Under the pieces are notes generated by a model, which saw only the letters and a list, made by a program, of their open reading frames with translations, was not told where the DNA came from and did no database searches. From NCBI GenBank assembly GCA_002698785.1, contig PAAG01000013.1:1-64000 (forward strand): a stretch of 64,000 bases of DNA. The letters are read 5' to 3'. The position numbers were made by a program, and so were the translations under genes. The stretch comes from Verrucomicrobiales bacterium (GTDB lineage Bacteria > Verrucomicrobiota > Verrucomicrobiia > Verrucomicrobiales > DEV007). This document shows, piece after piece, positions 1 through 64,000 of the stretch (positions within the stretch are counted from its first letter, which is position 1; the number at the start of each line of letters is the position of its first letter).

Positions 1-1456
1 AGATATGACACAGCAGTCTGTCGTCAGTGCGATGCAATGTCAGGGTTGTCGCACAGTGTTTGCAGTTCGCTACATAACCACACTCCGGACAAAGAATGTT
101 CTTTGCAAATCCGCGCCGATTCAGGAAGAGGATCGTCTGTTCGCCATCAGCCAAGCGCTCCTCCATTAACTGGCGCAACTTGGTTGAGAGAATTGCGGGA
201 CCACCTTTGTGTTTCCGCGACTCCTGCCGCATGTCGATGATCCGGATCAACGGTAACTTCTGGTTATCGACCCGCTGCCGCATCGTCGCAAAACCATACT
301 TCCCATTGTGTGCATTGTTCCAGGTTTCCAGAGACGGAGTCGCACTCCCCAGGATCACCGGGCACTTCTCAATATGCCCACGAACAACAGCGATGTCCCT
401 CGCCTGATAGCGGGGAACTGTATCCTGTTTGTACGAATTCTCGTGTTCTTCATCGACGACGATAAGACCGAGGTTTTCGACCGGAGAAAAAATTGCGCTT
501 CGTGCTCCAATCACAATTCGAGCCCGCTGTTCCAACACTTTTCGCCACTCATCGTGGCGCTCTCCTTCTGAAAGACTGCTGTGGAGAATTGCCACCTGGT
601 CTTTCATCGATGCAAATCGACGCTTAAATCGATCCGCGGTCTGAGGCGTAAGGGCAATTTCCGGAACAAGAACGATCGCCCCCTTCCCTGCCTCAATCGT
701 GCTCTGGATCGCTTGCAGGTAGACCTCTGTCTTTCCACTACCGGTCACTCCGAAAAGCAAAATTGGTTTTACCTTTCCACCGTTCGCAATTTCAGACACC
801 GATTCCTGAAATTGTTCCATAACCTCAGCTTGTTCCGCATTAAGAGGTAAGGGCTTAGATTCAACGTATTCTATCTCGTCGCTTGGATCTCGAGTCACAA
901 TTCGATCCACCACCTTCACGAGATCTTTCTTCTCCAACGCCGTGATCGAACCTCGCGAAAACCCTTTCTCCCCAGTCAATTCAGCAAGACTCATCGACCC
1001 GGACTCGATCAATTCTGCCAAAAGCTCTCTTTGTCTCTTCTCACGACCCGAGAAAATCTCCAGTGAAGGCCCGCTGACACCTTCACAGACCTCCACAAAC
1101 TTTGCCGTTTTACGCTTCTCCTCATCCCCCCTTGAAGGTTTCGGGAGCATCGTTCGAATCACCGTCTCGATTGGCGTAAGATAAAAATCGGAAATCCAAG
1201 CTGCCAGGTCCATCAAGCCCGGGGTGAGAAAGCGATCGTCAGAGACGACACCCATGATGGGCTTCAATTTGTAAGTCAGTTTCGAAGTATCGATTTCTTC
1301 GGTTTCGGTCACGGTCCCAACTGAGACTCGATTTCGTAGAGGCACATTCACCCGCTGGCCCGGCACGACCTGCATATTCTCCGGCACGAGATACGAGAAA
1401 GTGAGGTCGCTGGTAGCACCATCGATCAAAACCTTCACCGCCGTTGCCGTTGCCAT
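1..1456 (-). CDS. priA: Primosomal replication-restart helicase PriA (3' end cut off by window)
   Basis: PriA is the 3'-to-5' DNA helicase that reloads the replisome at stalled forks. Reading the minus strand from the ATG at 1456 gives 485 codons that run off the left edge. The N-terminal DNA-binding region comes first, followed by Walker A (GVTGSGKTEVYL), the LVPEIALTPQ motif, Walker B with DEEH, the GSATPS motif, and FLNRRG followed by the zinc-binding cysteines (CPECG, CKHC) near the cut. The helicase C-terminal part lies outside the window. A terminator hairpin sits directly upstream, so the gene is separated from the outer-membrane protein gene. No clear Shine-Dalgarno is seen. Identification is firm. 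Confidence 0.95.
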   Translation of the reverse strand, partial: MATATAVKVLIDGATSDLTFSYLVPENMQVVPGQRVNVPLRNRVSVGTVTETEEIDTSKLTYKLKPIMGVVSDDRFLTPGLMDLAAWISDFYLTPIETVIRTMLPKPSRGDEEKRKTAKFVEVCEGVSGPSLEIFSGREKRQRELLAELIESGSMSLAELTGEKGFSRGSITALEKKDLVKVVDRIVTRDPSDEIEYVESKPLPLNAEQAEVMEQFQESVSEIANGGKVKPILLFGVTGSGKTEVYLQAIQSTIEAGKGAIVLVPEIALTPQTADRFKRRFASMKDQVAILHSSLSEGERHDEWRKVLEQRARIVIGARSAIFSPVENLGLIVVDEEHENSYKQDTVPRYQARDIAVVRGHIEKCPVILGSATPSLETWNNAHNGKYGFATMRQRVDNQKLPLIRIIDMRQESRKHKGGPAILSTKLRQLMEERLADGEQTILFLNRRGFAKNILCPECGYVANCKHCATTLTLHRTDDRLLCHI

Positions 1457-1468
1457 GTGTACAAAAAG

Positions 1469-1498
1469 AAATCGCCCTCCCGTTTGGGAGGGCGATTT
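1469..1498 (-). terminator. Rho-independent terminator of the outer-membrane protein gene
   Basis: A perfect 13-bp inverted repeat (arms 1469-1481 and 1486-1498, loop of 4) is followed on the minus strand by CTTTTT. It lies 52 nt past the stop of the 1551-2309 gene and just before priA, so it should end that gene's transcript. The + strand continuation has no U-run. Confidence 0.85.
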
Positions 1499-1550
1499 AC
1501 ACCAAGGTTTCTAGTAAGACTATAAAATCTTTTTAACCTTATTGGGTTCC

Positions 1551-2309
1551 TTAGAAGGAAACGCTAAGGCTGATTCCGCCGTAGAGGATATCAGCACCGC
1601 CGCCAGGAATCTGGGGTCCGATGTCGTTAGCTACCCAACCGTTAGGTGCACCGTTGTAGGTGATGTAAGGTGTAAGAGTCGTGCGGCAGTTCAGCTCGAT
1701 AGGCAGAGAAGCCGTTACGTAGTAGTGGTTCCAGTCGGAAGGACCGAAGTAGTTGTCCGAGTAAGAAACACCAGTTCCGACTACGAGGCTGATCGCGTCA
1801 GTGATGCCGAAGCTCTTCTCGATACCAACCTGGTGATACCAACCGAAGTCGATTCCGTAGTTCGTTTCCGCAGCGAGGTCGACAAAGCCGAGGCTACGAG
1901 AAACGTCGAGGCCGATTTCACCGTAGCTGTTAACTCCAGCGGACTCTGGGAAGAAGTAGTGAACATAACCAATGCTCACGTCGAAACCTGCGAAGGTTCC
2001 AAGATCAGCGCTGGCGTAGATGTCGAGCTCGTCATAGTTGGCAGGAGCGATACCGTTAAGGTACCAAACGCCGATGTTGATCGGAACCGCGAGGCTGTCG
2101 AAGGTGTAATTGACGTCTCCCCATACGCTGTCACGAGCTAAACGAACACCGTAAAAGACGTAGTCCGTGTCATAACCAACGCTGATTGATCCGCCGAGAT
2201 CGTAGCATTCTTCGATCGGTGCTTTGGCAACTGGTGCCTTGCCCCAATCACCCGCGTTAACGCTAAGCGTCATCGCACCGATAACTGCAACTAGGATTGC
2301 TTTTTTCAT
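1551..2309 (-). CDS. Outer-membrane beta-barrel protein, function unassigned
   Basis: A 252-residue protein with a signal peptide (MKKAILVAVIGA, ending at NAG) followed by alternating aromatic/hydrophobic strands and a C-terminal Phe (LSVSF), the usual signal for barrel insertion. An early segment (GYDTDYVFYGVRLARDS) resembles the start of Gcw_chp/TorF-type barrels, so it may be a small channel; that assignment is tentative. A longer open frame begins at 2384, but the ATG at 2309 gives a normal signal peptide and has AAGAGAG 11-17 nt upstream. The gene appears monocistronic, with a sigma-54-type promoter at 2394-2408 and its own terminator. This suggests expression under an NtrC-like activator, perhaps during nitrogen limitation (inference). 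Confidence 0.8.
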   Translation of the reverse strand: MKKAILVAVIGAMTLSVNAGDWGKAPVAKAPIEECYDLGGSISVGYDTDYVFYGVRLARDSVWGDVNYTFDSLAVPINIGVWYLNGIAPANYDELDIYASADLGTFAGFDVSIGYVHYFFPESAGVNSYGEIGLDVSRSLGFVDLAAETNYGIDFGWYHQVGIEKSFGITDAISLVVGTGVSYSDNYFGPSDWNHYYVTASLPIELNCRTTLTPYITYNGAPNGWVANDIGPQIPGGGADILYGGISLSVSF

Positions 2310-2393
2310 AATAGATTTAACTCTCTTGGTTTGAGATGTGGTCGTAATAACCTGTTTTCGTTTTTCGGATTTGAAAATCCTCACCTGTCCTAA

Positions 2394-2408
2394 GCAGTTG
2401 CTGTGCCA
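2394..2408 (-). promoter_or_regulatory. Sigma-54 (-24/-12) promoter for the outer-membrane protein gene
   Basis: The minus strand reads TGGCACAGCAACTGC, with GG and GC exactly 12 positions apart as in TGGCAC-N5-TTGC; the only mismatch is C for the first T of TTGC. A start about 12 nt downstream (near 2382) would give a leader of roughly 73 nt. An NtrC-family activator gene lies 6 kb away in the same window. Confidence 0.65.
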
Positions 2409-2532
2409 TGTTTTACACGACTTCTGTAGCTCCTGAAAAAGGGCAGGTGTGTTGAGAGTTTTAATGCTTTGTTCAAGACGCGCAACAAAAAAATGTGCAC
2501 CTTTTTCTAAGAAGGTTCCGTGAGAACCGTTC

Positions 2533-3369
2533 TTAATAGGTGGTTAGATTGTGAAACAATCTCGTAACTTGCTGAATTTCAGTCTGTTGCCCTTTGCTTG
2601 TTTTGCTCGATAGAAGGGCAGGAGCGATCCAGATTTTTTCCTGAAGCTCCAGAGCTTTCCTCGTTGTTCTCCCTTCTCCATTATCGTCGATTCGCACGAT
2701 TGAATCTCGGGAAATCTCGTTGTCAGCAGCAATGAGAACGAGCTCTCCCCTAGTGCGACCTACGCTCTTGATACGAGACACTACCTCCTGGCCCAGGTAA
2801 CAGCCTTTTTCGAAACTAACTGCTATCTTATCCAAACCTAGCTCGGCAGGGAATGACTCTCCGTTAATTTCGTAGCCTGCCTTGGGTATTAAAGAAAGGA
2901 GCTCAGCCTCTTCGACTGTCCTTGATGAGAGTTTTAGTGAGTCATCCAGGAAATCAGGCGTGTCTGAAGTCGTCCAGAGGTCCGTGCCCGGGGAAAAGAG
3001 TCGGGTCGTTTTCTTTCCTTCCAGGTTTGGATCAAGAACATGGAAGAGCCTACGACTCCCCGTTACATCTTCCCACTCGCAGTCGTCAGCAATGAGGTAG
3101 CGATCGAAACGCTCCAATAGGGTTTCCCGTTGGGAGAGTTCGCCGTCCACTATCAGAGCGTCCGTCTCTGCGGTGATCCAAACAAGGGCTTCTACTTTCC
3201 CTTTCGCACTGCATACGCAGGCGGGAACTGCTTTGTTCTCCAAGTCGACTGATACGTCGTTCGAGACTTGTCCGTTCAAATACCTGACTCGATCCGGTCC
3301 ACTCAGCCGGAGGACACAACGCTCTTCTACTTCGTACCAAGATCCCTGCTTTAATTTGTAATCGATCAT
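2533..3369 (-). CDS. ygfZ: YgfZ/GcvT-like folate-binding protein
   Basis: A 278-residue member of the YgfZ (IbaG/COG0354) family, folate-dependent proteins that support repair or assembly of certain Fe-S enzymes. The family signature K-G-C-Y-L-G-Q-E is present, followed by VSRIKSVGRTRG. The ATG at 3369 shares its A with the TGA of the upstream dehydrogenase gene (TGATG), so translation is probably coupled. A TTG one codon earlier is possible but less likely. It is the last gene of the manC-ruvX-dehydrogenase-ygfZ group. The C-terminal barrel is shorter and less conserved than in E. coli YgfZ. Confidence 0.88.
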   Translation of the reverse strand: MIDYKLKQGSWYEVEERCVLRLSGPDRVRYLNGQVSNDVSVDLENKAVPACVCSAKGKVEALVWITAETDALIVDGELSQRETLLERFDRYLIADDCEWEDVTGSRRLFHVLDPNLEGKKTTRLFSPGTDLWTTSDTPDFLDDSLKLSSRTVEEAELLSLIPKAGYEINGESFPAELGLDKIAVSFEKGCYLGQEVVSRIKSVGRTRGELVLIAADNEISRDSIVRIDDNGEGRTTRKALELQEKIWIAPALLSSKTSKGQQTEIQQVTRLFHNLTTY

Positions 3370-4235
3370 CAAGACTTCTTGCTCTTTGCTTCCTGGAATC
3401 TTTTCGCCACCACCGAGAAATCGAAATCCCCTAATCCTTTCTGCATTTGGCGGAACATCACGTTTGCAGTTGTTGACGATGCAGGCATCTCCACATTCAG
3501 CCGCTTACCCAGCTGCAGCGCGTACTGAATGTCTTTGAACATATTGTTCAAAGAAAAGTGGGTCTCGTATTCCTGCTCCACTATGCCAGGAAGTTTCATC
3601 CGTACGAGCGGCGAGCTACTCCCATTGTGCTCAAGTGCTTCGATCAGCCGGTCTGGATCGATCCCCGCAGCGTGAATCAGACCATAGGCTTCGGCTAATG
3701 CTTCGACAGTCGAAGCGGCGATCATGTTAGTAGCGATCTTCAGTAGCGACGCCTCCCCTACTCGCCCCAGATACAAAACTTCTTTTGCCGACACTTCTAA
3801 AATGGGGCGCATCTTTTCCAACACTTTTGGATCGCCCCCGGTGTAATAAACGAGCGCTCCTTTCTCCGCAGCCTCCTTACTCCCTGTGAAAGGCGCATCC
3901 AGAAATGACGCTCCCGTGTCTTTAACAATTTGATAGGCCTCCACGACAGATTCCGGATCGGAGGTGGAACAGTTTACGACAGTGTGCTTTTTCCCCAGCC
4001 CCTCTCTGAGAGCTTCGGCCATCTGGATGAGCGCCTCCCCATCGGTCACAAAAAGTTGAATCACATCCGTGAGCCGAGCCATTTCTGCCGGAGACCCGAG
4101 AAAGTTCGGCACCGGCTTCGGCGTACGGCTCCAGACATAAACATGACGTCCGGATTTAGCGAGCAACCCGGCCACTCGAGTGCCAATGATACCCAACCCG
4201 ATAACACCCACCTTTTCGACACCTTCGGAATCCAT
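3369..4235 (-). CDS. NAD(P)-dependent beta-hydroxyacid dehydrogenase (3-hydroxyisobutyrate dehydrogenase family)
   Basis: A 288-residue cytosolic oxidoreductase. The N-terminal Rossmann motif is VGVIGLGIIGTRVA, followed by the family hallmark DAPFTGSKEAAEKGALVYYTGG and the catalytic-lysine segment LLKIATNMI. The second half is the all-alpha dimerisation domain. Members act on 3-hydroxyisobutyrate, tartronate semialdehyde, succinic semialdehyde or related substrates; the sequence alone does not decide which. The ATG at 4235 is preferred over a TTG at 4292 because it places the Rossmann strand seven residues from the start. It lies between ruvX and ygfZ in one tight operon. Confidence 0.88.
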   Translation of the reverse strand: MDSEGVEKVGVIGLGIIGTRVAGLLAKSGRHVYVWSRTPKPVPNFLGSPAEMARLTDVIQLFVTDGEALIQMAEALREGLGKKHTVVNCSTSDPESVVEAYQIVKDTGASFLDAPFTGSKEAAEKGALVYYTGGDPKVLEKMRPILEVSAKEVLYLGRVGEASLLKIATNMIAASTVEALAEAYGLIHAAGIDPDRLIEALEHNGSSSPLVRMKLPGIVEQEYETHFSLNNMFKDIQYALQLGKRLNVEMPASSTTANVMFRQMQKGLGDFDFSVVAKRFQEAKSKKS

Positions 4236-4298
4236 AGTACTAATGAGCAATTGTAGAGCCGCCCGATTTCCAAAGCCACCGAATACTTCCAACGGACA

Positions 4299-4739
4299 TT
4301 ACCACGCCTTGTCCGGTTGCTCGTCCAGCCATCGCTGAAGAATCTCCACTGCCGCAGCCTGGTCGAGAATCGGTTTCGAATTTTTCGCCGTGCGTCCAGC
4401 TTCGTGAAGTTTCGCCATCGCATCAGAAGTCGAATATCTCTCATCGACTTCATGGAACGTGATTGAGTCTGGAAGCAACTTCTTCAAATCGACCATAAAC
4501 TTGCGCATCGACTTGGCAGTATCGCTCTCATCACCACTCATGTGGAGCGGCAGACCGACAACAACATCGTTGATCTCTCGAGATTTGATGAGTTCGCAAA
4601 TTCGGGCCAAGGCTCCCTCTCGATCTTTTCCCGGAACTGTCTCGAGCGGATGCGCGAGCAATCCAATATCGTCACTGACTGCCAGACCAATTCGAGCAAG
4701 CCCGTAGTCAATACCGATCGCCTTGGTCCACTCACTCAT
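4299..4739 (-). CDS. ruvX: Putative pre-16S rRNA nuclease / Holliday-junction resolvase-like YqgF
   Basis: A 146-residue RNase H-fold protein of the YqgF/RuvX family. It starts with AIGIDYGLARIGLAVSD, which carries the first catalytic Asp, contains GLPLHMSGDES, has the conserved Glu in VDERYST, and ends with LDQAAAVEILQ. E. coli YqgF acts in 16S rRNA 5'-end maturation; a resolvase role has also been proposed. The ATG overlaps the upstream manC stop by one base (TAATG). Length is normal for the family. Confidence 0.93.
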   Translation of the reverse strand: MSEWTKAIGIDYGLARIGLAVSDDIGLLAHPLETVPGKDREGALARICELIKSREINDVVVGLPLHMSGDESDTAKSMRKFMVDLKKLLPDSITFHEVDERYSTSDAMAKLHEAGRTAKNSKPILDQAAAVEILQRWLDEQPDKAW

Positions 4740-5809
4740 TAGAGAAACTCCGGCGGTAGCTCGTTTACCAACTTTTTGATGTCGTCGGCTTTGTCGCGAT
4801 TTGCCACCATCATTGCATCCTTGGTCTGGACCACGATCAGGTTCTCTACCCCGAGTAAGGCGACCATGGGCATTCCCGGTGTCGAGAAGACGATATTGCC
4901 GGAGGAGTCAATCGACAGAACCGGTCCACGGGAAGAATTCTCACTCTCATCCTGATCCAGGTACTTGGCAACGGAAGGCCACCCTCCCACATCATCCCAT
5001 CCGATGTCTGCTTCGATGTTGTAGATCTTCTCCGCATTTTCCATCAGTGCGTAGTCGATCGAGATTTTCTCCAAACCCGGAAACTGCTCGACTACTGTAG
5101 AAGAGAAATCGTCGGATGTTCTCAGTGCTTCCACAAAATCTGCGAGGCCGGGACAGTGCTTCCTGAATTCTCCGGTCAACGTTGGGATAGTCCAAATGAA
5201 GATCCCCGCGTTCCACGAAAAGTTTCCTTTCTCCAAATATTCGGCAGCAGTCTCCACGGACGGCTTTTCGCGGAAACAGGCAACCTCGTGTACTGGATGT
5301 TCCGGATTCGAAGTCGCCTCTTCCACCACATCTCCCCTCTCTATATAACCGTAGCTTGGGCAAGCCCAATCTGGCCGGATACCCAACGTTACAATTGCGC
5401 CGGTCGCCGCCGCATCGGCAGCGGCGCTCAGCACAGAGCGAAACTCCTCATTTTTCACGACGAGCTGATCCGCCGGAAGAGCGATCATTGTGGCATCGGC
5501 GTCCCTTGCCGCGATCCAACCTGCAGCGAGTGCAATCGCCGGTGCCGTATCTCTTCTCGCCGGTTCTGCTACGATATTCTCCTCAGGTAATTGCGGGAGC
5601 ACTTCCCTCACTCCGTCCAATTGCGCCTCGTTCGTCAAAACAAGAATTCGTTCGGGCGGCACGAGTCCGGCCAGACGATTGACCGCCTTCTCGATTAAGG
5701 TTTCCTCATCAAACAGCCGCAGCAGTTGTTTTGGCCGTGTATTTCGGCTCAGGGGCCAGAATCGGGTTCCGCTTCCGCCCGCCAGAATCAGTGCATATAG
5801 GTTCGCCAT
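4739..5809 (-). CDS. manC: Mannose-1-phosphate guanylyltransferase
   Basis: Makes GDP-mannose from mannose-1-phosphate and GTP for surface polysaccharide synthesis. The nucleotidyltransferase signature LILAGGSGTRFWPLSR is followed by PKQLL and later by EKPS and WNAGIFIW. At 356 residues it holds the nucleotidyltransferase domain and the left-handed beta-helix part, but no fused phosphomannose isomerase domain. First gene of a four-gene minus-strand operon with 1-nt overlaps, diverging from the membrane-protein gene at 5907. No other exopolysaccharide gene is adjacent. Confidence 0.94.
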   Translation of the reverse strand: MANLYALILAGGSGTRFWPLSRNTRPKQLLRLFDEETLIEKAVNRLAGLVPPERILVLTNEAQLDGVREVLPQLPEENIVAEPARRDTAPAIALAAGWIAARDADATMIALPADQLVVKNEEFRSVLSAAADAAATGAIVTLGIRPDWACPSYGYIERGDVVEEATSNPEHPVHEVACFREKPSVETAAEYLEKGNFSWNAGIFIWTIPTLTGEFRKHCPGLADFVEALRTSDDFSSTVVEQFPGLEKISIDYALMENAEKIYNIEADIGWDDVGGWPSVAKYLDQDESENSSRGPVLSIDSSGNIVFSTPGMPMVALLGVENLIVVQTKDAMMVANRDKADDIKKLVNELPPEFL

Positions 5810-5906
5810 AAGTTTTGTGACCAGAAAACAGAACTCTACGGTATTTGCAATCTTTCATGCGGGAAACTGTTGAAACCTCCGGTCAACGGGAGCAGTACCT
5901 TATTTT

Positions 5907-6773
5907 ATTAAGCGAACTGTCCAAAGTCCGATCCACTTCCCTGCCTTCCTATGTCTCGACGCTCCACTTGTAGCAGCAGGCTGGGCGGTAGCTCTGTGTC
6001 TTGACCTTTCCCAAGAACCGGACTGGTTGGCCGTCGGTGGTCTTTTTTTTGCAGTTTGGTGCATCTACCTTCTCGATCGTCTCTGGGACATTCGCAAAAG
6101 TCGATCCGGTTACCCGCTCACCCTTAGACATCAATTTGCCGTCGCCAACCCACGCCTTTTACTGGGACTCTCCATTTCCGCTTTATTAGCCGCCTTCTTT
6201 CTAATACTTCCAGAGTTTGACCGGACTAGACTGCGGAGTGCTTCGGGTTTGGGTTTAGTGGTGATCTTCTATTTCCTGATGTTTCGCTTCTTACGCCAGA
6301 GTCCGCTCGCGAAAGGGTGGGCCCAAAAGATTCCAGGAAAGGAGCTCGCGATCGGAATTTGTTTCTCGGCCGGGATTTTTATCGCATCGAACGCATCTCT
6401 TCGGTCAGTGGCTTCAATCATTCTTTTCGTAGCGGTCACGATTCTGTTCTCTGTGAATTGCTTACTCATTGCTGAGGCAGAGATTTCCATCGACCGTGAT
6501 TTTGACTCTGCTTCCTTTTTCGTTCGAAACAATGTTTCCTCCCTTCCCTATTCCTTATTGCTGGCAATTCCCACCATTGGAGGAGGAATTTTGCTTCTGT
6601 TTGGGGTATTTCCCATCTCGGCGATTTCGCTGCTTTTCTGCTCGGTTGTTACCTTGGTGATCGCATTCAAACGATTCCGTCCAGATCCTTTGCGCGTTCA
6701 ACCCATTGCAGATTCCATTCTCCTATTTCCCTGGCTCGCTGTTGGGACATGGTTCCTATGCGGCCAGGTCTGA
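5907..6773 (+). CDS. UbiA-like multi-pass membrane protein with no standard start codon
   Basis: An open frame from 5874 to 6773 encodes a protein with about seven hydrophobic segments. It carries motifs LDAPLVAAGW, YLLDRLWDIRKS, KELAIGICFSAG and NCLLIAE that I associate with UbiA-prenyltransferase-like membrane proteins of Verrucomicrobiota and Planctomycetota; function unknown. No ATG, GTG or TTG occurs in frame before the TTG at 6027, which would delete the first membrane segment and the LDAPLVA motif. Candidate non-standard starts are ATT 5907 (GGGAG 14 nt upstream, used here), ATC 5931 and CTG 5994. Either initiation is unusual, the frame is broken, or the N-terminus is dispensable. It is divergent from manC and followed by serS. 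Confidence 0.65.
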   Translation: MKRTVQSPIHFPAFLCLDAPLVAAGWAVALCLDLSQEPDWLAVGGLFFAVWCIYLLDRLWDIRKSRSGYPLTLRHQFAVANPRLLLGLSISALLAAFFLILPEFDRTRLRSASGLGLVVIFYFLMFRFLRQSPLAKGWAQKIPGKELAIGICFSAGIFIASNASLRSVASIILFVAVTILFSVNCLLIAEAEISIDRDFDSASFFVRNNVSSLPYSLLLAIPTIGGGILLLFGVFPISAISLLFCSVVTLVIAFKRFRPDPLRVQPIADSILLFPWLAVGTWFLCGQV

Positions 6774-6836
6774 GATGACACTTCGTTCACCGTTGATCCG
6801 TTGACGCATCAAGAGGGTGCATTACAATCAGCCGTC

Positions 6837-8111
6837 ATGTTAGATATCCGATTGCTGAGGGAAGACCCCGAGAGCGTAAAAGCGCGCGTGAAGACGCGTG
6901 GCGGTGACGCCTGGAAACTCGTCGATGAAATTCTTGAGTGCGATGAGAAACGGCGCTCAGGGGAGACAGAGAAACAGCAACTTCAAGCAGAGCGGAATCG
7001 TGTCTCCAAGCAAATCGGTGCGCTGAAGAAAGAGGGAAAGGACAGTTCCGAGATTGAGGCTGAAGTGCGGAAAATTGGTGAGCGCATCAAAGAAATCGGC
7101 GATGAAGCTGCTGCTGCGGAAGACCGCCAGATGGAGCTACTTCTCCAAGTCCCAAACATGCCGCATGAGGAATGCCCAGTTGGCGAAGATGAGGAATCGA
7201 ATCCTGAGGTCCGCGTTTGGGGAGAGAAGCCCGAATTTTCTTTCGAACCGAAAGACCACGTCGACCTCGGTACGTCACTGGGTCTCTTCGATTTCGAACT
7301 CGCTACGAAGATCAGCAGCAGTGGATTCGTAACCTTTACCGGCCCCGGCGCCAAACTGGAGCGTGCTTTGATCCAGTTTCTACTCGATCTCCAGACTGAG
7401 AACCACGGATACAAGGAGGTATCTCCTCCCTTTATAATAAACCGTGACAGTATGTACGGAACCGGTCAGCTTCCGAAATTCGAAGATGACATGTATGGCC
7501 TCGAGGAAAACGCCTATTTCCTCGCCCCCACTGCCGAGGTCCCAGTGACCAATCTGTACCGCGATCAGATCATCAAAGAAGAGGAGATGCCCATCAAACT
7601 CACGGCCTATACCCCATGCTTCCGTCGCGAAGCCGGTTCAGCAGGTCGAGAAAGCAGAGGACTGATTCGCATGCACCAGTTCGACAAAGTCGAACTGGTT
7701 AACATCGTCCATCCTGACGAGTCGTTCGACATGCTCGAGAAACTCACTGCAGAGGCGGAGACGGTTCTGCAAAAGCTTGGGCTCCACTACCGAACCATCG
7801 AACTCTGCACGGGCGATCTGGGATTCAGTTCTGCCAAGACCTACGACATCGAAGTCTGGGCCCCCGGACATGGAGGTTACCTCGAAGTCTCGAGCTGTTC
7901 GAATTTTGTCGATTACCAGGCTCGCCGGATGAAGCTTCGCTTCAAAGATGCCGACGGCAAGAATCGCCAATGCCATACACTCAATGGTTCCGGCACTGCG
8001 CTTCCGAGGCTTTACGTCGCTCTGGTTGAAACCTACCAGCAGGAAGATGGCTCGATTGCCATTCCGGAAGCTCTGGTTCCCTACATGGGGACAGAGACTA
8101 TCACCCCCTGA
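6837..8111 (+). CDS. serS: Seryl-tRNA synthetase
   Basis: A class II aminoacyl-tRNA synthetase charging tRNA-Ser (and tRNA-Sec where present). The first 110 or so residues form the helical tRNA-binding arm. Motif 2 is CFRREAGSAGRESRGL followed by IRMHQF, and motif 3 is NGSGTALPRLYVALVE. At 424 residues the length is typical. The ATG at 6837 (MLDIRLLREDPE) matches the family start; a TTG at 6801 in frame would add 12 unrelated residues. No Shine-Dalgarno is seen near the start. Confidence 0.97.
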   Translation: MLDIRLLREDPESVKARVKTRGGDAWKLVDEILECDEKRRSGETEKQQLQAERNRVSKQIGALKKEGKDSSEIEAEVRKIGERIKEIGDEAAAAEDRQMELLLQVPNMPHEECPVGEDEESNPEVRVWGEKPEFSFEPKDHVDLGTSLGLFDFELATKISSSGFVTFTGPGAKLERALIQFLLDLQTENHGYKEVSPPFIINRDSMYGTGQLPKFEDDMYGLEENAYFLAPTAEVPVTNLYRDQIIKEEEMPIKLTAYTPCFRREAGSAGRESRGLIRMHQFDKVELVNIVHPDESFDMLEKLTAEAETVLQKLGLHYRTIELCTGDLGFSSAKTYDIEVWAPGHGGYLEVSSCSNFVDYQARRMKLRFKDADGKNRQCHTLNGSGTALPRLYVALVETYQQEDGSIAIPEALVPYMGTETITP

Positions 8112-8125
8112 TTTGGCTATTTCGG

Positions 8126-8165
8126 GAAAAAGAAAAACCCGGAGCCGCGGGAAGCGGATCCGGGT
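8126..8165 (-). terminator. Terminator of the PII gene
   Basis: Arms 8137-8143 and 8159-8165 (ACCCGGA/TCCGGGT) enclose a GC-rich inner stem. On the minus strand the hairpin is followed by TTTTCTTTTT (8127-8136). It lies downstream of the PII stop codon and may also serve serS in the other direction, though the + strand has no U-run. Confidence 0.75.
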
Positions 8166-8171
8166 CGTGCA

Positions 8172-8189
8172 TTCAGGCGAAAGCCTGAA
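8172..8189. other. Small perfect stem-loop between serS and the PII gene
   Basis: TTCAGGC and GCCTGAA form a 7-bp stem. The loop reads GAAA (a GNRA tetraloop) in the + strand transcript. It lies between the PII stop codon and the main terminator hairpin and could protect a 3' end. No U-run follows on either side. Confidence 0.4.
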
Positions 8190-8194
8190 GTGAA

Positions 8195-8560
<366 letters not shown>

Positions 8561-8600
8561 TTAAATTGCGTTCGACTTTCTAGTCTCAAGTTCTTTAAAA

Positions 8601-8616
8601 GCATCTTGCATGCCAA
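8601..8616 (-). promoter_or_regulatory. Sigma-54 (-24/-12) promoter of the PII gene
   Basis: The minus strand reads TTGGCATGCAAGATGC followed by TTTT. GG and GC are 12 positions apart as required, and the match to YTGGCACG-N4-TTGCW is close. Transcription would start near 8589, giving a leader of about 41 nt. Sigma-54 control of PII genes is established in proteobacteria. Confidence 0.75.
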
Positions 8617-8623
8617 CGGCACA

Positions 8624-8645
8624 TATGAGGCATGGAAGCCTCGTA
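8624..8645. promoter_or_regulatory. Imperfect inverted repeat upstream of the PII promoter
   Basis: TATGAGGC (8624-8631) and GCCTCGTA (8638-8645) are inverted 8-bp arms with one mismatch and a 6-nt spacer. The centre is about 45 nt upstream of the predicted PII start, in the space shared with the divergent activator gene. It could be an activator binding site; it does not match the proteobacterial NtrC consensus. Confidence 0.35.
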
Positions 8646-8737
8646 GTATCAGGGGATTTTACTTTCCCTCTTTCTTTCTTGAACTTGTATGTGGTAAGTA
8701 ATTGACCACCGCCTGACAAGAAAATTATCGAATTCCC

Positions 8738-10168
8738 ATGTCTGACCCAATGCACATACTGATGATCGATAGTGACAATCGAGCTGTCGAGACCGCGAGG
8801 AAGGCGTTGGAAGATGATGAGATCATCATCGTTACCATTAAGAATATCCAGGCGATCAACGAGGAGTTGACGGGGATGTCTTTTGCGACCGTCGTTTGCG
8901 ATTTTGGCAGCAGCGGGAAATTCGACCTCAAAGGACTAGAGCGAGTTCGTCGGCGGTTTCCCCATACACCTCTTATCGCGACAACAGCATCCTACGACAG
9001 CAGCACGGCTATCGAGGCGGTGAAGGGTGGTGCATTTGATTTTCTGCCGAAACCTTACGAAACCGGCGAGTTTCGGAAAGCAATCAACGAGGCCCTCGAA
9101 TGCTCGAAAAAGACCAACGAGCCCGTGTATATCGATCCGAGGAATGAATTCGATGATGACTCGGATACCCTGGTCGGAAACAGCCGGGCAATGCTCGATG
9201 TATACAAGATCCTCGGTCGGCTTTCCCCGACACCTGTGACGGTGCTGATACGCGGTGAAACAGGAACAGGCAAAGAACTCGTCGCCCGCGCTCTCTACCA
9301 ACACGGCCACCGAGCCCATAGGCCCCTGATCACCGTAAACTGCGCCGCGATTCCGGACAACTTACTCGAGTCCGAACTATTCGGTCATGAGAAAGGCTCG
9401 TTTACAGGAGCAACCTCAACGAGAATCGGAAAATTCGAGCAGGCAAACAACGCGACACTTTTTCTTGATGAGATTGGGGACCTCGATCATTCCCTCCAAG
9501 CGAAACTTCTTCGTGTTCTCCAAGAGAAACGGTTTCAGCGCGTCGGTGGAAACAATGAGATCTCAGTGGACGTTCGGATCATTGCCGCGACCCACCGCCC
9601 GATTGAAAGAATGATTACGGAAGGAGAATTCCGAGAGGATCTTTTTTATCGACTCAACGTTGCAACCATCAAGCTCCCGCCCCTCCGGGACCGGGTAGGT
9701 GATATCCCCCTTCTCTGTAATTTTTTCAGTCGGCGTTTCAGCAAAGAGCTCGGGTTCTCACCCGTTCCATTTACCAAACGGGCCATTTCCCGGCTGGAGT
9801 CTGCGACACTTCCCGGAAACGTTCGTCAGCTTCAAAACATCGTACGTAAGGCGCTTCTCCGTAGCCGGGGTTATTCAATCGATGACGAGTTGATCGAGTC
9901 GCTTCTCGATGAAACTGAACCACCTGAAAATCGAACAACCAGCGGCGAATCCATCGAAGACTGGTGCCGCCAATTAGTCGCTCAAGCTGCTGACGACAAG
10001 ATTGATGGTATCCACGAAATCGCTGTGGAACGTGTGGAAGCCGCCCTCATCGAAGAAGCTCTAAAGAAGAGCAACGGTAACATCAGCCAAGCATCAAAAT
10101 GGCTGGGACTCTCCCGATTGACCCTTCGTGAGAAAGGGAAAAAGTTCGGTATTCTATCCGACCGCTGA
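8738..10168 (+). CDS. Sigma-54-dependent response regulator (NtrC family)
   Basis: A 476-residue enhancer-binding activator. The receiver domain (about 1-125) has the acidic pocket (IDSD), phospho-acceptor Asp55 (VVCDFG) and Lys105 (LPKPY). The AAA+ domain has Walker A GETGTGKE (173-180), the sigma-54-contacting loop as GSFTGA (220-225) and Walker B LFLDEIGD (241-248). A Fis-type helix-turn-helix (GNISQASKWLGLSRLTLREK) closes the protein. It diverges from the PII gene and converges with a histidine kinase gene, so a nitrogen two-component role is the simplest reading; the signal is not shown by sequence. TTGACC lies 31 nt upstream of the ATG, which has almost no leader and no Shine-Dalgarno. 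Confidence 0.92.
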   Translation: MSDPMHILMIDSDNRAVETARKALEDDEIIIVTIKNIQAINEELTGMSFATVVCDFGSSGKFDLKGLERVRRRFPHTPLIATTASYDSSTAIEAVKGGAFDFLPKPYETGEFRKAINEALECSKKTNEPVYIDPRNEFDDDSDTLVGNSRAMLDVYKILGRLSPTPVTVLIRGETGTGKELVARALYQHGHRAHRPLITVNCAAIPDNLLESELFGHEKGSFTGATSTRIGKFEQANNATLFLDEIGDLDHSLQAKLLRVLQEKRFQRVGGNNEISVDVRIIAATHRPIERMITEGEFREDLFYRLNVATIKLPPLRDRVGDIPLLCNFFSRRFSKELGFSPVPFTKRAISRLESATLPGNVRQLQNIVRKALLRSRGYSIDDELIESLLDETEPPENRTTSGESIEDWCRQLVAQAADDKIDGIHEIAVERVEAALIEEALKKSNGNISQASKWLGLSRLTLREKGKKFGILSDR

Positions 10169-10174
10169 GATTAA

Positions 10175-10897
10175 TCAGGCTGGTCGCATGGCGAGCCAGG
10201 CGGTTGTCGTTCCCTCTGCGTGCCGCAGACCCAATCTCATTCCCATGTCTGCAGCCAGAACTGCTGCGGAGGTTAAGCCAATTCCGAAATGTCCGGAGCC
10301 CTTAGTAGACTCGAATGGCTTGAAGGCTTTGCGAATATCATCAACGCTAAGATCCGGAGAGGTATTTCGAATGAAAAGATCGACGTTTGTCCCCTGGCTC
10401 GCTTCTCCCGGAGGAAACAGATCCACGGCAACGGTGCCCCCACCTTTCTCTGCTGCAGCCTCGACTGCATTTCGGACAAGATTGACATAGACTTCGCTCA
10501 ACTTCCCGGAATCGCCCGTAACCGCTGGCAATCCCTCTCGTGGTGTGAATCCAACACGCACTCCTTTTTCGGCGCCCAGCTCTTCCGCTTTCTGTTTCCA
10601 GAAAGTAAGCATCTGAGAGAGTTCGACTCGGTCCGCTGCACATTCGGAGCATCCGCCTGGGACCAAAACGTCTTTGTTCAATTCGGAAGCAGAACGAGCG
10701 GCATCCTGCATTTGTTGAGCACTGTCACGAACTTCCTGGCTGATTCCGTCATCATACAGAATCAAACTCGAGAAGCCCTGAATCACTCCCATCAAGTTGT
10801 TGTGTTTGTGCACAAGCCCTTTCAGGAACTCTTGGTAGTATTTCCGGGTCGGTCCCTTTTCCAACCGGTAATCATCAGCAAAAACAAACTCAGACAT
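10175..10897 (-). CDS. Small cytoplasmic histidine kinase without sensor domain
   Basis: A 240-residue kinase made only of a dimerisation/phosphotransfer helix pair and an ATPase domain. The H-box reads LVHKHNNLMGVIQGFSSL, with His30 as probable phospho-acceptor. The N-box is EVYVNLVRNAVEAA and the G-box region GSGHFGIGLTSAAVLA. No transmembrane, PAS or GAF segment precedes the H-box. Its stop is 6 nt from the stop of the convergent sigma-54 regulator, so the two are probable partners (inference). The ATG at 10897 is preferred to a TTG at 10906. A sigma-70-like promoter lies at 10921-10948. Confidence 0.82.
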   Translation of the reverse strand: MSEFVFADDYRLEKGPTRKYYQEFLKGLVHKHNNLMGVIQGFSSLILYDDGISQEVRDSAQQMQDAARSASELNKDVLVPGGCSECAADRVELSQMLTFWKQKAEELGAEKGVRVGFTPREGLPAVTGDSGKLSEVYVNLVRNAVEAAAEKGGGTVAVDLFPPGEASQGTNVDLFIRNTSPDLSVDDIRKAFKPFESTKGSGHFGIGLTSAAVLAADMGMRLGLRHAEGTTTAWLAMRPA

Positions 10898-10920
10898 GGC
10901 AAGCAATTCGTCTCTCGATG

Positions 10921-10948
10921 ATGATAGGATGCCCTGTGATTAACTCAA
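10921..10948 (-). promoter_or_regulatory. Sigma-70-type promoter for the histidine kinase
   Basis: On the minus strand TTGAGT (10943-10948) and TATCAT (10921-10926) are separated by 16 nt, matching 4/6 and 5/6 of the consensus. The predicted start near 10914 leaves a leader of about 17 nt before the ATG at 10897. Confidence 0.45.
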
Positions 10949-10980
10949 CTTAAATAAACGCAAAACGGAGGAGCCACATA

Positions 10981-11784
10981 CTAACATAACGATATTTTCT
11001 CCGCACTCACGATGGACTTTACCTCTCCGTTCGGGATTTCCACCAGCAGCTCTCCCCGGTCGCCGAAACCGGCCCCTTTACCCTGAATTTCCCCATTACT
11101 CATTTGAACATGCATTGGTTTCCCTTTCAAAAAGTCTCGATTCCGAAGCCAGTCGATCACCTCCTCAAAATTCGCATCTTTGTTAGTCTTCAGCTCGATC
11201 CAATTCCTCATGATCAATTCGAGAATGTACCAGCGGCTGGATTCGCACTCGAGGACCTCATAAAGTGAGATTGCGATATCATGTAGTTCCGCGGGTATTT
11301 CCTCTCTTCGGACATTGATGTTCAAACCGACGCCGATGATCGCGTAGGGCCCGGGGTTCAGTATCGTCTCTACCAGAATCCCTCCGAGCTTTCTCCCCTG
11401 GAGAAAAATGTCGTTCGGCCACTTCGCTTCGATTCTTGTCCCCGGTTCCAAGACTGACTCCAATGCTTCTCCAACCACCATTGCCGTCTCTAACGGAATG
11501 CGTGTCCAATGCTCGCGATTCTCGCCAAGCGCGATCGCGACCGAAAAGAGTAAATTTCGACCCGCGGCTGCCTCCCAACGATCCCCCCTTCGTCCCCTTC
11601 CGGAATCCTGAAAATCCGCTACAACGAGAGTGAAATTTCCTCCGTCACCATCCTTGAGAAGTTTGCTGAGATCGTCATTTGTCGACCCTGTTGCGGAAAG
11701 ATGGTGAAAGGAGCTTTCTGGAAAATAGCTTCGCTCTTCCGCAGTCCAATTCTCCGTCATCTGGAGATAGATTGGTTTACCCAT
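10981..11784 (-). CDS. birA: Biotin--[acetyl-CoA-carboxylase] ligase
   Basis: Activates biotin as biotinyl-AMP and attaches it to carboxylase carrier proteins. The 267-residue protein has SATGSTNDDL, the adenylate loop GRGRRGDRW, KWPNDIFLQGRKLGGILVE and GVGLNIN, then a C-terminal SH3-like cap. It has no N-terminal helix-turn-helix, so it is a monofunctional ligase and not a BirA-type repressor. The ATG at 11784 overlaps the nadC end by 8 nt; a second ATG at 11760 is possible. The operon order is secreted protein - nadC - birA. Confidence 0.93.
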   Translation of the reverse strand: MGKPIYLQMTENWTAEERSYFPESSFHHLSATGSTNDDLSKLLKDGDGGNFTLVVADFQDSGRGRRGDRWEAAAGRNLLFSVAIALGENREHWTRIPLETAMVVGEALESVLEPGTRIEAKWPNDIFLQGRKLGGILVETILNPGPYAIIGVGLNINVRREEIPAELHDIAISLYEVLECESSRWYILELIMRNWIELKTNKDANFEEVIDWLRNRDFLKGKPMHVQMSNGEIQGKGAGFGDRGELLVEIPNGEVKSIVSAEKISLC

Positions 11785-12637
11785 TCGCTGCTTTTAAATC
11801 GAGGCCAAGATCAATCGATCGAACGGAATGGGTCAGCGCTCCAACCGATATATAGTCGACACCAGTTTCGGAAATCCCTTTCACGGTGTCCAGATTCACT
11901 CCTCCGCTCGCCTCCAACTTCGTTACGGATCCCGTTCTGGATCTCATTGCAACCGCTTCCCGCAATTCGTCATTCGACATGTTATCCAACAGGATGACAT
12001 CAATGCCATCGATCCTAAGAAACGATTCTACCTGGTCGAGGCGATCTGCCTCCACCTCGATCATAATCGAAGGAGAAGTCGCTTTCACTTCTGCAACTCT
12101 GGAAGCCAGATCAATCGGGCTGGGATTCGCGACGAGATGATTGTCTTTCACCATGATCGCATCATAGAGCCCCATGCGATGATTCTGGCCCCCTCCGTGA
12201 ACGACAGCGGCCTTCTCCAGATCTCTCCAACCGGGTGTCGTTTTGCGGGTATCGAGAAGCTTTGCCTCAGTGTGTTTGATCAGTCGCACATAACTCTGGG
12301 TCACTGTTGCGACACCTGAGAGTCTCTGCATGAAATTAAGCATTGTTCTCTCCGCTGTGAGAATGGATCGAGTAGGGCCGGAGATTTCAGACACCACTTC
12401 TCCGGGATTTGCTGAACCCCCATCTTCAATCACAGCTCTGTATTTGAGATCAGGATCGACGGCAGAGCATACATGCGCTGCAATTTCATGACCGGATATT
12501 ATCGCCTCTTCCCGGCTGACGATCGCGCCGGTGGATTTGTGTTCATCATCGACAAAGAAGTGACTCGTCAGATCGCCTTCGTCTCGGAGATCTTCTTCCA
12601 AGGCCATTTCGACCAAGATGCGCGAAAGTCTGTTCAT
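11777..12637 (-). CDS. nadC: Nicotinate-nucleotide pyrophosphorylase (quinolinate phosphoribosyltransferase)
   Basis: Converts quinolinate and PRPP to nicotinate mononucleotide in de novo NAD synthesis. Conserved segments include LNFMQRLSGVAT, the LDTRKTTPG motif, GGGQNHRMGLYDAIMVKDNH and the C-terminal SGGVNLDTVKGISETGVDYIS with VGALTHS. The 286-residue length is normal. The start overlaps the stop of the upstream secreted-protein gene by 4 nt, and the end overlaps birA by 8 nt. nadA and nadB are not in the window. Confidence 0.96.
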   Translation of the reverse strand: MNRLSRILVEMALEEDLRDEGDLTSHFFVDDEHKSTGAIVSREEAIISGHEIAAHVCSAVDPDLKYRAVIEDGGSANPGEVVSEISGPTRSILTAERTMLNFMQRLSGVATVTQSYVRLIKHTEAKLLDTRKTTPGWRDLEKAAVVHGGGQNHRMGLYDAIMVKDNHLVANPSPIDLASRVAEVKATSPSIMIEVEADRLDQVESFLRIDGIDVILLDNMSNDELREAVAMRSRTGSVTKLEASGGVNLDTVKGISETGVDYISVGALTHSVRSIDLGLDLKAANG

Positions 12638-13443
12638 GGTGTTGGTTTGACTGGATCAGGTTTGGTAAGATTTCGAAAGTAGAGACGATCCATTTCTGGA
12701 TCCAGTTCGCGATAGAAATCTACCAGCACATCCACCTTCTGATCTATCCGGGGGAACTCTGCGCAATACTTCCAGATGGTCGGATTGGTGAACAGGTGCG
12801 CTGCCGTCTCGTTGAAATCCTGCTCTATCGAGACTCGATTGTATAAAGTAAGAAAGCCTTGCTTCATCAGGTCGCCATTCAGCCGGAGCAGCCCACTTCC
12901 CGATCCTCCCGTTTTCTTCTGCTCCTCCGCGAGTACTCGTGTCGCTTCCGACCGATCCCCATTTTTCTCTTCGATCACGCCGGTGGCCCTGTAGGTGAAT
13001 CCATCTGGATTGGAGGAAGTCCACCTGGATTTCTCAAATAGTGGCTCGTTCTGCTTCAATAGAATTGATGAGAACTCATGATGAAATCGTTGTTCGAATC
13101 CTCGGTCGTCAAACTTCGCGCGATAGACGAGGACGATCCGTTTTCCATTAGACATGTAAGTCCCCCCGTATCCTACATCATAGAATCGCAAGGAGCCGAC
13201 TATGCTGACGCCGTTCAAGAATTCCTCTCGGAGGCGGATCGGGTATTTTGCGATCGCCTTTCGAACGATCCGCTCGGCGTCCGCCTTGAGCTCCTCATTT
13301 AAGGGTTCGACATTTGCTTGAATGGGTGCGGCTATCCAACTCTTCGGTAGGAACGAATTGTCGGAAGGAAAGTCGATCAGGTCATCCGCAGAAGCGTGAC
13401 CCAGGAAAAGAAGAAAGGCGAAAATTACCCCACGGTTGAACAT
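12634..13443 (-). CDS. Secreted protein of unknown function with a degenerate metallopeptidase-like motif
   Basis: A 269-residue exported protein with a signal peptide (hydrophobic core FAFLLFLG, cleavage after ASA). I do not recognise a characterised family. The segment RFHHEFSSILLKQ resembles the HExxH helix of zinc peptidases, but the second His is Ser (HEFSS), and a late NETAAHLFTNP segment resembles the third-ligand region of such proteins. It may be an inactive or divergent peptidase-fold protein. The gene lies 5 nt after mnmG and overlaps nadC by 4 nt, so it is cotranscribed with housekeeping genes. Confidence 0.7.
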   Translation of the reverse strand: MFNRGVIFAFLLFLGHASADDLIDFPSDNSFLPKSWIAAPIQANVEPLNEELKADAERIVRKAIAKYPIRLREEFLNGVSIVGSLRFYDVGYGGTYMSNGKRIVLVYRAKFDDRGFEQRFHHEFSSILLKQNEPLFEKSRWTSSNPDGFTYRATGVIEEKNGDRSEATRVLAEEQKKTGGSGSGLLRLNGDLMKQGFLTLYNRVSIEQDFNETAAHLFTNPTIWKYCAEFPRIDQKVDVLVDFYRELDPEMDRLYFRNLTKPDPVKPTP

Positions 13444-13448
13444 TGATC

Positions 13449-15308
13449 TTAGCGTTTACCTTTTTCGAGCCAAACTGCAAGCAACGAGATATCGGCCGGT
13501 GTGATCCCACTGATCCTTCCTGCCTGACCCAATGTTGATGGACGGATAGACTGGAGCTTCAACTGTGCCTCCTTTTTTAAACCGGTGATCTCCGTATAGT
13601 TAATTTCGGGTGGCAGGGGCTTCTGATCGAGCCGCTTTGTTCTCTCCACCATATCTTCCTGACGCTGGATGTATCCCTCGTATTTGATATCAATTTCCAC
13701 CTGCTCCCAAATCGTCACGTGATGAGCTTCGCGGAGGTCCGCGTCATAATCGGTCCATGAGGACTCTGGACGCTTTAACCATTTTGCGAGAGAGCCCTCG
13801 GCAGTGTGCGTCGTCTCAAGAGTCTTCCGCAGCGTCGCGATCTCCTCGCGCTTCTTGTTAAGTTTTTGCAATGTTTCATTGCCGATCAAGCCGTGTGCTG
13901 AAGCTTTTTCTGCAAGACGAAGGTCGGCGTTGTCGTGCCGAAGCAGGAGCCGATGCTCCGCCCGGCTTGTGAACATACGATACGGTTCGTCGGTTCCTTT
14001 CGTGACAAGATCATCGATCATGACACCGATATACGCTTCATCTCTCCCGAGGATGAATTCTGGCTGACCAGCAACTTTTAATGCCGCGTTCGCACCCGCA
14101 ACGAGACCTTGACCTGCCGCTTCCTCATATCCTGATGTCCCATTGATCTGGCCAGCGAAATAGAGTCCACTCACCCGTTTTGTTTCGAGAGTTGAGAAGA
14201 GTTGTGTTGGGATGCAGTAATCGTATTCCACTGCATATCCCGGTCGAATGATCTCCGCATTCTCCAATCCGGGGATCGAATGGATGAAATCATACTGCAC
14301 TTCAAACGGCAACGAGGTGGAGACACCATTCACGTAATACTCATGTGTCTGTCGACCTTCCGGTTCGAGGAAGACCTGATGTCGGTCCTTGTCCGCAAAA
14401 CGCACCACCTTGTCCTCAATAGAAGGGCAGTAGCGCGGACCAATCCCCTCGATCATTCCCGCATACATCGGAGACTTATCGAGATTGGCGTTAATGATCT
14501 CGTGGGTGCTGGGGTTGGTATAGGTGATCCAGCAGGGCAATTGTTCCACGTGGAACATTTCCGCGGACCAATCATTCAGAGTAAAGATATCATCCTCACC
14601 TCTCGCGGTCTTCTCAGGCGAGAAGGAAAATGGCGGGGGTGGATCATCGCCCAATTGCGCTTCACACTGCGAGAAGTCGATCGACTTTCCATTCAGCCGA
14701 CACGGTGTGCCGGTTTTGAATCGCTCCACCTCGAAACCGAGTTCTTTTAAATCATCACTCAACGTAGAGGCGGAGTCCCCCATTCTCCCACCGGCCTGAT
14801 TCTGCATTCCCACATGCATGAGCCCACGCATGAATGTGCCCGTCGTGATCACTACAGATTGAGAGGCGATACGAACACCGAGGACAGTTTCAATTCCGAC
14901 AACCTGATCATTCTCGACAAGAATCTTTCGGACATTTCCCTGATGAAGATCGATGTTCTTCTCCCCCTCGATCAGCCACTTCATCCGAAACTGATACGCC
15001 TTCTTGTCGCACTGAGCTCGCGGCGCTCGAACACTCGGTCCCTTTTTCGCATTCAGAATTCGAAACTGAATGCCGGTGGCGTCAGTATTATGACCCATCG
15101 CCCCTCCGAGAGCATCGATCTCACGAACCATGTGACCTTTCCCCAAACCTCCGATAGCAGGGTTACACGACATTTGACCGATGGTGTCCAGGCTCTGGGT
15201 CAGCATTGCAACCTTTGCGCCTACACGGGCGGCAGCCAACGCAGCTTCCACACCTGCGTGACCTCCACCGACAATCAGTACATCATATTTTCTCGGGTAC
15301 TCGAACAT
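13449..15308 (-). CDS. mnmG: tRNA uridine-34 5-carboxymethylaminomethyl modification enzyme, FAD subunit
   Basis: MnmG (GidA) works with MnmE to install cmnm5/mnm5 at U34 of several tRNAs. The 619-residue protein starts with the FAD motif [20 protein letters not shown] and has [25 protein letters not shown], the cysteine motif CPSIEDKV and the C-terminal [12 protein letters not shown] region. Residues 251-256 (MFHVEQ) are encoded by a perfect parS site in a variable segment just before PCWITYTN. A second parS lies 16 nt upstream of the ATG. In many bacteria mnmG neighbours rsmG-parA-parB; here the next genes are a secreted protein, nadC and birA. Confidence 0.97.
14542..14557. promoter_or_regulatory. 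parS: parS chromosome-partition site inside mnmG
   Basis: The 16-bp perfect palindrome TGTTCCACGTGGAACA is the widespread ParB-binding consensus TGTTnCACGTGnAACA. It overlaps codons 251-256 of mnmG. Confidence 0.88.
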
Positions 15309-15323
15309 CTTAAAAATCCGAAA

Positions 15324-15339
15324 TGTTCCACGTGGAACA
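15324..15339. promoter_or_regulatory. parS: parS chromosome-partition site upstream of mnmG
   Basis: A second perfect copy of TGTTCCACGTGGAACA, 782 bp from the first, lies 16 nt ahead of the mnmG start in the intergenic region shared with the divergent pdh operon. Two identical 16-mers of this kind within 1 kb are very unlikely by chance. Confidence 0.88.
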
Positions 15340-15398
15340 TTGGCCTCAATCCAGCTTTAAAAATCATGAAATAACGGCACTTACCGTTTTCCTTGGGG

Positions 15399-15414
15399 GG
15401 TAGTTTACGCTACC
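15399..15414. promoter_or_regulatory. Short inverted repeat upstream of pdhA
   Basis: GGTAG-TTTACG-CTACC forms 5-bp inverted arms, 43 nt ahead of the pdhA ATG. It could be an operator for the pdh operon. The arms are short and support is weak. Confidence 0.25.
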
Positions 15415-15456
15415 GTCCGCTCCCTTCCAACTGAGGGAAATATATTTCTATTAGTG

Positions 15457-16545
15457 ATGGCTTCCTCTACTCAGAAACCGCAGTCCGAGAACTACGCAGA
15501 CGACCCGATTAACTCGTCCCTTTCGAAGGACGAAAAGATTTCCTTACTCCGTGACATGGTTCGAATCCGACGATTCGAACAGGAGGCACTTCGCCAATAC
15601 CAGCAGGCGAATGCAATCGGAGGTTTCCTCCATGTCTACATCGGACAGGAATCTGTCGCCGTTGGCACAATCTCCCTCCTTGGAGACGACGACCATGTCA
15701 TCACCGCATATCGCGATCATGGCCACGCTCTCGCTGTCGGCATGAACATGAACGAATGCATGGCAGAACTTTTCGGTAAAGCCACTGGCTGCTCCAAAGG
15801 AAAAGGCGGGTCGATGCACTACTTCGCCCCCGATAAGAACTACTGGGGCGGTCATGGAATCGTAGGAGGCCAAACACCACTCGGTGCAGGCATCGCATTC
15901 GCTCTAAAGTACAACGACAAGAAAGGCTGCTGCCTCTGCTATCTTGGCGACGGGGCGATCAATCAGGGCGCTTATCATGAAGCTCTCAACCTGGCCTCTC
16001 TCTGGGACCTCCCGGTGATCTACATCATCGAGAACAATGGATACTCAATGGGAACTTCTCAGGCCCGCTCTTCGGCACATCCGGAAGAAGGTCTCGCTGC
16101 CCGCGCAGAGGGATACAACATGGACTGGGAACAGATCAACGGCGTAAGCATCTACGAGATCCGCGCACGGGTGAAAGAGCACATCGATCGCGCCCACGAA
16201 AAGTCACGCCCCGCGATTCTCGAGATCATGACCTATCGACACAAAGGACATTCCATCGCCGATGCAAATGCCGAGAAGTATCGAACCAAGGAAGAGATCC
16301 AGGAATACATGGTGAAGCACGACCCGATCGAGTTCTTCAAAAAAGCACTCATCGACGAAGGCGTAATCACCGAAGACGATTACAAGACCCTGAACAAAGA
16401 AGCAGGAAAAGAAGCGGCCGACTCTGCAGAATTTGCCCACAACAGTCCCTTCCCCGATGAGTCTGAAATCTTCGACGACATCTATTGGGAAGTCGACAAC
16501 AACACCGAAGCCGGAAGAACCGGACGCCACTTTTTCCACGGCTGA
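15457..16545 (+). CDS. pdhA: Pyruvate dehydrogenase E1 component, alpha subunit
   Basis: With the beta subunit it decarboxylates pyruvate using thiamine diphosphate and transfers acetyl groups to E2. The 362-residue protein has RIRRFEQEALRQYQ, GQESVAVG, RDHGHALA, GKGGSMHYF and the TPP-binding GDGAINQG...NLASLWDLPVIYIIENN motif, with YRHKGHSIADANAEKYR carrying the phosphorylation-loop-like region. The ATG at 15457 is used; a GTG lies one codon earlier. It heads a pdhA-pdhB-pdhC-lpdA operon, the heterotetrameric E1 type found outside enterobacteria. Confidence 0.96.
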   Translation: MASSTQKPQSENYADDPINSSLSKDEKISLLRDMVRIRRFEQEALRQYQQANAIGGFLHVYIGQESVAVGTISLLGDDDHVITAYRDHGHALAVGMNMNECMAELFGKATGCSKGKGGSMHYFAPDKNYWGGHGIVGGQTPLGAGIAFALKYNDKKGCCLCYLGDGAINQGAYHEALNLASLWDLPVIYIIENNGYSMGTSQARSSAHPEEGLAARAEGYNMDWEQINGVSIYEIRARVKEHIDRAHEKSRPAILEIMTYRHKGHSIADANAEKYRTKEEIQEYMVKHDPIEFFKKALIDEGVITEDDYKTLNKEAGKEAADSAEFAHNSPFPDESEIFDDIYWEVDNNTEAGRTGRHFFHG

Positions 16546-16593
16546 AAAATCCAACCCTCTATCTAATACCAATTTCTTTTACCGGAATCGACC

Positions 16594-17589
16594 ATGCCCA
16601 GAGAAATACCATACCGGGAAGCCCTTCGTGAAGGCCTCGACGAAGAACTGGCAAACGACGACAATGTCGTGCTGATTGGCGAAGAAGTCGCTCAGTACAA
16701 TGGCGCCTATAAAGTCACCGAAGGACTGTGGAAAAAGTGGGGAGACAAGCGCATCATCGACGCCCCGATTTCAGAAGCCGGATTCATCGGCATGGGAATC
16801 GGAGCGAGCATGCTCGGAGTACGGCCCGTCATGGAGCTGATGTTTTACAGCTTCGCTTACGTTGCCTTCGACCAGATGATGAACAACGCAGCCACCGTTC
16901 GCTACATGTCCGGTGGTCTCATCAACTGCCCTATCGTTGTTCGCGGTCCGGCGAACGGAGGAACGAACGTGGGTGCCACTCACTCCCACACTCCAGAGAA
17001 TATTTTCGCCAATATGCCCGGCTTGAAGGTTGTGTGTCCATCCGATGGATACGATGCGAAAGGACTCATCAAGAGTGCCATTCGCGACAACGACCCCGTC
17101 TACTTCATGGAGAGCACTGTTCTCTACGGAGCAAAATGTTCTGTCCCTTCCAATGACGAATTGGAAGACGGTGAACTGATCATCCCAATTGGAAAAGCGA
17201 AGGTCAAAAAGGAAGGTGCTGACGTTTCACTGATCGCCCACGGACGAGCCGTGCTCACCTCACTCGCCGCTGCAGAAATTCTTTCCGAGAAGCACAACAT
17301 CGATGCCGAGGTTGTCGACCTGCGAAGCATTCGCCCGCTCGACGAAACCACCGTTCTCCAGAGCGTCCGCAAAACACACCGTGCTGTTTACATTGAAGAG
17401 AACAAACCTTTCTGCGGTGTCGGTGCACAGATCTCTTCCATGCTAATGGAGCAGGCTTTTGACGATCTCGATGCACCCGTGCTGAGAATTACCAGTGCCG
17501 ATGCTCCTGCCTTCTATAGTCCACCCATCGAGAAGATGCAGCTGCCCACTCCAGAAGAAATCGTGGAGCGCACTTTGTCTATTTGTTAG
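16594..17589 (+). CDS. pdhB: Pyruvate dehydrogenase E1 component, beta subunit
   Basis: A 331-residue transketolase-like subunit completing the E1 active site. It starts with REIPYREALREGLDEELA and has LIGEEVAQYNGAYKVTEGL, DAPISEAGFIGMGIGA, the GGLINCPIVVRGPANGG segment, EAEVVDLRSIRPLD-type strand (AEVVDLRSIRPLDETTVL) and IEENKPFCGVGAQI. It lies 48 nt after pdhA and 47 nt before the E2 gene. No Shine-Dalgarno is evident. Confidence 0.96.
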   Translation: MPREIPYREALREGLDEELANDDNVVLIGEEVAQYNGAYKVTEGLWKKWGDKRIIDAPISEAGFIGMGIGASMLGVRPVMELMFYSFAYVAFDQMMNNAATVRYMSGGLINCPIVVRGPANGGTNVGATHSHTPENIFANMPGLKVVCPSDGYDAKGLIKSAIRDNDPVYFMESTVLYGAKCSVPSNDELEDGELIIPIGKAKVKKEGADVSLIAHGRAVLTSLAAAEILSEKHNIDAEVVDLRSIRPLDETTVLQSVRKTHRAVYIEENKPFCGVGAQISSMLMEQAFDDLDAPVLRITSADAPAFYSPPIEKMQLPTPEEIVERTLSIC

Positions 17590-17636
17590 GATTTTTTACG
17601 TAACCAAGAAACCAATTTCCCACACCCAGTTCCTTT

Positions 17637-18932
17637 ATGGCCAGCTATCTTAAGATGCCCAAATTGAGCGACACCATGAGCGAGGGTACCCTCGTCAAGT
17701 GGCTCAAGAGCGAAGGCGATTCCGTCTCTATGGACGAAGAAATCGCCGAAGTGGAAACCGACAAAGCGACCATGACGATGCCCTCTTTCGACGAAGGCAT
17801 CCTCTACAAGATTTACGTGAAAGAGGGCGAAACAGTACCGCTTGGTGCCACCCTCGCACTCGTTCTCGAAGAAGACGAAGATCCGCCGGAAGATGCCGAC
17901 AACCCTCCCGGAGATGCATCAGCAGCACCCCCTGCTGAAGATGAGAAAGAGGACACATCGGAAGAAGCTCCAGCCAAAGAGGAGTCACCAAAGTCCGAGC
18001 CTTCACAGCCGAAGCCCGCGACTTCTTCCAGTTCCGCAACACCAGCCCCGACCACTGCATCTGGCGAAAGAATCAAAGCCTCCCCTCTCGCTAGAAAGCT
18101 CGCCGAAGAACAGGGCATCGATCTCACTCGCGTTCGCGGAACCGGTCCCGGTGGCCGCATCGTGAAAGCCGATCTCGACTACGCGCAATCCGGTGGAGGT
18201 GGTTCGGACCTCGGTCTACTGCCTTCCTCAACTGCTGGAGCCGATCAGACCCTTCCACTCTCTGGAATGCGTCGAGTGATCGCCCAGCGTCTCCTCGAGA
18301 GCAAAACGACTATCCCTCATTTCTATCTCAACATCGAGATCGATACTGAGCCGCTCATGACAATGCGCGCACAGGTAAACGAGGCGAGTGTCGCGAACGA
18401 AGGACCGAAATACACTGTTAATGATTTCATCATGCGTGCGACGGTCCTCGCTGCCGGTTCTGTGCCAGAGGTGAATGCATCCTTCCAGGGAGATTCCATT
18501 CTCCAGTTCGGAGAGATCCATCTTTCGGTCGCCGTTGCCATCGACGACGGTCTTGTCACACCAGTGATCCGCTCAGCTCAAACGAAGTCCATTAAGGAAC
18601 TCGGCGCAGAGATGAAAGACCTCGCTGTCCGTGCTCGCGACAAGAAGCTCTCACCCGACGAAATGCAGGGCGGGACGATCACGATTTCCAACCTGGGAGC
18701 ATTCGGCATCGGGCACTTCGATGCGATCATCAATCCTCCACAGGCTGCGATCCTTTCTATCGGTACCATTACGAAGCAACCCGTCGTAAATGAACATAAC
18801 CAGATTGTTCCCGGCCAGCGCATGTGGATCGGGATGAGCTGCGATCACCGCGTTGTCGACGGAGCCGTCGGCGCAAAATTCCTCTCAGAACTGAAACGTT
18901 ATCTGGAAACACCCGTCCTTCTAGTCTCCTAA
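17637..18932 (+). CDS. pdhC: Pyruvate dehydrogenase E2, dihydrolipoamide acetyltransferase
   Basis: Core of the complex, carrying acetyl groups on lipoyl-lysine to CoA. The 431-residue protein has one lipoyl domain at about 1-80 with the lipoylation lysine in ETDKATM. A Pro/Glu/Ala-rich acidic linker (about 80-150) follows, then the E3/E1-binding domain (ASPLARKLAEEQGIDL with GTGPGGRI). The catalytic domain ends with DHRVVDGAVGAKFL, which holds the active-site His and Asp. A single lipoyl domain is typical of this operon type. Confidence 0.96.
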   Translation: MASYLKMPKLSDTMSEGTLVKWLKSEGDSVSMDEEIAEVETDKATMTMPSFDEGILYKIYVKEGETVPLGATLALVLEEDEDPPEDADNPPGDASAAPPAEDEKEDTSEEAPAKEESPKSEPSQPKPATSSSSATPAPTTASGERIKASPLARKLAEEQGIDLTRVRGTGPGGRIVKADLDYAQSGGGGSDLGLLPSSTAGADQTLPLSGMRRVIAQRLLESKTTIPHFYLNIEIDTEPLMTMRAQVNEASVANEGPKYTVNDFIMRATVLAAGSVPEVNASFQGDSILQFGEIHLSVAVAIDDGLVTPVIRSAQTKSIKELGAEMKDLAVRARDKKLSPDEMQGGTITISNLGAFGIGHFDAIINPPQAAILSIGTITKQPVVNEHNQIVPGQRMWIGMSCDHRVVDGAVGAKFLSELKRYLETPVLLVS

Positions 18933-18955
18933 CATTGATCTAATTTCTCTTTCAC

Positions 18956-20350
18956 ATGGCAACATACGATCTCATTGTAATTGGCGGCGGCCCCGCCGGA
19001 TATGTCGGAGCAATCCGGGCAGCACAACTTGGCAAAAAAGTAGCCTGCGTTGAAAACGATCGCGCTGGCGGCACCTGCCTGAACTGGGGGTGTATCCCAA
19101 CCAAGGCACTCCTAAAGAACGCCGAGCTCTATCACACGGTGGCGCACCGTGCCGAAGAATTCGGTCTCAATATTGAAGGCCTGTCCTACGACTGGGAGAA
19201 AGTCGTCGGGCGCTCTCGTGGAGTCGCCGACAAGCTCGCCGGCGGAATCGAGTTTCTCTTCAAGAAGAACAAGATCGACTACATCCGTGGAACAGGTGGC
19301 CTTGCCGCCAACGGTAAAGTCGAGGTGGTAGACAAAGACGGAAACACCGAACTCTACACTACAGAGAATGTTCTCCTCGCCACCGGTTGTGTATCTCGTG
19401 AGCTTCCTTTCCTCCCCTTCGATGGCGAGAAAGTGATCGGCTCGAAGGAAGCTCTCCAAATGAAGAAGCAGCCAAAGTCGATCGCAATCATCGGCGCTGG
19501 TGCAATTGGGATTGAGTTCGCTTATTTCTTCAATGCTTACGGCACGGAGACAACCGTCATTGAGATGATGGATAACATCCTCCCCGTCGAAGACAACGAG
19601 GTGAGCAAGACTCTCGAAAAATCTCTTACCGCACAGGGAATCAACATCCACACCAGCACGAAGACAGCATCCGCTGAAGTCACTGACAAGGGTGTTAAGC
19701 TCACCGTCGAACCAGCCGAGGGTGGCGATTCTCAAACAATTGAAGCAGAGGTCTGCCTCGTTGCCGTTGGAGTTGCCCCAGTGCTTCCAGCTAATGCCGA
19801 GCAATTGACTCTGACCGATCGCGGATACATCGAAGTCGGCGAACGCTACGAAACGAATATTCCTAACGTCTACGCAGCAGGCGATATCATTGGACCACCA
19901 TGGCTCGCCCACGTGGCCAGCTACGAAGCAATCCAAGCGGTAGAAGGTATGTTCGACTCCTCTTTCGATCCGAAGAAGGTAACTCTCTTCCCCGGTTGTA
20001 CATACTGCCACCCAGAGGTTGCCTCGATCGGCCTTACCGAACAGGCATGTAAGGAAAAAGGACTCGACTATCGCGTCGGCAAATTCCCATTTGCAGCCAG
20101 TGGTCGTGCACTTGCCGTCGGTGAATCGGAAGGTTTCGTGAAGATGATCTTCGACAAGAAGTATGGTGAAATTCTCGGTGCCCACATCATCGGTGCGGGA
20201 GCTACCGAGTCCATTGCCGAACTCGGTCTTGCGATCAGCATGGAAGCAACGAACGAAGATATCGAAGCGACCATTCACTCTCACCCAACACTCGCGGAAG
20301 CTATTCACGAAGCGACTGGCGCTGCCTTCGGGCACCCGATCCACATCTGA
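18956..20350 (+). CDS. lpdA: Dihydrolipoamide dehydrogenase (E3)
   Basis: A flavoprotein reoxidising dihydrolipoamide with NAD+. The 464-residue protein has the FAD motif DLIVIGGGPAGYVGAIRAAQ, the redox-active disulfide GGTCLNWGCIPTK, the NAD-binding GAGAIGIEFAYFF, the second FAD motif VYAAGDIIG and the C-terminal catalytic HSHPTLAEAIHEA, where His and Glu act on the partner subunit. It is the last enzyme of the pdh operon, 23 nt after E2 and 16 nt before the PLD-like gene. Confidence 0.97.
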   Translation: MATYDLIVIGGGPAGYVGAIRAAQLGKKVACVENDRAGGTCLNWGCIPTKALLKNAELYHTVAHRAEEFGLNIEGLSYDWEKVVGRSRGVADKLAGGIEFLFKKNKIDYIRGTGGLAANGKVEVVDKDGNTELYTTENVLLATGCVSRELPFLPFDGEKVIGSKEALQMKKQPKSIAIIGAGAIGIEFAYFFNAYGTETTVIEMMDNILPVEDNEVSKTLEKSLTAQGINIHTSTKTASAEVTDKGVKLTVEPAEGGDSQTIEAEVCLVAVGVAPVLPANAEQLTLTDRGYIEVGERYETNIPNVYAAGDIIGPPWLAHVASYEAIQAVEGMFDSSFDPKKVTLFPGCTYCHPEVASIGLTEQACKEKGLDYRVGKFPFAASGRALAVGESEGFVKMIFDKKYGEILGAHIIGAGATESIAELGLAISMEATNEDIEATIHSHPTLAEAIHEATGAAFGHPIHI

Positions 20351-20366
20351 TAAAATTTATCGCCTC

Positions 20367-20894
20367 ATGGATCGACTTGTTCTGAACGAAGAGATCCATG
20401 AGGCAATTTTTCAGGACTTAATTCTTTCGGCGACGCGGTTCCTCTGGATCGCAACCGCTGACCTGAAAGATCTCCACATCGCTCGGGGATCGAAGAAACG
20501 GTTCGACAGCTTTCTCGGACTCTTCGACGAACTCGTTAACGAGGGAATCGAAATCCGCCTCATTCATGCGAAGGAGCCGGGACCCAAATTTCGGGAAGAT
20601 TTTGACCGATTTCCTAACCTGATCGAATCAGACACTTTCGAAAGAGTTCTCTGCCCCCGCAATCACATGAAGTGTGTGATCGCAGATGGAGAACGAGCAT
20701 TTCTCGGTTCTGCCAATTTAACCGGAGCGGGTATGGGCGCGAAATCAGTTCGCCGCAGAAACTTCGAGTGCGGGGTCGTCACCGACGAGAAGGAAACTGT
20801 AGAACGCCTGATGGAGCAGTTCGATGCGATATTTATCGGGGAGCACTGTCGCGACTGCGATCGCCGCGATGTGTGCCCGGATCCTATTGCTTAG
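20367..20894 (+). CDS. Small phospholipase D-like protein with one HKD motif
   Basis: A 175-residue protein of the PLD fold with a single catalytic motif, HMKCVIADGERAFLGSANLTG (His, Lys, Asp plus GSxN). One-motif PLD proteins normally act as dimers, as nucleases or phosphodiesterases. The C-terminus carries a cysteine cluster, CRDCDRRDVC, that could bind metal. The ATG at 20367 follows lpdA by 16 nt, so it may be cotranscribed with the pdh operon, but no functional link is evident. An earlier in-frame start would overlap lpdA heavily and is rejected. The stop overlaps the stop of the convergent sigma-factor gene. Confidence 0.78.
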   Translation: MDRLVLNEEIHEAIFQDLILSATRFLWIATADLKDLHIARGSKKRFDSFLGLFDELVNEGIEIRLIHAKEPGPKFREDFDRFPNLIESDTFERVLCPRNHMKCVIADGERAFLGSANLTGAGMGAKSVRRRNFECGVVTDEKETVERLMEQFDAIFIGEHCRDCDRRDVCPDPIA

Positions 20895-21406
20895 GCTTGA
20901 CCGAGTCCTACCTTCTCAACAGAGAGCGTTCGGCGTAGTGCTTCCATTCCGTATCGATATCGGGACGCCGCCGTATTCGGAGAGATCTCTAGAGCCTTCC
21001 CAATCTCATCAAATGTTTGCTCACCCCATATCTTGAGAGTGATCACTTCGCGAAATTTCTCAGGGACTTTTGACATTGCCACCTGGAGCGCTCGACTCGT
21101 GTCGTCTTCCGGCAGTTCGAACCAGGCGACTTGATCTCCCAGATCACGAATTGCTTCGTCCTCGCGCTTTCTTCGCCGGTCATTACTCCGGCCCAGGTCG
21201 ATAGCACAGCGCCTGATGTTGGTGTATGCGAGGCTCGCTACGTGCTTATCCGGGCTCCCATTGTGAGTCTTCCAGGTTTTCACAAGTGCCATCTGGAGCA
21301 CATCTTCCGCGTCTGCTTCGCTACGGGTCTGCTGCCGAGCGAAGAGCATCAAACGCGGACCATACTCCGCAAGCCACTCTTTCCACGGTTCAGAAAATTC
21401 CTGCAT
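20891..21406 (-). CDS. ECF-type RNA polymerase sigma factor
   Basis: A 171-residue sigma-70-family factor. Region 2 contains RSEADAEDVLQMALVKTWK, and region 4 has PEKFREVITLKIWGEQTFDEIG followed by the helix-turn-helix ISPNTAASRYRYGMEALRR. The fold and length fit extracytoplasmic-function factors. No anti-sigma gene is adjacent; the upstream gene on this strand is a sulfatase. The ATG at 21406 is used; a GTG two codons earlier is equally open, and neither has a strong Shine-Dalgarno. Confidence 0.88.
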   Translation of the reverse strand: MQEFSEPWKEWLAEYGPRLMLFARQQTRSEADAEDVLQMALVKTWKTHNGSPDKHVASLAYTNIRRCAIDLGRSNDRRRKREDEAIRDLGDQVAWFELPEDDTSRALQVAMSKVPEKFREVITLKIWGEQTFDEIGKALEISPNTAASRYRYGMEALRRTLSVEKVGLGQA

Positions 21407-21460
21407 ATACACTTAGGAACGTTTCCGGCCGAGAATTGTTCAGAATTTCTAGAAAAAAAA

Positions 21461-22846
21461 TCACTCTTTCTCCGATTCCCCTGTCTCCTTGATGCTCTGC
21501 TCCATGCGGTCACGGATCGCAAGCAACTCTTCGACTACTTCGGGATGCTTTGCGGCAATATTTGTCGTCTCTCCAACATCGACTTCGAGGTCAGCCAGGA
21601 ATAGATTTTGATCTTCCTTCGTGAGTGGCTCTACCCCCTCTGGGCGCACAGATTCATTGGCTCTACCCAGCAATTTCCACTTCCCTTTTCTTACCGCCCA
21701 CTTCGCCTTCTCCGGGTTTCCACCCAATCTCCAGTATCCCTCCTCATGCGGGGATGGCGCTGACCCATCCTTCAACACCGGCACGATGGATTTCCCATCA
21801 AACTGATGATCATCCGGCACCTCTACCCCTGCCAATTCCGTAAGAGTCGGGAACCAGTCCATTCCCATCACGAACTGCGCGCGCGTCTCCCCCTGGGGCA
21901 ATCCCGCAGGCCAGCTGACCACCGAAGGAACCCGTAAACCTCCCTCAAACAAGGTGCCCTTGTGACCGCGATAAGGACCAGCGGAACCACCTCCAAAGAA
22001 GGTCCGTTCCTCGACGGAATGCCCATGGTCAGACTGCACCACAATGATTGTGTTCTCGCGAAGCCCGGCGGACTCCAACCGATCGACGAAGGTTCCAATC
22101 AGCTCATCTGTCGTCGAGACGAATGCACCGTATTTGTCTCGGGGATGTTCCACATCTTTGTAGACCTCTCTCCATTTCGCCTCGCCTTGCAGCGGGTAGT
22201 GCGGCCAGTTAATGGCCCAGTAGATAAAGAAAGGCTGCTTCTCTCCGGTTTTGAGAAACTCACCCAACTGGTCCTGCATCAGATCGCCAAAATATTCTCC
22301 ATCACGCCAGATCTTCTTCCCGTTCTCCCAGAGGTCGTGACGGTTCGGGCCGTTCCAGTAGAAAAAATGGGAGTAGTTATCAATGCAGCCCCCCATATGT
22401 CCGAAGGAATAGTCGAACCCCTGTCCATTCGGCATAGTCTCCGGAGTATATCCGAGATGCCATTTCCCGATGTGCCCGGTGCGATATCCCGCTCCTTTGA
22501 ATGCCTCCGCGATGGTGAACTTTCGCGCCGGCATTCCTTCGACACCTTCCTGAGAGGAAACATTCGCCGGGACCCCTGCCCTCGCCGGCATTAATCCGGT
22601 CATAAGCCCAGAGCGCGAAGCAGAACAAATCGCAGACGGGGCCAGCATCTGGGTGAAACGAATACCCTCTGCGGCCAGCTTGTCGATATTCGGTGTAACG
22701 AGGTCGGTCGATCCGTAGCAGTTCGCGTCGACCGAGCCCTGATCATCTGTATAGATGATGACTACGTTGGGCCTTTCTCCGCCCTGACAAACAAGCCCTC
22801 CGAAAGAGAAAAGAAAAAAGACACCAGCTAAAAAGGAAATGCGCAT
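21461..22846 (-). CDS. Secreted sulfatase (arylsulfatase family, S1)
   Basis: A 461-residue exported sulfate-ester hydrolase with an N-terminal signal peptide (core FLAGVFFLFSFGG). The metal-binding start PNVVIIYTDDQG is followed by the formylglycine motif CSASR in SAICSASRSGLMTG, a C-x-A-x-R variant of C-x-P-x-R. GHIGKWHLG and QSDHGHSVEE supply further active-site residues. Substrate is unknown; such enzymes desulfate polysaccharides. GCAGGA lies upstream of the start, one of the few Shine-Dalgarno-like sequences in the window. It follows the low-complexity TPR gene by 69 nt. Confidence 0.9.
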   Translation of the reverse strand: MRISFLAGVFFLFSFGGLVCQGGERPNVVIIYTDDQGSVDANCYGSTDLVTPNIDKLAAEGIRFTQMLAPSAICSASRSGLMTGLMPARAGVPANVSSQEGVEGMPARKFTIAEAFKGAGYRTGHIGKWHLGYTPETMPNGQGFDYSFGHMGGCIDNYSHFFYWNGPNRHDLWENGKKIWRDGEYFGDLMQDQLGEFLKTGEKQPFFIYWAINWPHYPLQGEAKWREVYKDVEHPRDKYGAFVSTTDELIGTFVDRLESAGLRENTIIVVQSDHGHSVEERTFFGGGSAGPYRGHKGTLFEGGLRVPSVVSWPAGLPQGETRAQFVMGMDWFPTLTELAGVEVPDDHQFDGKSIVPVLKDGSAPSPHEEGYWRLGGNPEKAKWAVRKGKWKLLGRANESVRPEGVEPLTKEDQNLFLADLEVDVGETTNIAAKHPEVVEELLAIRDRMEQSIKETGESEKE

Positions 22847-22915
22847 TCCGCATCCTGCGCTCCTGCAACCAAACGGGCAAGAACGCAGGCGCGTGATTTT
22901 TCAATCCGCAGGATA

Positions 22916-24901
22916 TTACAGACGTTCAAAAACGAGGCCGGGATCACCCTCCGGACCACCTACGAGAACAAATCGCATGGTGTGATCGCCCTCAAGACTG
23001 ATCTCTCCGACCAGCTGCACGTCCTCGTCTGCAAGGACAAGAAAGCCATCGTCGTCGATTGACCACTCACCGCTGAGAACTTCAGAGTCAGCCGCACCTT
23101 CATATTTCCAGCTGAAACCGCCTTCTTCAGTGAGAGCCAGATCGATTGCTTTTCCTTCGGCCGACTGCGACCTCCAAGTGCCGTAGAGTGCCTCCGGCTC
23201 CACAATCACTACCTCGGCTGTTTCTTCAACCGGGTCGGTAATCGACTCCTCTTCCTCGGGATTTGGCAAGGAGTTGTAGGCCAGATTTCTCAACTGACGA
23301 GCCACAGAGTCCGCAGGCTGAAGCTGGGTAACCCGGTCGAACATCTGAAATGCCTGCTCAAGGAATCCGCCTACCATGTAGTGGTATCCCAGAACGAAAT
23401 GAGAATCTGCTGAATCCGGACTCGCAGAGACATAACTTTCCAATTTGCGGAGCTGATTGGTGTAGACATCTGAATTCGGATACAACCCAATCATTGTTGC
23501 CCAATCCCAACCAGGACCGGAAGCCAAAACCGGATTCAGCACTCCCGCCGCATCACCATAACGCCCAAGGGCGAACAGTGTGAGAGCCCGATATTCGTGA
23601 AGTGCAGGATCGCCTGTTTCGTAGGCGATGGCTTCATCCACTTTGTTCAACGCGGAAAGGTAATCTCCCTGTTTAAAAGCAACCCGCGATGCTTCGGCAG
23701 CCTCGGCAGATTTCTCCTCGTTGGTTAAGGCGACTTCCTCCGACTCTGGAATTTCCTCAGCGGCATACACCGAGATGGGTTCCGAGTAAGAATAGCCTCC
23801 CCGGTCTCCGTAGTAACTGTTCGTCGGGGCACTGTAGGGATTGCTGTAGGTGCTGTAGCCAGTGTCGTAGAACAACTTACCAAGAGTCCAACCTGCAAGT
23901 CCCCATGTCAGAGCGCTGGTAACTCCACTGGAACTCGAATTGTAATATCCTGGAGGATAATAGCGAGAAGGACGATTGTATCGGCTGTATCGAGACTGCC
24001 AGTTGTTATTCCATCCGTAGTTCCAACTACCGCGATGCCAGTCGTGGCAACTGCTCGAATCCCACCAGGGACGGCTTCCCCAGGAGGTCGGGCGATAAGC
24101 ATAGTTTACCGCATGTTGGAAATTCGAGCTGATCGGACGTGAGTGATAATGATTGGAATGCCGCGTATCATGATTGTGATCCGAATGTGTTCTCCACACG
24201 CTGTTGGAATAACGCCAGTTATTGTCCCACCGATTTACGACTGAGGTGTTTCGAACAACGTTCGAAACGCGCTGAGGATGCCTGTGCGAACGGTGCTTAT
24301 TGTGATTGTGATTCGCATGACTGTCGTTCTTGCGGTTGCCGTGATTGTGATGGTCGTGGTTGTTGTTCCGGTTGACGCTGGTAGTCGCGACTTTCGGGTA
24401 TTTCACCGTTCCCGGCTTTGGAGTTACCCGGTTCACCTGCATACGAGGATTGGATGGGAGCTTCGGCTTTACTGTCGGAGCTGGCTTTCTGACCACAGTG
24501 TTGTTCGGCCGGTTGTTGTTATTGCTCGGCTTCTTGTTGTTCTTTGCCGAGTTGTTGGGTCTCGGTTTGTTGTTGCTCGAGTTATTCGGCTTCCGGTTGA
24601 TGTTCACCGAAGGCTTTTTGTTGTTATTATTTGGACGGCTGTTGTTACTCGCCTTCCGGTTCGAGTTGCTTTTGTTACTCTTTCGATTAATTGAAGAACT
24701 GGTAATCGGACTGCGATTCGATGAAATCTGCATCCTTGGATTACTGGACTTTGACGGACTGCTACGAACGGCTGACGGACGATTCCGGTTGTTGTTGTTC
24801 TTCTTTTTGTTTTTCCCTGCACCCTGGATATCCACGGGAGACAGAGAAAACAACAAGGCGGCAATCGCCGTTGCTACTGTGGAAAAATTCAAAAGTTTCA
24901 T
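22916..24901 (-). CDS. Secreted low-complexity protein with TPR and lipocalin-like C-terminal regions
   Basis: A 661-residue protein of unknown function in several blocks. After a signal peptide (TVATAIAALLFSLS) comes an Asn/Lys/Arg/Ser/Pro-rich tract to about residue 180, then a His/Asn-rich stretch (RNNNHDHHNHGNRK and following), then a Tyr/Ser/Gly-rich segment with TSALTWGLAGWTLGKLFYDTGY. Three or so TPR-like helical hairpins lie at about 380-550, and a final all-beta domain starts at LYGTWRSQSAEGK. The basic, poly-Asn front is unusual. The ATG is 18 nt after the NTF2-like gene's stop and preceded by AACCCCTGAAAC. Confidence 0.78.
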   Translation of the reverse strand: MKLLNFSTVATAIAALLFSLSPVDIQGAGKNKKKNNNNRNRPSAVRSSPSKSSNPRMQISSNRSPITSSSINRKSNKSNSNRKASNNSRPNNNNKKPSVNINRKPNNSSNNKPRPNNSAKNNKKPSNNNNRPNNTVVRKPAPTVKPKLPSNPRMQVNRVTPKPGTVKYPKVATTSVNRNNNHDHHNHGNRKNDSHANHNHNKHRSHRHPQRVSNVVRNTSVVNRWDNNWRYSNSVWRTHSDHNHDTRHSNHYHSRPISSNFQHAVNYAYRPTSWGSRPWWDSSSCHDWHRGSWNYGWNNNWQSRYSRYNRPSRYYPPGYYNSSSSGVTSALTWGLAGWTLGKLFYDTGYSTYSNPYSAPTNSYYGDRGGYSYSEPISVYAAEEIPESEEVALTNEEKSAEAAEASRVAFKQGDYLSALNKVDEAIAYETGDPALHEYRALTLFALGRYGDAAGVLNPVLASGPGWDWATMIGLYPNSDVYTNQLRKLESYVSASPDSADSHFVLGYHYMVGGFLEQAFQMFDRVTQLQPADSVARQLRNLAYNSLPNPEEEESITDPVEETAEVVIVEPEALYGTWRSQSAEGKAIDLALTEEGGFSWKYEGAADSEVLSGEWSIDDDGFLVLADEDVQLVGEISLEGDHTMRFVLVGGPEGDPGLVFERL

Positions 24902-24919
24902 TATTTCGTGTTTCAGGGG

Positions 24920-25858
24920 TTATTCAGCGCTCGCTTTCGTTAGCGAAGGAGCGGGCGGACGTTTCACGATATGCATTAAGACGTCCGAAAGGGGTTCATC
25001 GTTCAAGAATCGATGAGTGGACTCCCACCGAATCGTGGTTTCGCCGTCGTATGTAAGTTTCTGAACGGCAGAGGTTGTTTCACCGTCGGCAGTGACTCCA
25101 CTGGTCTTCACCAGCCAACCATCTTCCACTTCATTCCACACACCTTTGGAGAAACCGCCAGCATCATCAAAGGTCCACCAGCGAACCTTCTCATGCGCCG
25201 CGTCGTAGCCGATTCGAATCTCTGTCGTCATCGGATCTCCATCCGAAGTCGTGGTAACGGCATCACCGAGAATGTATGCGCCATCTCGGCTCCACTCAAA
25301 ACTGATATCCATCAGCACTTGTTCTTCCTGGAAAAACCATTCACCAACCAACCAGGAAAGCCCATGAAGTGGAGGCCCATCGAAATCGACCGGTTCGAGC
25401 TGCCGGGTACTGGCGATCTGCCACGTTCCCTCTTCGTTCTTCATCAGGGTGGCAGTGTAGGCCACGCCGTCAGTCACTTCTTCGCTGTCACCTTCAGTGA
25501 AGTAAATAAAACCATCTTCGATGGCGACTCCTTCTCCAACGATTCGAACAGTCGACACATCGAGTGACATCTTCCTGTCTGGTGCGGCTGTGAACAGCGT
25601 GGCGAAATTTGCACTGATCTCTTCGTGACCGGAAAAGAGGGTGCCATTGATCTCGTCGACCATCTCGCCCTCCTCAGTGAACAATTCGGCAATTTTATCA
25701 GCCTCTTTTTCATTGTAGGCCGCGACGAAAGAACTCGCCGTTGCTTCCAATCCATCAAGAGCACCGTCCGAAAAGCCGGTGCTGGCCATGAGCGAGAGCG
25801 CCGCAAAAAGGGGAAAACAACGCATCAACCCGGTAGACGAATGAGGTAGTATTCTCAT
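24920..25858 (-). CDS. Exported NTF2-like (SnoaL/SgcJ-type) protein with a second domain
   Basis: A 312-residue protein. A hydrophobic signal segment (CFPLFAALSLMAS) is followed by an NTF2-like fold at about 35-150 (ATASSFVAAYNEKEADKIAELFTEEGE and following), as in the SgcJ/EcaC ketosteroid-isomerase-like family. The second half (LSWLVGEWFFQEE to the end) is a beta-rich lipocalin-like domain related to proteins that follow NTF2 folds. Catalytic function is not deducible. Starts at 25858 or at an internal ATG at 25825 both give a signal peptide. It diverges from ribD and probably leads the TPR-protein and sulfatase genes. Confidence 0.78.
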   Translation of the reverse strand: MRILPHSSTGLMRCFPLFAALSLMASTGFSDGALDGLEATASSFVAAYNEKEADKIAELFTEEGEMVDEINGTLFSGHEEISANFATLFTAAPDRKMSLDVSTVRIVGEGVAIEDGFIYFTEGDSEEVTDGVAYTATLMKNEEGTWQIASTRQLEPVDFDGPPLHGLSWLVGEWFFQEEQVLMDISFEWSRDGAYILGDAVTTTSDGDPMTTEIRIGYDAAHEKVRWWTFDDAGGFSKGVWNEVEDGWLVKTSGVTADGETTSAVQKLTYDGETTIRWESTHRFLNDEPLSDVLMHIVKRPPAPSLTKASAE

Positions 25859-25938
25859 GCAAAGATTTTAGCAGTTATCTTTGAGAGATTGCTAGATCAA
25901 TGTGACTTTCACGCAATACAATATCGGCTGATACCATA

Positions 25939-26964
25939 ATGATCTCACACTCCCCAGAGGACGAAAAATGGATGAGGGAAGCCCTCACAGAGGGAGAGAA
26001 AGGACTCGGTCTAACAAGCCCAAATCCAGCCGTAGGATCTGTTATCGTTCACGACGGACAACTGATTGGAAAAGGCTGGCATCACAAAGCGGGGACAGCA
26101 CACGCCGAAGTGAATGCCATTTTCGATGCGCAGGAAACTCATGGTCCCAACTCCACGAAAGGCGCTACGATCTATGTCACGCTGGAGCCCTGCTCCACCT
26201 TTGGGAAAACACCACCATGTGTTGAGGCCATCAAAGAGGCGGGACTCGCGCGAGTCGTGGTCGGAACTACGGACCCGAACAAAGCACACGCCGGTCACGG
26301 TTTCGATCTACTGAGAAGCGCTGGTATCGAAGTTGAGACCGACGTCTTGAAATCAGAATGCGACCACCTTATCCGCTTTTTTTCCAAACACATAACGACA
26401 GGGATGCCCTGGGTCATTGCCAAATCCGCTGCTACCCTCGACGGAAGAACAATCCTGCCTCCGGAACATGGCCAGTGGATCTCGTGTGAAGCATCGAGAG
26501 AAGACGTTCAGGCATGGCGCCGGCAGTGCGACGCGATCCTCATCGGCGGAGAAACCCTGCGTAAAGATAATCCACTGCTGACGTTGCGCGGAAAATGGGC
26601 AGAGGGAAGAGAGCAACCCCTACGCGTCGTTGTTACGGAACACACTCCCCTTCCCGGTTCTTACCATCTTCTGAACGACGAATTCTCCGACCGCACTCGA
26701 ATCCACAAGGGAGTCAGCCTTGAAGAATCTCTTCGCAGTCTCGGCGAACAAGGAGTCTCTTCTGTTCTGATGGAATCCGGTGGAAGGCTGCTCGCCCATG
26801 CTTTGGAATCGAAACTGGTCGACGAGGTCGTTCTCTATCTGGCGCCGATCCTCGGTGGTGGGCCGAAAAGTTTGATCCCAGTGCAGAAAATAGCGGCTGA
26901 GCTCAAAGGCATAGAGGTCACCAAAATCGACCGCGACATTCGAGTGGTGGGTCGAGTCGCCTAA
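25939..26964 (+). CDS. ribD: Bifunctional riboflavin biosynthesis deaminase/reductase
   Basis: Carries out the second and third steps of riboflavin synthesis. The N-terminal deaminase (about 1-150) has TSPNPAVGSVIV, the zinc ligands HAEVNAI and EPCSTFGKTPPC. The C-terminal reductase has KSAATLDGR, WRRQCDAILIGGETLRKDNPLLTLR and the late VLMESGGRLLAHALESKLVDE. The 341-residue length is slightly short but complete. No FMN riboswitch is recognisable in the 80 nt upstream, and no other rib genes are adjacent. The stop overlaps the convergent NAD kinase stop. Confidence 0.95.
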   Translation: MISHSPEDEKWMREALTEGEKGLGLTSPNPAVGSVIVHDGQLIGKGWHHKAGTAHAEVNAIFDAQETHGPNSTKGATIYVTLEPCSTFGKTPPCVEAIKEAGLARVVVGTTDPNKAHAGHGFDLLRSAGIEVETDVLKSECDHLIRFFSKHITTGMPWVIAKSAATLDGRTILPPEHGQWISCEASREDVQAWRRQCDAILIGGETLRKDNPLLTLRGKWAEGREQPLRVVVTEHTPLPGSYHLLNDEFSDRTRIHKGVSLEESLRSLGEQGVSSVLMESGGRLLAHALESKLVDEVVLYLAPILGGGPKSLIPVQKIAAELKGIEVTKIDRDIRVVGRVA

Positions 26965-27911
26965 CCCGCCACAAGGTTCCCCTTGGTCTGGGCGATGGAA
27001 ATCTCGACCTGGCTTCCCGAGTTGAACTCGAGAAAGTCCGCCTCGATTCCGTCGCTGAAAAGGACTCCGTTCTCCGACATCAAGGACCGAATCGACAGCG
27101 GATTCTGCTGGTCGACTTTACCAAATACCATGTGGCATTGGGTCTGCCTACTCGGAAAGGGTTCACGGACCGTGTAGTAGAGTTGTTCCGCATCCCAGGG
27201 AAGGCTCACATCCTCCACGACTGGTGGGGAACCATTCTCTACTTCGGCCGCGATGGCCTTCGCACCATGGACGAGGCTTTTCAGCCATCCGGTTGATCCA
27301 AGACCTGTCGAGACAATGATTCCGCTGGAAGAATGTCGCTCTTTCTGCCCGGCGTGCTCGATCCAGTATCGCGCGGAAGTGTGGGTCCGCTGCCCGATGA
27401 AGAAATCATTCACGGCCAGGATCTCCTGCCCGTCGTTCATCGCCGCTCTCGCCATGGTGACTGGCTTCGATCGATATCGCCCCGCGAGGACCTCGCCGAT
27501 TACCTCTTTTAACTGTTCTACGCGAAAAGGTAGCAGCACACCGTCCCAACGATCCGGGTCGGGATTGACTCCGATCAGCGGCTGTCCCTCGGAAAGGTAC
27601 TTCAGAGTATTCGCCACTAGTCCATCCTGACCAATTGCCACAACCGTGTCTTCTGGTCCGAAAACAAAGTTGGTCAGGTAGGCGCGGTCAATGAATTGAA
27701 CGTGCCCCCATTCCTGGAGGCTCTCATCGAGACTGGAGACCGAAGTCTTATACTGCTTGTCCTCCTCGATGTAGTCTTTGACCTTTCCCCCACGCTTCTT
27801 CACGTAGAAGGAAAGCTGATCAACAGAGGTGAAACGCTTCCGCAAATTATCGATCCTCGTCTCCCGCGTGACGATGACGATCTTCTTTTCAGTACGTTTC
27901 TTCTGCAGCAT
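26961..27911 (-). CDS. nadK: NAD kinase-like protein
   Basis: A 316-residue member of the NAD kinase fold family, which makes NADP from NAD. The phosphate-binding loop, normally GGDGT, reads GQDGLVANT (VVAIGQDG), so the first Asp-flanking Gly is Gln. The AVNDFFIGQ segment corresponds to the usual NE/ND region, and SSGIIVSTGLGSTGW matches the T-G-S-T-G/A-W region. About 70 extra residues precede the nucleotide-binding part, as in some divergent kinases. The gene follows the SPFH gene by 19 nt in the same operon. Activity is likely but the loop change leaves some doubt. Confidence 0.78.
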   Translation of the reverse strand: MLQKKRTEKKIVIVTRETRIDNLRKRFTSVDQLSFYVKKRGGKVKDYIEEDKQYKTSVSSLDESLQEWGHVQFIDRAYLTNFVFGPEDTVVAIGQDGLVANTLKYLSEGQPLIGVNPDPDRWDGVLLPFRVEQLKEVIGEVLAGRYRSKPVTMARAAMNDGQEILAVNDFFIGQRTHTSARYWIEHAGQKERHSSSGIIVSTGLGSTGWLKSLVHGAKAIAAEVENGSPPVVEDVSLPWDAEQLYYTVREPFPSRQTQCHMVFGKVDQQNPLSIRSLMSENGVLFSDGIEADFLEFNSGSQVEISIAQTKGNLVAG

Positions 27912-27930
27912 AGCCCGAGGGCGAAGCGAA

Positions 27931-28896
27931 TCAGGTGCCCTGCTTCCGGATTAGCTCCTTCAGCATATCCGGAGAAATGTTCAGCTCGCCAATCTTCTCG
28001 GCATTGTCCGCAAACTCGCTCATCGCAGCAGCAATCAGTGCTTCCGGCTTCATCCGGGTAGCAGCGAGAGCCTGGACGATTTTCGGATCCGCCTCTGCCA
28101 GTGCTTTCACTACCGCAGCGAGAGAGTAGGCCCGAGCGTCCGCCTGCGTTCTTGAGTTCTGCGACTCCAGTTCTACGAGAGCCTTCTTGCTTTCCTCCAG
28201 TTCAACCTGGTGAGCCGTATCCTTGTTTTCCAGTTGGTGGCGTTTCTCCTGAACCGCCTGTTCCGTACGAAGCTCGTTTTCTTTGATGGAACGTTCATGC
28301 TCCACCGAAGCATTCCGACGAGAGTAGACCGCATCATCTGCTTCCTGCATCAACCTCTCGCGAGTCTCCGCTTCGAGTGCGCGAGCTGTATCGGGAGTGG
28401 GTTTCACTGCGAGTATGGAGAGGCCGAGAATCTCGAGACCGAGAGACTGTATGTCCTGCCTCTCAGCCAGCTGTGCCTGGATCTCGGTGACGAGCTTGTC
28501 CCCTGCCGAAATCGCCTCGCGAAGGGAGAGCTGCTGCACCTGGGTCTTTGTCAGGACGTTGATCGCATTGATCACTCGCTGCTGGAGCTTTTCCGGATCC
28601 TGAGAGACGTATCGCTGCCCCTTGGCGTCGAGAGTGTAGTTGAGCAGTTTCGAGGCACTGGCTGGATCGGAAATCCGATACGTCACCTGCCCCTGCACAG
28701 TGACCTCCTGGTAGTCACTTGTCGTTTCCTCAAAAATGAAGTGCGCCTCCGAACTCCCTAACGGGATAGACATCAACGATGTAGAGGGAGCAAAATACCA
28801 GAAAGCAAGACCACGGCCTTCCTTTACCATTTTCCCTCCTTTGAAGACGATCACGTGCTGAGAGGGGTCGAACTTGATATACCGAAAGCCGAGCAT
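27931..28896 (-). CDS. SPFH/Band 7 domain protein
   Basis: A 321-residue stomatin/prohibitin/flotillin-type protein. The SPFH domain covers about 1-180 (FDPSQHVIVFKGGKMVKEG, VQGQVTYRISDP, LGLEILGLSILAVKPTPDTARALEAETRE), followed by a long Glu/Lys/Gln-rich coiled coil (about 190-260) and a C-terminal helical region. No strong transmembrane helix precedes the domain, so membrane association would be peripheral or through partners. AAGGA stands 10 nt before the ATG. It is cotranscribed with the NAD kinase-like gene, an unusual pairing. Confidence 0.85.
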   Translation of the reverse strand: MLGFRYIKFDPSQHVIVFKGGKMVKEGRGLAFWYFAPSTSLMSIPLGSSEAHFIFEETTSDYQEVTVQGQVTYRISDPASASKLLNYTLDAKGQRYVSQDPEKLQQRVINAINVLTKTQVQQLSLREAISAGDKLVTEIQAQLAERQDIQSLGLEILGLSILAVKPTPDTARALEAETRERLMQEADDAVYSRRNASVEHERSIKENELRTEQAVQEKRHQLENKDTAHQVELEESKKALVELESQNSRTQADARAYSLAAVVKALAEADPKIVQALAATRMKPEALIAAAMSEFADNAEKIGELNISPDMLKELIRKQGT

Positions 28897-28930
28897 TGTA
28901 TGGGTTCCTTAGGGTGCGAGTACACTGTTT

Positions 28931-28961
28931 ACCCGACATGCCGATCTCCGGCAAGTCGGGT
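28931..28961. promoter_or_regulatory. Large hairpin in the intergenic space before the SPFH gene
   Basis: Arms 28931-28943 and 28949-28961 (ACCCGACATGCCG and its complement with one mismatch) give a 13-bp stem with a 5-nt loop. It sits between divergent start codons at 28896 and 29034. Neither side has a U-run, so it is not a simple terminator. It could be an operator or a structured leader. Confidence 0.5.
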
Positions 28962-29033
28962 GTGTTGCGTAAATGACACTTCTTGGACGATTGCGCACTT
29001 CCAATCAGGCAAAAAAAGAGTATCTCTGAACGT

Positions 29034-30236
29034 ATGAGCTTCCGGTCCTTCATCATATTCCTCTCTCTTGCTCTGCCTCTCGCGGTATCAGCACAGGAGG
29101 AGGCCCCTGCCTTTTCCATCGCAGATGTAAACGACGCAGCGGCATTTCTCGCAGGCGTCGACCTTCCACATCGCACCGATCACCCGCTCACCGAGACCTC
29201 TTCCTGGAAGACGCACAAAACCGAAATGGAACGCGAGTTCACCAGCCACCAGGAACGCGTTCTTTTTCCCATGACCGAGTGGTCGAACAGCGAGTTGGCT
29301 CCCATCACACACGACAAGCTGGTCCGCTACATGTTCAGTGGTCCGGATATTCTCCACGCCTACTACATGTTTCCCGGTGCGGAAACTTACATCATGTGCG
29401 GGCTCGAACCTGTCGGTGAAATGCCCAGCATCGATATGATCACCACCTCAAACGCCGGTCGCGCTCTCGGTGAAGTGCGAAATGCTCTAGGCGAGATCAT
29501 CAACTTCAGCTTCTTCCGCACCAAAGATATGAAGGACGATCTTCAGTTCGCGACATTTCGCGGAACGACTCCCATCATGTCGATCTTTCTGGCACGCTCC
29601 GGTCAGTACTTGAAGTCCGTGGAGTTCTTCGACCTTCAGAAAGATGGAACGCTGAAAGCCCAGGCCCAAACTCCCAAAGGTGCCAACGTAGTAAAGATTG
29701 AATTCTCCCCACTCCGCGTTCAGAACACGAAGACACTCTACTACTTTTCTTCCGACCTCTCAAATGGTGGGTTCGACTCCACCGGATTCAAAACCTGGCT
29801 CGAGGGACAGCCAAAAGGATACGCCTACCTGAAGGCCGCTTCTTTCCTGATGCACGACAGTTGGTTCTCCAAGATTCGAGAGCATCTCCTCGAATACAGT
29901 TTGCAGGTAGTTGAAGATGACTCTGGAATTCCCTTCCGATACTTCGATCCTGAGATCTGGCAGGCAAACCTCTACGGCACCTACACCGGCCCCATTGATC
30001 TGTTTGCGGAATATCCACAGGCCGATCTGCGATCAGCCTACAGACAGCGATCCCTTCCTCTTGATTTCGGCACAGGCTACAAATGGCGTAAGGGAGAGTC
30101 CAACTTGATGCGCTATGTGAAGAAAGACGCGATCGTCGAAAAGCCTGCGCCAGAAGAAGCCCCGGCGGAAGCACCCGCTGAAACGGAAACAAAGACAGAA
30201 TCCGAAAAGGAATCTACTGATTCCCCCGCCCTTTAA
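29034..30236 (+). CDS. Conserved secreted protein of unknown function
   Basis: A 400-residue protein with a clear signal peptide (SFIIFLSLALPLAVSAQ). The body (about 30-365) is mixed alpha/beta with no recognised catalytic motif. It includes YMFSGPDILHAYYMFPGAETYIM and a long segment ending PLDFGTGYKWRKGESNLMRY. The last 35 residues are a low-complexity Glu/Ala/Pro/Thr tail. The ATG at 29034 is chosen because an earlier start at 28983 would put 17 polar residues ahead of the signal peptide. The 3' end overlaps the convergent serine-hydrolase gene by 23 nt. Confidence 0.78.
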   Translation: MSFRSFIIFLSLALPLAVSAQEEAPAFSIADVNDAAAFLAGVDLPHRTDHPLTETSSWKTHKTEMEREFTSHQERVLFPMTEWSNSELAPITHDKLVRYMFSGPDILHAYYMFPGAETYIMCGLEPVGEMPSIDMITTSNAGRALGEVRNALGEIINFSFFRTKDMKDDLQFATFRGTTPIMSIFLARSGQYLKSVEFFDLQKDGTLKAQAQTPKGANVVKIEFSPLRVQNTKTLYYFSSDLSNGGFDSTGFKTWLEGQPKGYAYLKAASFLMHDSWFSKIREHLLEYSLQVVEDDSGIPFRYFDPEIWQANLYGTYTGPIDLFAEYPQADLRSAYRQRSLPLDFGTGYKWRKGESNLMRYVKKDAIVEKPAPEEAPAEAPAETETKTESEKESTDSPAL

Positions 30237-31347
30237 ACAATCCTTTGAAAGGTCGAAACTCTTTCTTACCACTCTCCTCCTGCGGTTGAGCGGAAGCAGC
30301 CCCCTGGAAGAGGATCCTCAGGAAATCTGCATCACGAAATTCGTGACCGCGTTTCCCATGGTGGATTACAACCAGGTCCATTGAAGGGACGACATACAGT
30401 CGCTGAAAGGTCGACCCCAGCGAGCAGATCAAATCCACAGGTGCGTCTTTGCTGAGGCAATTCCCACTCCAGTTCTCCGGCATCGGGTCTTCGTCGAGAG
30501 ACTCTTCTACGTCCATTTCCCTCGCGTTCGGCTCCTTGGCATAGCCATTCAGCCAGAAGCAGAGGCCAAAGGAAGGATTGATCTGCGTCCCGGAAAAGCA
30601 CTGGCTCAGGCTCTCCGTTTTCACGAGGCGTCTGCCATTGTACACGCCACCAGATTTGATCATGTCGCCAAAGTTGATCCAATCTTTCCCCGTCATATAC
30701 ATCCCGGCCGACGGCACCACATTCCCATGAGCATCTTCCCTCCAGCGGGAAATGTTTATCCCGAGTGGGCGAATCAGCTTCTTCTGCAAATAGGCCTCGT
30801 AGCTCATGCCTTTTGACTTCAGCTTCCTTCGCAGGACCTCGCAGAAAACATTCATATTTCCCGGCCCGTAAATGAAGGCACTCCCTCTCGCTCTCTTCGC
30901 ATCGAGTCCGACCGCGACCGAAATTTTGTCCTCCGAAGACCGCCCGTAAATTTCTTCAAAACCCGTCTCGAGACCGGAGGTAAAGTTCAACGTCTCACGC
31001 AAAGTGATCGCACTTTTGGCGGGATCATCTCGCCACTCCGTGATTGTCTCCGCCACTCGCTCGTCGAGATCGAGAAGGCCTTCCTCCTGAGCAATCACTG
31101 CCAGCACTCCAAAGAATGACTTCGTGCCCGAAAAGATGTGAAGCGGATCACCGGAATACCCATTGTAGTATTTCTCGTAGCGGATACTTCCTCCCTCCTT
31201 CACGATCATGGCAATACCATTGTGAGAGGCCGAATACTTTTGAGCGGCCTCGATGGAGGCCCCGTTCAATTGTGCGATGGCAGAAGGCACTGTCATCCCT
31301 AGCAAAGAAACAAAGATCGCGGCAAACGACAATCGCTGTGCGGACAT
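30214..31347 (-). CDS. Secreted serine hydrolase (class C beta-lactamase-like)
   Basis: A 377-residue exported protein with signal peptide (LSFAAIFVSLLGMTVPSAIA). The catalytic S-x-x-K tetrad is SGTKSF, and YGPGNMN supplies the Y-x-N-like element. LRETLNFTSGL matches the conserved region of the beta-lactamase-related family (PF00144). The C-terminal HHGKRGHEF region resembles the third (H/K-x-G) motif. It may be a peptidase, esterase or penicillin-binding-type enzyme; resistance activity is not implied. It ends the apparent hisG - bS22-like - TPR - DUF1853 - hydrolase run on the minus strand. Confidence 0.87.
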   Translation of the reverse strand: MSAQRLSFAAIFVSLLGMTVPSAIAQLNGASIEAAQKYSASHNGIAMIVKEGGSIRYEKYYNGYSGDPLHIFSGTKSFFGVLAVIAQEEGLLDLDERVAETITEWRDDPAKSAITLRETLNFTSGLETGFEEIYGRSSEDKISVAVGLDAKRARGSAFIYGPGNMNVFCEVLRRKLKSKGMSYEAYLQKKLIRPLGINISRWREDAHGNVVPSAGMYMTGKDWINFGDMIKSGGVYNGRRLVKTESLSQCFSGTQINPSFGLCFWLNGYAKEPNAREMDVEESLDEDPMPENWSGNCLSKDAPVDLICSLGSTFQRLYVVPSMDLVVIHHGKRGHEFRDADFLRILFQGAASAQPQEESGKKEFRPFKGLFKGRGNQ

Positions 31348-31395
31348 GCCAGCACGATGCCCGATGCTCTCGCATCCGTCAAAGCCCGGTTCACC

Positions 31396-32232
31396 TCATT
31401 TCTCATTGTTCGGCCAGAGATCAGGCACGACGCAGAGCCGCCTCGTTTCGAGACTGCCCTTCTCCCAGATGCCGGCCATCAGCGTTCTCCCTGTCGAAGA
31501 AAACCACTCCTCTGCATGCTCTCGGAAATCATCTACGGACAATCTCGCTGCGCCTGACGAAGGCGATACCCAGAACGGCTTCTGCATTGGAACAGCCTCG
31601 CTCAATTCGATGCTATCCAGATACCTGTCTAAATCGGAAAAACGAATCCACTCTCCCGCTTGGTGATCGGGATTCATGCCCGGCGGATATGTCTCAGGCT
31701 TCTTCGAACTCGGCGGATAAAAAATCACTCCCTTTACCAGAACCCGACTCTCATCCACATCCTCGAAATGGGCTCGCCCGAGCGGCACCTGCGCCTCGAT
31801 CATCCGCTCCCATTTCGACTCAAAACAATCCCTCGCATTCGGCCCCGGAAAATTGCTTTCTCCCTCCGGTCGATCTTCGAGATAGAGATAAAACTTCAAT
31901 GCCGTCTCGAGATGAATCCTCTTCCCCTGATAGGTGAAAAGGAAATCGAGTTCACCCAGCGTCCTCTTCCCCTCCTGAATCTGGATGCCTTGTCGAAAAT
32001 CGGAAACGTCAGGGTCAAATCGCAACATTGCCGCCACCAGCTCTTCGAAATAGTATCCAACTCGATGCGCGGCGCGCCCTTCCAGCGCCTCTTTGACCGA
32101 ATCAATCGAAATGCTCGAAACGTCCTGTGTCGATAAACCTTCCCAAGCCAGCGGCGAATCCACCAGCGACGGACAATCGCAAATCCATTTCAGATCACTT
32201 CGTACCTGCGTCTCCCACGACGGATCGATCAT
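31396..32232 (-). CDS. DUF1853 family protein
   Basis: A 278-residue cytoplasmic protein matching the DUF1853 pattern as I know it: RVGYYFEELVAAMLRF, then TLGELDFLFTYQGK and HLETALKFYLY, a conserved Asp/Glu/Lys set reminiscent of nuclease-like folds. Family function is unknown. It lies 16 nt downstream of the TPR gene, suggesting cotranscription. The ATG at 32232 is the only good start. Confidence 0.82.
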   Translation of the reverse strand: MIDPSWETQVRSDLKWICDCPSLVDSPLAWEGLSTQDVSSISIDSVKEALEGRAAHRVGYYFEELVAAMLRFDPDVSDFRQGIQIQEGKRTLGELDFLFTYQGKRIHLETALKFYLYLEDRPEGESNFPGPNARDCFESKWERMIEAQVPLGRAHFEDVDESRVLVKGVIFYPPSSKKPETYPPGMNPDHQAGEWIRFSDLDRYLDSIELSEAVPMQKPFWVSPSSGAARLSVDDFREHAEEWFSSTGRTLMAGIWEKGSLETRRLCVVPDLWPNNEK

Positions 32233-32248
32233 CCTCGGAACACAAACC

Positions 32249-34111
32249 TCACTCGGCTTTTTCTTTCGCCTCTTCGGTTTCGTCTTTCGACTCCGGCTCC
32301 TTTTTCTCAGAATTCGGTTTCGTCACTTCACCCTCCAGAAGCTTCGTGTATTCAGCCAGCCGCTCGCCGATCTCTTTGTTCTCCGGATCCATCTCAGCGG
32401 CTTTCTTCATATATTCAACGGCAGACTGGTTCTCCCCCAGTTTGTGGAATACTTGACCGATGTGGTCGTAGATTACGGGGTCGGCCTGCTCGATCAACTG
32501 CTCTGCACGAAGAAGCTCATCCCGCGCCTCTTCAAAATCACCCTGTTTGAAATAAAACCAGCCAAGGCTATCTGCGATCGCACCACTCTCTGGATTCATC
32601 TCCGCTGCGGTTTTGATCAGCTCACCGGCCTCCTCGATTTTCATGTCGTTTTCCAACCACATGTATCCGAGGTAATTGTAAACCGTCGCCGCAAAATCCG
32701 CATTCTGGAGTTCAGGATCGTTCTTCGCCAGTAGATCCAGCGTTCGCTGGAAAAGCTCACCTGCCGTTTCGATATTTCCCGCCCGCTCGTGTGCGGCTGC
32801 ATAGCGAAAATAAAAGAGTTCACCCAGAATCTGCGGCTCAAATTCTTCCGCGATCTTCTCCGCCTCCTTGTACTGCTTTGTTGCCTCTTCGAAACGCTCG
32901 CTCTTCTCCAGAGCATCTGCCATCAGCAGACGGAACGTCGGAACCTCCGGAAACAAATACGCCGACTCATCGAGAAACTCGACAGCGAGATCGAACTCAC
33001 CATTGTCGATCATCATTTCCCCGAGGGCGCCATACTCCTGCGCGGTTCCTTTCGTTATAGCCAAGGCCGTTCTTAGGTGAGGGATCGCCTCAACGAACTG
33101 CTTATTGGTGAGGTAGACCTTCGCAATATTTTTGTGTGCTCGTACGTTCTGCGGATCGATCTCAAGGATCTCCTTCAACGTTTCGACATACTTGTCGGTG
33201 TCTCCTTTACCCGCATAGACACGAGCGATCTTCTCCCGCACATCGAGCCGATCCGGGCTTTCCTCTACGATCTCAGTGTAGGCAGAAATGGCATTGTCGA
33301 ACTGCCTCGTGGCGTGATAGAAATCTCCGACCGTTTCCACGACCTTCCAGTTTTCACCGGCATACTGGTGCGCCTTTCCAAACAGTTCGTTCAGCAAAGC
33401 CGCATCTGCAATTGGACCATTGGACTGGGAGGAAAGGACACGGCCGCCCAGTTGGCCGAGACGAAGCCAGAATTCCGGGTCCTGATTGTCACTTTTTGCC
33501 GCATCAACAATCACCTGACGAGCTTCGCCACGACGATTTCCCGTCATGTAGACCTTCACGAGATGCTCATACACGGCAGGCTCTTCCGGGAAGCGCTCAA
33601 CCGCCTCCTTCGCCACGGAGAGAGAACGCTTTACGGCATCCGGATCGTTTGCCTGGTATGTCGCGAGGTATTCTGAAAGAGCGATATGGGCAAAAGGCTC
33701 ATCCGGATTTTTCTCAATATTCTCCTCTAGAACCTCGAGAGCCTCCGACTGCTGCCCCGACCTGGCCAACAGATAGGCTGTCTTTCTTGCCAGAAAATAC
33801 CGGTCCGGCTGGTTTTCCAACACTTTCCGGTAGGCCTCTACCGCTTCGAGGGGTCTGCCCTTGGCTTCCAGACTTCTGCCCAGAGCGTAGTTCGCGAGGG
33901 CCTGGCTTTTCTTTTTCCCTTCACCAGACAGCACCAAAGACTCATCTGGCTCGAAATACTGGTCAACATAGACTTCTGCAAAGTCCTCCAGCGATCGCTC
34001 TTTGTCCGCGTAAACAGCTGGCAACCAACCGCTTAGAAAAATTACGCAAAAGGCGTACGCGACAATGCAGCGGTGATCCAACTTGGCTGGCCCACCTTGC
34101 TGCATGGTCAT
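32249..34111 (-). CDS. Exported tetratricopeptide repeat protein
   Basis: A 620-residue protein with an N-terminal hydrophobic segment (IVAYAFCVIFLSGWLPAVYA) followed by at least twelve TPR-like helical pairs between about 60 and 580. Well-formed examples include ALAITKGTAQEYGALGEMM, YNYLGYMWLENDMKIEEAGE and SLGWFYFKQGDFEEARDEL. It ends in a Lys/Glu-rich tail. Such proteins act as scaffolds in the periplasm or at the outer membrane; a partner cannot be named. Two ATGs (34111 and 34105) are two codons apart. The bS22-like gene is 20 nt upstream and DUF1853 is 16 nt downstream. Confidence 0.86.
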   Translation of the reverse strand: MTMQQGGPAKLDHRCIVAYAFCVIFLSGWLPAVYADKERSLEDFAEVYVDQYFEPDESLVLSGEGKKKSQALANYALGRSLEAKGRPLEAVEAYRKVLENQPDRYFLARKTAYLLARSGQQSEALEVLEENIEKNPDEPFAHIALSEYLATYQANDPDAVKRSLSVAKEAVERFPEEPAVYEHLVKVYMTGNRRGEARQVIVDAAKSDNQDPEFWLRLGQLGGRVLSSQSNGPIADAALLNELFGKAHQYAGENWKVVETVGDFYHATRQFDNAISAYTEIVEESPDRLDVREKIARVYAGKGDTDKYVETLKEILEIDPQNVRAHKNIAKVYLTNKQFVEAIPHLRTALAITKGTAQEYGALGEMMIDNGEFDLAVEFLDESAYLFPEVPTFRLLMADALEKSERFEEATKQYKEAEKIAEEFEPQILGELFYFRYAAAHERAGNIETAGELFQRTLDLLAKNDPELQNADFAATVYNYLGYMWLENDMKIEEAGELIKTAAEMNPESGAIADSLGWFYFKQGDFEEARDELLRAEQLIEQADPVIYDHIGQVFHKLGENQSAVEYMKKAAEMDPENKEIGERLAEYTKLLEGEVTKPNSEKKEPESKDETEEAKEKAE

Positions 34112-34131
34112 AATGTTCTCAAGATCAAAAA

Positions 34132-34236
34132 TTAGCTCTTGTAACGTGCGCGCTTCTTGTGGCGATTCGCCTTCATACGCTTACGTCGCTTGTGCTTGTT
34201 GATCTTGGTCTTTCTTTTCTTTTTAAGAGATCCCAT
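34132..34236 (-). CDS. bS22-like (AURKAIP1/COX24-type) basic ribosomal small protein
   Basis: A 34-residue, extremely basic protein starting MGSLKKKRKTKINKHKRRKR, with about 60 percent Lys/Arg/His. Its shape (MGS start, then KKRxxK and KHKRRKR blocks) matches the AURKAIP1/COX24-domain family, whose actinobacterial member bS22 is a small ribosomal subunit protein. Translation runs from the ATG at 34236 to a TAA at 34132. It is too short for ordinary gene callers. It lies between hisG and the TPR gene on the same strand. Confidence 0.82.
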   Translation of the reverse strand: MGSLKKKRKTKINKHKRRKRMKANRHKKRARYKS

Positions 34237-34302
34237 AATCAAAAAATTTCGGTTTTTTCCCACCTAACCCGATTTCCAGACCAAGCGGGTGGGGAGTATC
34301 GG

Positions 34303-35190
34303 TCATCCGATGACTTTATTCAAGGGGTATTCGATGATTCCTTCGGCTCCGAGTTCTTTGAGACGGGGAATCAGCTCTCTCACCTGCAATTCAGTCAGCA
34401 CTACTTCTACGGCTACCCAGCCTTCCTGAGTCAGCTGAGAAACTGTTGGCTTACGCAGAGAAGGAAGCAAATCGAGCACTTCCTCGAGACGCGGCTGCTC
34501 AAGATTCATTTTCAGCCCAACCATGTCGCGAGCTGTCAGCGCACCTTGGAGAAGAACGGCCATGCGCTCAATCTTCGCGCGCTTCCACGGATCCTCCCAG
34601 GATTCCTTCTTAGCGACGAATTGCGGATAGCTCTCCATGAGAACATCGACAATACGCAAATTATTCGCACGCAAAGACGAACCGGTCTCCGTGATGTCTA
34701 CAATAGCATCTACCAACTCAGGCACCTTTACCTCCGTCGCGCCCCAGCTGAATTCGACTTCAGCCTTCACACCGTTCTCTTCGAGATATTTTTCTACAAT
34801 TCCGAGAGCCTCAGCAGCGATGCGTTTGCCTTCGAGATCCTGCACGGATTGGATCGGCGAATCGTTTGGCACAACCAGCACCCATCGGGTCGGATTTGAA
34901 GTCGCCTTACTGTAACGGAGATCGCAAACGACATGAACGTCCGCGCCATTTTCTGCGATCCAGTCTTTTCCGGTGATACCGCAATCGAGGAATCCATGGT
35001 CAACATACCGACCGATCTCCTGTGCACGAATTAGGCGCACCTGCAGCTCAGGATCATCGATCGAAGGACGATACGAACGATCTGCACCGTGAATGTTATA
35101 ACCAGCTTTTTCAAACAGGTCGAGAGTTGGCGCCGAGAGACTACCCTTCGGCAACCCGACTTTGAGGATTTTGTCTGTGTTTTCCGCCAT
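34303..35190 (-). CDS. hisG: ATP phosphoribosyltransferase, long form
   Basis: First enzyme of histidine synthesis, joining ATP and PRPP. The 295-residue protein begins with [21 protein letters not shown], contains [21 protein letters not shown], the PRPP-binding loop, and carries the C-terminal regulatory domain ([21 protein letters not shown]) responsible for feedback inhibition by histidine. The ATG at 35190 ([12 protein letters not shown]) fits the family start. In-frame ATGs at 35205 and 35241 are also open, and none has a clear Shine-Dalgarno. No other his genes are adjacent. It diverges from tkt. Confidence 0.93.
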
Positions 35191-35344
35191 CTTGGCGGCT
35201 ACCATGCCGCGAAATGCCGATCTGTCATGCGGGTTTTTCATAGGTAACCAGAAACGTTTTTGATCATTCCGTTTCCAATGTCCGCTTGAAACCCAATCCA
35301 AACGCGCCAAGGATTGCCCAAATCAGGAACCGAGAATTAGAATT

Positions 35345-37336
35345 ATGAGCGAACTCAATCAAGAAGCCCTCACGCAAGCCGCCACCGAGGCACGCGGCCT
35401 TGCCATCGATGCCGTCCACGCCTGCAGCTCCGGCCACTTGGGCCTTCCCCTCGGGACAGCTGAAATCGGTGCAGTGCTTTTCGGCGATACGATGCAGTAT
35501 AACCCCGACGAGCCAAAGTGGTTGAATCGCGACCGCTTCATCCTTTCCGCAGGTCACGGAAGCATGTTCCTCTATGGTTGGCTTCATCTCTCCGGATTCG
35601 ACGTCTCACTCGACGCAGTCAAAAATTTCCGCCAGTTCCACAGCGGCACACCAGGTCACCCCGAGTCTTTCGAAACGGTCGGTGTAGAAGCCACGACCGG
35701 CCCACTCGGTCAGGGAATCGGAAACGCTGTCGGCTATGCACTCTCCGCCAAGATGGCTGCCGGAAAATACAACACCGAAGAGCACACCATTTTCGACCAG
35801 ACCATCTTCTGCCTCGCTGGTGACGGATGTATGCAGGAAGGTATAGCTGCCGAAGCCATCGCTTTTGCAGGACACTTCGAGTTGGATAACCTCATTCTGA
35901 TCTACGACTCAAACGACGTCACTCTCGACGCCATGGCCGACAAAACACAGAGCTACGACGCCTGTGCACGTCTTGAGTCTTTCGGATGGGAGACATTCAA
36001 AATCGACGGTCACAACTTCGACGAAATCGCTGCGACCATCGAAAAGGCAAAAGCGAGCAAGAACGGCAAGCCCAAGCTCATCGAAGCCAAAACCATCATC
36101 GGAAAAGGAATTCCCGAAGTCGCAGGCACAGCTGCCGGTCACGGTGAAGGCGGAGCAAAGTTCGCCGAAGAAGCACGCAAAGGCCTCGGACTCCCAGAAG
36201 AGACATTCTATGTTTCCGAAGGTACACGCGAGTATTTCAGCGCCCACAAGGAAGCCCTCTTGAAAGGCTACAACGAATGGGAAGTATCCTTCCTCGCCTG
36301 GAAAGCCGCCAACCCCGAGCTCGCCAAAGAACTCGAAGACAGCGTCACCGGAGTTGTCCCTGATGACCTTCTCGGCTCCATTCCTGCCTTTGCCAGCGAC
36401 TACAAGAACGCAACCCGTGCCGCCGGTGGAGATGTCATCCAGGCCGTAGCCGACGCAGTGCCGAATCTCATTACAGGTAGTGCCGACCTTTTCGGTTCTA
36501 CCAAGAACTACATCAAATCCAGTGAGGACTTCTCTCCCGAGAATCCGACCGGACGCAACATCTGGTATGGAATCAGGGAGCATGCCATGGGAGCCATCTG
36601 CAACGGCCTCGCCTACGACGGGATCTTCCTCCCGACCGGTGCGACCTTCTGCGTTTTCGCCGACTACCTTCGTCCTTCCATTCGCCTCGCTGCGCTTTCC
36701 AGCCTCCGAGTCGGTTACATCTTCACACACGACTCAGTCGGAGTGGGAGAAGACGGCCCGACACACCAGCCTGTCGAAACCGTCAGCGGCCTTCGCGTGA
36801 TCCCTAACCTTGACGTCATTCGCCCTGCCGATCCGGAAGAAACGGCAGGTGCCTTTGCTGCCATGGTCGAGCGCAAGGACGGACCAACCGCCCTTATTCT
36901 CACTCGTCAGGGTGTCGCTACACTCAATGACATCCCCGTGAAAGAGCGCCGTGACGGTGCACTCAAAGGTGGCTACATCGCCAAGAAAGAATCCGGAGAA
37001 CTCACGACCATCCTCATCGGAACCGGTAGCGAACTCCAACATGCTATCGCTGCTGCTGAAGAACTCGGTGACGGAGTGCGCGTCGTATCCATGCCTTGCA
37101 TGGAGCGTTTCGACCGTCAGCCGGAAGAATATCGGGAGACTGTTCTCCCGACCTCATGCACCAAGCGTGTGGCCATCGAAGCTGGAGTCAGCGGACTCTG
37201 GTGGAAATATGTAGGAACAGAGGGCGCAGTGGTAGGGATCGATCGCTTCGGTATCAGTGCTCCAGGTGGAACTGTCATGAAAGAACTCGGCATGACGCCC
37301 GAGCACCTCATCGAGACGGTAAAAGCACTTGGGTGA
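35345..37336 (+). CDS. tkt: Transketolase
   Basis: A thiamine-diphosphate enzyme moving two-carbon units between sugar phosphates in the pentose phosphate pathway. The 663-residue protein has [25 protein letters not shown], the TPP motif [19 protein letters not shown] with [25 protein letters not shown] and [19 protein letters not shown]. All three domains are present. Two perfect-looking TPP/GDG elements and the C-terminal [12 protein letters not shown] confirm it. Its own strong terminator follows at 37370-37400. Confidence 0.97.
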
Positions 37337-37369
37337 TCAGACCGTTCCCTTTACCTACCCATTTCAAAA

Positions 37370-37400
37370 GCGGAGTCTTCGGACTCCGCTTTTTTCTTTT
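37370..37400 (+). terminator. Terminator of transketolase
   Basis: Arms GCGGAGTC (37370-37377) and GACTCCGC (37382-37389) around a TTCG tetraloop, followed by a T-rich tract to 37400. This is a textbook rho-independent terminator 33 nt after the stop codon. Confidence 0.92.
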
Positions 37401-37460
37401 ACCTTCAGGGGTATTCAATCCCTCTGGAAAGAAATAGTGAAACGCGTTATGTTCTGCGGC

Positions 37461-38192
37461 ATGAAGCGTTTCGCTCTATCCCTCTTCGCACTTCTGTCCC
37501 TCACGTTTTCGGCATCAGCCTTTGAACTTCCATCCCAATCCCAGCAGTGCCTCGTCGGCATCGCGTCGGGATGGAACTCCTCCTACGTCAAGTTGACCTG
37601 GTACGAGAAAGAAGGCGGCCAATGGAAACAGTCCGGTTCTTCATGGAACGGTCGCCTCGGAAAAAATGGACTCGTCTGGGGTCTAGGTATTCATCCCAAT
37701 CCTCCCGGGGCCACTGTGAAACGAGAGGGAGACCGCCGCGCCCCGGCAGGTGTCTTTTTCCTGGGCGGTGCCTGGGGATACGCTCCCACGATCAAGAAAT
37801 CTCCCAACCTCAACTACGTGCAGGTGACCTCCCGCGACCTCTGGTATGAGGATGTGAGTTCCCCCTACTACAACCAGTATCGCCGCATCGATCACGAACC
37901 CAGCACCACGGAAGAGAAGAAAGCCCAGATGAAGCAAGGCGACTACGCCCACTCACTCAAGCTCTTCATTGCCCACAACGCACACCCGAACATCACACCC
38001 GGTGCAGGCTCCTCGATCTTCTTCCACATCTGGCGAAATGGCGGCGGATCCGCCACCTTTGGGTGCACCACGATGGCAGAGGAAAACCTCAAGAGCATGA
38101 TCGCCCGGGTCGAACCCGAAAAATGGCCAGTCTATGTGCTGCTTCCCGAAGCCGAGTACCAGCAATACAGGGCAGCGTGGAAACTGCCTTAA
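37461..38192 (+). CDS. Secreted L,D-transpeptidase-like protein
   Basis: A 243-residue exported protein with a signal peptide (FALSLFALLSLTFSASA). The YkuD-type active site is present: His189 in FFHIWRNG and Cys202 in GGSATFGCTTM. These enzymes cross-link peptidoglycan or attach proteins to it, but some YkuD-like proteins have other roles. The ATG at 37461 is chosen as it directly starts the signal peptide. The frame extends back to 37329, inside the tkt terminator region, which argues against the earlier start. It has its own transcription unit after tkt. Confidence 0.86.
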   Translation: MKRFALSLFALLSLTFSASAFELPSQSQQCLVGIASGWNSSYVKLTWYEKEGGQWKQSGSSWNGRLGKNGLVWGLGIHPNPPGATVKREGDRRAPAGVFFLGGAWGYAPTIKKSPNLNYVQVTSRDLWYEDVSSPYYNQYRRIDHEPSTTEEKKAQMKQGDYAHSLKLFIAHNAHPNITPGAGSSIFFHIWRNGGGSATFGCTTMAEENLKSMIARVEPEKWPVYVLLPEAEYQQYRAAWKLP

Positions 38193-38317
38193 CCACTCAG
38201 CCTTTCGCTTACCGGTCAATCTCACACGTGGGAAAGACTGACCGCCGAAAGAAACGGAAATAGCCAGGCAATCGACATACCAAAGCCAAACCAGGATGCC
38301 GCACTGGCATTCTTCTC

Positions 38318-38581
38318 TCACTCAGACGCACCCCCTGTCAGAAACATCACGCCAGCGACGAGGAACAGAACGCTGCTGGCTGGGATACAAATCCAAGCTA
38401 GGATTACAGAGGAGAAAACGTAGTCATTTCCAAGCATCACAACCCATGGTGCTAGCCCGGCCAGAATGGGAATTACCGACCGGACAGGCCTACGAAAACG
38501 CGAGAGGAGAGACGCACCAACACCCAGACCGGTGCAAACCAGCCCCAGAGCTATCAGGGAGGCACCCATCTGCCCTGACAC
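38318..38581 (-). CDS. Small membrane protein of unknown function
   Basis: An 87-residue protein with three predicted membrane segments (about 8-27, 36-52, 58-83). No known family is recognised. The GTG at 38581 directly follows the TAA of the upstream TIM-barrel gene, so translational coupling is likely; an ATG at 38569 is the alternative. Hydrophobic character and tight spacing support it as real. Confidence 0.55.
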   Translation of the reverse strand: MSGQMGASLIALGLVCTGLGVGASLLSRFRRPVRSVIPILAGLAPWVVMLGNDYVFSSVILAWICIPASSVLFLVAGVMFLTGGASE

Positions 38582-39511
38582 TTACACTGTGCAGATTTCC
38601 ACGCCCTGCTTGAGCGATGCGATCTTGTCGTCACGCTTGGGAATAAATTCCTGACCAACCCATCCATCGTAGCCGGTCTCCACGATCGCACGCATGATGG
38701 CTGGGTAATACAGCTCCTGCGTTTCGTCGATCTCGGCACGACCGGGAACACCGCCCGTGTGGTAGTGGCTGAAATACTTGTTCCGATCGCGGATCGTGGC
38801 GATCACATCACCCTCCATGATCTGCATGTGGTAGATGTCGTAGAGCAGCTTGAAATGCTCCGAACCGATCGCCTCACAGAGTTCTGCACCCCAGGCTGAA
38901 TAATCACACATGTAGTCCTTGTGATTCACTTTCGAGTTCAGCAACTCCATCGAGAGAGTCACACCAAGTTTTTCGCAAAGAGGCATCAAGCGCTTCAGTC
39001 CTTCTGCGCAGTTCTTCAGACCCTCCTCGTCATCCATGCCATCGCGATTGCCGGAGAAACAAATTACGTTCGTGAAACCATTATCAGCACTTTCCTTGAT
39101 GAGCGGCTCGTAGATTTCTACCAGCTTGTCGTGGTATTCGACGCGGTTGAACGCTTTGGGAATGCTGCCGATCTTTACTTTCTTGCCGTCGACCTCCAGC
39201 TCCCCAGACGGAAAGCTCACCATCGCGCAGTGCATGCCATGCTTCTTGATCGTCGGGAAATCAGCTGGGTTCAAAAGTTCGACTGACTCCAGACCAAAGT
39301 CCTTACCCGCGGTGCATAGATCGTCGAGCGAGATCTTCTTGTAACACCACTTGCAGGCCGAGTGCTTGATCTTTCCACCTACACCCGCACTCTTCGCAGC
39401 TTCCTCAGCAAGAGAGAAACGCTGATCGAGCATCGCAGCAGCAGCAGTTACAGCAGCCGTAGAACCGGCGACGAAAGAACGACGGGAGAGAGGGGACTTC
39501 TTTTCTGACAT
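38582..39511 (-). CDS. Tat-exported TIM-barrel sugar isomerase/epimerase (hydroxypyruvate isomerase-like)
   Basis: A 309-residue protein of the xylose-isomerase-like TIM-barrel family. A twin-arginine signal (SRRSFVAGSTAAVTAAAAML) directs it across the inner membrane. The barrel includes ESVELLNPADFPTIKKHG, VTLSMELLNSK, KLLYDIYHMQIMEGD and HYHTGGVPGRAEID, with Glu, Asp and His metal ligands as in hydroxypyruvate isomerase and related epimerases. Substrate is not certain. Exported members of this family are frequent in Planctomycetota and Verrucomicrobiota. The ATG at 39511 starts the Tat signal, and an upstream frame to 39586 is dismissed. Confidence 0.87.
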   Translation of the reverse strand: MSEKKSPLSRRSFVAGSTAAVTAAAAMLDQRFSLAEEAAKSAGVGGKIKHSACKWCYKKISLDDLCTAGKDFGLESVELLNPADFPTIKKHGMHCAMVSFPSGELEVDGKKVKIGSIPKAFNRVEYHDKLVEIYEPLIKESADNGFTNVICFSGNRDGMDDEEGLKNCAEGLKRLMPLCEKLGVTLSMELLNSKVNHKDYMCDYSAWGAELCEAIGSEHFKLLYDIYHMQIMEGDVIATIRDRNKYFSHYHTGGVPGRAEIDETQELYYPAIMRAIVETGYDGWVGQEFIPKRDDKIASLKQGVEICTV

Positions 39512-39563
39512 GCCGGTATTGTAGCGAAAGTTCCCCGGCAGAACAGAAAAAGAACAGACGGAT

Positions 39564-40016
39564 TCACTCCCGGTTCTTCGAATCAATCCAGATCGTAACC
39601 GGACCGTCGTTCACCAGACCGACATCCATCATTGCACCAAATTCTCCAGTCGGGACATCTTTCCCGAGTGCCGCCCCAAGGTCGGCGACAAATTTCTCAT
39701 AGAGCGGTATCGCCACGTCAGGCCGCGCTGCCTTGTCGAAACTCGGGCGAGTTCCCTTCTTCACCCGCGCGTGCAGAGTGAACTGACTTACTACCAGCGC
39801 ATCCCCTCCTGCGTCCATGATAGAAAGATTCATCTTCCCATCCGGGTCCTCGAAGATCCGCAGTGTGATCAGTTTTTTGACCAGCCAATCAATATCTTCC
39901 TGCCCATCTTCGTGCTCGATTCCCAGCAAAATCAGTATCCCTCGACCGATCCGGCTTTTCACTTTTCCCTCGATGGTGACAGAAGCGTTGCTTACTCTCT
40001 GAAGAAGAACTCTCAT
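39564..40016 (-). CDS. dtd: D-aminoacyl-tRNA deacylase
   Basis: Removes D-amino acids wrongly attached to tRNA. The 150-residue protein starts MRVLLQRVSNASVTIEG and has the SQFTL motif and the C-terminal NDGPVTIWIDS. The usual N-x-GP-V-T sequence is NDGPVT. It diverges from rseP with 145 nt between starts. Confidence 0.95.
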   Translation of the reverse strand: MRVLLQRVSNASVTIEGKVKSRIGRGILILLGIEHEDGQEDIDWLVKKLITLRIFEDPDGKMNLSIMDAGGDALVVSQFTLHARVKKGTRPSFDKAARPDVAIPLYEKFVADLGAALGKDVPTGEFGAMMDVGLVNDGPVTIWIDSKNRE

Positions 40017-40087
40017 AGCTGGCCTTATGTTGAGAGGTTAGGAAAATCCCAACGACTCTCTCGTGTAAAAACTGTAATTACTAGACT

Positions 40088-40115
40088 TTGCCTCTTGGCG
40101 GCGTGGTGGTATATT
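40088..40115 (+). promoter_or_regulatory. Sigma-70 extended -10 promoter for rseP-ispG
   Basis: TTGCCT (40088-40093) and TATATT (40110-40115) are 16 nt apart, with TGG immediately before the -10 (extended -10 TGn). The predicted start near 40121 gives a leader of about 40 nt before the rseP ATG at 40162. Confidence 0.5.
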
Positions 40116-40161
40116 CGCCGGCCCTCGAAATAATCGGGGTTTCTCTTTTTTCAACCTGTCC

Positions 40162-41649
40162 ATGGAATTCCTTATCTCCGTCCTCCGCTTCATCGGTATC
40201 TTGCTGCTCGTCATCATGATGTTCAACATCATGATTGTTGTCCACGAATGGGGGCACTTTCTCGCCGGTAGATGGCGCGGTCTCTATATCGACCGCTTTC
40301 AGATTTGGTTCGGTAAGCCAATCTGGAAGAAAAAATACAACGGCGTCCAGTATGGACTCGGTTCCATTCCTGCCGGTGGCTTTGTTTCCCTCCCCCAGAT
40401 GGCTCCGATGGAAAGCATCGAAGGCAAGGTGGACGACGAAGATGGAGACGGAGAGAAAAAGAAAGAACTCCCTCCCGTAAAGCCGATCGACAAAATGATC
40501 GTGGCAGTCGCCGGACCTCTCTTCAGCTTCCTCTTGGCAGTCGTATTCGCCGTCATCGTCTGGGCCGTCAAAAAGCCCGTGAGTGAATCGGTCGGCACCA
40601 CCGTAGTAGGAACGGTCTACGAAGATTCTCCTGCAGAAAAAGCGGGCATCCTTCCTGGTGACAAGATCACCTTCGTCGATGGTAAGAAAGTCGAGCGATT
40701 CCAGGGAATGGATAAGTCCATCATGTGGACAATCATCTCGAGCGAGAATCAGAATATCGAGATCGATCTGGAGCGCCCCGGAAAGGGCGAGATGACGGTC
40801 ACTGTAGAACGCCCAGCCGAGGCAAAGAAGGTCGAAGTCGATGGCCCCTGGTATAAGCAAGTCTGGACCTATCTCAGCGAACGTCCCCCACTCCGCACGA
40901 TTGGCGTCGGTCCTCAAATCTCTCCAGTGGTGGGCCGTATGTTGGAAAACAGCCCAGCCGAACAGGCAGGCCTCCGTTCCGGTGATATCATTCGCAAAGT
41001 GAATGACACGGCAGTTTCTACCCCGCAGGAAGTGAGTTCCTTCGGATGGGCAGCAGATGAGCCCGTCACCCTCACCATCGAGCGCGGCGATAAAATGATC
41101 GAAACCGAGATTACGCCTCGTGTTCCCGAGGTGGACGGCACCAAGCCCCTCATCGGAGTCGAGTGGGACGGTGAAGGAATCCGCACTCTCGTTCGCGAAG
41201 ATCCTATCACCCAGGTCATTAATAGCTTCAACGCCATCGTCCGCACCTTGAAGGCAGTCTTTTCTCCAAAGTCCGACGTGAGCGCCGGTCACCTCAGTGG
41301 TCCTGTCGGAATCATGGGTCTCTACTACGACCTCTTCCAGCATAGCGAAGGTTGGAGATTGGCTCTGTGGTTCAGCGTTCTTTTGAATGTGAACCTCGCC
41401 ATCCTCAACATGCTCCCCTTCCCCGTTCTCGATGGAGGACACATCGTGATGGCGTCTGTCGAAGCATTCCGCAAGCGCCCGATTCCTTTCAAACTCCTCG
41501 AAGTTGTGCAGACCGCATTTGTCCTGTTACTGCTCGGTTTCATGGCTTTCGTAACATTGAAAGATGTCGGAGACCGAGTACCGAAAGGCGAAACTGTCGA
41601 GGCGCCGACGGCTCCGAAATTCCTTCCTTTGAAAGACGATTCCGAATGA
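40162..41649 (+). CDS. rseP: RIP metalloprotease RseP (site-2 protease)
   Basis: A membrane-embedded zinc protease that cleaves anti-sigma factors or signal peptides within the membrane. The HExxH motif is HEWGH (28-32) in the first transmembrane helix. Two PDZ domains lie at about 140-215 and 255-330. The LDG motif is in MLPFPVLDGGHIVM near residue 425, followed by the final helices. An acidic insertion (about residues 90-105, DDEDGDGEKKKE) follows the first helix region. The 495-residue length is near the usual. ispG starts inside its stop codon (ATGA). Confidence 0.95.
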   Translation: MEFLISVLRFIGILLLVIMMFNIMIVVHEWGHFLAGRWRGLYIDRFQIWFGKPIWKKKYNGVQYGLGSIPAGGFVSLPQMAPMESIEGKVDDEDGDGEKKKELPPVKPIDKMIVAVAGPLFSFLLAVVFAVIVWAVKKPVSESVGTTVVGTVYEDSPAEKAGILPGDKITFVDGKKVERFQGMDKSIMWTIISSENQNIEIDLERPGKGEMTVTVERPAEAKKVEVDGPWYKQVWTYLSERPPLRTIGVGPQISPVVGRMLENSPAEQAGLRSGDIIRKVNDTAVSTPQEVSSFGWAADEPVTLTIERGDKMIETEITPRVPEVDGTKPLIGVEWDGEGIRTLVREDPITQVINSFNAIVRTLKAVFSPKSDVSAGHLSGPVGIMGLYYDLFQHSEGWRLALWFSVLLNVNLAILNMLPFPVLDGGHIVMASVEAFRKRPIPFKLLEVVQTAFVLLLLGFMAFVTLKDVGDRVPKGETVEAPTAPKFLPLKDDSE

Positions 41650-43442
41650 GTCGCACCTATTCCCCTTCACCACTCAACACGAAAAGACGACAGACTCGGG
41701 CCGTGGAAATCGGCCCAGTCGGGGTCGGTGGGGACAACCCCATCCGAGTCCAGTCGATGCTCACCAGCGACACGCGCGACACTGACTCGTGCGTGAGCGA
41801 GGCCATGGGACTCGTCGAGGCAGGCTGTGAGATTGTCAGGGTTACCGCTCAGACTCGCAAGATTGCCGAGAATCTCGAACACATCCTTTCCGGCATTCGT
41901 GAGAAAGGAACAGACGTTCCTGTCGTAGCCGACATCCACTTCAAGCCCGATGCCGCCATGGAAGCGGTAAAGTGGGTCGAAAAAGTCCGCGTCAATCCCG
42001 GCAACTATGCCGACAAAAAGAAATTCGCCGTCCTCGAATACACCGACGAGGAGTATGCCGAAGAGCTCCAGCGGATCGACGAAGCCTTTTCTCCGCTGGT
42101 GAAAGAAGCCAAGGAACGAGGCGTCGCCATGCGCATCGGGACCAATCACGGTTCACTCAGCGATCGCATCATGAACCGATTCGGCGACACGCCACTCGGC
42201 ATGGTCGAAAGCGCCCTTGAGTTTGCCCGTATTGCCCGCTCTCACGACTACCACGACTTCGTGTTCTCGATGAAGGCGAGCAACCCGAAGGTCATGATCG
42301 AGGCCTACCGCCTCCTGGTGGCCCACCTGCGAGAGCTTGGAGATGACTGGAATTACCCCATTCACCTCGGAGTCACAGAAGCCGGAGACGGAGAAGACGG
42401 CCGCATCAAGAGCGCCATTGGAATTGGTTCCCTGTTGGCCGACGGCATCGGAGACACCATTCGCGTCAGCCTCACGGAAGATGCCGTTTACGAAATTCCG
42501 GTCGCGCGAGCCCTTGTCGATATCATCCGGGAAAACCGAGCCATCGAAGCCGAAGGTATGCCCGACCTGACATGGGACGACGTTCCATGGAACCCCTTCG
42601 AATACGAGCGCCGCCCATCAGAGAAGCTGGCCGTAGGAGACATCGACCTCGGTGGTGACGAAACGATTCGTGTCTTCACCTCACGCGCAAAGTGGGATGC
42701 CCTTGCTCACAAGATTGACAAATTGGGAGACTTCAAACCCGAAGTAGTCGTAGAAGACTCTGGAGTCATCGCCATCGACCCACGCGATGATTCTGCTTTC
42801 GAATCTCTGAATGCTTCGAAGGAAGCAAAGCTCATCACCGTCGCGGACGGGTTGGATCTTCCCGTCATCTCAGCCTTCCGCCTGTTGGCTACCAAGGCAG
42901 ATCCGAAGCATCCCATTCTGCTCAAGGATACCCTCCACCCATCTACCGACCCGGACAAAGACTTCCTGCCTACCCTGCTCACCGCGAGCATGAATATCGG
43001 TTCTCTGATTTGTGACGGCATAGGAGACGCCATCCTCATTCAGGGCGAACAGGCACCCGGACAGTCGCTCCGCCTTGCCTACAACATTCTCCAAGCCGGC
43101 GGAGCCCGCATTTTCAAAACCGACTATGTCGCCTGTCCCAGCTGTGGTCGCACGCTCTTTAACCTCCAGACAACGACCCAGCGCATTCGCGAAGCGACCG
43201 GACACCTCAAAGGAGTTCGCATCGCGGTGATGGGCTGCATCGTCAACGGACCTGGAGAGATGGCCGATGCTGACTTCGGCTACGTCGGAGGCGCCCCCGG
43301 CAAGATCAACCTCTACGTCGGCAAAGAAGCGGTGAAATTCAACATTCCCGAAGACGAAGCCGTCGACCGACTCATCGACCTCATCAAAGAGCACGATCGC
43401 TGGATCGACGCTCCAAAAGAGGTGGCTGAGATCGCAGACTGA
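41646..43442 (+). CDS. ispG: 4-hydroxy-3-methylbut-2-en-1-yl diphosphate synthase, long form
   Basis: Penultimate enzyme of the MEP isoprenoid pathway, a [4Fe-4S] protein. At 598 residues it is the long form with an extra domain between the TIM barrel (about 1-290) and the Fe-S domain, as in plants, Bacteroidetes and some other phyla. The C-terminal Fe-S cysteines are in VACPSCGRTLF and GCIVNGPGEM. The ATG at 41646 overlaps the rseP TGA (ATGA), so the two are probably translationally coupled. A longer in-frame extension upstream overlaps rseP and is not credible. Its partner genes (ispH, dxr) are not in the window. Confidence 0.95.
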   Translation: MSRTYSPSPLNTKRRQTRAVEIGPVGVGGDNPIRVQSMLTSDTRDTDSCVSEAMGLVEAGCEIVRVTAQTRKIAENLEHILSGIREKGTDVPVVADIHFKPDAAMEAVKWVEKVRVNPGNYADKKKFAVLEYTDEEYAEELQRIDEAFSPLVKEAKERGVAMRIGTNHGSLSDRIMNRFGDTPLGMVESALEFARIARSHDYHDFVFSMKASNPKVMIEAYRLLVAHLRELGDDWNYPIHLGVTEAGDGEDGRIKSAIGIGSLLADGIGDTIRVSLTEDAVYEIPVARALVDIIRENRAIEAEGMPDLTWDDVPWNPFEYERRPSEKLAVGDIDLGGDETIRVFTSRAKWDALAHKIDKLGDFKPEVVVEDSGVIAIDPRDDSAFESLNASKEAKLITVADGLDLPVISAFRLLATKADPKHPILLKDTLHPSTDPDKDFLPTLLTASMNIGSLICDGIGDAILIQGEQAPGQSLRLAYNILQAGGARIFKTDYVACPSCGRTLFNLQTTTQRIREATGHLKGVRIAVMGCIVNGPGEMADADFGYVGGAPGKINLYVGKEAVKFNIPEDEAVDRLIDLIKEHDRWIDAPKEVAEIAD

Positions 43443-43457
43443 GAGTGCTGAACTCGC

Positions 43458-44150
43458 CTAATACTCTAGAATCTCGAAGGAGAAATTTGGAGTGTCCTGT
43501 AAATAAGCTGCCAGTGCTCTCACATCCGCTTCATTAAAGTTTCCCGTAAGCGACGCTCCGGTGGAAAACGGATCACGGATGACTGGGGCTGAAAGCACTT
43601 CCTCGCCCACCAGAATGGCCAGCCGATCATCCACATGAGCTTTCGTGTAGGCTCCCACGGCCTTACTTCCTTCGTCGGTGAAAGCAACACTCACCATCCA
43701 GCGTCCTTGAGATTCGATGGCTTCCGCTTCCTTCACCAATCGACCACTCAACTCTGGAGGATCTGATATAGCTACTCTCTTCTCTGGCGAATCGGCAAAC
43801 CTAGCCACCTTCTGACCGGCTGGAACTGCAGCCTCATCGCCAGGCGCTACATCGGCATGAACGTGGGCGAAGCTCAGTTCTGGCTTCTTGCTCCAGGTCT
43901 TAAGCATCTCCAACGACTTCTCGACAGAATCAGCAGGAACCAGAATGCGCACGTTTCCGCCCTCCTCGCTTTTCGCAAGCACCGCCCCCGGTTCGACCGA
44001 AAGAGCATCCGTGAGGGCCGCAGAAAACCATTCAGCAGCGCTACCCGGATCTCCCTCTACCTCCACTACAATGGGAGACCGATCGACTTCAATTTCCTTC
44101 TCTGAGCAGGAAAAAAGGAAAACCGAGAGCACAAAAACAAACCACCTCAT
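43458..44150 (-). CDS. Lipoprotein with a SecD P1-head-like domain
   Basis: A 230-residue lipoprotein: signal peptide MRWFVFVLSVFLFSC with a lipobox cysteine (LFSC). The C-terminal 90 residues (from RWMVSVAFTDEGSKAVGAYTKA through SAPVIRDPFSTGASLTGNFN to the end) closely follow the P1-head pattern of SecD, including the PVI segment and the last helix. The first half is acidic and unrecognised. SecD is normally a multi-pass membrane translocase subunit; here only the periplasmic head appears, on a lipid anchor. The ATG at 44150 is used; a TTG two codons earlier is possible. Confidence 0.72.
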   Translation of the reverse strand: MRWFVFVLSVFLFSCSEKEIEVDRSPIVVEVEGDPGSAAEWFSAALTDALSVEPGAVLAKSEEGGNVRILVPADSVEKSLEMLKTWSKKPELSFAHVHADVAPGDEAAVPAGQKVARFADSPEKRVAISDPPELSGRLVKEAEAIESQGRWMVSVAFTDEGSKAVGAYTKAHVDDRLAILVGEEVLSAPVIRDPFSTGASLTGNFNEADVRALAAYLQDTPNFSFEILEY

Positions 44151-44213
44151 ACGCAATTGAATACCCCGTTAGGTATCGACAGGGAATTACAAATTCACAG
44201 AAGATTTGTACGG

Positions 44214-45434
44214 TCAGATTTTCTCCAATGTCACCACACACTCGAGATGCTTCGTCTGCGGAAACAGATCAAAGGGCTGAATTCTCAAAATCCGGTAAGC
44301 CTTTTCTATCTCTTTGAGATCCCTTACCTGAGTCGCCGGGTTACAACTCACATAGACCACACGCTTCGGTCCAAATGCCATCAACTGCGCCAGAAACTCC
44401 GGACTGCTCCCCTTGCGAGGAGGATCAATCACCACCGCAGTCTGAGCAGGATTGAAATTCACCTCGGCGAAGATGTTGGTCGCGTCGCCTTGTAAAAAGC
44501 TAACATTTTCGATCTCATTCTGCATTGCATTCCGCCTCGCCCAGTCGATGGACGATTGGCTGATCTCGATTCCTGCTGCTTCCTTGAAGTCTTTCGCTGC
44601 GGACAAACAAAACAATCCCGATCCGCAATAGGCATCGACGAGGTAAGAACACTCTCCCTCGCCGCGAGCCTCCGACGTCACATGATCCGTAAATGCCGGG
44701 AGGATGTGCGGATTATTCTGAAAGAATTCTCCGGCATGAAAGGAAAACCTCAAGTCCCCGACCATCTCCTCGCACATCTCTGTCGGATCGGTGCAGACAT
44801 ATCCATCAAGCGAGTCTCTCAGCAACAGGGTGACGCCCTTCTTGTAGGAATTTACCTGGGCCTTCGCTTCTGCGCGTACCTCAGTCAGCTTCTGGTTAAT
44901 TGAATCCGAAGCTATAGGACACTGGGGAACATCGATCAGTTGCTGCCTTCTTCCCTGTAGCAGAAAACCGATCGGACCCATCACACCCTTTCTCGGTTTC
45001 TGGAAATGCGGGGTGATCTTCGACCGATAGCCATACAACACAGGAGACGGGTGAACCGGATCGACCGTATGGGTGATGTCCGCCATGTGCTCCAGCATCT
45101 CGGCTACCTGCTGTTGCTTCCATTTCAATTGCTCCTCGTAGGCCAGATTCTGGTATTGGCATCCACCACACTGGCCAAAAAGTTCACATTTCGGATCGAC
45201 GCGGTTGGGGCTCGGTTTGATCACCTCAACAAGGTCTGCCTCCGAATAGCTTTGCGAATTCCGATACACCTTTGCCCGAACCCTTTCTCCAGGGAGAGCG
45301 TAACTTACAAAAACGACCCAATCATTGACTCGCGCGACACCCTTCCCGAGATTCGTTAGCGACTCGACTTCTACTTCGATTTCCTGATGGTAATCGAAGG
45401 GCTCCGGATGAAAATTTCGGGGTATTTCCGACAT
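44214..45434 (-). CDS. rlmD: 23S rRNA (uracil-5-) methyltransferase, RumA/RlmD type
   Basis: A 406-residue SAM-dependent methyltransferase making m5U in 23S rRNA or a related position. The N-terminal TRAM-like domain is followed by Fe-S cysteines in [13 protein letters not shown] (plus CPIAS), then the methyltransferase domain with [22 protein letters not shown] and the catalytic [11 protein letters not shown]. RlmD and RlmC cannot be separated by sequence here. The ATG at 45434 is used; a longer frame to 45524 overlaps the divergent glgB frame and is not needed. Confidence 0.9.
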
Positions 45435-45516
45435 GGCATTGAAGATGCTAGCCACACTACGCATTTCTTCGATGACCGCTTCCAAAAATTCGCTTACGGT
45501 CACAATCCGAAACACG

Positions 45517-47724
45517 ATGTCCACAAAACCAACCGCTTACACAACCGACCCCGATCAGGTAAATCAAATTTTAGGTGCCCGACACGGCGATCCTTTCTCC
45601 TTTTTGGGACTTCATTCGAACCCCGCTGGAGATGGCATGGTCCTTCGTGTTTTCCGCCCTGGGACCAAGGCTATTTTTGCTGTCCCGGAAGATGGAGTGC
45701 CGGTTGAGATGGAAGTTCTCGACAAAGGAGGATTCTACGAAGCGGTATTTCCGGAACAGAATGATCGTTTCGAATACCGCCTGCAGTATCAGTTCGGTGA
45801 AGAACTCTCCGACCCGCAGGTCGACCCCTACTCATTCTGGCAAGTTCTTGGCGATCTCGACCTTCATCTCTTTGCCGAAGGCAGTCATCGCTACCTGTGG
45901 AAGAGCCTCGGAGCACACCCCCGCGAATTGGGTGGCGTCACAGGGATCTCGTTCGCAGTCTGGGCACCGAATGCAAAGCGTGTCAGTGTAGTAGGCGACT
46001 TCAACTCATGGGACGGACGAGTTCACCCCATGCGGAACATCAACGGCGTATGGGAGATTTTCGTTCCTCACATTGGGACCGGCGAACACTACAAATTTGA
46101 AATCATTGGTGCCGGCGGGAACCTCTTCAACAAGAGTGACCCCTTTGCTTTCTTTTCCCAGCACGGGACATCAACCGCCAGCATCACCTACGATCTCGAC
46201 AAATACGAATGGGGCGACAGCGATTGGATGGAGAAGCGGGCTTCCGACGATCCCTACCACGGTCCCATGTCCGTCTACGAGGTTCATCTGGGATCCTGGA
46301 AGAGGAAGTTCGACGACAACTACCGCTTTCTTTCCTACCTCGAACTTGCCGACGAGCTACTCGACTACGTCTGCGACATGGGATATACCCACATCGAGCT
46401 GATGCCAGTAGCCGAGTTTCCTTTTGATGGATCCTGGGGATATCAGGTTTGCGGATTCTTTGCCCCCACCAGCCGATTCGGTTCGCCCGATGAATTCCGA
46501 GAATTCGTCGACCGTTGTCACCAGCGCGGCATCGGTATCATCATGGACTGGGTTCCCGCCCACTTCCCGAAAGATGCCCACGGCCTGGCTCGCTTCGATG
46601 GCACGGCCCTCTACGAACACGCTGACCCTCGCCAGGGAGAGCACACCGACTGGGGAACGCTCATTTTCAACTACGGCCGGAACGAAGTACGAAACTTCCT
46701 GATCAGCAACGCAATGTATTGGCTGAAGGAATTTCACATCGACGGTCTGCGTGTGGATGCAGTTGCCTCGATGCTCTACCTCGACTACTCCAGAAAAGAG
46801 GGACAGTGGATTCCCAACCAGTTTGGCGGTCGAGAAAACATTGATGCCATCGAATTCCTGAAGCAGATGAATCAGGTCTGCTACGAGGAAAATCCGGGCA
46901 TCATGACAATTGCGGAAGAGTCCACTGCATTCCCCGGCGTTTCACGTCCGGTTGATACGGGTGGTCTTGGATTTGGATTTAAGTGGAACATGGGCTGGAT
47001 GAACGACTCCCTCAGTTACATGAGCCACGAGCCGGTTCACCGGAAATACCACCACGGTGTTGCCACCTTCTCCATGATCTACGCCTATCACGAGAGTTAC
47101 ATTCTCGTACTCAGCCACGATGAAGTGGTTCATGGCAAAGGATCGATCGTCGAGAAGATGCCTGGCGACCGGTGGCAGCAAATGGCTAATGTCCGCATGT
47201 TCTTCGCATGGATGTTCGCCCACCCCGGCAAGAAACTTCTCTTCCAGGGACTCGACTTCGGTCACGCCCAGGAATGGAAATACAACGAGAGTATTCCATG
47301 GCATCTACTGGACTACAGCGAGCACGCTGGTGTGCAGAAGCTCGTTAGAGATCTCAACCGCCTTTACACCTCGGAACCTGCTCTCAACGAGTTGGACCAC
47401 GAACCCGGTGGATTTGAGTGGATCGATCACAGTGATGCAAAACACAGCCTCTTTTCGTTCATCCGTCGCAGCCGTGACGGAGAAACGATCATCACAATTG
47501 TGAATGCTACGCCAGTCCCACGCATGGGATATCGCCTCGGTGTTCCAACGGGAGGATTCTACGAAGAAATCCTCAACTCCGACTCTGAGCTCTACGGTGG
47601 ATCAAACGTTGGTTCGGCCGGTGGAATTCCTGCGCAGGACTATGACGCGCACGGGAGAAGCCATTCCATTCAGGTCGATATTCCGCCCTTGAGCACGGTT
47701 TTCTTCAAACTCAGGGCAGTGTAA
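45517..47724 (+). CDS. glgB: 1,4-alpha-glucan branching enzyme
   Basis: A GH13 enzyme adding alpha-1,6 branches to glycogen. The 735-residue protein starts with an N-terminal segment ([14 protein letters not shown]) and a CBM48-type domain ([22 protein letters not shown]), then the catalytic (beta/alpha)8 barrel with [32 protein letters not shown] (nucleophile Asp) and [14 protein letters not shown] (acid/base Glu). The C-terminal beta domain follows. The ATG at 45517 is chosen because the earlier frame to 45433 overlaps the divergent rlmD gene. No other glycogen genes are in the window. Confidence 0.96.
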
Positions 47725-47731
47725 GAAAAAA

Positions 47732-47760
47732 GGCGTGTGAAGCTCGAAACTTCACACGCC
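47732..47760 (-). terminator. Bidirectional terminator between glgB and the glycine-zipper gene
   Basis: An 11-bp perfect stem (47732-47742 with 47750-47760) with a 7-nt loop. On the minus strand it is followed by TTTTTTCTTAC, ideal for the convergent lipoprotein gene. On the + strand a short T-run (TTTTT) occurs 9 nt beyond the stem, a weaker signal for glgB. Confidence 0.85.
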
Positions 47761-47797
47761 CTTCAGACAATTTTTCTCGATTCAGGGAGATCTCCGC

Positions 47798-48118
47798 TCA
47801 CCAGGGGTATCTGGGAGGAGGAGGCCCCCATCCCCTGTTGTACGATCTCGGCCCTTGGTAACCGTAACGGTTGCCGCGATGACCATGATGGTGGTGGTGA
47901 TTGTAGTATGCCTCGTCTTCAGCCAGTGCAGCGCCAGTGAGCGCACCCAATACCCCCCCGACGGCAGCGCCGGAACTACGTCCGGTGATGGCACCACCGG
48001 CGGCGGCACCAATGGCGCCACCCACGAGAGCACCCTCTTCCGTTGGTGTGCAGGAAGTGGTAGTGAAGAGAAGGCCCGACGTGGCAATCAATGCCAGAAT
48101 CGATCCAATTTGTTTCAT
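47798..48118 (-). CDS. Glycine-zipper lipoprotein with a His-rich tail
   Basis: A 106-residue lipoprotein with lipobox TTSC at Cys23. A run of GxxxG-type repeats (ALVGGAIGAAAGGAITGRSS and GAAVGGVLGALTGAALA) forms a glycine zipper likely to insert in or pack against a membrane. The tail has five consecutive His (NHHHHHGHRGNRYG) and ends Pro-rich (GPPPPRYPW). Related proteins are often stress-linked outer-membrane lipoproteins; function is unknown. The gene lies 32 nt after its shorter paralogue. Confidence 0.75.
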   Translation of the reverse strand: MKQIGSILALIATSGLLFTTTSCTPTEEGALVGGAIGAAAGGAITGRSSGAAVGGVLGALTGAALAEDEAYYNHHHHHGHRGNRYGYQGPRSYNRGWGPPPPRYPW

Positions 48119-48133
48119 GTATTACCAGGGTTT

Positions 48134-48151
48134 ATATCGAAATTTCGATAT
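48134..48151. promoter_or_regulatory. Perfect 18-bp palindrome between the glycine-zipper genes
   Basis: ATATCGAAATTTCGATAT is a perfect inverted repeat in the 32-nt gap between the paralogous lipoprotein genes, touching the stop codon of the upstream one. It may be an operator for the downstream gene or form a stem in the joint transcript. Confidence 0.5.
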
Positions 48152-48384
48152 CAATACCCGTAGTAACGATTGCGAGCAGCTCTCTTCTTAGAGATTTCTG
48201 ATCCAGCAACAGCTCCGATTGCGCCTCCGACGAGGGCTCCAGTTCCGTCACCAACCAACGCTCCCGTGCCGGCACCGATCGCTCCGCCGACTGCTGCACC
48301 GCGCTGTCCTGGTGTACATGATGTTCCAATTGAGGCCAACGCGAGAGCGCCGGCTACAAGTACGACTTTTCCAATATGCTTCAT
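48151..48384 (-). CDS. Small glycine-zipper lipoprotein
   Basis: A 77-residue lipoprotein with the lipobox cysteine at IGTSC and a glycine zipper (GAAVGGAIGAGTGALVGDGT and GALVGGAIGAVAGSEIS), clearly paralogous to the downstream 47798-48118 protein but without the His-rich tail. A tandem duplication is likely. CACAACCTGAAAC precedes its start, resembling sequences before three other secreted-protein genes in the window. Confidence 0.78.
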   Translation of the reverse strand: MKHIGKVVLVAGALALASIGTSCTPGQRGAAVGGAIGAGTGALVGDGTGALVGGAIGAVAGSEISKKRAARNRYYGY

Positions 48385-48572
48385 ATGTTGTTTCAGGTTG
48401 TGTTAAGTAGGACACCTGTGACGTCGCTGGTGAGACGCACAGATCATCGCAATTATGCGAACAAAATAAAATACGCTTGAAAAGGAATTCCGGCTGAAAA
48501 GATTGCCCCCAACTCGTCACGGTTGCCACATAGCGCGCCAATAGGTAACGTGACTCTCCCCGTCACTTCTTC

Positions 48573-51500
48573 ATGAATCGAATCCCCCTTTTTTGCCTCC
48601 TTCTCCAATGCTCCTTGATCGGATTTTCAGCTACAGACGAGGAAGTGATGGAAAAAACGAAGTTGAATCCCCCTTCCACGTGGGATGGCGAGACACTCTT
48701 TGAGCGGATCCCCAGCGACAAAAGTGGAATAAATGTCGCCTACGACTTCAACGAATCCCACCCGCTTAGACGCCTCTATCCCTATGGCTGGGCCACGGGA
48801 AATGTGGCAATCGGTGATCTCAATGGGGACGGACGCGCTGACCTCTTCTTTCCCGGGACTACCTCAGGCCACCGCCTCTTCATTCAGGGAGACGATTTTA
48901 CATTCAACGATGTTACTGCTCTCGCGCAAGTATCAGGCTCCGCAGCGTGGAGCTCGTCCGCCATCCTCGGAGATATCGACAATGACAAAGATCTCGACAT
49001 CTTCGTAATCAACTACGAGAGCGCGAACGAACTCTTCATCAACATATCCAGCGGTGGTGTGGTCCGATTTGTCGAAGCAGCAGCCGACTACGAACTCAAC
49101 ATCATCACCGGTGCACAACACGCCAGCTTCGTCGATTTCGATAGCGACGGAAACCTCGACCTCTACTTACAAACCTACCACATCGAGCCAGAAGGCGGCA
49201 GGCCGGACGAAATCGAAACCCGGGTCAACGGCAAGTCTGTCGCGGTGGACCCGCAGTGGCAACGTTCGTACCTCGGCTATCTCGACAAAGATGGAGAACC
49301 CCAATGGGTCGAAGCCCCTCTTCCGGATCGACTCTATCGGAACAACGGCACCGGCAAGTTCGTCCACGACACTTCCCTGAACCTTGGTCTGGGAGGAAGC
49401 TACACCACCTCTCATATCTGGTGGGATCTTGATCACAACCTCGCTCCCGACCTGTATCTTTCGAACGATAGTCACGGACCTGATCTTTTGTTCTTAAATC
49501 GTTCCGGCAAACCCTTTCTCGATATCTCACTGCTTTCCCTGCCAAACACACCCTGGTTTTCACGAGGAGCAGCGGCCGCCGATTTTAATGGAGATCTCCT
49601 TATCGATTTGTTCGCTTCAGAATCCGCTCCAATCACTCATTTGGACAGATTGGCATATGGAGAGCCTTTTCGGCCCGATGTTTTCCGAATGAGTCAGAGC
49701 GGCGGGCCCACTCAAGTCACTCGCAATACCCTCTTCGCGAATACCGGCTCTTCGCGATTCGCCGAAATCGGGAGAATGGCAGGTCTTGCCAATACTGGTG
49801 CCACATGGTCCGTCAAATCGGCTGACTACGACGGGGATGGTTGGACAGACGTTTTTTTGACAACGGGTGACGCTCGGGACTGGACTTCCGTTGCCAGCAA
49901 CAACCTCTCCGGAGAATCACTGCAGGGAAAAACCCGGTGGGACATTCTTGAAAACTCGCCCTCGCGTAGAGAAGCCGACAAGGCGTTCCGAAATTTGGGA
50001 AACTGGCAATTCGAAGAATCGGCAAAGGCATGGGGCCTCGACCACGTAGGAATGAGCTACTCAGCCAGCCAGGGAGATCTCGATGGCGATGGTGACCTTG
50101 ATTTGATTGTCTGTCCACTCGGCGAAGAGGTTCTCGTTTACCGTAATCACAGCCAGGCCCCAAGAATCGTCATTGATGCCCGAGGCGAGCAAACCAACAC
50201 ACACGGGATTGGTTGCGAGCTGCTCGCCGAAATCGGAGATCGGAAGTTCGTACGCCAGATGTTTCCCAACAGTGGCTTCAAAGGATCGGACGAAGCCGCC
50301 TTTTTCTTACCCACCCTCAGAGACCAATCGGTGGACAAGATAACGATCAGATGGCCCGTATCGGGCGCAATGGAGACCCTGACAGATCTCGAACCAGGAT
50401 TTCGCTACAGTCTTCGCGAAGCCTACAGCGTAACGGCAGCAGTAGAACGGGAAGGCAGGGAAAGCCCTATGTTCGTTGGATCCCGAGTACTCGACAACCT
50501 TTCAAGACCAGAGCAACCGTTCAACGATTATCAATCTGAAGCGTTTCTGCCCCCTGGTTGGAGTCGCACAGGACCGGGAATAGCGGCAGCCCATCTCAAT
50601 CAGGATGATTTTGCAGAGATCATCTTTGGAGGCTCTACTGGAAATGGTCCCCGTATGGCGGTGCGAACGCCAGATCTCTCGAAAGGGGTAAACACTCTAG
50701 CAGCCGAGCGGCAGTACGAAGATACTGGCATGGTATTCTTCGATGCAGATAACGATGGAACGAGCGACCTCTTTGTTGCCAGTGGAGGCATCGAAGCCGG
50801 AAACAATTCTGCTCTATTGCAAGATCGTCTCTACCTGAACAAGAAGGACGAAGGCTTCGTCATTGACGAAGCAGCAATCCCTTCACTTCAAGAGAATTCC
50901 TCAACGGTCACAGCGGCAGACTTTGATCGCGATGGCGACGTAGACCTTTTCGTTGGAGCTGGCTTCGAACCGGGGAAATATCCTTCAGCCGGGACATCTC
51001 GACTTCTCGTGAACGATGGTAACGGAAAATTTACTGACCAAACAGAATCCAAAGCCAACGGACTCCAAGACGTTGGCTTCGTCACCGGTGCGATCTGGAC
51101 TGATGTCGACAACGACGGTTGGCTCGACTTGATGATCACCTGCCACTGGGGTGGTATCAAGCAGTGGAAAAACCGAGAAGGCACCCTGTTCGACCGTACC
51201 TCGGCAGCGGAACTAGACTCTCTCACCGGTCTCTGGAACGGGATTACTGGCAGAGACATCAACAACGATGGCGACATCGACTACCTCGTCACGAACGAAG
51301 GGCTGAATTCCGGAAAATCATCTCCAGCGAATCTCTATCGCGGAGATTTCCTTGGGATCGGAAGAAATATCATTCTGGAGACCGTTTCAGAGAATGGCAG
51401 CGAACTTCCTCTACTTGGATGGCTCGATCTGGCCGAAGCCGCCCCTGCGATGCTCGATACCATCAAATCTCCCCAGGCATTCACGTCGAACTTTCTTCCG

Positions 51501-52193
51501 GAGCACTTCAATCAAGCGGCATTTGATAAGGCGGAAAAATGGAGCGTATCACACCTGGAAACAGGATTACTGCTGAATGATGGCGAAGGTAACTTCACTT
51601 TTACTCCGCTCCCCGGACTTGTTCAGGACTCGCAGGGATACGGATCCATCCTCACTGATGTGAACTTCGACGGAATCTGTGATGCCTACGTTGTTCAGAA
51701 CCGAGGGTCGGCAACGGTTCGTCGCCCGGATCCCATGGAAACTGGCGTTTCTCAATTTTTTCTCGGAACAGGAAATTCAGAAACTCCTTTTCAACCGATT
51801 GTGACTGGCGAAAGCGGCCTGCTCGCAATCGGCCCGGCTCGGGGAGTCATCGCTACCGATCTCAACAAAGACAACAAGCCAGATTTTATCGTCTCATTGA
51901 ACGACAACGATCCAGCGGTATTCATCAACGCGATAGAATCAGAAGAGTTTGAACCCCTCAAAGTCCCCCTGAACACGGTTGGAAAAAACCCTGCGGGAGC
52001 CCGAGTCACCGTGGAAATCGCCGATTTCCCCACCCAGACGGCAGAATACTATGCCGGGGATGGTTACTTGAGCCAGTCACCGCCCGAACTCTTCTTCGGT
52101 TCTCCAGCAGAGGCCAAAGGCAAAGCCACCGTCAATATACGCTGGGCAGACGGCACCACCACCCGGCGCAGAATCTACTTCGATTCACAGTAA
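48573..52193 (+). CDS. Large secreted FG-GAP/VCBS repeat protein with ASPIC/UnbV domain
   Basis: A 1206-residue exported protein (signal core FCLLLQCSLIGFSA). At least nine calcium-binding FG-GAP loops of the DxDxDGxxD type are visible, for example DLNGDGRADLFF, DIDNDKDLDIFV, DYDGDGWTDVFL, DLDGDGDLDLIV and DVDNDGWLDLMI, indicating beta-propeller blades. ASPIC/UnbV-like modules occur in the middle (IRWPVSGAMETLTDLEPG) and at the C-terminus (VNIRWADGTTTRRRI). Such proteins are abundant in Planctomycetota and Verrucomicrobiota and are thought to bind surfaces or ligands; enzymatic activity is unproven. It stands alone with no operon partner. Confidence 0.87.
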   Translation: MNRIPLFCLLLQCSLIGFSATDEEVMEKTKLNPPSTWDGETLFERIPSDKSGINVAYDFNESHPLRRLYPYGWATGNVAIGDLNGDGRADLFFPGTTSGHRLFIQGDDFTFNDVTALAQVSGSAAWSSSAILGDIDNDKDLDIFVINYESANELFINISSGGVVRFVEAAADYELNIITGAQHASFVDFDSDGNLDLYLQTYHIEPEGGRPDEIETRVNGKSVAVDPQWQRSYLGYLDKDGEPQWVEAPLPDRLYRNNGTGKFVHDTSLNLGLGGSYTTSHIWWDLDHNLAPDLYLSNDSHGPDLLFLNRSGKPFLDISLLSLPNTPWFSRGAAAADFNGDLLIDLFASESAPITHLDRLAYGEPFRPDVFRMSQSGGPTQVTRNTLFANTGSSRFAEIGRMAGLANTGATWSVKSADYDGDGWTDVFLTTGDARDWTSVASNNLSGESLQGKTRWDILENSPSRREADKAFRNLGNWQFEESAKAWGLDHVGMSYSASQGDLDGDGDLDLIVCPLGEEVLVYRNHSQAPRIVIDARGEQTNTHGIGCELLAEIGDRKFVRQMFPNSGFKGSDEAAFFLPTLRDQSVDKITIRWPVSGAMETLTDLEPGFRYSLREAYSVTAAVEREGRESPMFVGSRVLDNLSRPEQPFNDYQSEAFLPPGWSRTGPGIAAAHLNQDDFAEIIFGGSTGNGPRMAVRTPDLSKGVNTLAAERQYEDTGMVFFDADNDGTSDLFVASGGIEAGNNSALLQDRLYLNKKDEGFVIDEAAIPSLQENSSTVTAADFDRDGDVDLFVGAGFEPGKYPSAGTSRLLVNDGNGKFTDQTESKANGLQDVGFVTGAIWTDVDNDGWLDLMITCHWGGIKQWKNREGTLFDRTSAAELDSLTGLWNGITGRDINNDGDIDYLVTNEGLNSGKSSPANLYRGDFLGIGRNIILETVSENGSELPLLGWLDLAEAAPAMLDTIKSPQAFTSNFLPEHFNQAAFDKAEKWSVSHLETGLLLNDGEGNFTFTPLPGLVQDSQGYGSILTDVNFDGICDAYVVQNRGSATVRRPDPMETGVSQFFLGTGNSETPFQPIVTGESGLLAIGPARGVIATDLNKDNKPDFIVSLNDNDPAVFINAIESEEFEPLKVPLNTVGKNPAGARVTVEIADFPTQTAEYYAGDGYLSQSPPELFFGSPAEAKGKATVNIRWADGTTTRRRIYFDSQ

Positions 52194-52252
52194 TCCCACA
52201 CTAGAAAACTCCTTGCTCGACAGCGGCAGCGCGTCAGTTTAAGGAATCGCTT

Positions 52253-52789
52253 TTGCCGCATACAGCTATGGCCGAGACATCATCCAGTGACAGCCCTCTC
52301 GTGGGTATCATCATGGGCAGCACTTCTGACTGGCCCACCCTTTCGAAAGCCGCAGAGGTCCTGCGGGACTTCGGGATTCCTTTTGAATCCAAAGTGGTGA
52401 GCGCCCACCGCACCCCCGACCTGCTCTACGATTACTCAAAGAGCGCGTCTGAACGCGGCCTGAAGTGCATTATTGCCGGAGCAGGTGGAGCCGCCCATTT
52501 GCCCGGTATGGCATCTGCTATGACCATCGTTCCCGTCCTCGCCGTTCCCGTGAAATCACGCACTCTCAATGGCGTCGATTCGCTTCTCTCCATTGTCCAG
52601 ATGCCCGCTGGAATTCCCACCGCGACATTCGCAATAGGTGATGCCGGAGCTACCAACGCCGGGCTTTTCGCCGTGTCTCTTCTCGGCAACGAATTCCCCG
52701 AGGTCGCCCAGAAGCTCGCCGAATATCGCGAATCACTCCGCAAAAAGGTAGAAGCCTCTGAACTTCCCCCTCTCGAAGATCCCTCATGA
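52253..52789 (+). CDS. purE: N5-carboxyaminoimidazole ribonucleotide mutase
   Basis: Class I PurE, converting N5-CAIR to CAIR in purine synthesis. The 178-residue frame has [33 protein letters not shown] and the [20 protein letters not shown] motif. The start is a TTG at 52253 with AAGGA 7-11 nt upstream, an unusually good Shine-Dalgarno for this window. The first ATG in frame is at 52268, but its spacing is too long, so the TTG is preferred. purK overlaps the stop codon by 4 nt. Confidence 0.95.
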
Positions 52790-53949
52790 GTGATTTTCTT
52801 CCCCCGGGATCGACGATCGGTATTCTTGGCGGAGGCCAGCTTGGCCGCATGCTCACCATGGTCGCCCGCCGCATGGATTACCGAGTTGTTTCCTGGATAG
52901 GAGGACCTGACTCCGGCCCTGCTGGACTGGCAGACGCAGTCATCGAGGAACCCTTTGATTCCGAGGAAGCGCTGGAAGAGTTCATCGCCGTCTCAGACGT
53001 AGCTACCGTTGAATTCGAGAATATTCCGAAAGGCTTACTGGAGAATGTTGCCGGTTCAATACCGCTCTACCCATCCCCTCAGGCGATCGCCATCTGTCAG
53101 CATCGTGAGCGGGAAAAGCGCTTCCTTTCGGAGAACGGATTCCCTTGCGCGAAATATTTCGAGATCGATTCGGAGGATTCCCTGGCAGATGCCCTGAAGG
53201 AACTTCCCAAAAACGGTGGAATCCTGAAAACGGCAGAATTCGGATACGACGGAAAAGGACAACTCCCCGTAAGTCGCGATAGCGCCCCGGAATCAGTCTG
53301 GACTCAGTTCGACGCACCCCGAGCAGTCCTTGAGGAAAAGATTGACCTCGCAGGAGAACTCTCCGTCCTGGTCGTTCGAGACCGAGTGGGGCAGGTAGAA
53401 TGCTATGATCCCGTCGAGAATTATCACCGAGACCACATTCTCGACGTATCGATCGTCCCAGCCAAGTTTGATCCCGCGATCCTTCAGCAGGCCTCCGAAG
53501 TTGCGGTGGGTATCGCCGAGGCCCTCGACTACGTCGGGATACTCGCAGTGGAATTCTTTCTTTCCAGAGACGGGCGGCTCCTCGTCAACGAAATGGCCCC
53601 CCGCCCACACAACTCAGGTCACCACACCATCGATGCTTGTGACACATCCCAATTCGAGCAGCAACTTAGAGCCATCACTGGTTTGCCTATCGGAAGCTGT
53701 CGCCTCCACAGCCCCGTTGTTATGTTGAACCTCCTCGGCGATGTGTGGATCGAAAACGACGACACACCAAAATGGGACGAGGTATTGGCAAAGAGCGGCA
53801 CGACCCTCCACCTCTACGGAAAGCACGATGCTCGGAAGGGAAGAAAAATGGGGCATCTCAATATCACCGCTGCCTCACAAGACCAAGTTTCAGAGACTTT
53901 GAGAGAAGTTCGAACCATCTTAAAGATGCCCGAGTGGACGAGGGTATAA
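52786..53949 (+). CDS. purK: N5-carboxyaminoimidazole ribonucleotide synthase
   Basis: ATP-grasp enzyme making N5-CAIR from AIR, bicarbonate and ATP, providing the substrate for PurE. The 387-residue protein has [38 protein letters not shown], the ATP-grasp core [25 protein letters not shown] and the [17 protein letters not shown] segment. The ATG overlaps the purE stop (ATGA), a typical purE-purK coupling. Confidence 0.96.
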
Positions 53950-54027
53950 CTGTCGGAACCTCCGCTTTTTGGAAGGGGGTGCTCTCAACGAACCAGAAAC
54001 CAACGGGAAAAGCAGCATTCAGTAAGC

Positions 54028-55902
54028 TTACTTACTGAGATACACCCAGGGCTTCTCCGCCAGTTCCCTCGTCTCTTCGCCTTGTGTCTCGCGGACCCAG
54101 AGGGAAACCGGATTCCGATTAAAGTTTCGCTCATTGATGCCGGCAATCACCGCCGAAGAATTATCGATAACGAACGCAGGCATCCCGTCTTCCCATCCAG
54201 CATTCGAGTGCACGAAAATGCCAAACGCATTGGTGGTTCCTCCTCGCGTTGTCTCGATCACTGTTCCCAACTCCTCGGCTTTCATGCCCAGTATCCACAG
54301 GTTCCCCCCGATATTCCGGCACTTGGTTCCCTTGCCGTTACTGTTCAATTGCCGGCACCATGCGCTCTGGCCGGGCTTCGTAAGATTGATGTGCCCACAG
54401 AAATCTTCGAGAAAGATATTCCCGCTTCCCTTTCCCTCGACATTGAAACCGATCGTGGAACTCACCACCAAAGTTCGCTCCGACTCATGTCGTATCATCA
54501 GGCTTTCAGTTCCCACCTGGTGGCCCAGCCGCTCAATCACCACGACACGCGAGTCCTCTAGCTCCTTCGGATGTTTACCATCCACCAGCCTCCACACTGG
54601 TTCTCCTTTGGCAGTGAAACGTCCCTCCAGTCCGATGATTCGCTTCACTGGTCCCCGGATTTCCACTGTCCCCTCAAACAGAAAATTACCTCCAGCTGGG
54701 AGATACACCGTCCTGCTCCCCGAATCGATAGCCGCTTGAAGAGCCGCGGAAGAATCTTCGTTCCCCGTCGGATCAGCACCGAAGGAAAGAATGTTTGCCC
54801 AGTTTTTTGTCGGATCTCCCCACGGGACCTGCGGAGCTTCCCTGACAGGGAGATAATTCAGTCCCTCCACCTCTTCGAAAGTTCCCTTTTCCAATTCACG
54901 AAAAGCACTCTTCACATCAGCGTGCGAAGTATCGCTGACGATAAACTCGGGCTTCTCAATATCCCCCTTGTCTCTCTTCTTATCGTCATTATCTACCTGC
55001 TCCCGATAACCTAACAGGTCGACATTCCTCATGAACAAGTGTCGCTGATTCAATATCCCGGGCGCATCACCGGGAGGATCGACCCCGTGTATGTGCGAAT
55101 CGAGCAAAGTCACGCTTCCCCACGAGTTCCGCTCGTTGTAAATCGTAGTCACCTTGTTCTCGCTGATCAAATCCCTGACAAACACCATCTGGTGGTAATT
55201 CCACCAGCCGTATTTGCGTTGGTTCTTCAAATACACATGCTCGAACGTATTCGAATTCACGGGCCACTTTGTGCTGATCCCAATTTCGAATCCATCGACC
55301 ATCACATTTTGCACAAACAAGGGACCAATCTCATCCGTGAACCCCATATCGAGGCCAATCTTGCCACCCCCATCCTCGGAACGAATCGTGACATTCCGCA
55401 GGCACCCCTGATCACTGGCGTTGAACTGCACTCCAATCGCATTCCAGTTCCCCCGCCCGATGTCGACGGTGAGGTCGCGAATCGAATTGCGAAAGCGCGC
55501 CGCAGGTCGCTCTCCCGTCCAGATTACCGGCTTGGACTCACCCTCTCGGAAATACTGGGTATCCTTGGGAACTCGGAGGATCGTCAATCCCTGGCCAGCT
55601 CCGTGCAATATCGTCCGTTTCTGCGCAGCCCCCGGCGTGTCCCCCGCTGGCCACGAAAGCGTTCCCGTAACAACATAAACGCCTGCGGGAAGGTAAATAA
55701 TACGATTTCCATTGGGAAAAGCGTCAAGTGCCGCCTGGATACCGGCAGTATCATCCATCTCATCATCAGGCGAGGCTCCGTATGAGCGGACGTCTACTAC
55801 CCCACCGTCCTTGGGAAACGTGATAGGTAAAAGCTCCTCGTCGGCCCGAACAGCAATCGAGCTCAAAACCACAATCAGACACAGCGACAATCCTTTACCC
55901 AT
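54028..55902 (-). CDS. Secreted pectate-lyase-superfamily beta-helix protein with two Pectate_lyase_3-type repeats
   Basis: A 624-residue exported protein (signal peptide SLCLIVVLSSIAVRA). Two copies of the Pectate_lyase_3/GH55-type N-terminal motif are present: VVDVRSYGASPDDEMDDTAG and ANILSFGADPTGNEDSSAAL, each followed by a YLPAG strand (IIYLPAGVYVV, TVYLPAGGNFLF). A right-handed parallel beta-helix is expected over most of the length. It may be a polysaccharide lyase or hydrolase, or an inactive binding protein. The ATG at 55902 is chosen over a GTG at 55920. It is the last gene of the sialidase-sulfatase cassette, 83 nt after the sulfatase gene. Confidence 0.83.
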   Translation of the reverse strand: MGKGLSLCLIVVLSSIAVRADEELLPITFPKDGGVVDVRSYGASPDDEMDDTAGIQAALDAFPNGNRIIYLPAGVYVVTGTLSWPAGDTPGAAQKRTILHGAGQGLTILRVPKDTQYFREGESKPVIWTGERPAARFRNSIRDLTVDIGRGNWNAIGVQFNASDQGCLRNVTIRSEDGGGKIGLDMGFTDEIGPLFVQNVMVDGFEIGISTKWPVNSNTFEHVYLKNQRKYGWWNYHQMVFVRDLISENKVTTIYNERNSWGSVTLLDSHIHGVDPPGDAPGILNQRHLFMRNVDLLGYREQVDNDDKKRDKGDIEKPEFIVSDTSHADVKSAFRELEKGTFEEVEGLNYLPVREAPQVPWGDPTKNWANILSFGADPTGNEDSSAALQAAIDSGSRTVYLPAGGNFLFEGTVEIRGPVKRIIGLEGRFTAKGEPVWRLVDGKHPKELEDSRVVVIERLGHQVGTESLMIRHESERTLVVSSTIGFNVEGKGSGNIFLEDFCGHINLTKPGQSAWCRQLNSNGKGTKCRNIGGNLWILGMKAEELGTVIETTRGGTTNAFGIFVHSNAGWEDGMPAFVIDNSSAVIAGINERNFNRNPVSLWVRETQGEETRELAEKPWVYLSK

Positions 55903-55985
55903 CGACCAAAGGTTACGCACGTTCTATGCGAGATGGCCAGCCCGCAAACACAGGACTTGCCGTAGTGAGGAGGAAATCTTTCGGG

Positions 55986-57371
55986 CTACTTTTTCAGATC
56001 AGACACCTTCTTCGCCTCAGATTTCGGCAGCCATTGGCGATGTTCCTCAATCACCGCACGCATTTCACTCTCGCCCGCGAGATTGTTCCACTCATTCGGA
56101 TCGACTGAGTGGTCATACAGCTCCTCCGTTCCATCTGCGTAACGAATATAACGCCACCTCTTCGAACGAACGGCGTGATTTCCCCGCCCGTAAGTCATCA
56201 GCGCTGGAGTTTCCCATTCCGCAGCGGGATCTCGCAGGAGCGGGACGATACTCTTTCCGTCACATTTCGGATCCGGCTCTATGCCACATAGCTCCAGCAA
56301 GGTCGGATATACGCACGTCAAGTCGACCGGAACTTCGCAGACACTTTCTGGCTCTGTCACCCCGGGGGCCACCACGACAAATGGGATATGATTCGTTTTT
56401 TCCCACAACGCGAATTTCTCGATGTGGTCCTTCTCTCCCAGATGGAACCCGTGATCAGACCAGAGAACGATGATGGTTTCCGCTCCTCGTGGACTCTTGT
56501 CGAGAGCATCCAGCACTCGTCCAATAGACGCATCTGCAAATCGACAGCAGGCAGCATACGACCGGATGAATTCGCGATACGATCCCGGGAATTCTGCTTC
56601 GACTTCCATCATTCCTTTCCAGAACCATTTCTTCTTCGCCATCAGCTCAACCGCCCCCGATGGCAGATCACTCCAATCATCGTCCTTCCGAACAGGAAGA
56701 GGGATCTCCTCGAATCCCTCATGATATGCTTTCGGAGCAAAGAACGGGGAATGTGGTTTGAAAATGCCACACGCGAGAAATTGCGGCCGATCGTCAGGAG
56801 TGTTCTCAATGCGCTCGATGGCAGACTCCACCGTGTGGTAATCGATGCTCTCCTCTTCTTTCGGCGGCCACACACCCCAATCTGTATTGGGCGAGCCGTA
56901 TTCAGGCGAACGATTCAGCTTTTCCTCCGGATACAATTGCTCCCGCATCGGCTCGAACGATTCAAAGGATGCATCATCGTGAAAAGCCCCATCGAGATGG
57001 TGATGGAAGATCTTTCCCGCTCCGGTCACGAAATAACCGGCGTCGCGAAATCGCTGGAAGATCGTCATTCGATCCGGCATTGCTTTTCGCCAGTCACTCT
57101 TGTTCCCATAGACTCCGCTGGTCGTGGGTCGGATGCCGGTTGCTGTAGCCACACGTGATGGGTTACACGCAGCAGACGCACAATAGGCCCGTGTGAAGAG
57201 CATTCCACGCGAAGCGAGGCGTTCGAGATTCGGTGTTTTGATAGGCGAATCTGGATCCAGCAGGGAAATCCAGTCATTCATGTCATCGACCGCGATGAAA
57301 AGAACGTTTGGCTTATCGGCAGCGCGGACAGATCCTGCCAATACCAGAAGAAGAATCAGAAACGCTCTCAT
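55986..57371 (-). CDS. Secreted sulfatase (iduronate-2-sulfatase-like)
   Basis: A 461-residue exported sulfatase; signal peptide core AFLILLLVLAGS. The metal-binding PNVLFIAVDDMNDW is followed by the formylglycine motif CNPSR (SAACNPSRVATATGIRP). GAGKIFHH and WSDHGFHLGEKDH resemble iduronate-2-sulfatases and choline-sulfatase-like enzymes. Unlike the 21461-22846 sulfatase it has the classical C-x-P-S-R. It overlaps the FAD-oxidoreductase stop by 4 nt (ATGA), so it is translationally coupled within the cassette. Confidence 0.92.
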   Translation of the reverse strand: MRAFLILLLVLAGSVRAADKPNVLFIAVDDMNDWISLLDPDSPIKTPNLERLASRGMLFTRAYCASAACNPSRVATATGIRPTTSGVYGNKSDWRKAMPDRMTIFQRFRDAGYFVTGAGKIFHHHLDGAFHDDASFESFEPMREQLYPEEKLNRSPEYGSPNTDWGVWPPKEEESIDYHTVESAIERIENTPDDRPQFLACGIFKPHSPFFAPKAYHEGFEEIPLPVRKDDDWSDLPSGAVELMAKKKWFWKGMMEVEAEFPGSYREFIRSYAACCRFADASIGRVLDALDKSPRGAETIIVLWSDHGFHLGEKDHIEKFALWEKTNHIPFVVVAPGVTEPESVCEVPVDLTCVYPTLLELCGIEPDPKCDGKSIVPLLRDPAAEWETPALMTYGRGNHAVRSKRWRYIRYADGTEELYDHSVDPNEWNNLAGESEMRAVIEEHRQWLPKSEAKKVSDLKK

Positions 57372-59230
57372 TGATTCAATTGATTCCAAAGCTCAAGAAG
57401 CCCCTCTCCACGAGCCCTACCTGTCGAAGCATCTTTCTTTCTCGAAATCTCGTGCACCAGAACGGAAATTTCATTCGCATCGGCATCCCCCTCGACTGCG
57501 GTCCTCCACACCTTCTCGATTCCCTCCGTTAAAGGCGCATCCAAAGCAGCAACGTAGTCGCTGAAAAATCCACGTGTTCCAAAATACTGGGTAGCAGCAA
57601 ACAAAGGGTCATCTTTTGTCACCACAACATCGTTGAAGAACGAGATCAGAAATCCCTCTTTCGACAATCGACGCACCAGCCGCTCAGAATCGAGGGTGCC
57701 CGGCATCACCCCATTCTCTTTCGCCAAGAGCACTCCATATGCCGCCGCTTCTCCCGTCTGCATCCACGTTGGCTCCAGGCGTATCGCTCCCCACGCAACA
57801 TGCGTGGAAGAGAAGCACACCGGCACGATAAGATTGTCCACCTCCTTCGGGAGAAGGCATCGCCAAGGAATCTGCCCCGGCCAGGTCTCGGCATGCAGCA
57901 TCATCTTTCCCTCATCGAGACTACCACGCACACCGCCTTTCGTTACCGCATGGCTGTCGGCATACCAGTCAGTCATCGCGATCGCATCCGGATGAGCGGG
58001 TGCTCGCAAGGTCCCTGGAACAGGAGCAAGATCATGCTGAGTCAGCATGTACCGCCCGTCCAATCGACGACCTTCACGAATGTACATCTCGTAAGGGCGA
58101 TGGTCATTATCGGGGAACTCGTCCTTTGTCAAACCATAGCGCAGCCAGTGCTCGCGCTTTTCCTCCGGGACGGATTCATCATGCTGAAGAAACCAAAGCA
58201 ACGCCATCGTCGCATCCCAGTGCGCATCCATGACCTTCTGGCGAGTATCCCAATCGCCCTCCACATACTCCTGATGGAGACCGACAATCTGTGGCCGATT
58301 CCATCCGATCTTTGAATTCGGAATCGGGCGGACAATTGAAGTGAACTCCAAGGTCTTTAAAAACTCCGGATCGTAGTCTTCAGGCTTCGTTACAGGAATT
58401 CGGTTTTCGGGATTGTCCGTGAGGATCGTTCGGTAATTGAATGCCTGAACATTCCCATCTCCAGCTCCGGTGCTCTCGGGGAAAAGGATTTCCTGGAATC
58501 CTGAGAACGAACGAAAGTTCAATGCCTCATGAGCCTCATATTCTTCGTCCGAAATTTCCTCCGGTCGCTCCTTCGTCGACTTCATATAGACGACACCAGC
58601 ATGCGGTTCTCCGAACTCTTCCCGCGACTCACGCCCGACGCGATACGCTACCTTCGCCAATGGCAGGACATCCCCCTCGTAAGTGCAGTCTGCGAACGAT
58701 AATGCCTCTACGGTTTTCGTCTTTTCACCCCGAAACTCCTGAAACAGCATCGACTTGAGCAACCGCCCCTCCCGCTCCACCTCGACCGGAATATATCCGG
58801 GAAGAAACGTAATGTTCTCTTCCGCTTCGATCATTTCCCGGATCAACCCCTCAATCACACGAGGCTCGAATTTCCCATTCGTATGCCCCGATTCCCCAGG
58901 CAACGCGTGCCTGTACTGAGACGACTCCTCACCATAGGTTTCACGATAGGAATCGAAAACCGCCTGCCGCAATTCGTCGTAGATAGGCGAACGCTTTCCT
59001 TCCCATACGGTATCCCAGACTCCCAGCCCACTGGAAAGAATCCCCCCCGGATGCTGCGTGCGATTCACTAACACCACACTCAGACCTTCTCTGGCAGCCC
59101 GCACAGCACAGGCTACACCTCCCGGAGTCGCCTCGACGACGCAGAGATCTGCACGAAGAGTCTCCTCCGAATTGACCGGCGCGGCCCAAAAACAGCAAGC
59201 ACACACTAAGATGGCGAAACGAGTAGACAT
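57368..59230 (-). CDS. Secreted FAD-dependent oxidoreductase (xanthan-lyase-like subfamily)
   Basis: A 620-residue exported flavoprotein of the FAD_oxidored family (PF12831-type). After a signal peptide (FAILVCACCFWAAPVNS) the FAD-binding strand reads ADLCVVEATPGGVACAVRAA; the usual GGTxGG is EATPGG, a variant I associate with this subfamily. HPGGILSSGLGVWDT and the C-terminal HVAWGAIRLEPTWMQTGEAAA are typical. Substrate unknown. The start ATG at 59230 overlaps the TGA of the upstream sialidase gene by one nt, and its stop is overlapped by the sulfatase gene. Confidence 0.85.
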   Translation of the reverse strand: MSTRFAILVCACCFWAAPVNSEETLRADLCVVEATPGGVACAVRAAREGLSVVLVNRTQHPGGILSSGLGVWDTVWEGKRSPIYDELRQAVFDSYRETYGEESSQYRHALPGESGHTNGKFEPRVIEGLIREMIEAEENITFLPGYIPVEVEREGRLLKSMLFQEFRGEKTKTVEALSFADCTYEGDVLPLAKVAYRVGRESREEFGEPHAGVVYMKSTKERPEEISDEEYEAHEALNFRSFSGFQEILFPESTGAGDGNVQAFNYRTILTDNPENRIPVTKPEDYDPEFLKTLEFTSIVRPIPNSKIGWNRPQIVGLHQEYVEGDWDTRQKVMDAHWDATMALLWFLQHDESVPEEKREHWLRYGLTKDEFPDNDHRPYEMYIREGRRLDGRYMLTQHDLAPVPGTLRAPAHPDAIAMTDWYADSHAVTKGGVRGSLDEGKMMLHAETWPGQIPWRCLLPKEVDNLIVPVCFSSTHVAWGAIRLEPTWMQTGEAAAYGVLLAKENGVMPGTLDSERLVRRLSKEGFLISFFNDVVVTKDDPLFAATQYFGTRGFFSDYVAALDAPLTEGIEKVWRTAVEGDADANEISVLVHEISRKKDASTGRARGEGLLELWNQLNQ

Positions 59231-60354
59231 CACTTCACCATCTCATCCGTCTCGCTCAACTTGAACCGAGTCGACACGACAGAGTGCTTGTTAGGACCAT
59301 CGTCATACTTGATGTAGGTTGTCGCAACGATGGTTCCGTCGGGAAGCAGATCCATACCGGGGTAGCCGCAATCTCTCCCCGCATAGCTGTGGAGAAGCTT
59401 CACCCGATACTGGCCGGGTTTACCATTCTTGATGTCGTCATAGGTCCCTACCCAGGCAACAAAATGACCCGGCGTAGTCGTTCCTTTCGCTTGATCTCGA
59501 AAAGCAATGACCCACCGTCCATCTTCAGCCTGGACTCCGATGTGACGATCTCCGGTAAGACCCCAAGGCGTATCCGTAGGAGTGCTCCACGTTTCCCCTT
59601 CGTCTTGAGAAAACATCACCAGACTGCGGCCTTTGTGAGTATTCTCCCGCATCAAGCAGCACAGCTCCTCACCATCCGGCGAACGAAAGACAAACGGCTC
59701 ACAGGGATTCTTTCCTTCCACTTCTGCAACGACCTTTGGCTCCGACCAGGTAAACCCTCCATCTTTCGTGATACTCTGAAGTACTCTCAACGGCGGCTTA
59801 TCCTTCCCGTCAGGCCCTACATGATAGACACCGAGGTAGCTCCCATCTTTCAACTTCACCATGCTGCTGAAGGTCATCACGCAGGGAAATCCTAAGGGCG
59901 GCATCTCTTTCCAGGTCTCACCATCATCTTCGCTCATGATGCTTGGCATACCTGGACCACCTCTCGTTCCGAGCGCAGCAGAGAACACCCACAAACGTGC
60001 CTTACCATCCGGGTCGACCATGCGGTAGATGCTCGGACAGTTCTGATGCGTTGAGAAACCTTCCGGCAGCTTGTCATCGAGTCGACTCCATGTCAGCCCT
60101 CCATCCGTGGTCTTTGCCATCGGGCCCGCAGCCCCTCCATGATTGATACACCAGACGGTGTAGATCGTCTCTTTGTCCGGCATCTGGAGGGTATACGGAT
60201 GCCCCTGGTAGAGGTCAGGCGTACCCTCCGCGATCATCACGTGTCGATCCGTTTCTCCGGAGATGTCGACGGTCGGAATGTTCGGTTTCTCTTCGGCTAT
60301 ACAGAGGCCGACCGCCAAGGTAGGAATAATGGGGATAAGGAATTTCATAATCAT
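59230..60354 (-). CDS. Secreted BNR-repeat sialidase-like protein
   Basis: A 374-residue exported protein with six-bladed propeller features. Asp-box motifs occur at [24 protein letters not shown] and SQDEGETW. The RIP motif of true sialidases is not evident, so it may be a sialidase-like hydrolase or a binding protein. It follows the fusion protein by a 4-nt overlap (ATGA) and overlaps the FAD oxidoreductase by one base, suggesting polycistronic expression and coordinated use in the same catabolic pathway. Confidence 0.87.
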
Positions 60355-63300
60355 TTTACGGGGACAAGTTGAATACCATCGACAGACACAACGCCGTTTA
60401 CGCCAGTGTTAGAAACCGTGACCGTTCCCGAGGAACCGGCATCGAAGTGAAAAATCCCGACCGACCGTGGAGCATTGTCGACGATAAAAGGCCCTTCCTG
60501 GTTTACCGTGACTGTCTCTTCGGATTTGCCGGTTCGAATCGTCACCGGCACATTGGTCGCTCTGTTTTCATGAACGGTGTAGAACACACGCAAATCGTAA
60601 TTCCCCGCTTCAGGGATCTCCGGCCGAAACGTTGCAGACTTGCTACCTCGACCCGTTCCGCCGTCGTGACGATAGTCATTTCCTGACAAATTCGGAGCCG
60701 CTCCGCTCTTCACCCAGTCGCCCACGTACTCGGCCTCACTGTCATCAACCACAATCCCAGTGAGTTTGAAACCGAATTTCCTCTCCACCGGATCCCAAGT
60801 CAGAATCTGCCCGTCGTCTTCCAACTCCTCCTTCAGAACATCATACTCCAAATCCTGCACCGCGATCTCTTGATCGATCGACAGACATGCAGCTGTCGCC
60901 GCCGACTGACTCGTGATCATGAACGGCGGCTCCATCCGGATACTCGCAAATGCCGAATGGCTTGCTGATAGAGCGAACGTCACAAACAGATTTTCACACT
61001 CCTCCTTCTTCGGAACAATGGCTCCATAGTCGATTCGATACGGACCGAACCCACCTCGCCCACCAGCAATCTTTCCCTCCCTGACAACAACACCATCTTT
61101 TGCTATTCGCCGAATCTCGTGGGCGTCCGTTCCGTAACTTCCCAGCCCCACGGACCGTTCGGGAATTTCGCGACCAAAGGTATGGTGCTCCGTCATTACA
61201 AAGTCACTGACCATTCTGCGCCCTTCCCGAATGTAGACTTGGTGAGGCCAGCCACCAGTATCGAGAAACTCATCCTTTGGTAATCCGAACTTCGCCAAAT
61301 CACTTTTCACTTTCTCAGGAACACGAGGATCCGTCCGAAGAAACTCGAAGAGCCCACGATGATAGTTCTCCAACTCCTTCGCCAACTGCACACGCTCATC
61401 GTAGCTCGCCTCTGGCCAGTCCCAGCTCAGGCCCGGTAAATTCCCTCCGAACGTCGCAGTATTAAAATCCCATTTGTCATTCGGTAGAAGGTCGTGCTTT
61501 GAGAACCACCGCAAATCCATGTCGTCACCATTCGCAATGCAGGCTTCCACAAATCGGCCTACCAACTCATATCGCTTCGGATCGTAATCTTCCGGCGGAT
61601 CAATAGGGTGCATGTTAGAATCATCCGTGGTCAGGCACAGACGAAAACAATAAGCCTGCACTCCCGGTGCCGCTTCGCCGGGCGTTCCGGGTTCTCCTTC
61701 ATTAATCAGAGGAAGCAAACCGCTCGACGGATCCCCCTTCACCACAAACGGATCGAGCGGAAAATCACGATCCCAGGCTCCGTGACCACTCGGCAACCGA
61801 CCGTTCTCACCTGGCTGGTCAAACTCTTCACGCGGCAGGAACTTCTCATTGTAATGGATGCCATTCAGTTCCTCGCCGTATTGGGCATTCGCTTCCCGAG
61901 TCAGAGTGTAGGTTACATCCGCCGCTGCCATGAGATCCCCTTCATAGGTGGTGTCGATAAACATCTTCGCCTTCACCATGCGACCATCTTCCATTGTCAG
62001 CGCGGCTATCTTCTTACCCTCTTTCTCGACGCCCTCCAGCCGTGCATTGCGAAGCACAATCACCCCTGCCTCTTCCGCCATCGTATCGAAAACTCTCTCC
62101 GCCACGTGCGGTTCGATCGAGTAGGCTCCGCCAGTCGCCGGCCCTCCGCGTTTTCCCTTATCAAATCCCTCTCCCCAATTCAGTTCCTTTCCATAGCTAT
62201 CCACCAGCCGGGTAAAATACTCGCGCGCCAATCCTCCTACGCTACGCGGCTCGCCGATGTCAACCGCACTCAAACCACCCGATGTCATTCCACCCAAATG
62301 ATTTCCCGGTTCCACCAGCACCACCTTCTTACCCATTCTTGCAGCCTGGACCGCAGCAGTCACTCCTCCTGAAGTGCCACCGTATACACACACATCTGCC
62401 TCGACCACTTTGTCCTTTTCTCCTGACCGAATCCACTCCAGGTTGAACCGAGCAACCGTCAACCGATCCCCTGAAAAGCTCGCTTTCTCACCCCGCCCAT
62501 AGAAGCACAGAATCGTGCCTTTCTGCGTCACTGCCACATCACTGTAGGCACTCCAGCTTTCCTCAATTGATCGCTTCAACGGCCAGCTCTTTCCCTCATC
62601 AGAACTCACATGAACCGTCACATTTCTTCTGTCACGGCTCTTCCCCGGCTCCGGCTCGCCTTTCGCCTTCGTCAGATTATGGGGATTGGTGAAAAGAATT
62701 AGGCTCTCTCCCTCATGCTCGTAGCGCACGATCCCACCCATGCAGATCGGCTCCAGAAGGTCGTCCTGAAACTTCGGCTCGCTCCAGTTGGTGGCACCGT
62801 CAGGGCTTGTCACAACGATGCGGCGGTGCGCTTTCGATTCATTCCGGACGTTCAGCATGACACTGCCGTCCTTCAATTGCACCGCGACAGTCTCGTTCGG
62901 GTTCACGAACTCCTCCGTGCAGGGAACCGCAATCTCGCTCGCATGCCAGGATTTACCGCCATCATCGCTATAGATGGTAGCCGTCACCGAAGGACGATGT
63001 GCATTCCCTCCCGTTCCCGTAGAAAGCCATACCGGGACGACCAGCCTGCCATTTTCGAGCTGGATACTGTGATCCGGACCCGTCGCGAGAACCTTCCAAT
63101 CATACACATCCCGAAACCCCTCGAACGCATCAGTGATCTCCACCGGCTTGCTCCACGAAATACCATCGTCCACACTCTTCTGATAAAAGCACCTCATGTA
63201 TTCCAAGCAGAACAGCATGTGAACTGTCCCGTCTTTATCGGCGATCAGCACAGGGTTGTTGTAGGTCACGGAATTCGGATCGGTCTTTTTCAACTGAAGA

Positions 63301-63611
63301 GCAAAAGGGTTCTTCGTCTTTGGACCCTCCACTTCCGCAACCTTCTTCGGCTCACTCCAGGTGACGCCATCATCGGTCGAACGCCGAAGTAAAATATCGA
63401 TGTCGTCCCAATCACTCCCGTTCCGCCGGGCTTCACACCAGGCTAGCACTGTCCCCTTCGCGGTAACGACAATACCGGGAATATGATACCGCTTGTAATT
63501 GAGGTCGCCCTCCTTGAAGAGATCGATCTTCTCGAGAAATGGCTCAGCCGCGTTCGATGACGCCAGCGACAGGAAGAGCGCCATGCCAAGAATGGCAAGA
63601 GAGTTTTTCAT
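60351..63611 (-). CDS. Secreted fusion: sialidase-like domain, FAD-dependent oxidoreductase and golvesin-like C-terminal domain
   Basis: A 1086-residue exported protein with three modules. After the signal peptide (about 1-22), residues 25-395 form a GH33-like propeller with Asp boxes ([34 protein letters not shown]). Candidate catalytic residues are Asp67, Glu240, Arg256, Arg328/329 and Tyr356 by spacing to known sialidases, but the first triad arginine is His43 (YHIPG in place of YRIP). Residues 403-960 are an FAD oxidoreductase with [19 protein letters not shown]. The last 110 residues are a golvesin/xanthan-lyase-like beta domain (GDWVKSG...[11 protein letters not shown]). The fusion is not an assembly artefact of two adjacent genes as far as the sequence shows: no stop or start separates them. 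AAATACCCCTGAC precedes the ATG. Confidence 0.87.
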
Positions 63612-63638
63612 GTTTTGTCAGGGGTATTTAATTAGAAT

Positions 63639-64000
63639 TCAGAATTCGCCATCTCGACCGAATCGTTCGCGAACGCGAGTGCCAAACTCGGCACCCGCCG
63701 CATCAATCGAATCCAAAATCTCTTCAATGCTTTTTCCGCTCGCTGAACGGGCTGCCGGGATGAGGGTGCAGCATTCGTTGGCGTCCATGAACTTCGCTGC
63801 TTCGAGAAGAAAGCCCTGTTCTTCAGCGGGTATAGTCATGAAGCCGTGTTTGTCCGCATGAATCAGATCACCTGGATTCACCTCACGTCCAAACACCTTT
63901 ACAGGCTCACCCCAGCTCACGGGATGAACATGGGCATGACCGACACACAGTCTTCGCGCCAGCGCTTTGAAACCCGCATTTGTCATCTCATCCACATCAC
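63639..64000 (-). CDS. RraA-like protein (aldolase/regulator family), C-terminal part
   Basis: The C-terminal 120 residues of an RraA/HMG-aldolase-fold protein run off the right edge. Motifs MTNAGFKALARRL, VHPVSWGEPVKVFGREVNPGD and LIHADKHGFMTIP match the family, in which members include 4-hydroxy-4-methyl-2-oxoglutarate aldolases, dimethylmenaquinone-methyltransferase-like proteins and the RNase E inhibitor RraA. In this context (upstream of secreted glycan-degrading genes) a metabolic aldolase is more likely than an RNase inhibitor. It ends 27 nt before the fusion gene and is probably the preceding member of the same operon. Confidence 0.85.
   Translation of the reverse strand, partial: DVDEMTNAGFKALARRLCVGHAHVHPVSWGEPVKVFGREVNPGDLIHADKHGFMTIPAEEQGFLLEAAKFMDANECCTLIPAARSASGKSIEEILDSIDAAGAEFGTRVRERFGRDGEF

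Follow-up and report, generated by a model that had tools for sequence, protein, structure and literature searches.

Chromosomal parS sites of ParABS systems, such as those of Pseudomonas, Bacillus (spo0J) and Caulobacter, are 16-bp palindromes found in small clusters, and in B. subtilis one parS is located inside spo0J. The sequence TGTTCCACGTGGAACA is given as parS of both Pseudomonas putida and P. aeruginosa, and a variant of it changed in one end base as parS of Myxococcus xanthus, in a table of PMC7022226. The nucleoid-occlusion system of Noc likewise combines a ParB-fold protein with a 16-bp palindrome (NBS). The Arg/Gly residues of parS-type proteins are described in PMC7383237 as strictly invariant in ParB and altered in Noc. 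In gut bacteria including Akkermansia, parS sites have already been reported (PMC10197239). A parS inside mnmG of Verrucomicrobia was not found in the literature searched, which covered few subscription papers. Here we describe a putative parS pair of this known kind at mnmG of a Verrucomicrobiales MAG; what is unusual, on comparative evidence, is that in most of the sampled families of the class its most conserved copy is locked within a gene's coding sequence.

The window, that is, the whole stretch of DNA analysed, is 64,000 nt long. Its perfect matches to TGTTNCACGTGNAACA are two copies of the same palindrome, one within mnmG (coding copy) and one in the mnmG leader (leader copy), whose starts are 782 nt apart (Table 1). 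The spacing and the leader place are as the initial annotation had them; there, the coding copy figures just as the first of the pair. By arithmetic, about 0.0002 perfect matches to the 14 fixed bases are expected per 64 kb. When three mismatches are allowed, the sole further place in the 64 kb scanned is at 37258 (three mismatches), and the shuffle control of the window, made at the same threshold, gives a mean of 1.93. The initial annotation had also placed the leader copy 16 nt ahead of the mnmG ATG and in the region common to mnmG and the divergent pdhA: the upstream place holds, but the gap to the ATG (15308-15306, minus strand) counts 15 nt (15309-15323), and the copy indeed lies inside the divergent intergenic region, 117 nt from the likely pdhA ATG. 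Profiles of the E1a-E1b-E2-E3 run headed by this pdhA-like gene are PF00676, PF02779/PF02780, PF00198/PF00364/PF02817 and PF07992/PF02852. No promoter-like site was found in 15200-15560 by a sigma-70-type scan. The genome is that of a member of Verrucomicrobiota, the closest named MnmG matches being from Verrucomicrobiales MAGs, Rubritalea and Roseibacillus.

Table 1. Features around the two putative parS sites (window coordinates).
Feature	Position	Strand	Remarks
mnmG/gidA, tRNA uridine-5-carboxymethylaminomethyl(34) synthesis enzyme, 619 aa	13449..15308	-	TIGR00136 822 bits (cut-off 525); PF01134
parS1 (coding copy), putative	14542..14557	.	TGTTCCACGTGGAACA, within mnmG
mnmG codons 251-256, parS-encoded peptide	14541..14558	-	ATG TTC CAC GTG GAA CAA = M F H V E Q
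mnmG-pdhA divergent intergenic region	15309..15456	.	
parS2 (leader copy), putative	15324..15339	.	TGTTCCACGTGGAACA, 15 nt upstream of mnmG ATG
pdhA-like dehydrogenase E1 alpha	15457..16545	+	heads divergent E1a-E1b-E2-E3 run ending 20350

In the whole 7.0-Mb, 60-contig assembly, the other perfect matches are two TGTTTCACGTGAAACA, both on contig C13, and the reversed pattern used as a control gives no perfect match. At up to two mismatches, 13 places are found versus 20 for the reversed control, so that degenerate matches elsewhere in the assembly are no more than chance. Contig C13 (L008:1-10681, 10.7 kb) carries its own parA, parB and mnmG in an alphaproteobacterial-type order, rph-rdgB-hemW-parB-parA-rsmG-mnmG-mnmE-rho-maf-like, in which rph, rdgB, hemW, rsmG, mnmE, rho and maf are our assignments, made by eye from translations. 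Because of this gene content and order, together with a contamination estimate of 5% for the assembly, C13 is very probably an alphaproteobacterial contaminant and its two sites are taken as non-native. A count of four parS sites in the source genome was accordingly rejected, the two canonical ones sitting on this probable contaminant; the C13 pair inflates any naive parS count for the MAG. While rsmG, parA and parB follow mnmG on C13 (mnmE-mnmG-rsmG-parA-parB), they do not in our window; the N-terminus of the C13 MnmG likewise reads its parS in the FHV frame. A plasmid search gave partial matches in 33 records, all of them spanning less than 80% of the query.

The pair is widely kept within the family. 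The family set comprised 74 genomes including the source, nine of which gave no MnmG at E 1e-100, and 65 stretches around mnmG were taken from 64 other genomes with an MnmG match, sites being placed relative to the ATG. The perfect 16-mer occurs in 51 of the 74 genomes versus one with the reversed control; the remaining 23 lack it, in part owing to incomplete assemblies and in part to sites that hold one mismatch. With up to one mismatch, 53 of the 61 loci that extend far enough upstream have the leader site (perfect in 37), 61 of the 64 loci covering the coding place have the coding site (perfect in 34) and 53/61 have both (both perfect in 24), while the reversed pattern has no match in 352,126 positions of family loci. 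Loss of the leader site in close relatives retaining mnmG, the outcome that the initial annotation had set against its own proposal, was not borne out, as 53/61 family loci keep this site. Among the 43 leader and coding sites with one mismatch, the commonest form is that of M. xanthus (24 sites). Furthermore, seven family loci contain 17 extra sites: 15 downstream of mnmG, one elsewhere in mnmG and one farther upstream. Eight loci have no leader site, and six of them (L150, L151, L158, L159, L161 and L167) hold downstream sites instead; in L159, L161 and L167 the coding site is also absent and two sites are located 3′ of mnmG, and the other two leaderless loci, L177 and L178, have only the coding site, with one mismatch. 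In L150 (G018) and L151 (G025), the clusters are expanded around mnmG to six and three perfect copies, respectively, mostly downstream. There are also loci with changed palindromes. Both copies are altered near the palindrome centre in G049, G050 and G052, and one-base inner changes occur at both sites (CACATG, GTAG, CATGTG) in L164, L165 and L169 (genus g6) and in L303 (family f28), where ParB is present and its preference has possibly shifted.

How the coding copy is conserved was examined codon by codon in 60 of the 66 rows (65 stretches and the window), leaving out L162, L188, L189 and L190 (start inside the gene), L191 (in-frame stop) and L192 (no mnmG). Among 360 codon columns ranked for synonymous bias, the five FHVEQ codons rank 1, 2, 4, 5 and 6: CAA (57/60, first), GTG (47/48, second), GAA (57/57, fourth), TTC (59/60, fifth) and CAC (56/57, sixth). 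Ranking against other columns of the same mnmG genes is a partial control for relatedness. Since the FHVEQ codons top the columns in this way, selection on the coding copy is, as judged from codon usage, acting at the DNA level. The Q codon CAA runs one base past the 16-mer. Residue 254 is Met (ATG) in 9/60 rows, where the palindrome centre is broken, and the motif is missing in three further rows. The opposite reading, in which MnmG needs an FHVEQ protein motif, the coding copy is its by-product and the leader match is independent, is scarcely credible: FHVE(Q/H) is also conserved as a peptide and all 24 MnmG aligned from several phyla have Q256, but the synonymous positions are frozen, FHVEQ is found in 0/71 loci not named Verrucomicrobiota (the nearest being GHVEQ in L070), the motif borders a low-confidence loop, the L311 loop has two in-frame copies, and L159, L161 and L167 are without the motif but have two sites downstream of mnmG.

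The predicted MnmG structure has a mean pLDDT of 87.6, and residues 245-253 are among four stretches under 50. E. coli MnmG is about 17 residues shorter just before the parS-encoded place; because of this gap and the low pLDDT, the place is likely an insertion-tolerant loop. In L311, L312 and L315 (families f41, f44 and f12), two or three parS copies in the same frame occupy one MnmG loop. The L311 loop is translated as tandem FHVEH/FHVEQ, and one of the copies in L315 holds a mismatch. In L145, L159, L161 and L167, GGTTCCACGTGGAACG is found at +571 in mnmG, with two mismatches, an intact core and the same frame; a GFxVER motif may here have given rise to a parS.

The distribution was followed across the class in 29 loci from 30 genomes requested (G102 gave no MnmG), belonging to 25 families. 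These genomes were spread over families by choice and 29 of the 30 had a core match beforehand. The coding copy is present in 26 of the 29 (18 perfect), a proportion that is not an unbiased frequency because the genomes were chosen, nearly all with a parS core match; all 30 sites are in a single reading frame, and one or more genomes with the coding copy occur in 23 of the 25 families sampled. Of these chosen genomes, 13/28 have the leader copy no more than 500 nt upstream. Neither the loop nor the 500 nt upstream contains a site with up to one mismatch in L292, L307 and L072. In an unselected class sample, the parS core occurs anywhere in the genome in 321/384 and does not in 63/384. Seven deep-branching rows (L308-L313 and L315) have the loop site at +715, versus about +751 elsewhere, which we take as the same loop. 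Nine named Verrucomicrobiota loci, some of which duplicate family loci (L010, L011 and L014 are probably the same DNA), have the coding copy in seven and the leader copy in seven.

Outside the phylum the picture is different. The loop copy is found in 0/71 loci not named Verrucomicrobiota, whereas a site upstream of mnmG occurs in 10/69 loci of other phyla (e.g., L018, L019, L021, L022, L024, L028 and L058); their place just before mnmG is that of the leader copy in the window and of the parS on C13, and none of these loci of other phyla has the loop site. In the Desulfuromonadales loci L018 and L021, TGTTTCACGTGAAACA is found at +1583, in the 3′ part of mnmG, apparently a separate embedding of parS in this gene. 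A quick tree was made from 79 MnmG (29 chosen family rows, 28 of the 29 class rows, six named Verrucomicrobiota and 16 outgroups; L030, L044 and L314 were excluded by length), in which 23 of 76 inner branches are open and support is 88 for the branch that contains the class. On this tree, the coding-site label takes five changes versus a shuffled mean of 20.2, and none of 500 shuffles is as low. Five changes are compatible with one gain and four losses, and the coding copy is the older-looking element of the pair.

The leader copy behaves differently. In 28 family loci it is located at exactly -31. Identity among these is 96-100% from -30 to -16 and 29-68% in the upstream flank from -160 to -32, leaving the palindrome as an invariant island. 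Such a fixed place, which 28 of the 53 leader sites of the family keep at exactly 15 nt before the ATG despite scrambled flanks, would suit a copy serving mainly as a ParB-dependent operator by which mnmG and the divergent pdh genes are silenced or tuned, coupling segregation to tRNA modification and central metabolism. P. aeruginosa offers a precedent, where intergenic parS3/4 repress their neighbours and intragenic parS1/2 do not, according to a portion of PMC5521831. This reading is nonetheless unlikely: the leader copy is present in just 13/28 chosen class genomes, its distance varies beyond the nearest genera (e.g., -21 in L303 and -465 in L309), downstream sites replace it in six family loci, and B. 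subtilis genes beside parS are unaffected by loss of Spo0J, as an excerpt of PMC7022226 states. Because the leader copy is kept less than the coding copy in the chosen class genomes (13/28 versus 26/29) and downstream sites are present in six of the eight leaderless family loci, the arrangement looks more like a ParB cluster that tolerates changes of location than like an operator dedicated to mnmG. Regulation of mnmG and pdh by the leader copy, an interaction of partition and transcription suggested in the initial annotation, is possible, but as this copy turns over, it is probably not the conserved role.

The same palindrome could act as RNA if the mnmG leader folded into UGUUCC-ACGU-GGAACA with a U-rich tail, giving an attenuator or terminator. 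Indeed, a terminator-like match lies at 15341-15322 on the minus strand, one of three in the region versus 0.3 in shuffles, the hairpin is present in the predicted leader fold, and three T follow the 16-mer in 89-100% of the 28 loci at -31. Nevertheless, such a hairpin is highly improbable as the explanation, since its would-be free loop ACGT is invariant in 28/28, the predicted fold of the entire leader is no improvement on shuffles (z -0.47), a U tail is missing at the coding copy, and conservation inside mnmG and the downstream copies would be left unexplained.

A protein suited to a parS site is encoded. The native ParB, on contig C44 (L009:15609-16529), has 306 aa and scores 200.7 bits with TIGR00180, above its cut-off and below the Noc cut-off. 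Its R169/G197 stand at the places of R173/G201, the GERRWRA-type CTP motif and an ENLQR motif are present, and its nearest solved ParB is 7bnk. The parS-type Arg/Gly signature is found in 37/37 ParBs checked, one of them the contaminant's, and a PF02195 protein in 36/36 Verrucomicrobiota genomes searched (own, 5 and 30). A Noc-binding site was considered and rejected, as the sequence is not NBS and the specificity residues of C44 ParB are R/A/D/G, not Q/K/K/R of Noc. The 16-base palindrome is almost certainly a real ParB docking site.

The par genes themselves are elsewhere. Among ORFs of at least 120 aa neighbouring C44 parB, no parA was found; one neighbour is presumably glutaredoxin-like, judging by eye from its translation. 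A ParA candidate on C10 is an ATPase (PF13614, 181.8 bits), above no NCBIfam ParA equivalog cut-off shown, beside a gene that we take by eye from its translation to be secA. In the source genome, parB is about 4 kb from an end of C44 and mnmG 13 kb from an end of C16. The distance between parB and mnmG is 18 kb in G081, 124 kb in G166, about 1.5 Mb in G391 and about 2 Mb in Rubritalea profundi, and the two genes are on separate contigs in G003, G011, G024, G051 and the remaining class genomes with both placed. An unlinked parB as a general rule was rejected, because three of 30 class genomes (G081, G166 and G391) have both genes on one contig. On contig C1 of G081, where parB is at 101362 and mnmG at 119335-121164, the 18-kb proximity is possibly nearer to the ancestral order.

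Position relative to the replication origin was assessed by GC skew. Forty 20-kb samples were taken from the 4.16-Mb R. profundi scaffold (G074). Their skew rises above zero in the interval 1.64-1.68 Mb and drops below it in the interval 3.59-3.78 Mb; local exceptions are two samples preceding the first flip (0.42 and 1.365 Mb), which are positive, and one following it (1.89 Mb), which is slightly negative. The scaffold has parS at 1.732 Mb, dnaA at 3.547 Mb and parB at 3.952 Mb. In G051, the skew flips between about 378 and 420 kb and parS is at 438 kb; ahead of the flip, the 84-kb and 168-kb samples are weakly positive, and the 420-kb sample contains 3,582 N. The sites are within about 100 kb of the skew flip in both genomes, which supports a place of parS near the origin in R. 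profundi and G051. Source contig C16 is negative from 0 to 145 kb and roughly flat beyond, with no usable flip, and neither G024 nor G011 has a skew flip at the parS site. In the six genomes searched, dnaA is on a different contig from mnmG in five (that of the source on C41) and 1.8 Mb from mnmG in R. profundi; the gene after dnaA is presumably dnaN, named by eye from its translation. Because dnaA is near the skew flip opposite the parS-proximal one, it looks a poor origin marker in R. profundi. A part of PMC10197239 cautions that dnaA is not always an origin mark, and describes Hi-C on gut bacteria including Akkermansia in which origins were placed through parS clusters and skew.

The small parS cluster predicted by the initial annotation is borne out in that its DNA is kept in relatives, a parS-type ParB is encoded and a skew flip is nearby in two relatives. 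We estimate a probability of roughly 93% that both palindromes are chromosomal parS, forming a centromere cluster anchored to mnmG on which ParB acts as proposed. By analogy with ParABS biology, each 16-mer would be a nucleation site for native C44 ParB, which would then be loaded as a CTP-gated clamp and slide along mnmG and the flanking DNA; ParA would move the ParB complex, which would also recruit condensin, so that the mnmG region, which would be close to the origin in the source genome too, is segregated early. The centromere address would be mnmG whether parB is near or not. In the mnmG loop the DNA site would have written the peptide FHVEQ into the enzyme, while leader and occasional downstream copies would form a second tier of this cluster, one that moves more readily. 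Compared with chromosomal parS of the ParABS systems above, the 16-bp palindrome, the small cluster, ParB with Arg173/Gly201-type residues and the skew flip near the sites in two relatives are the same; different are the embedding of the most conserved copy in the mnmG loop and a parB that is not adjacent in relatives with a measured distance.

A broader history is somewhat favoured. According to it, parS was gained in the mnmG loop on the class stem and kept in most lineages, with parB tens of kilobases off or moved megabases away; the site forces FHVEQ on a housekeeping enzyme and marks the origin better than dnaA, lost leader sites are followed by new ones usually within about 2 kb of mnmG, and mnmG would be the fixed centromere address of the class. 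This fixed spot may descend from the order with parS beside mnmG seen in other phyla, kept wherever the par genes went.

With it, Verrucomicrobiota, for which little literature on chromosome segregation was found, would gain a defined centromere address, and mnmG parS would be a practical origin marker where dnaA may mislead. The leader and coding pair would provide a natural test of promoter-proximal versus intragenic parS in silencing of neighbours. The coding copy is probably a clear example of how a binding site in DNA has constrained the sequence of a protein over very long times.
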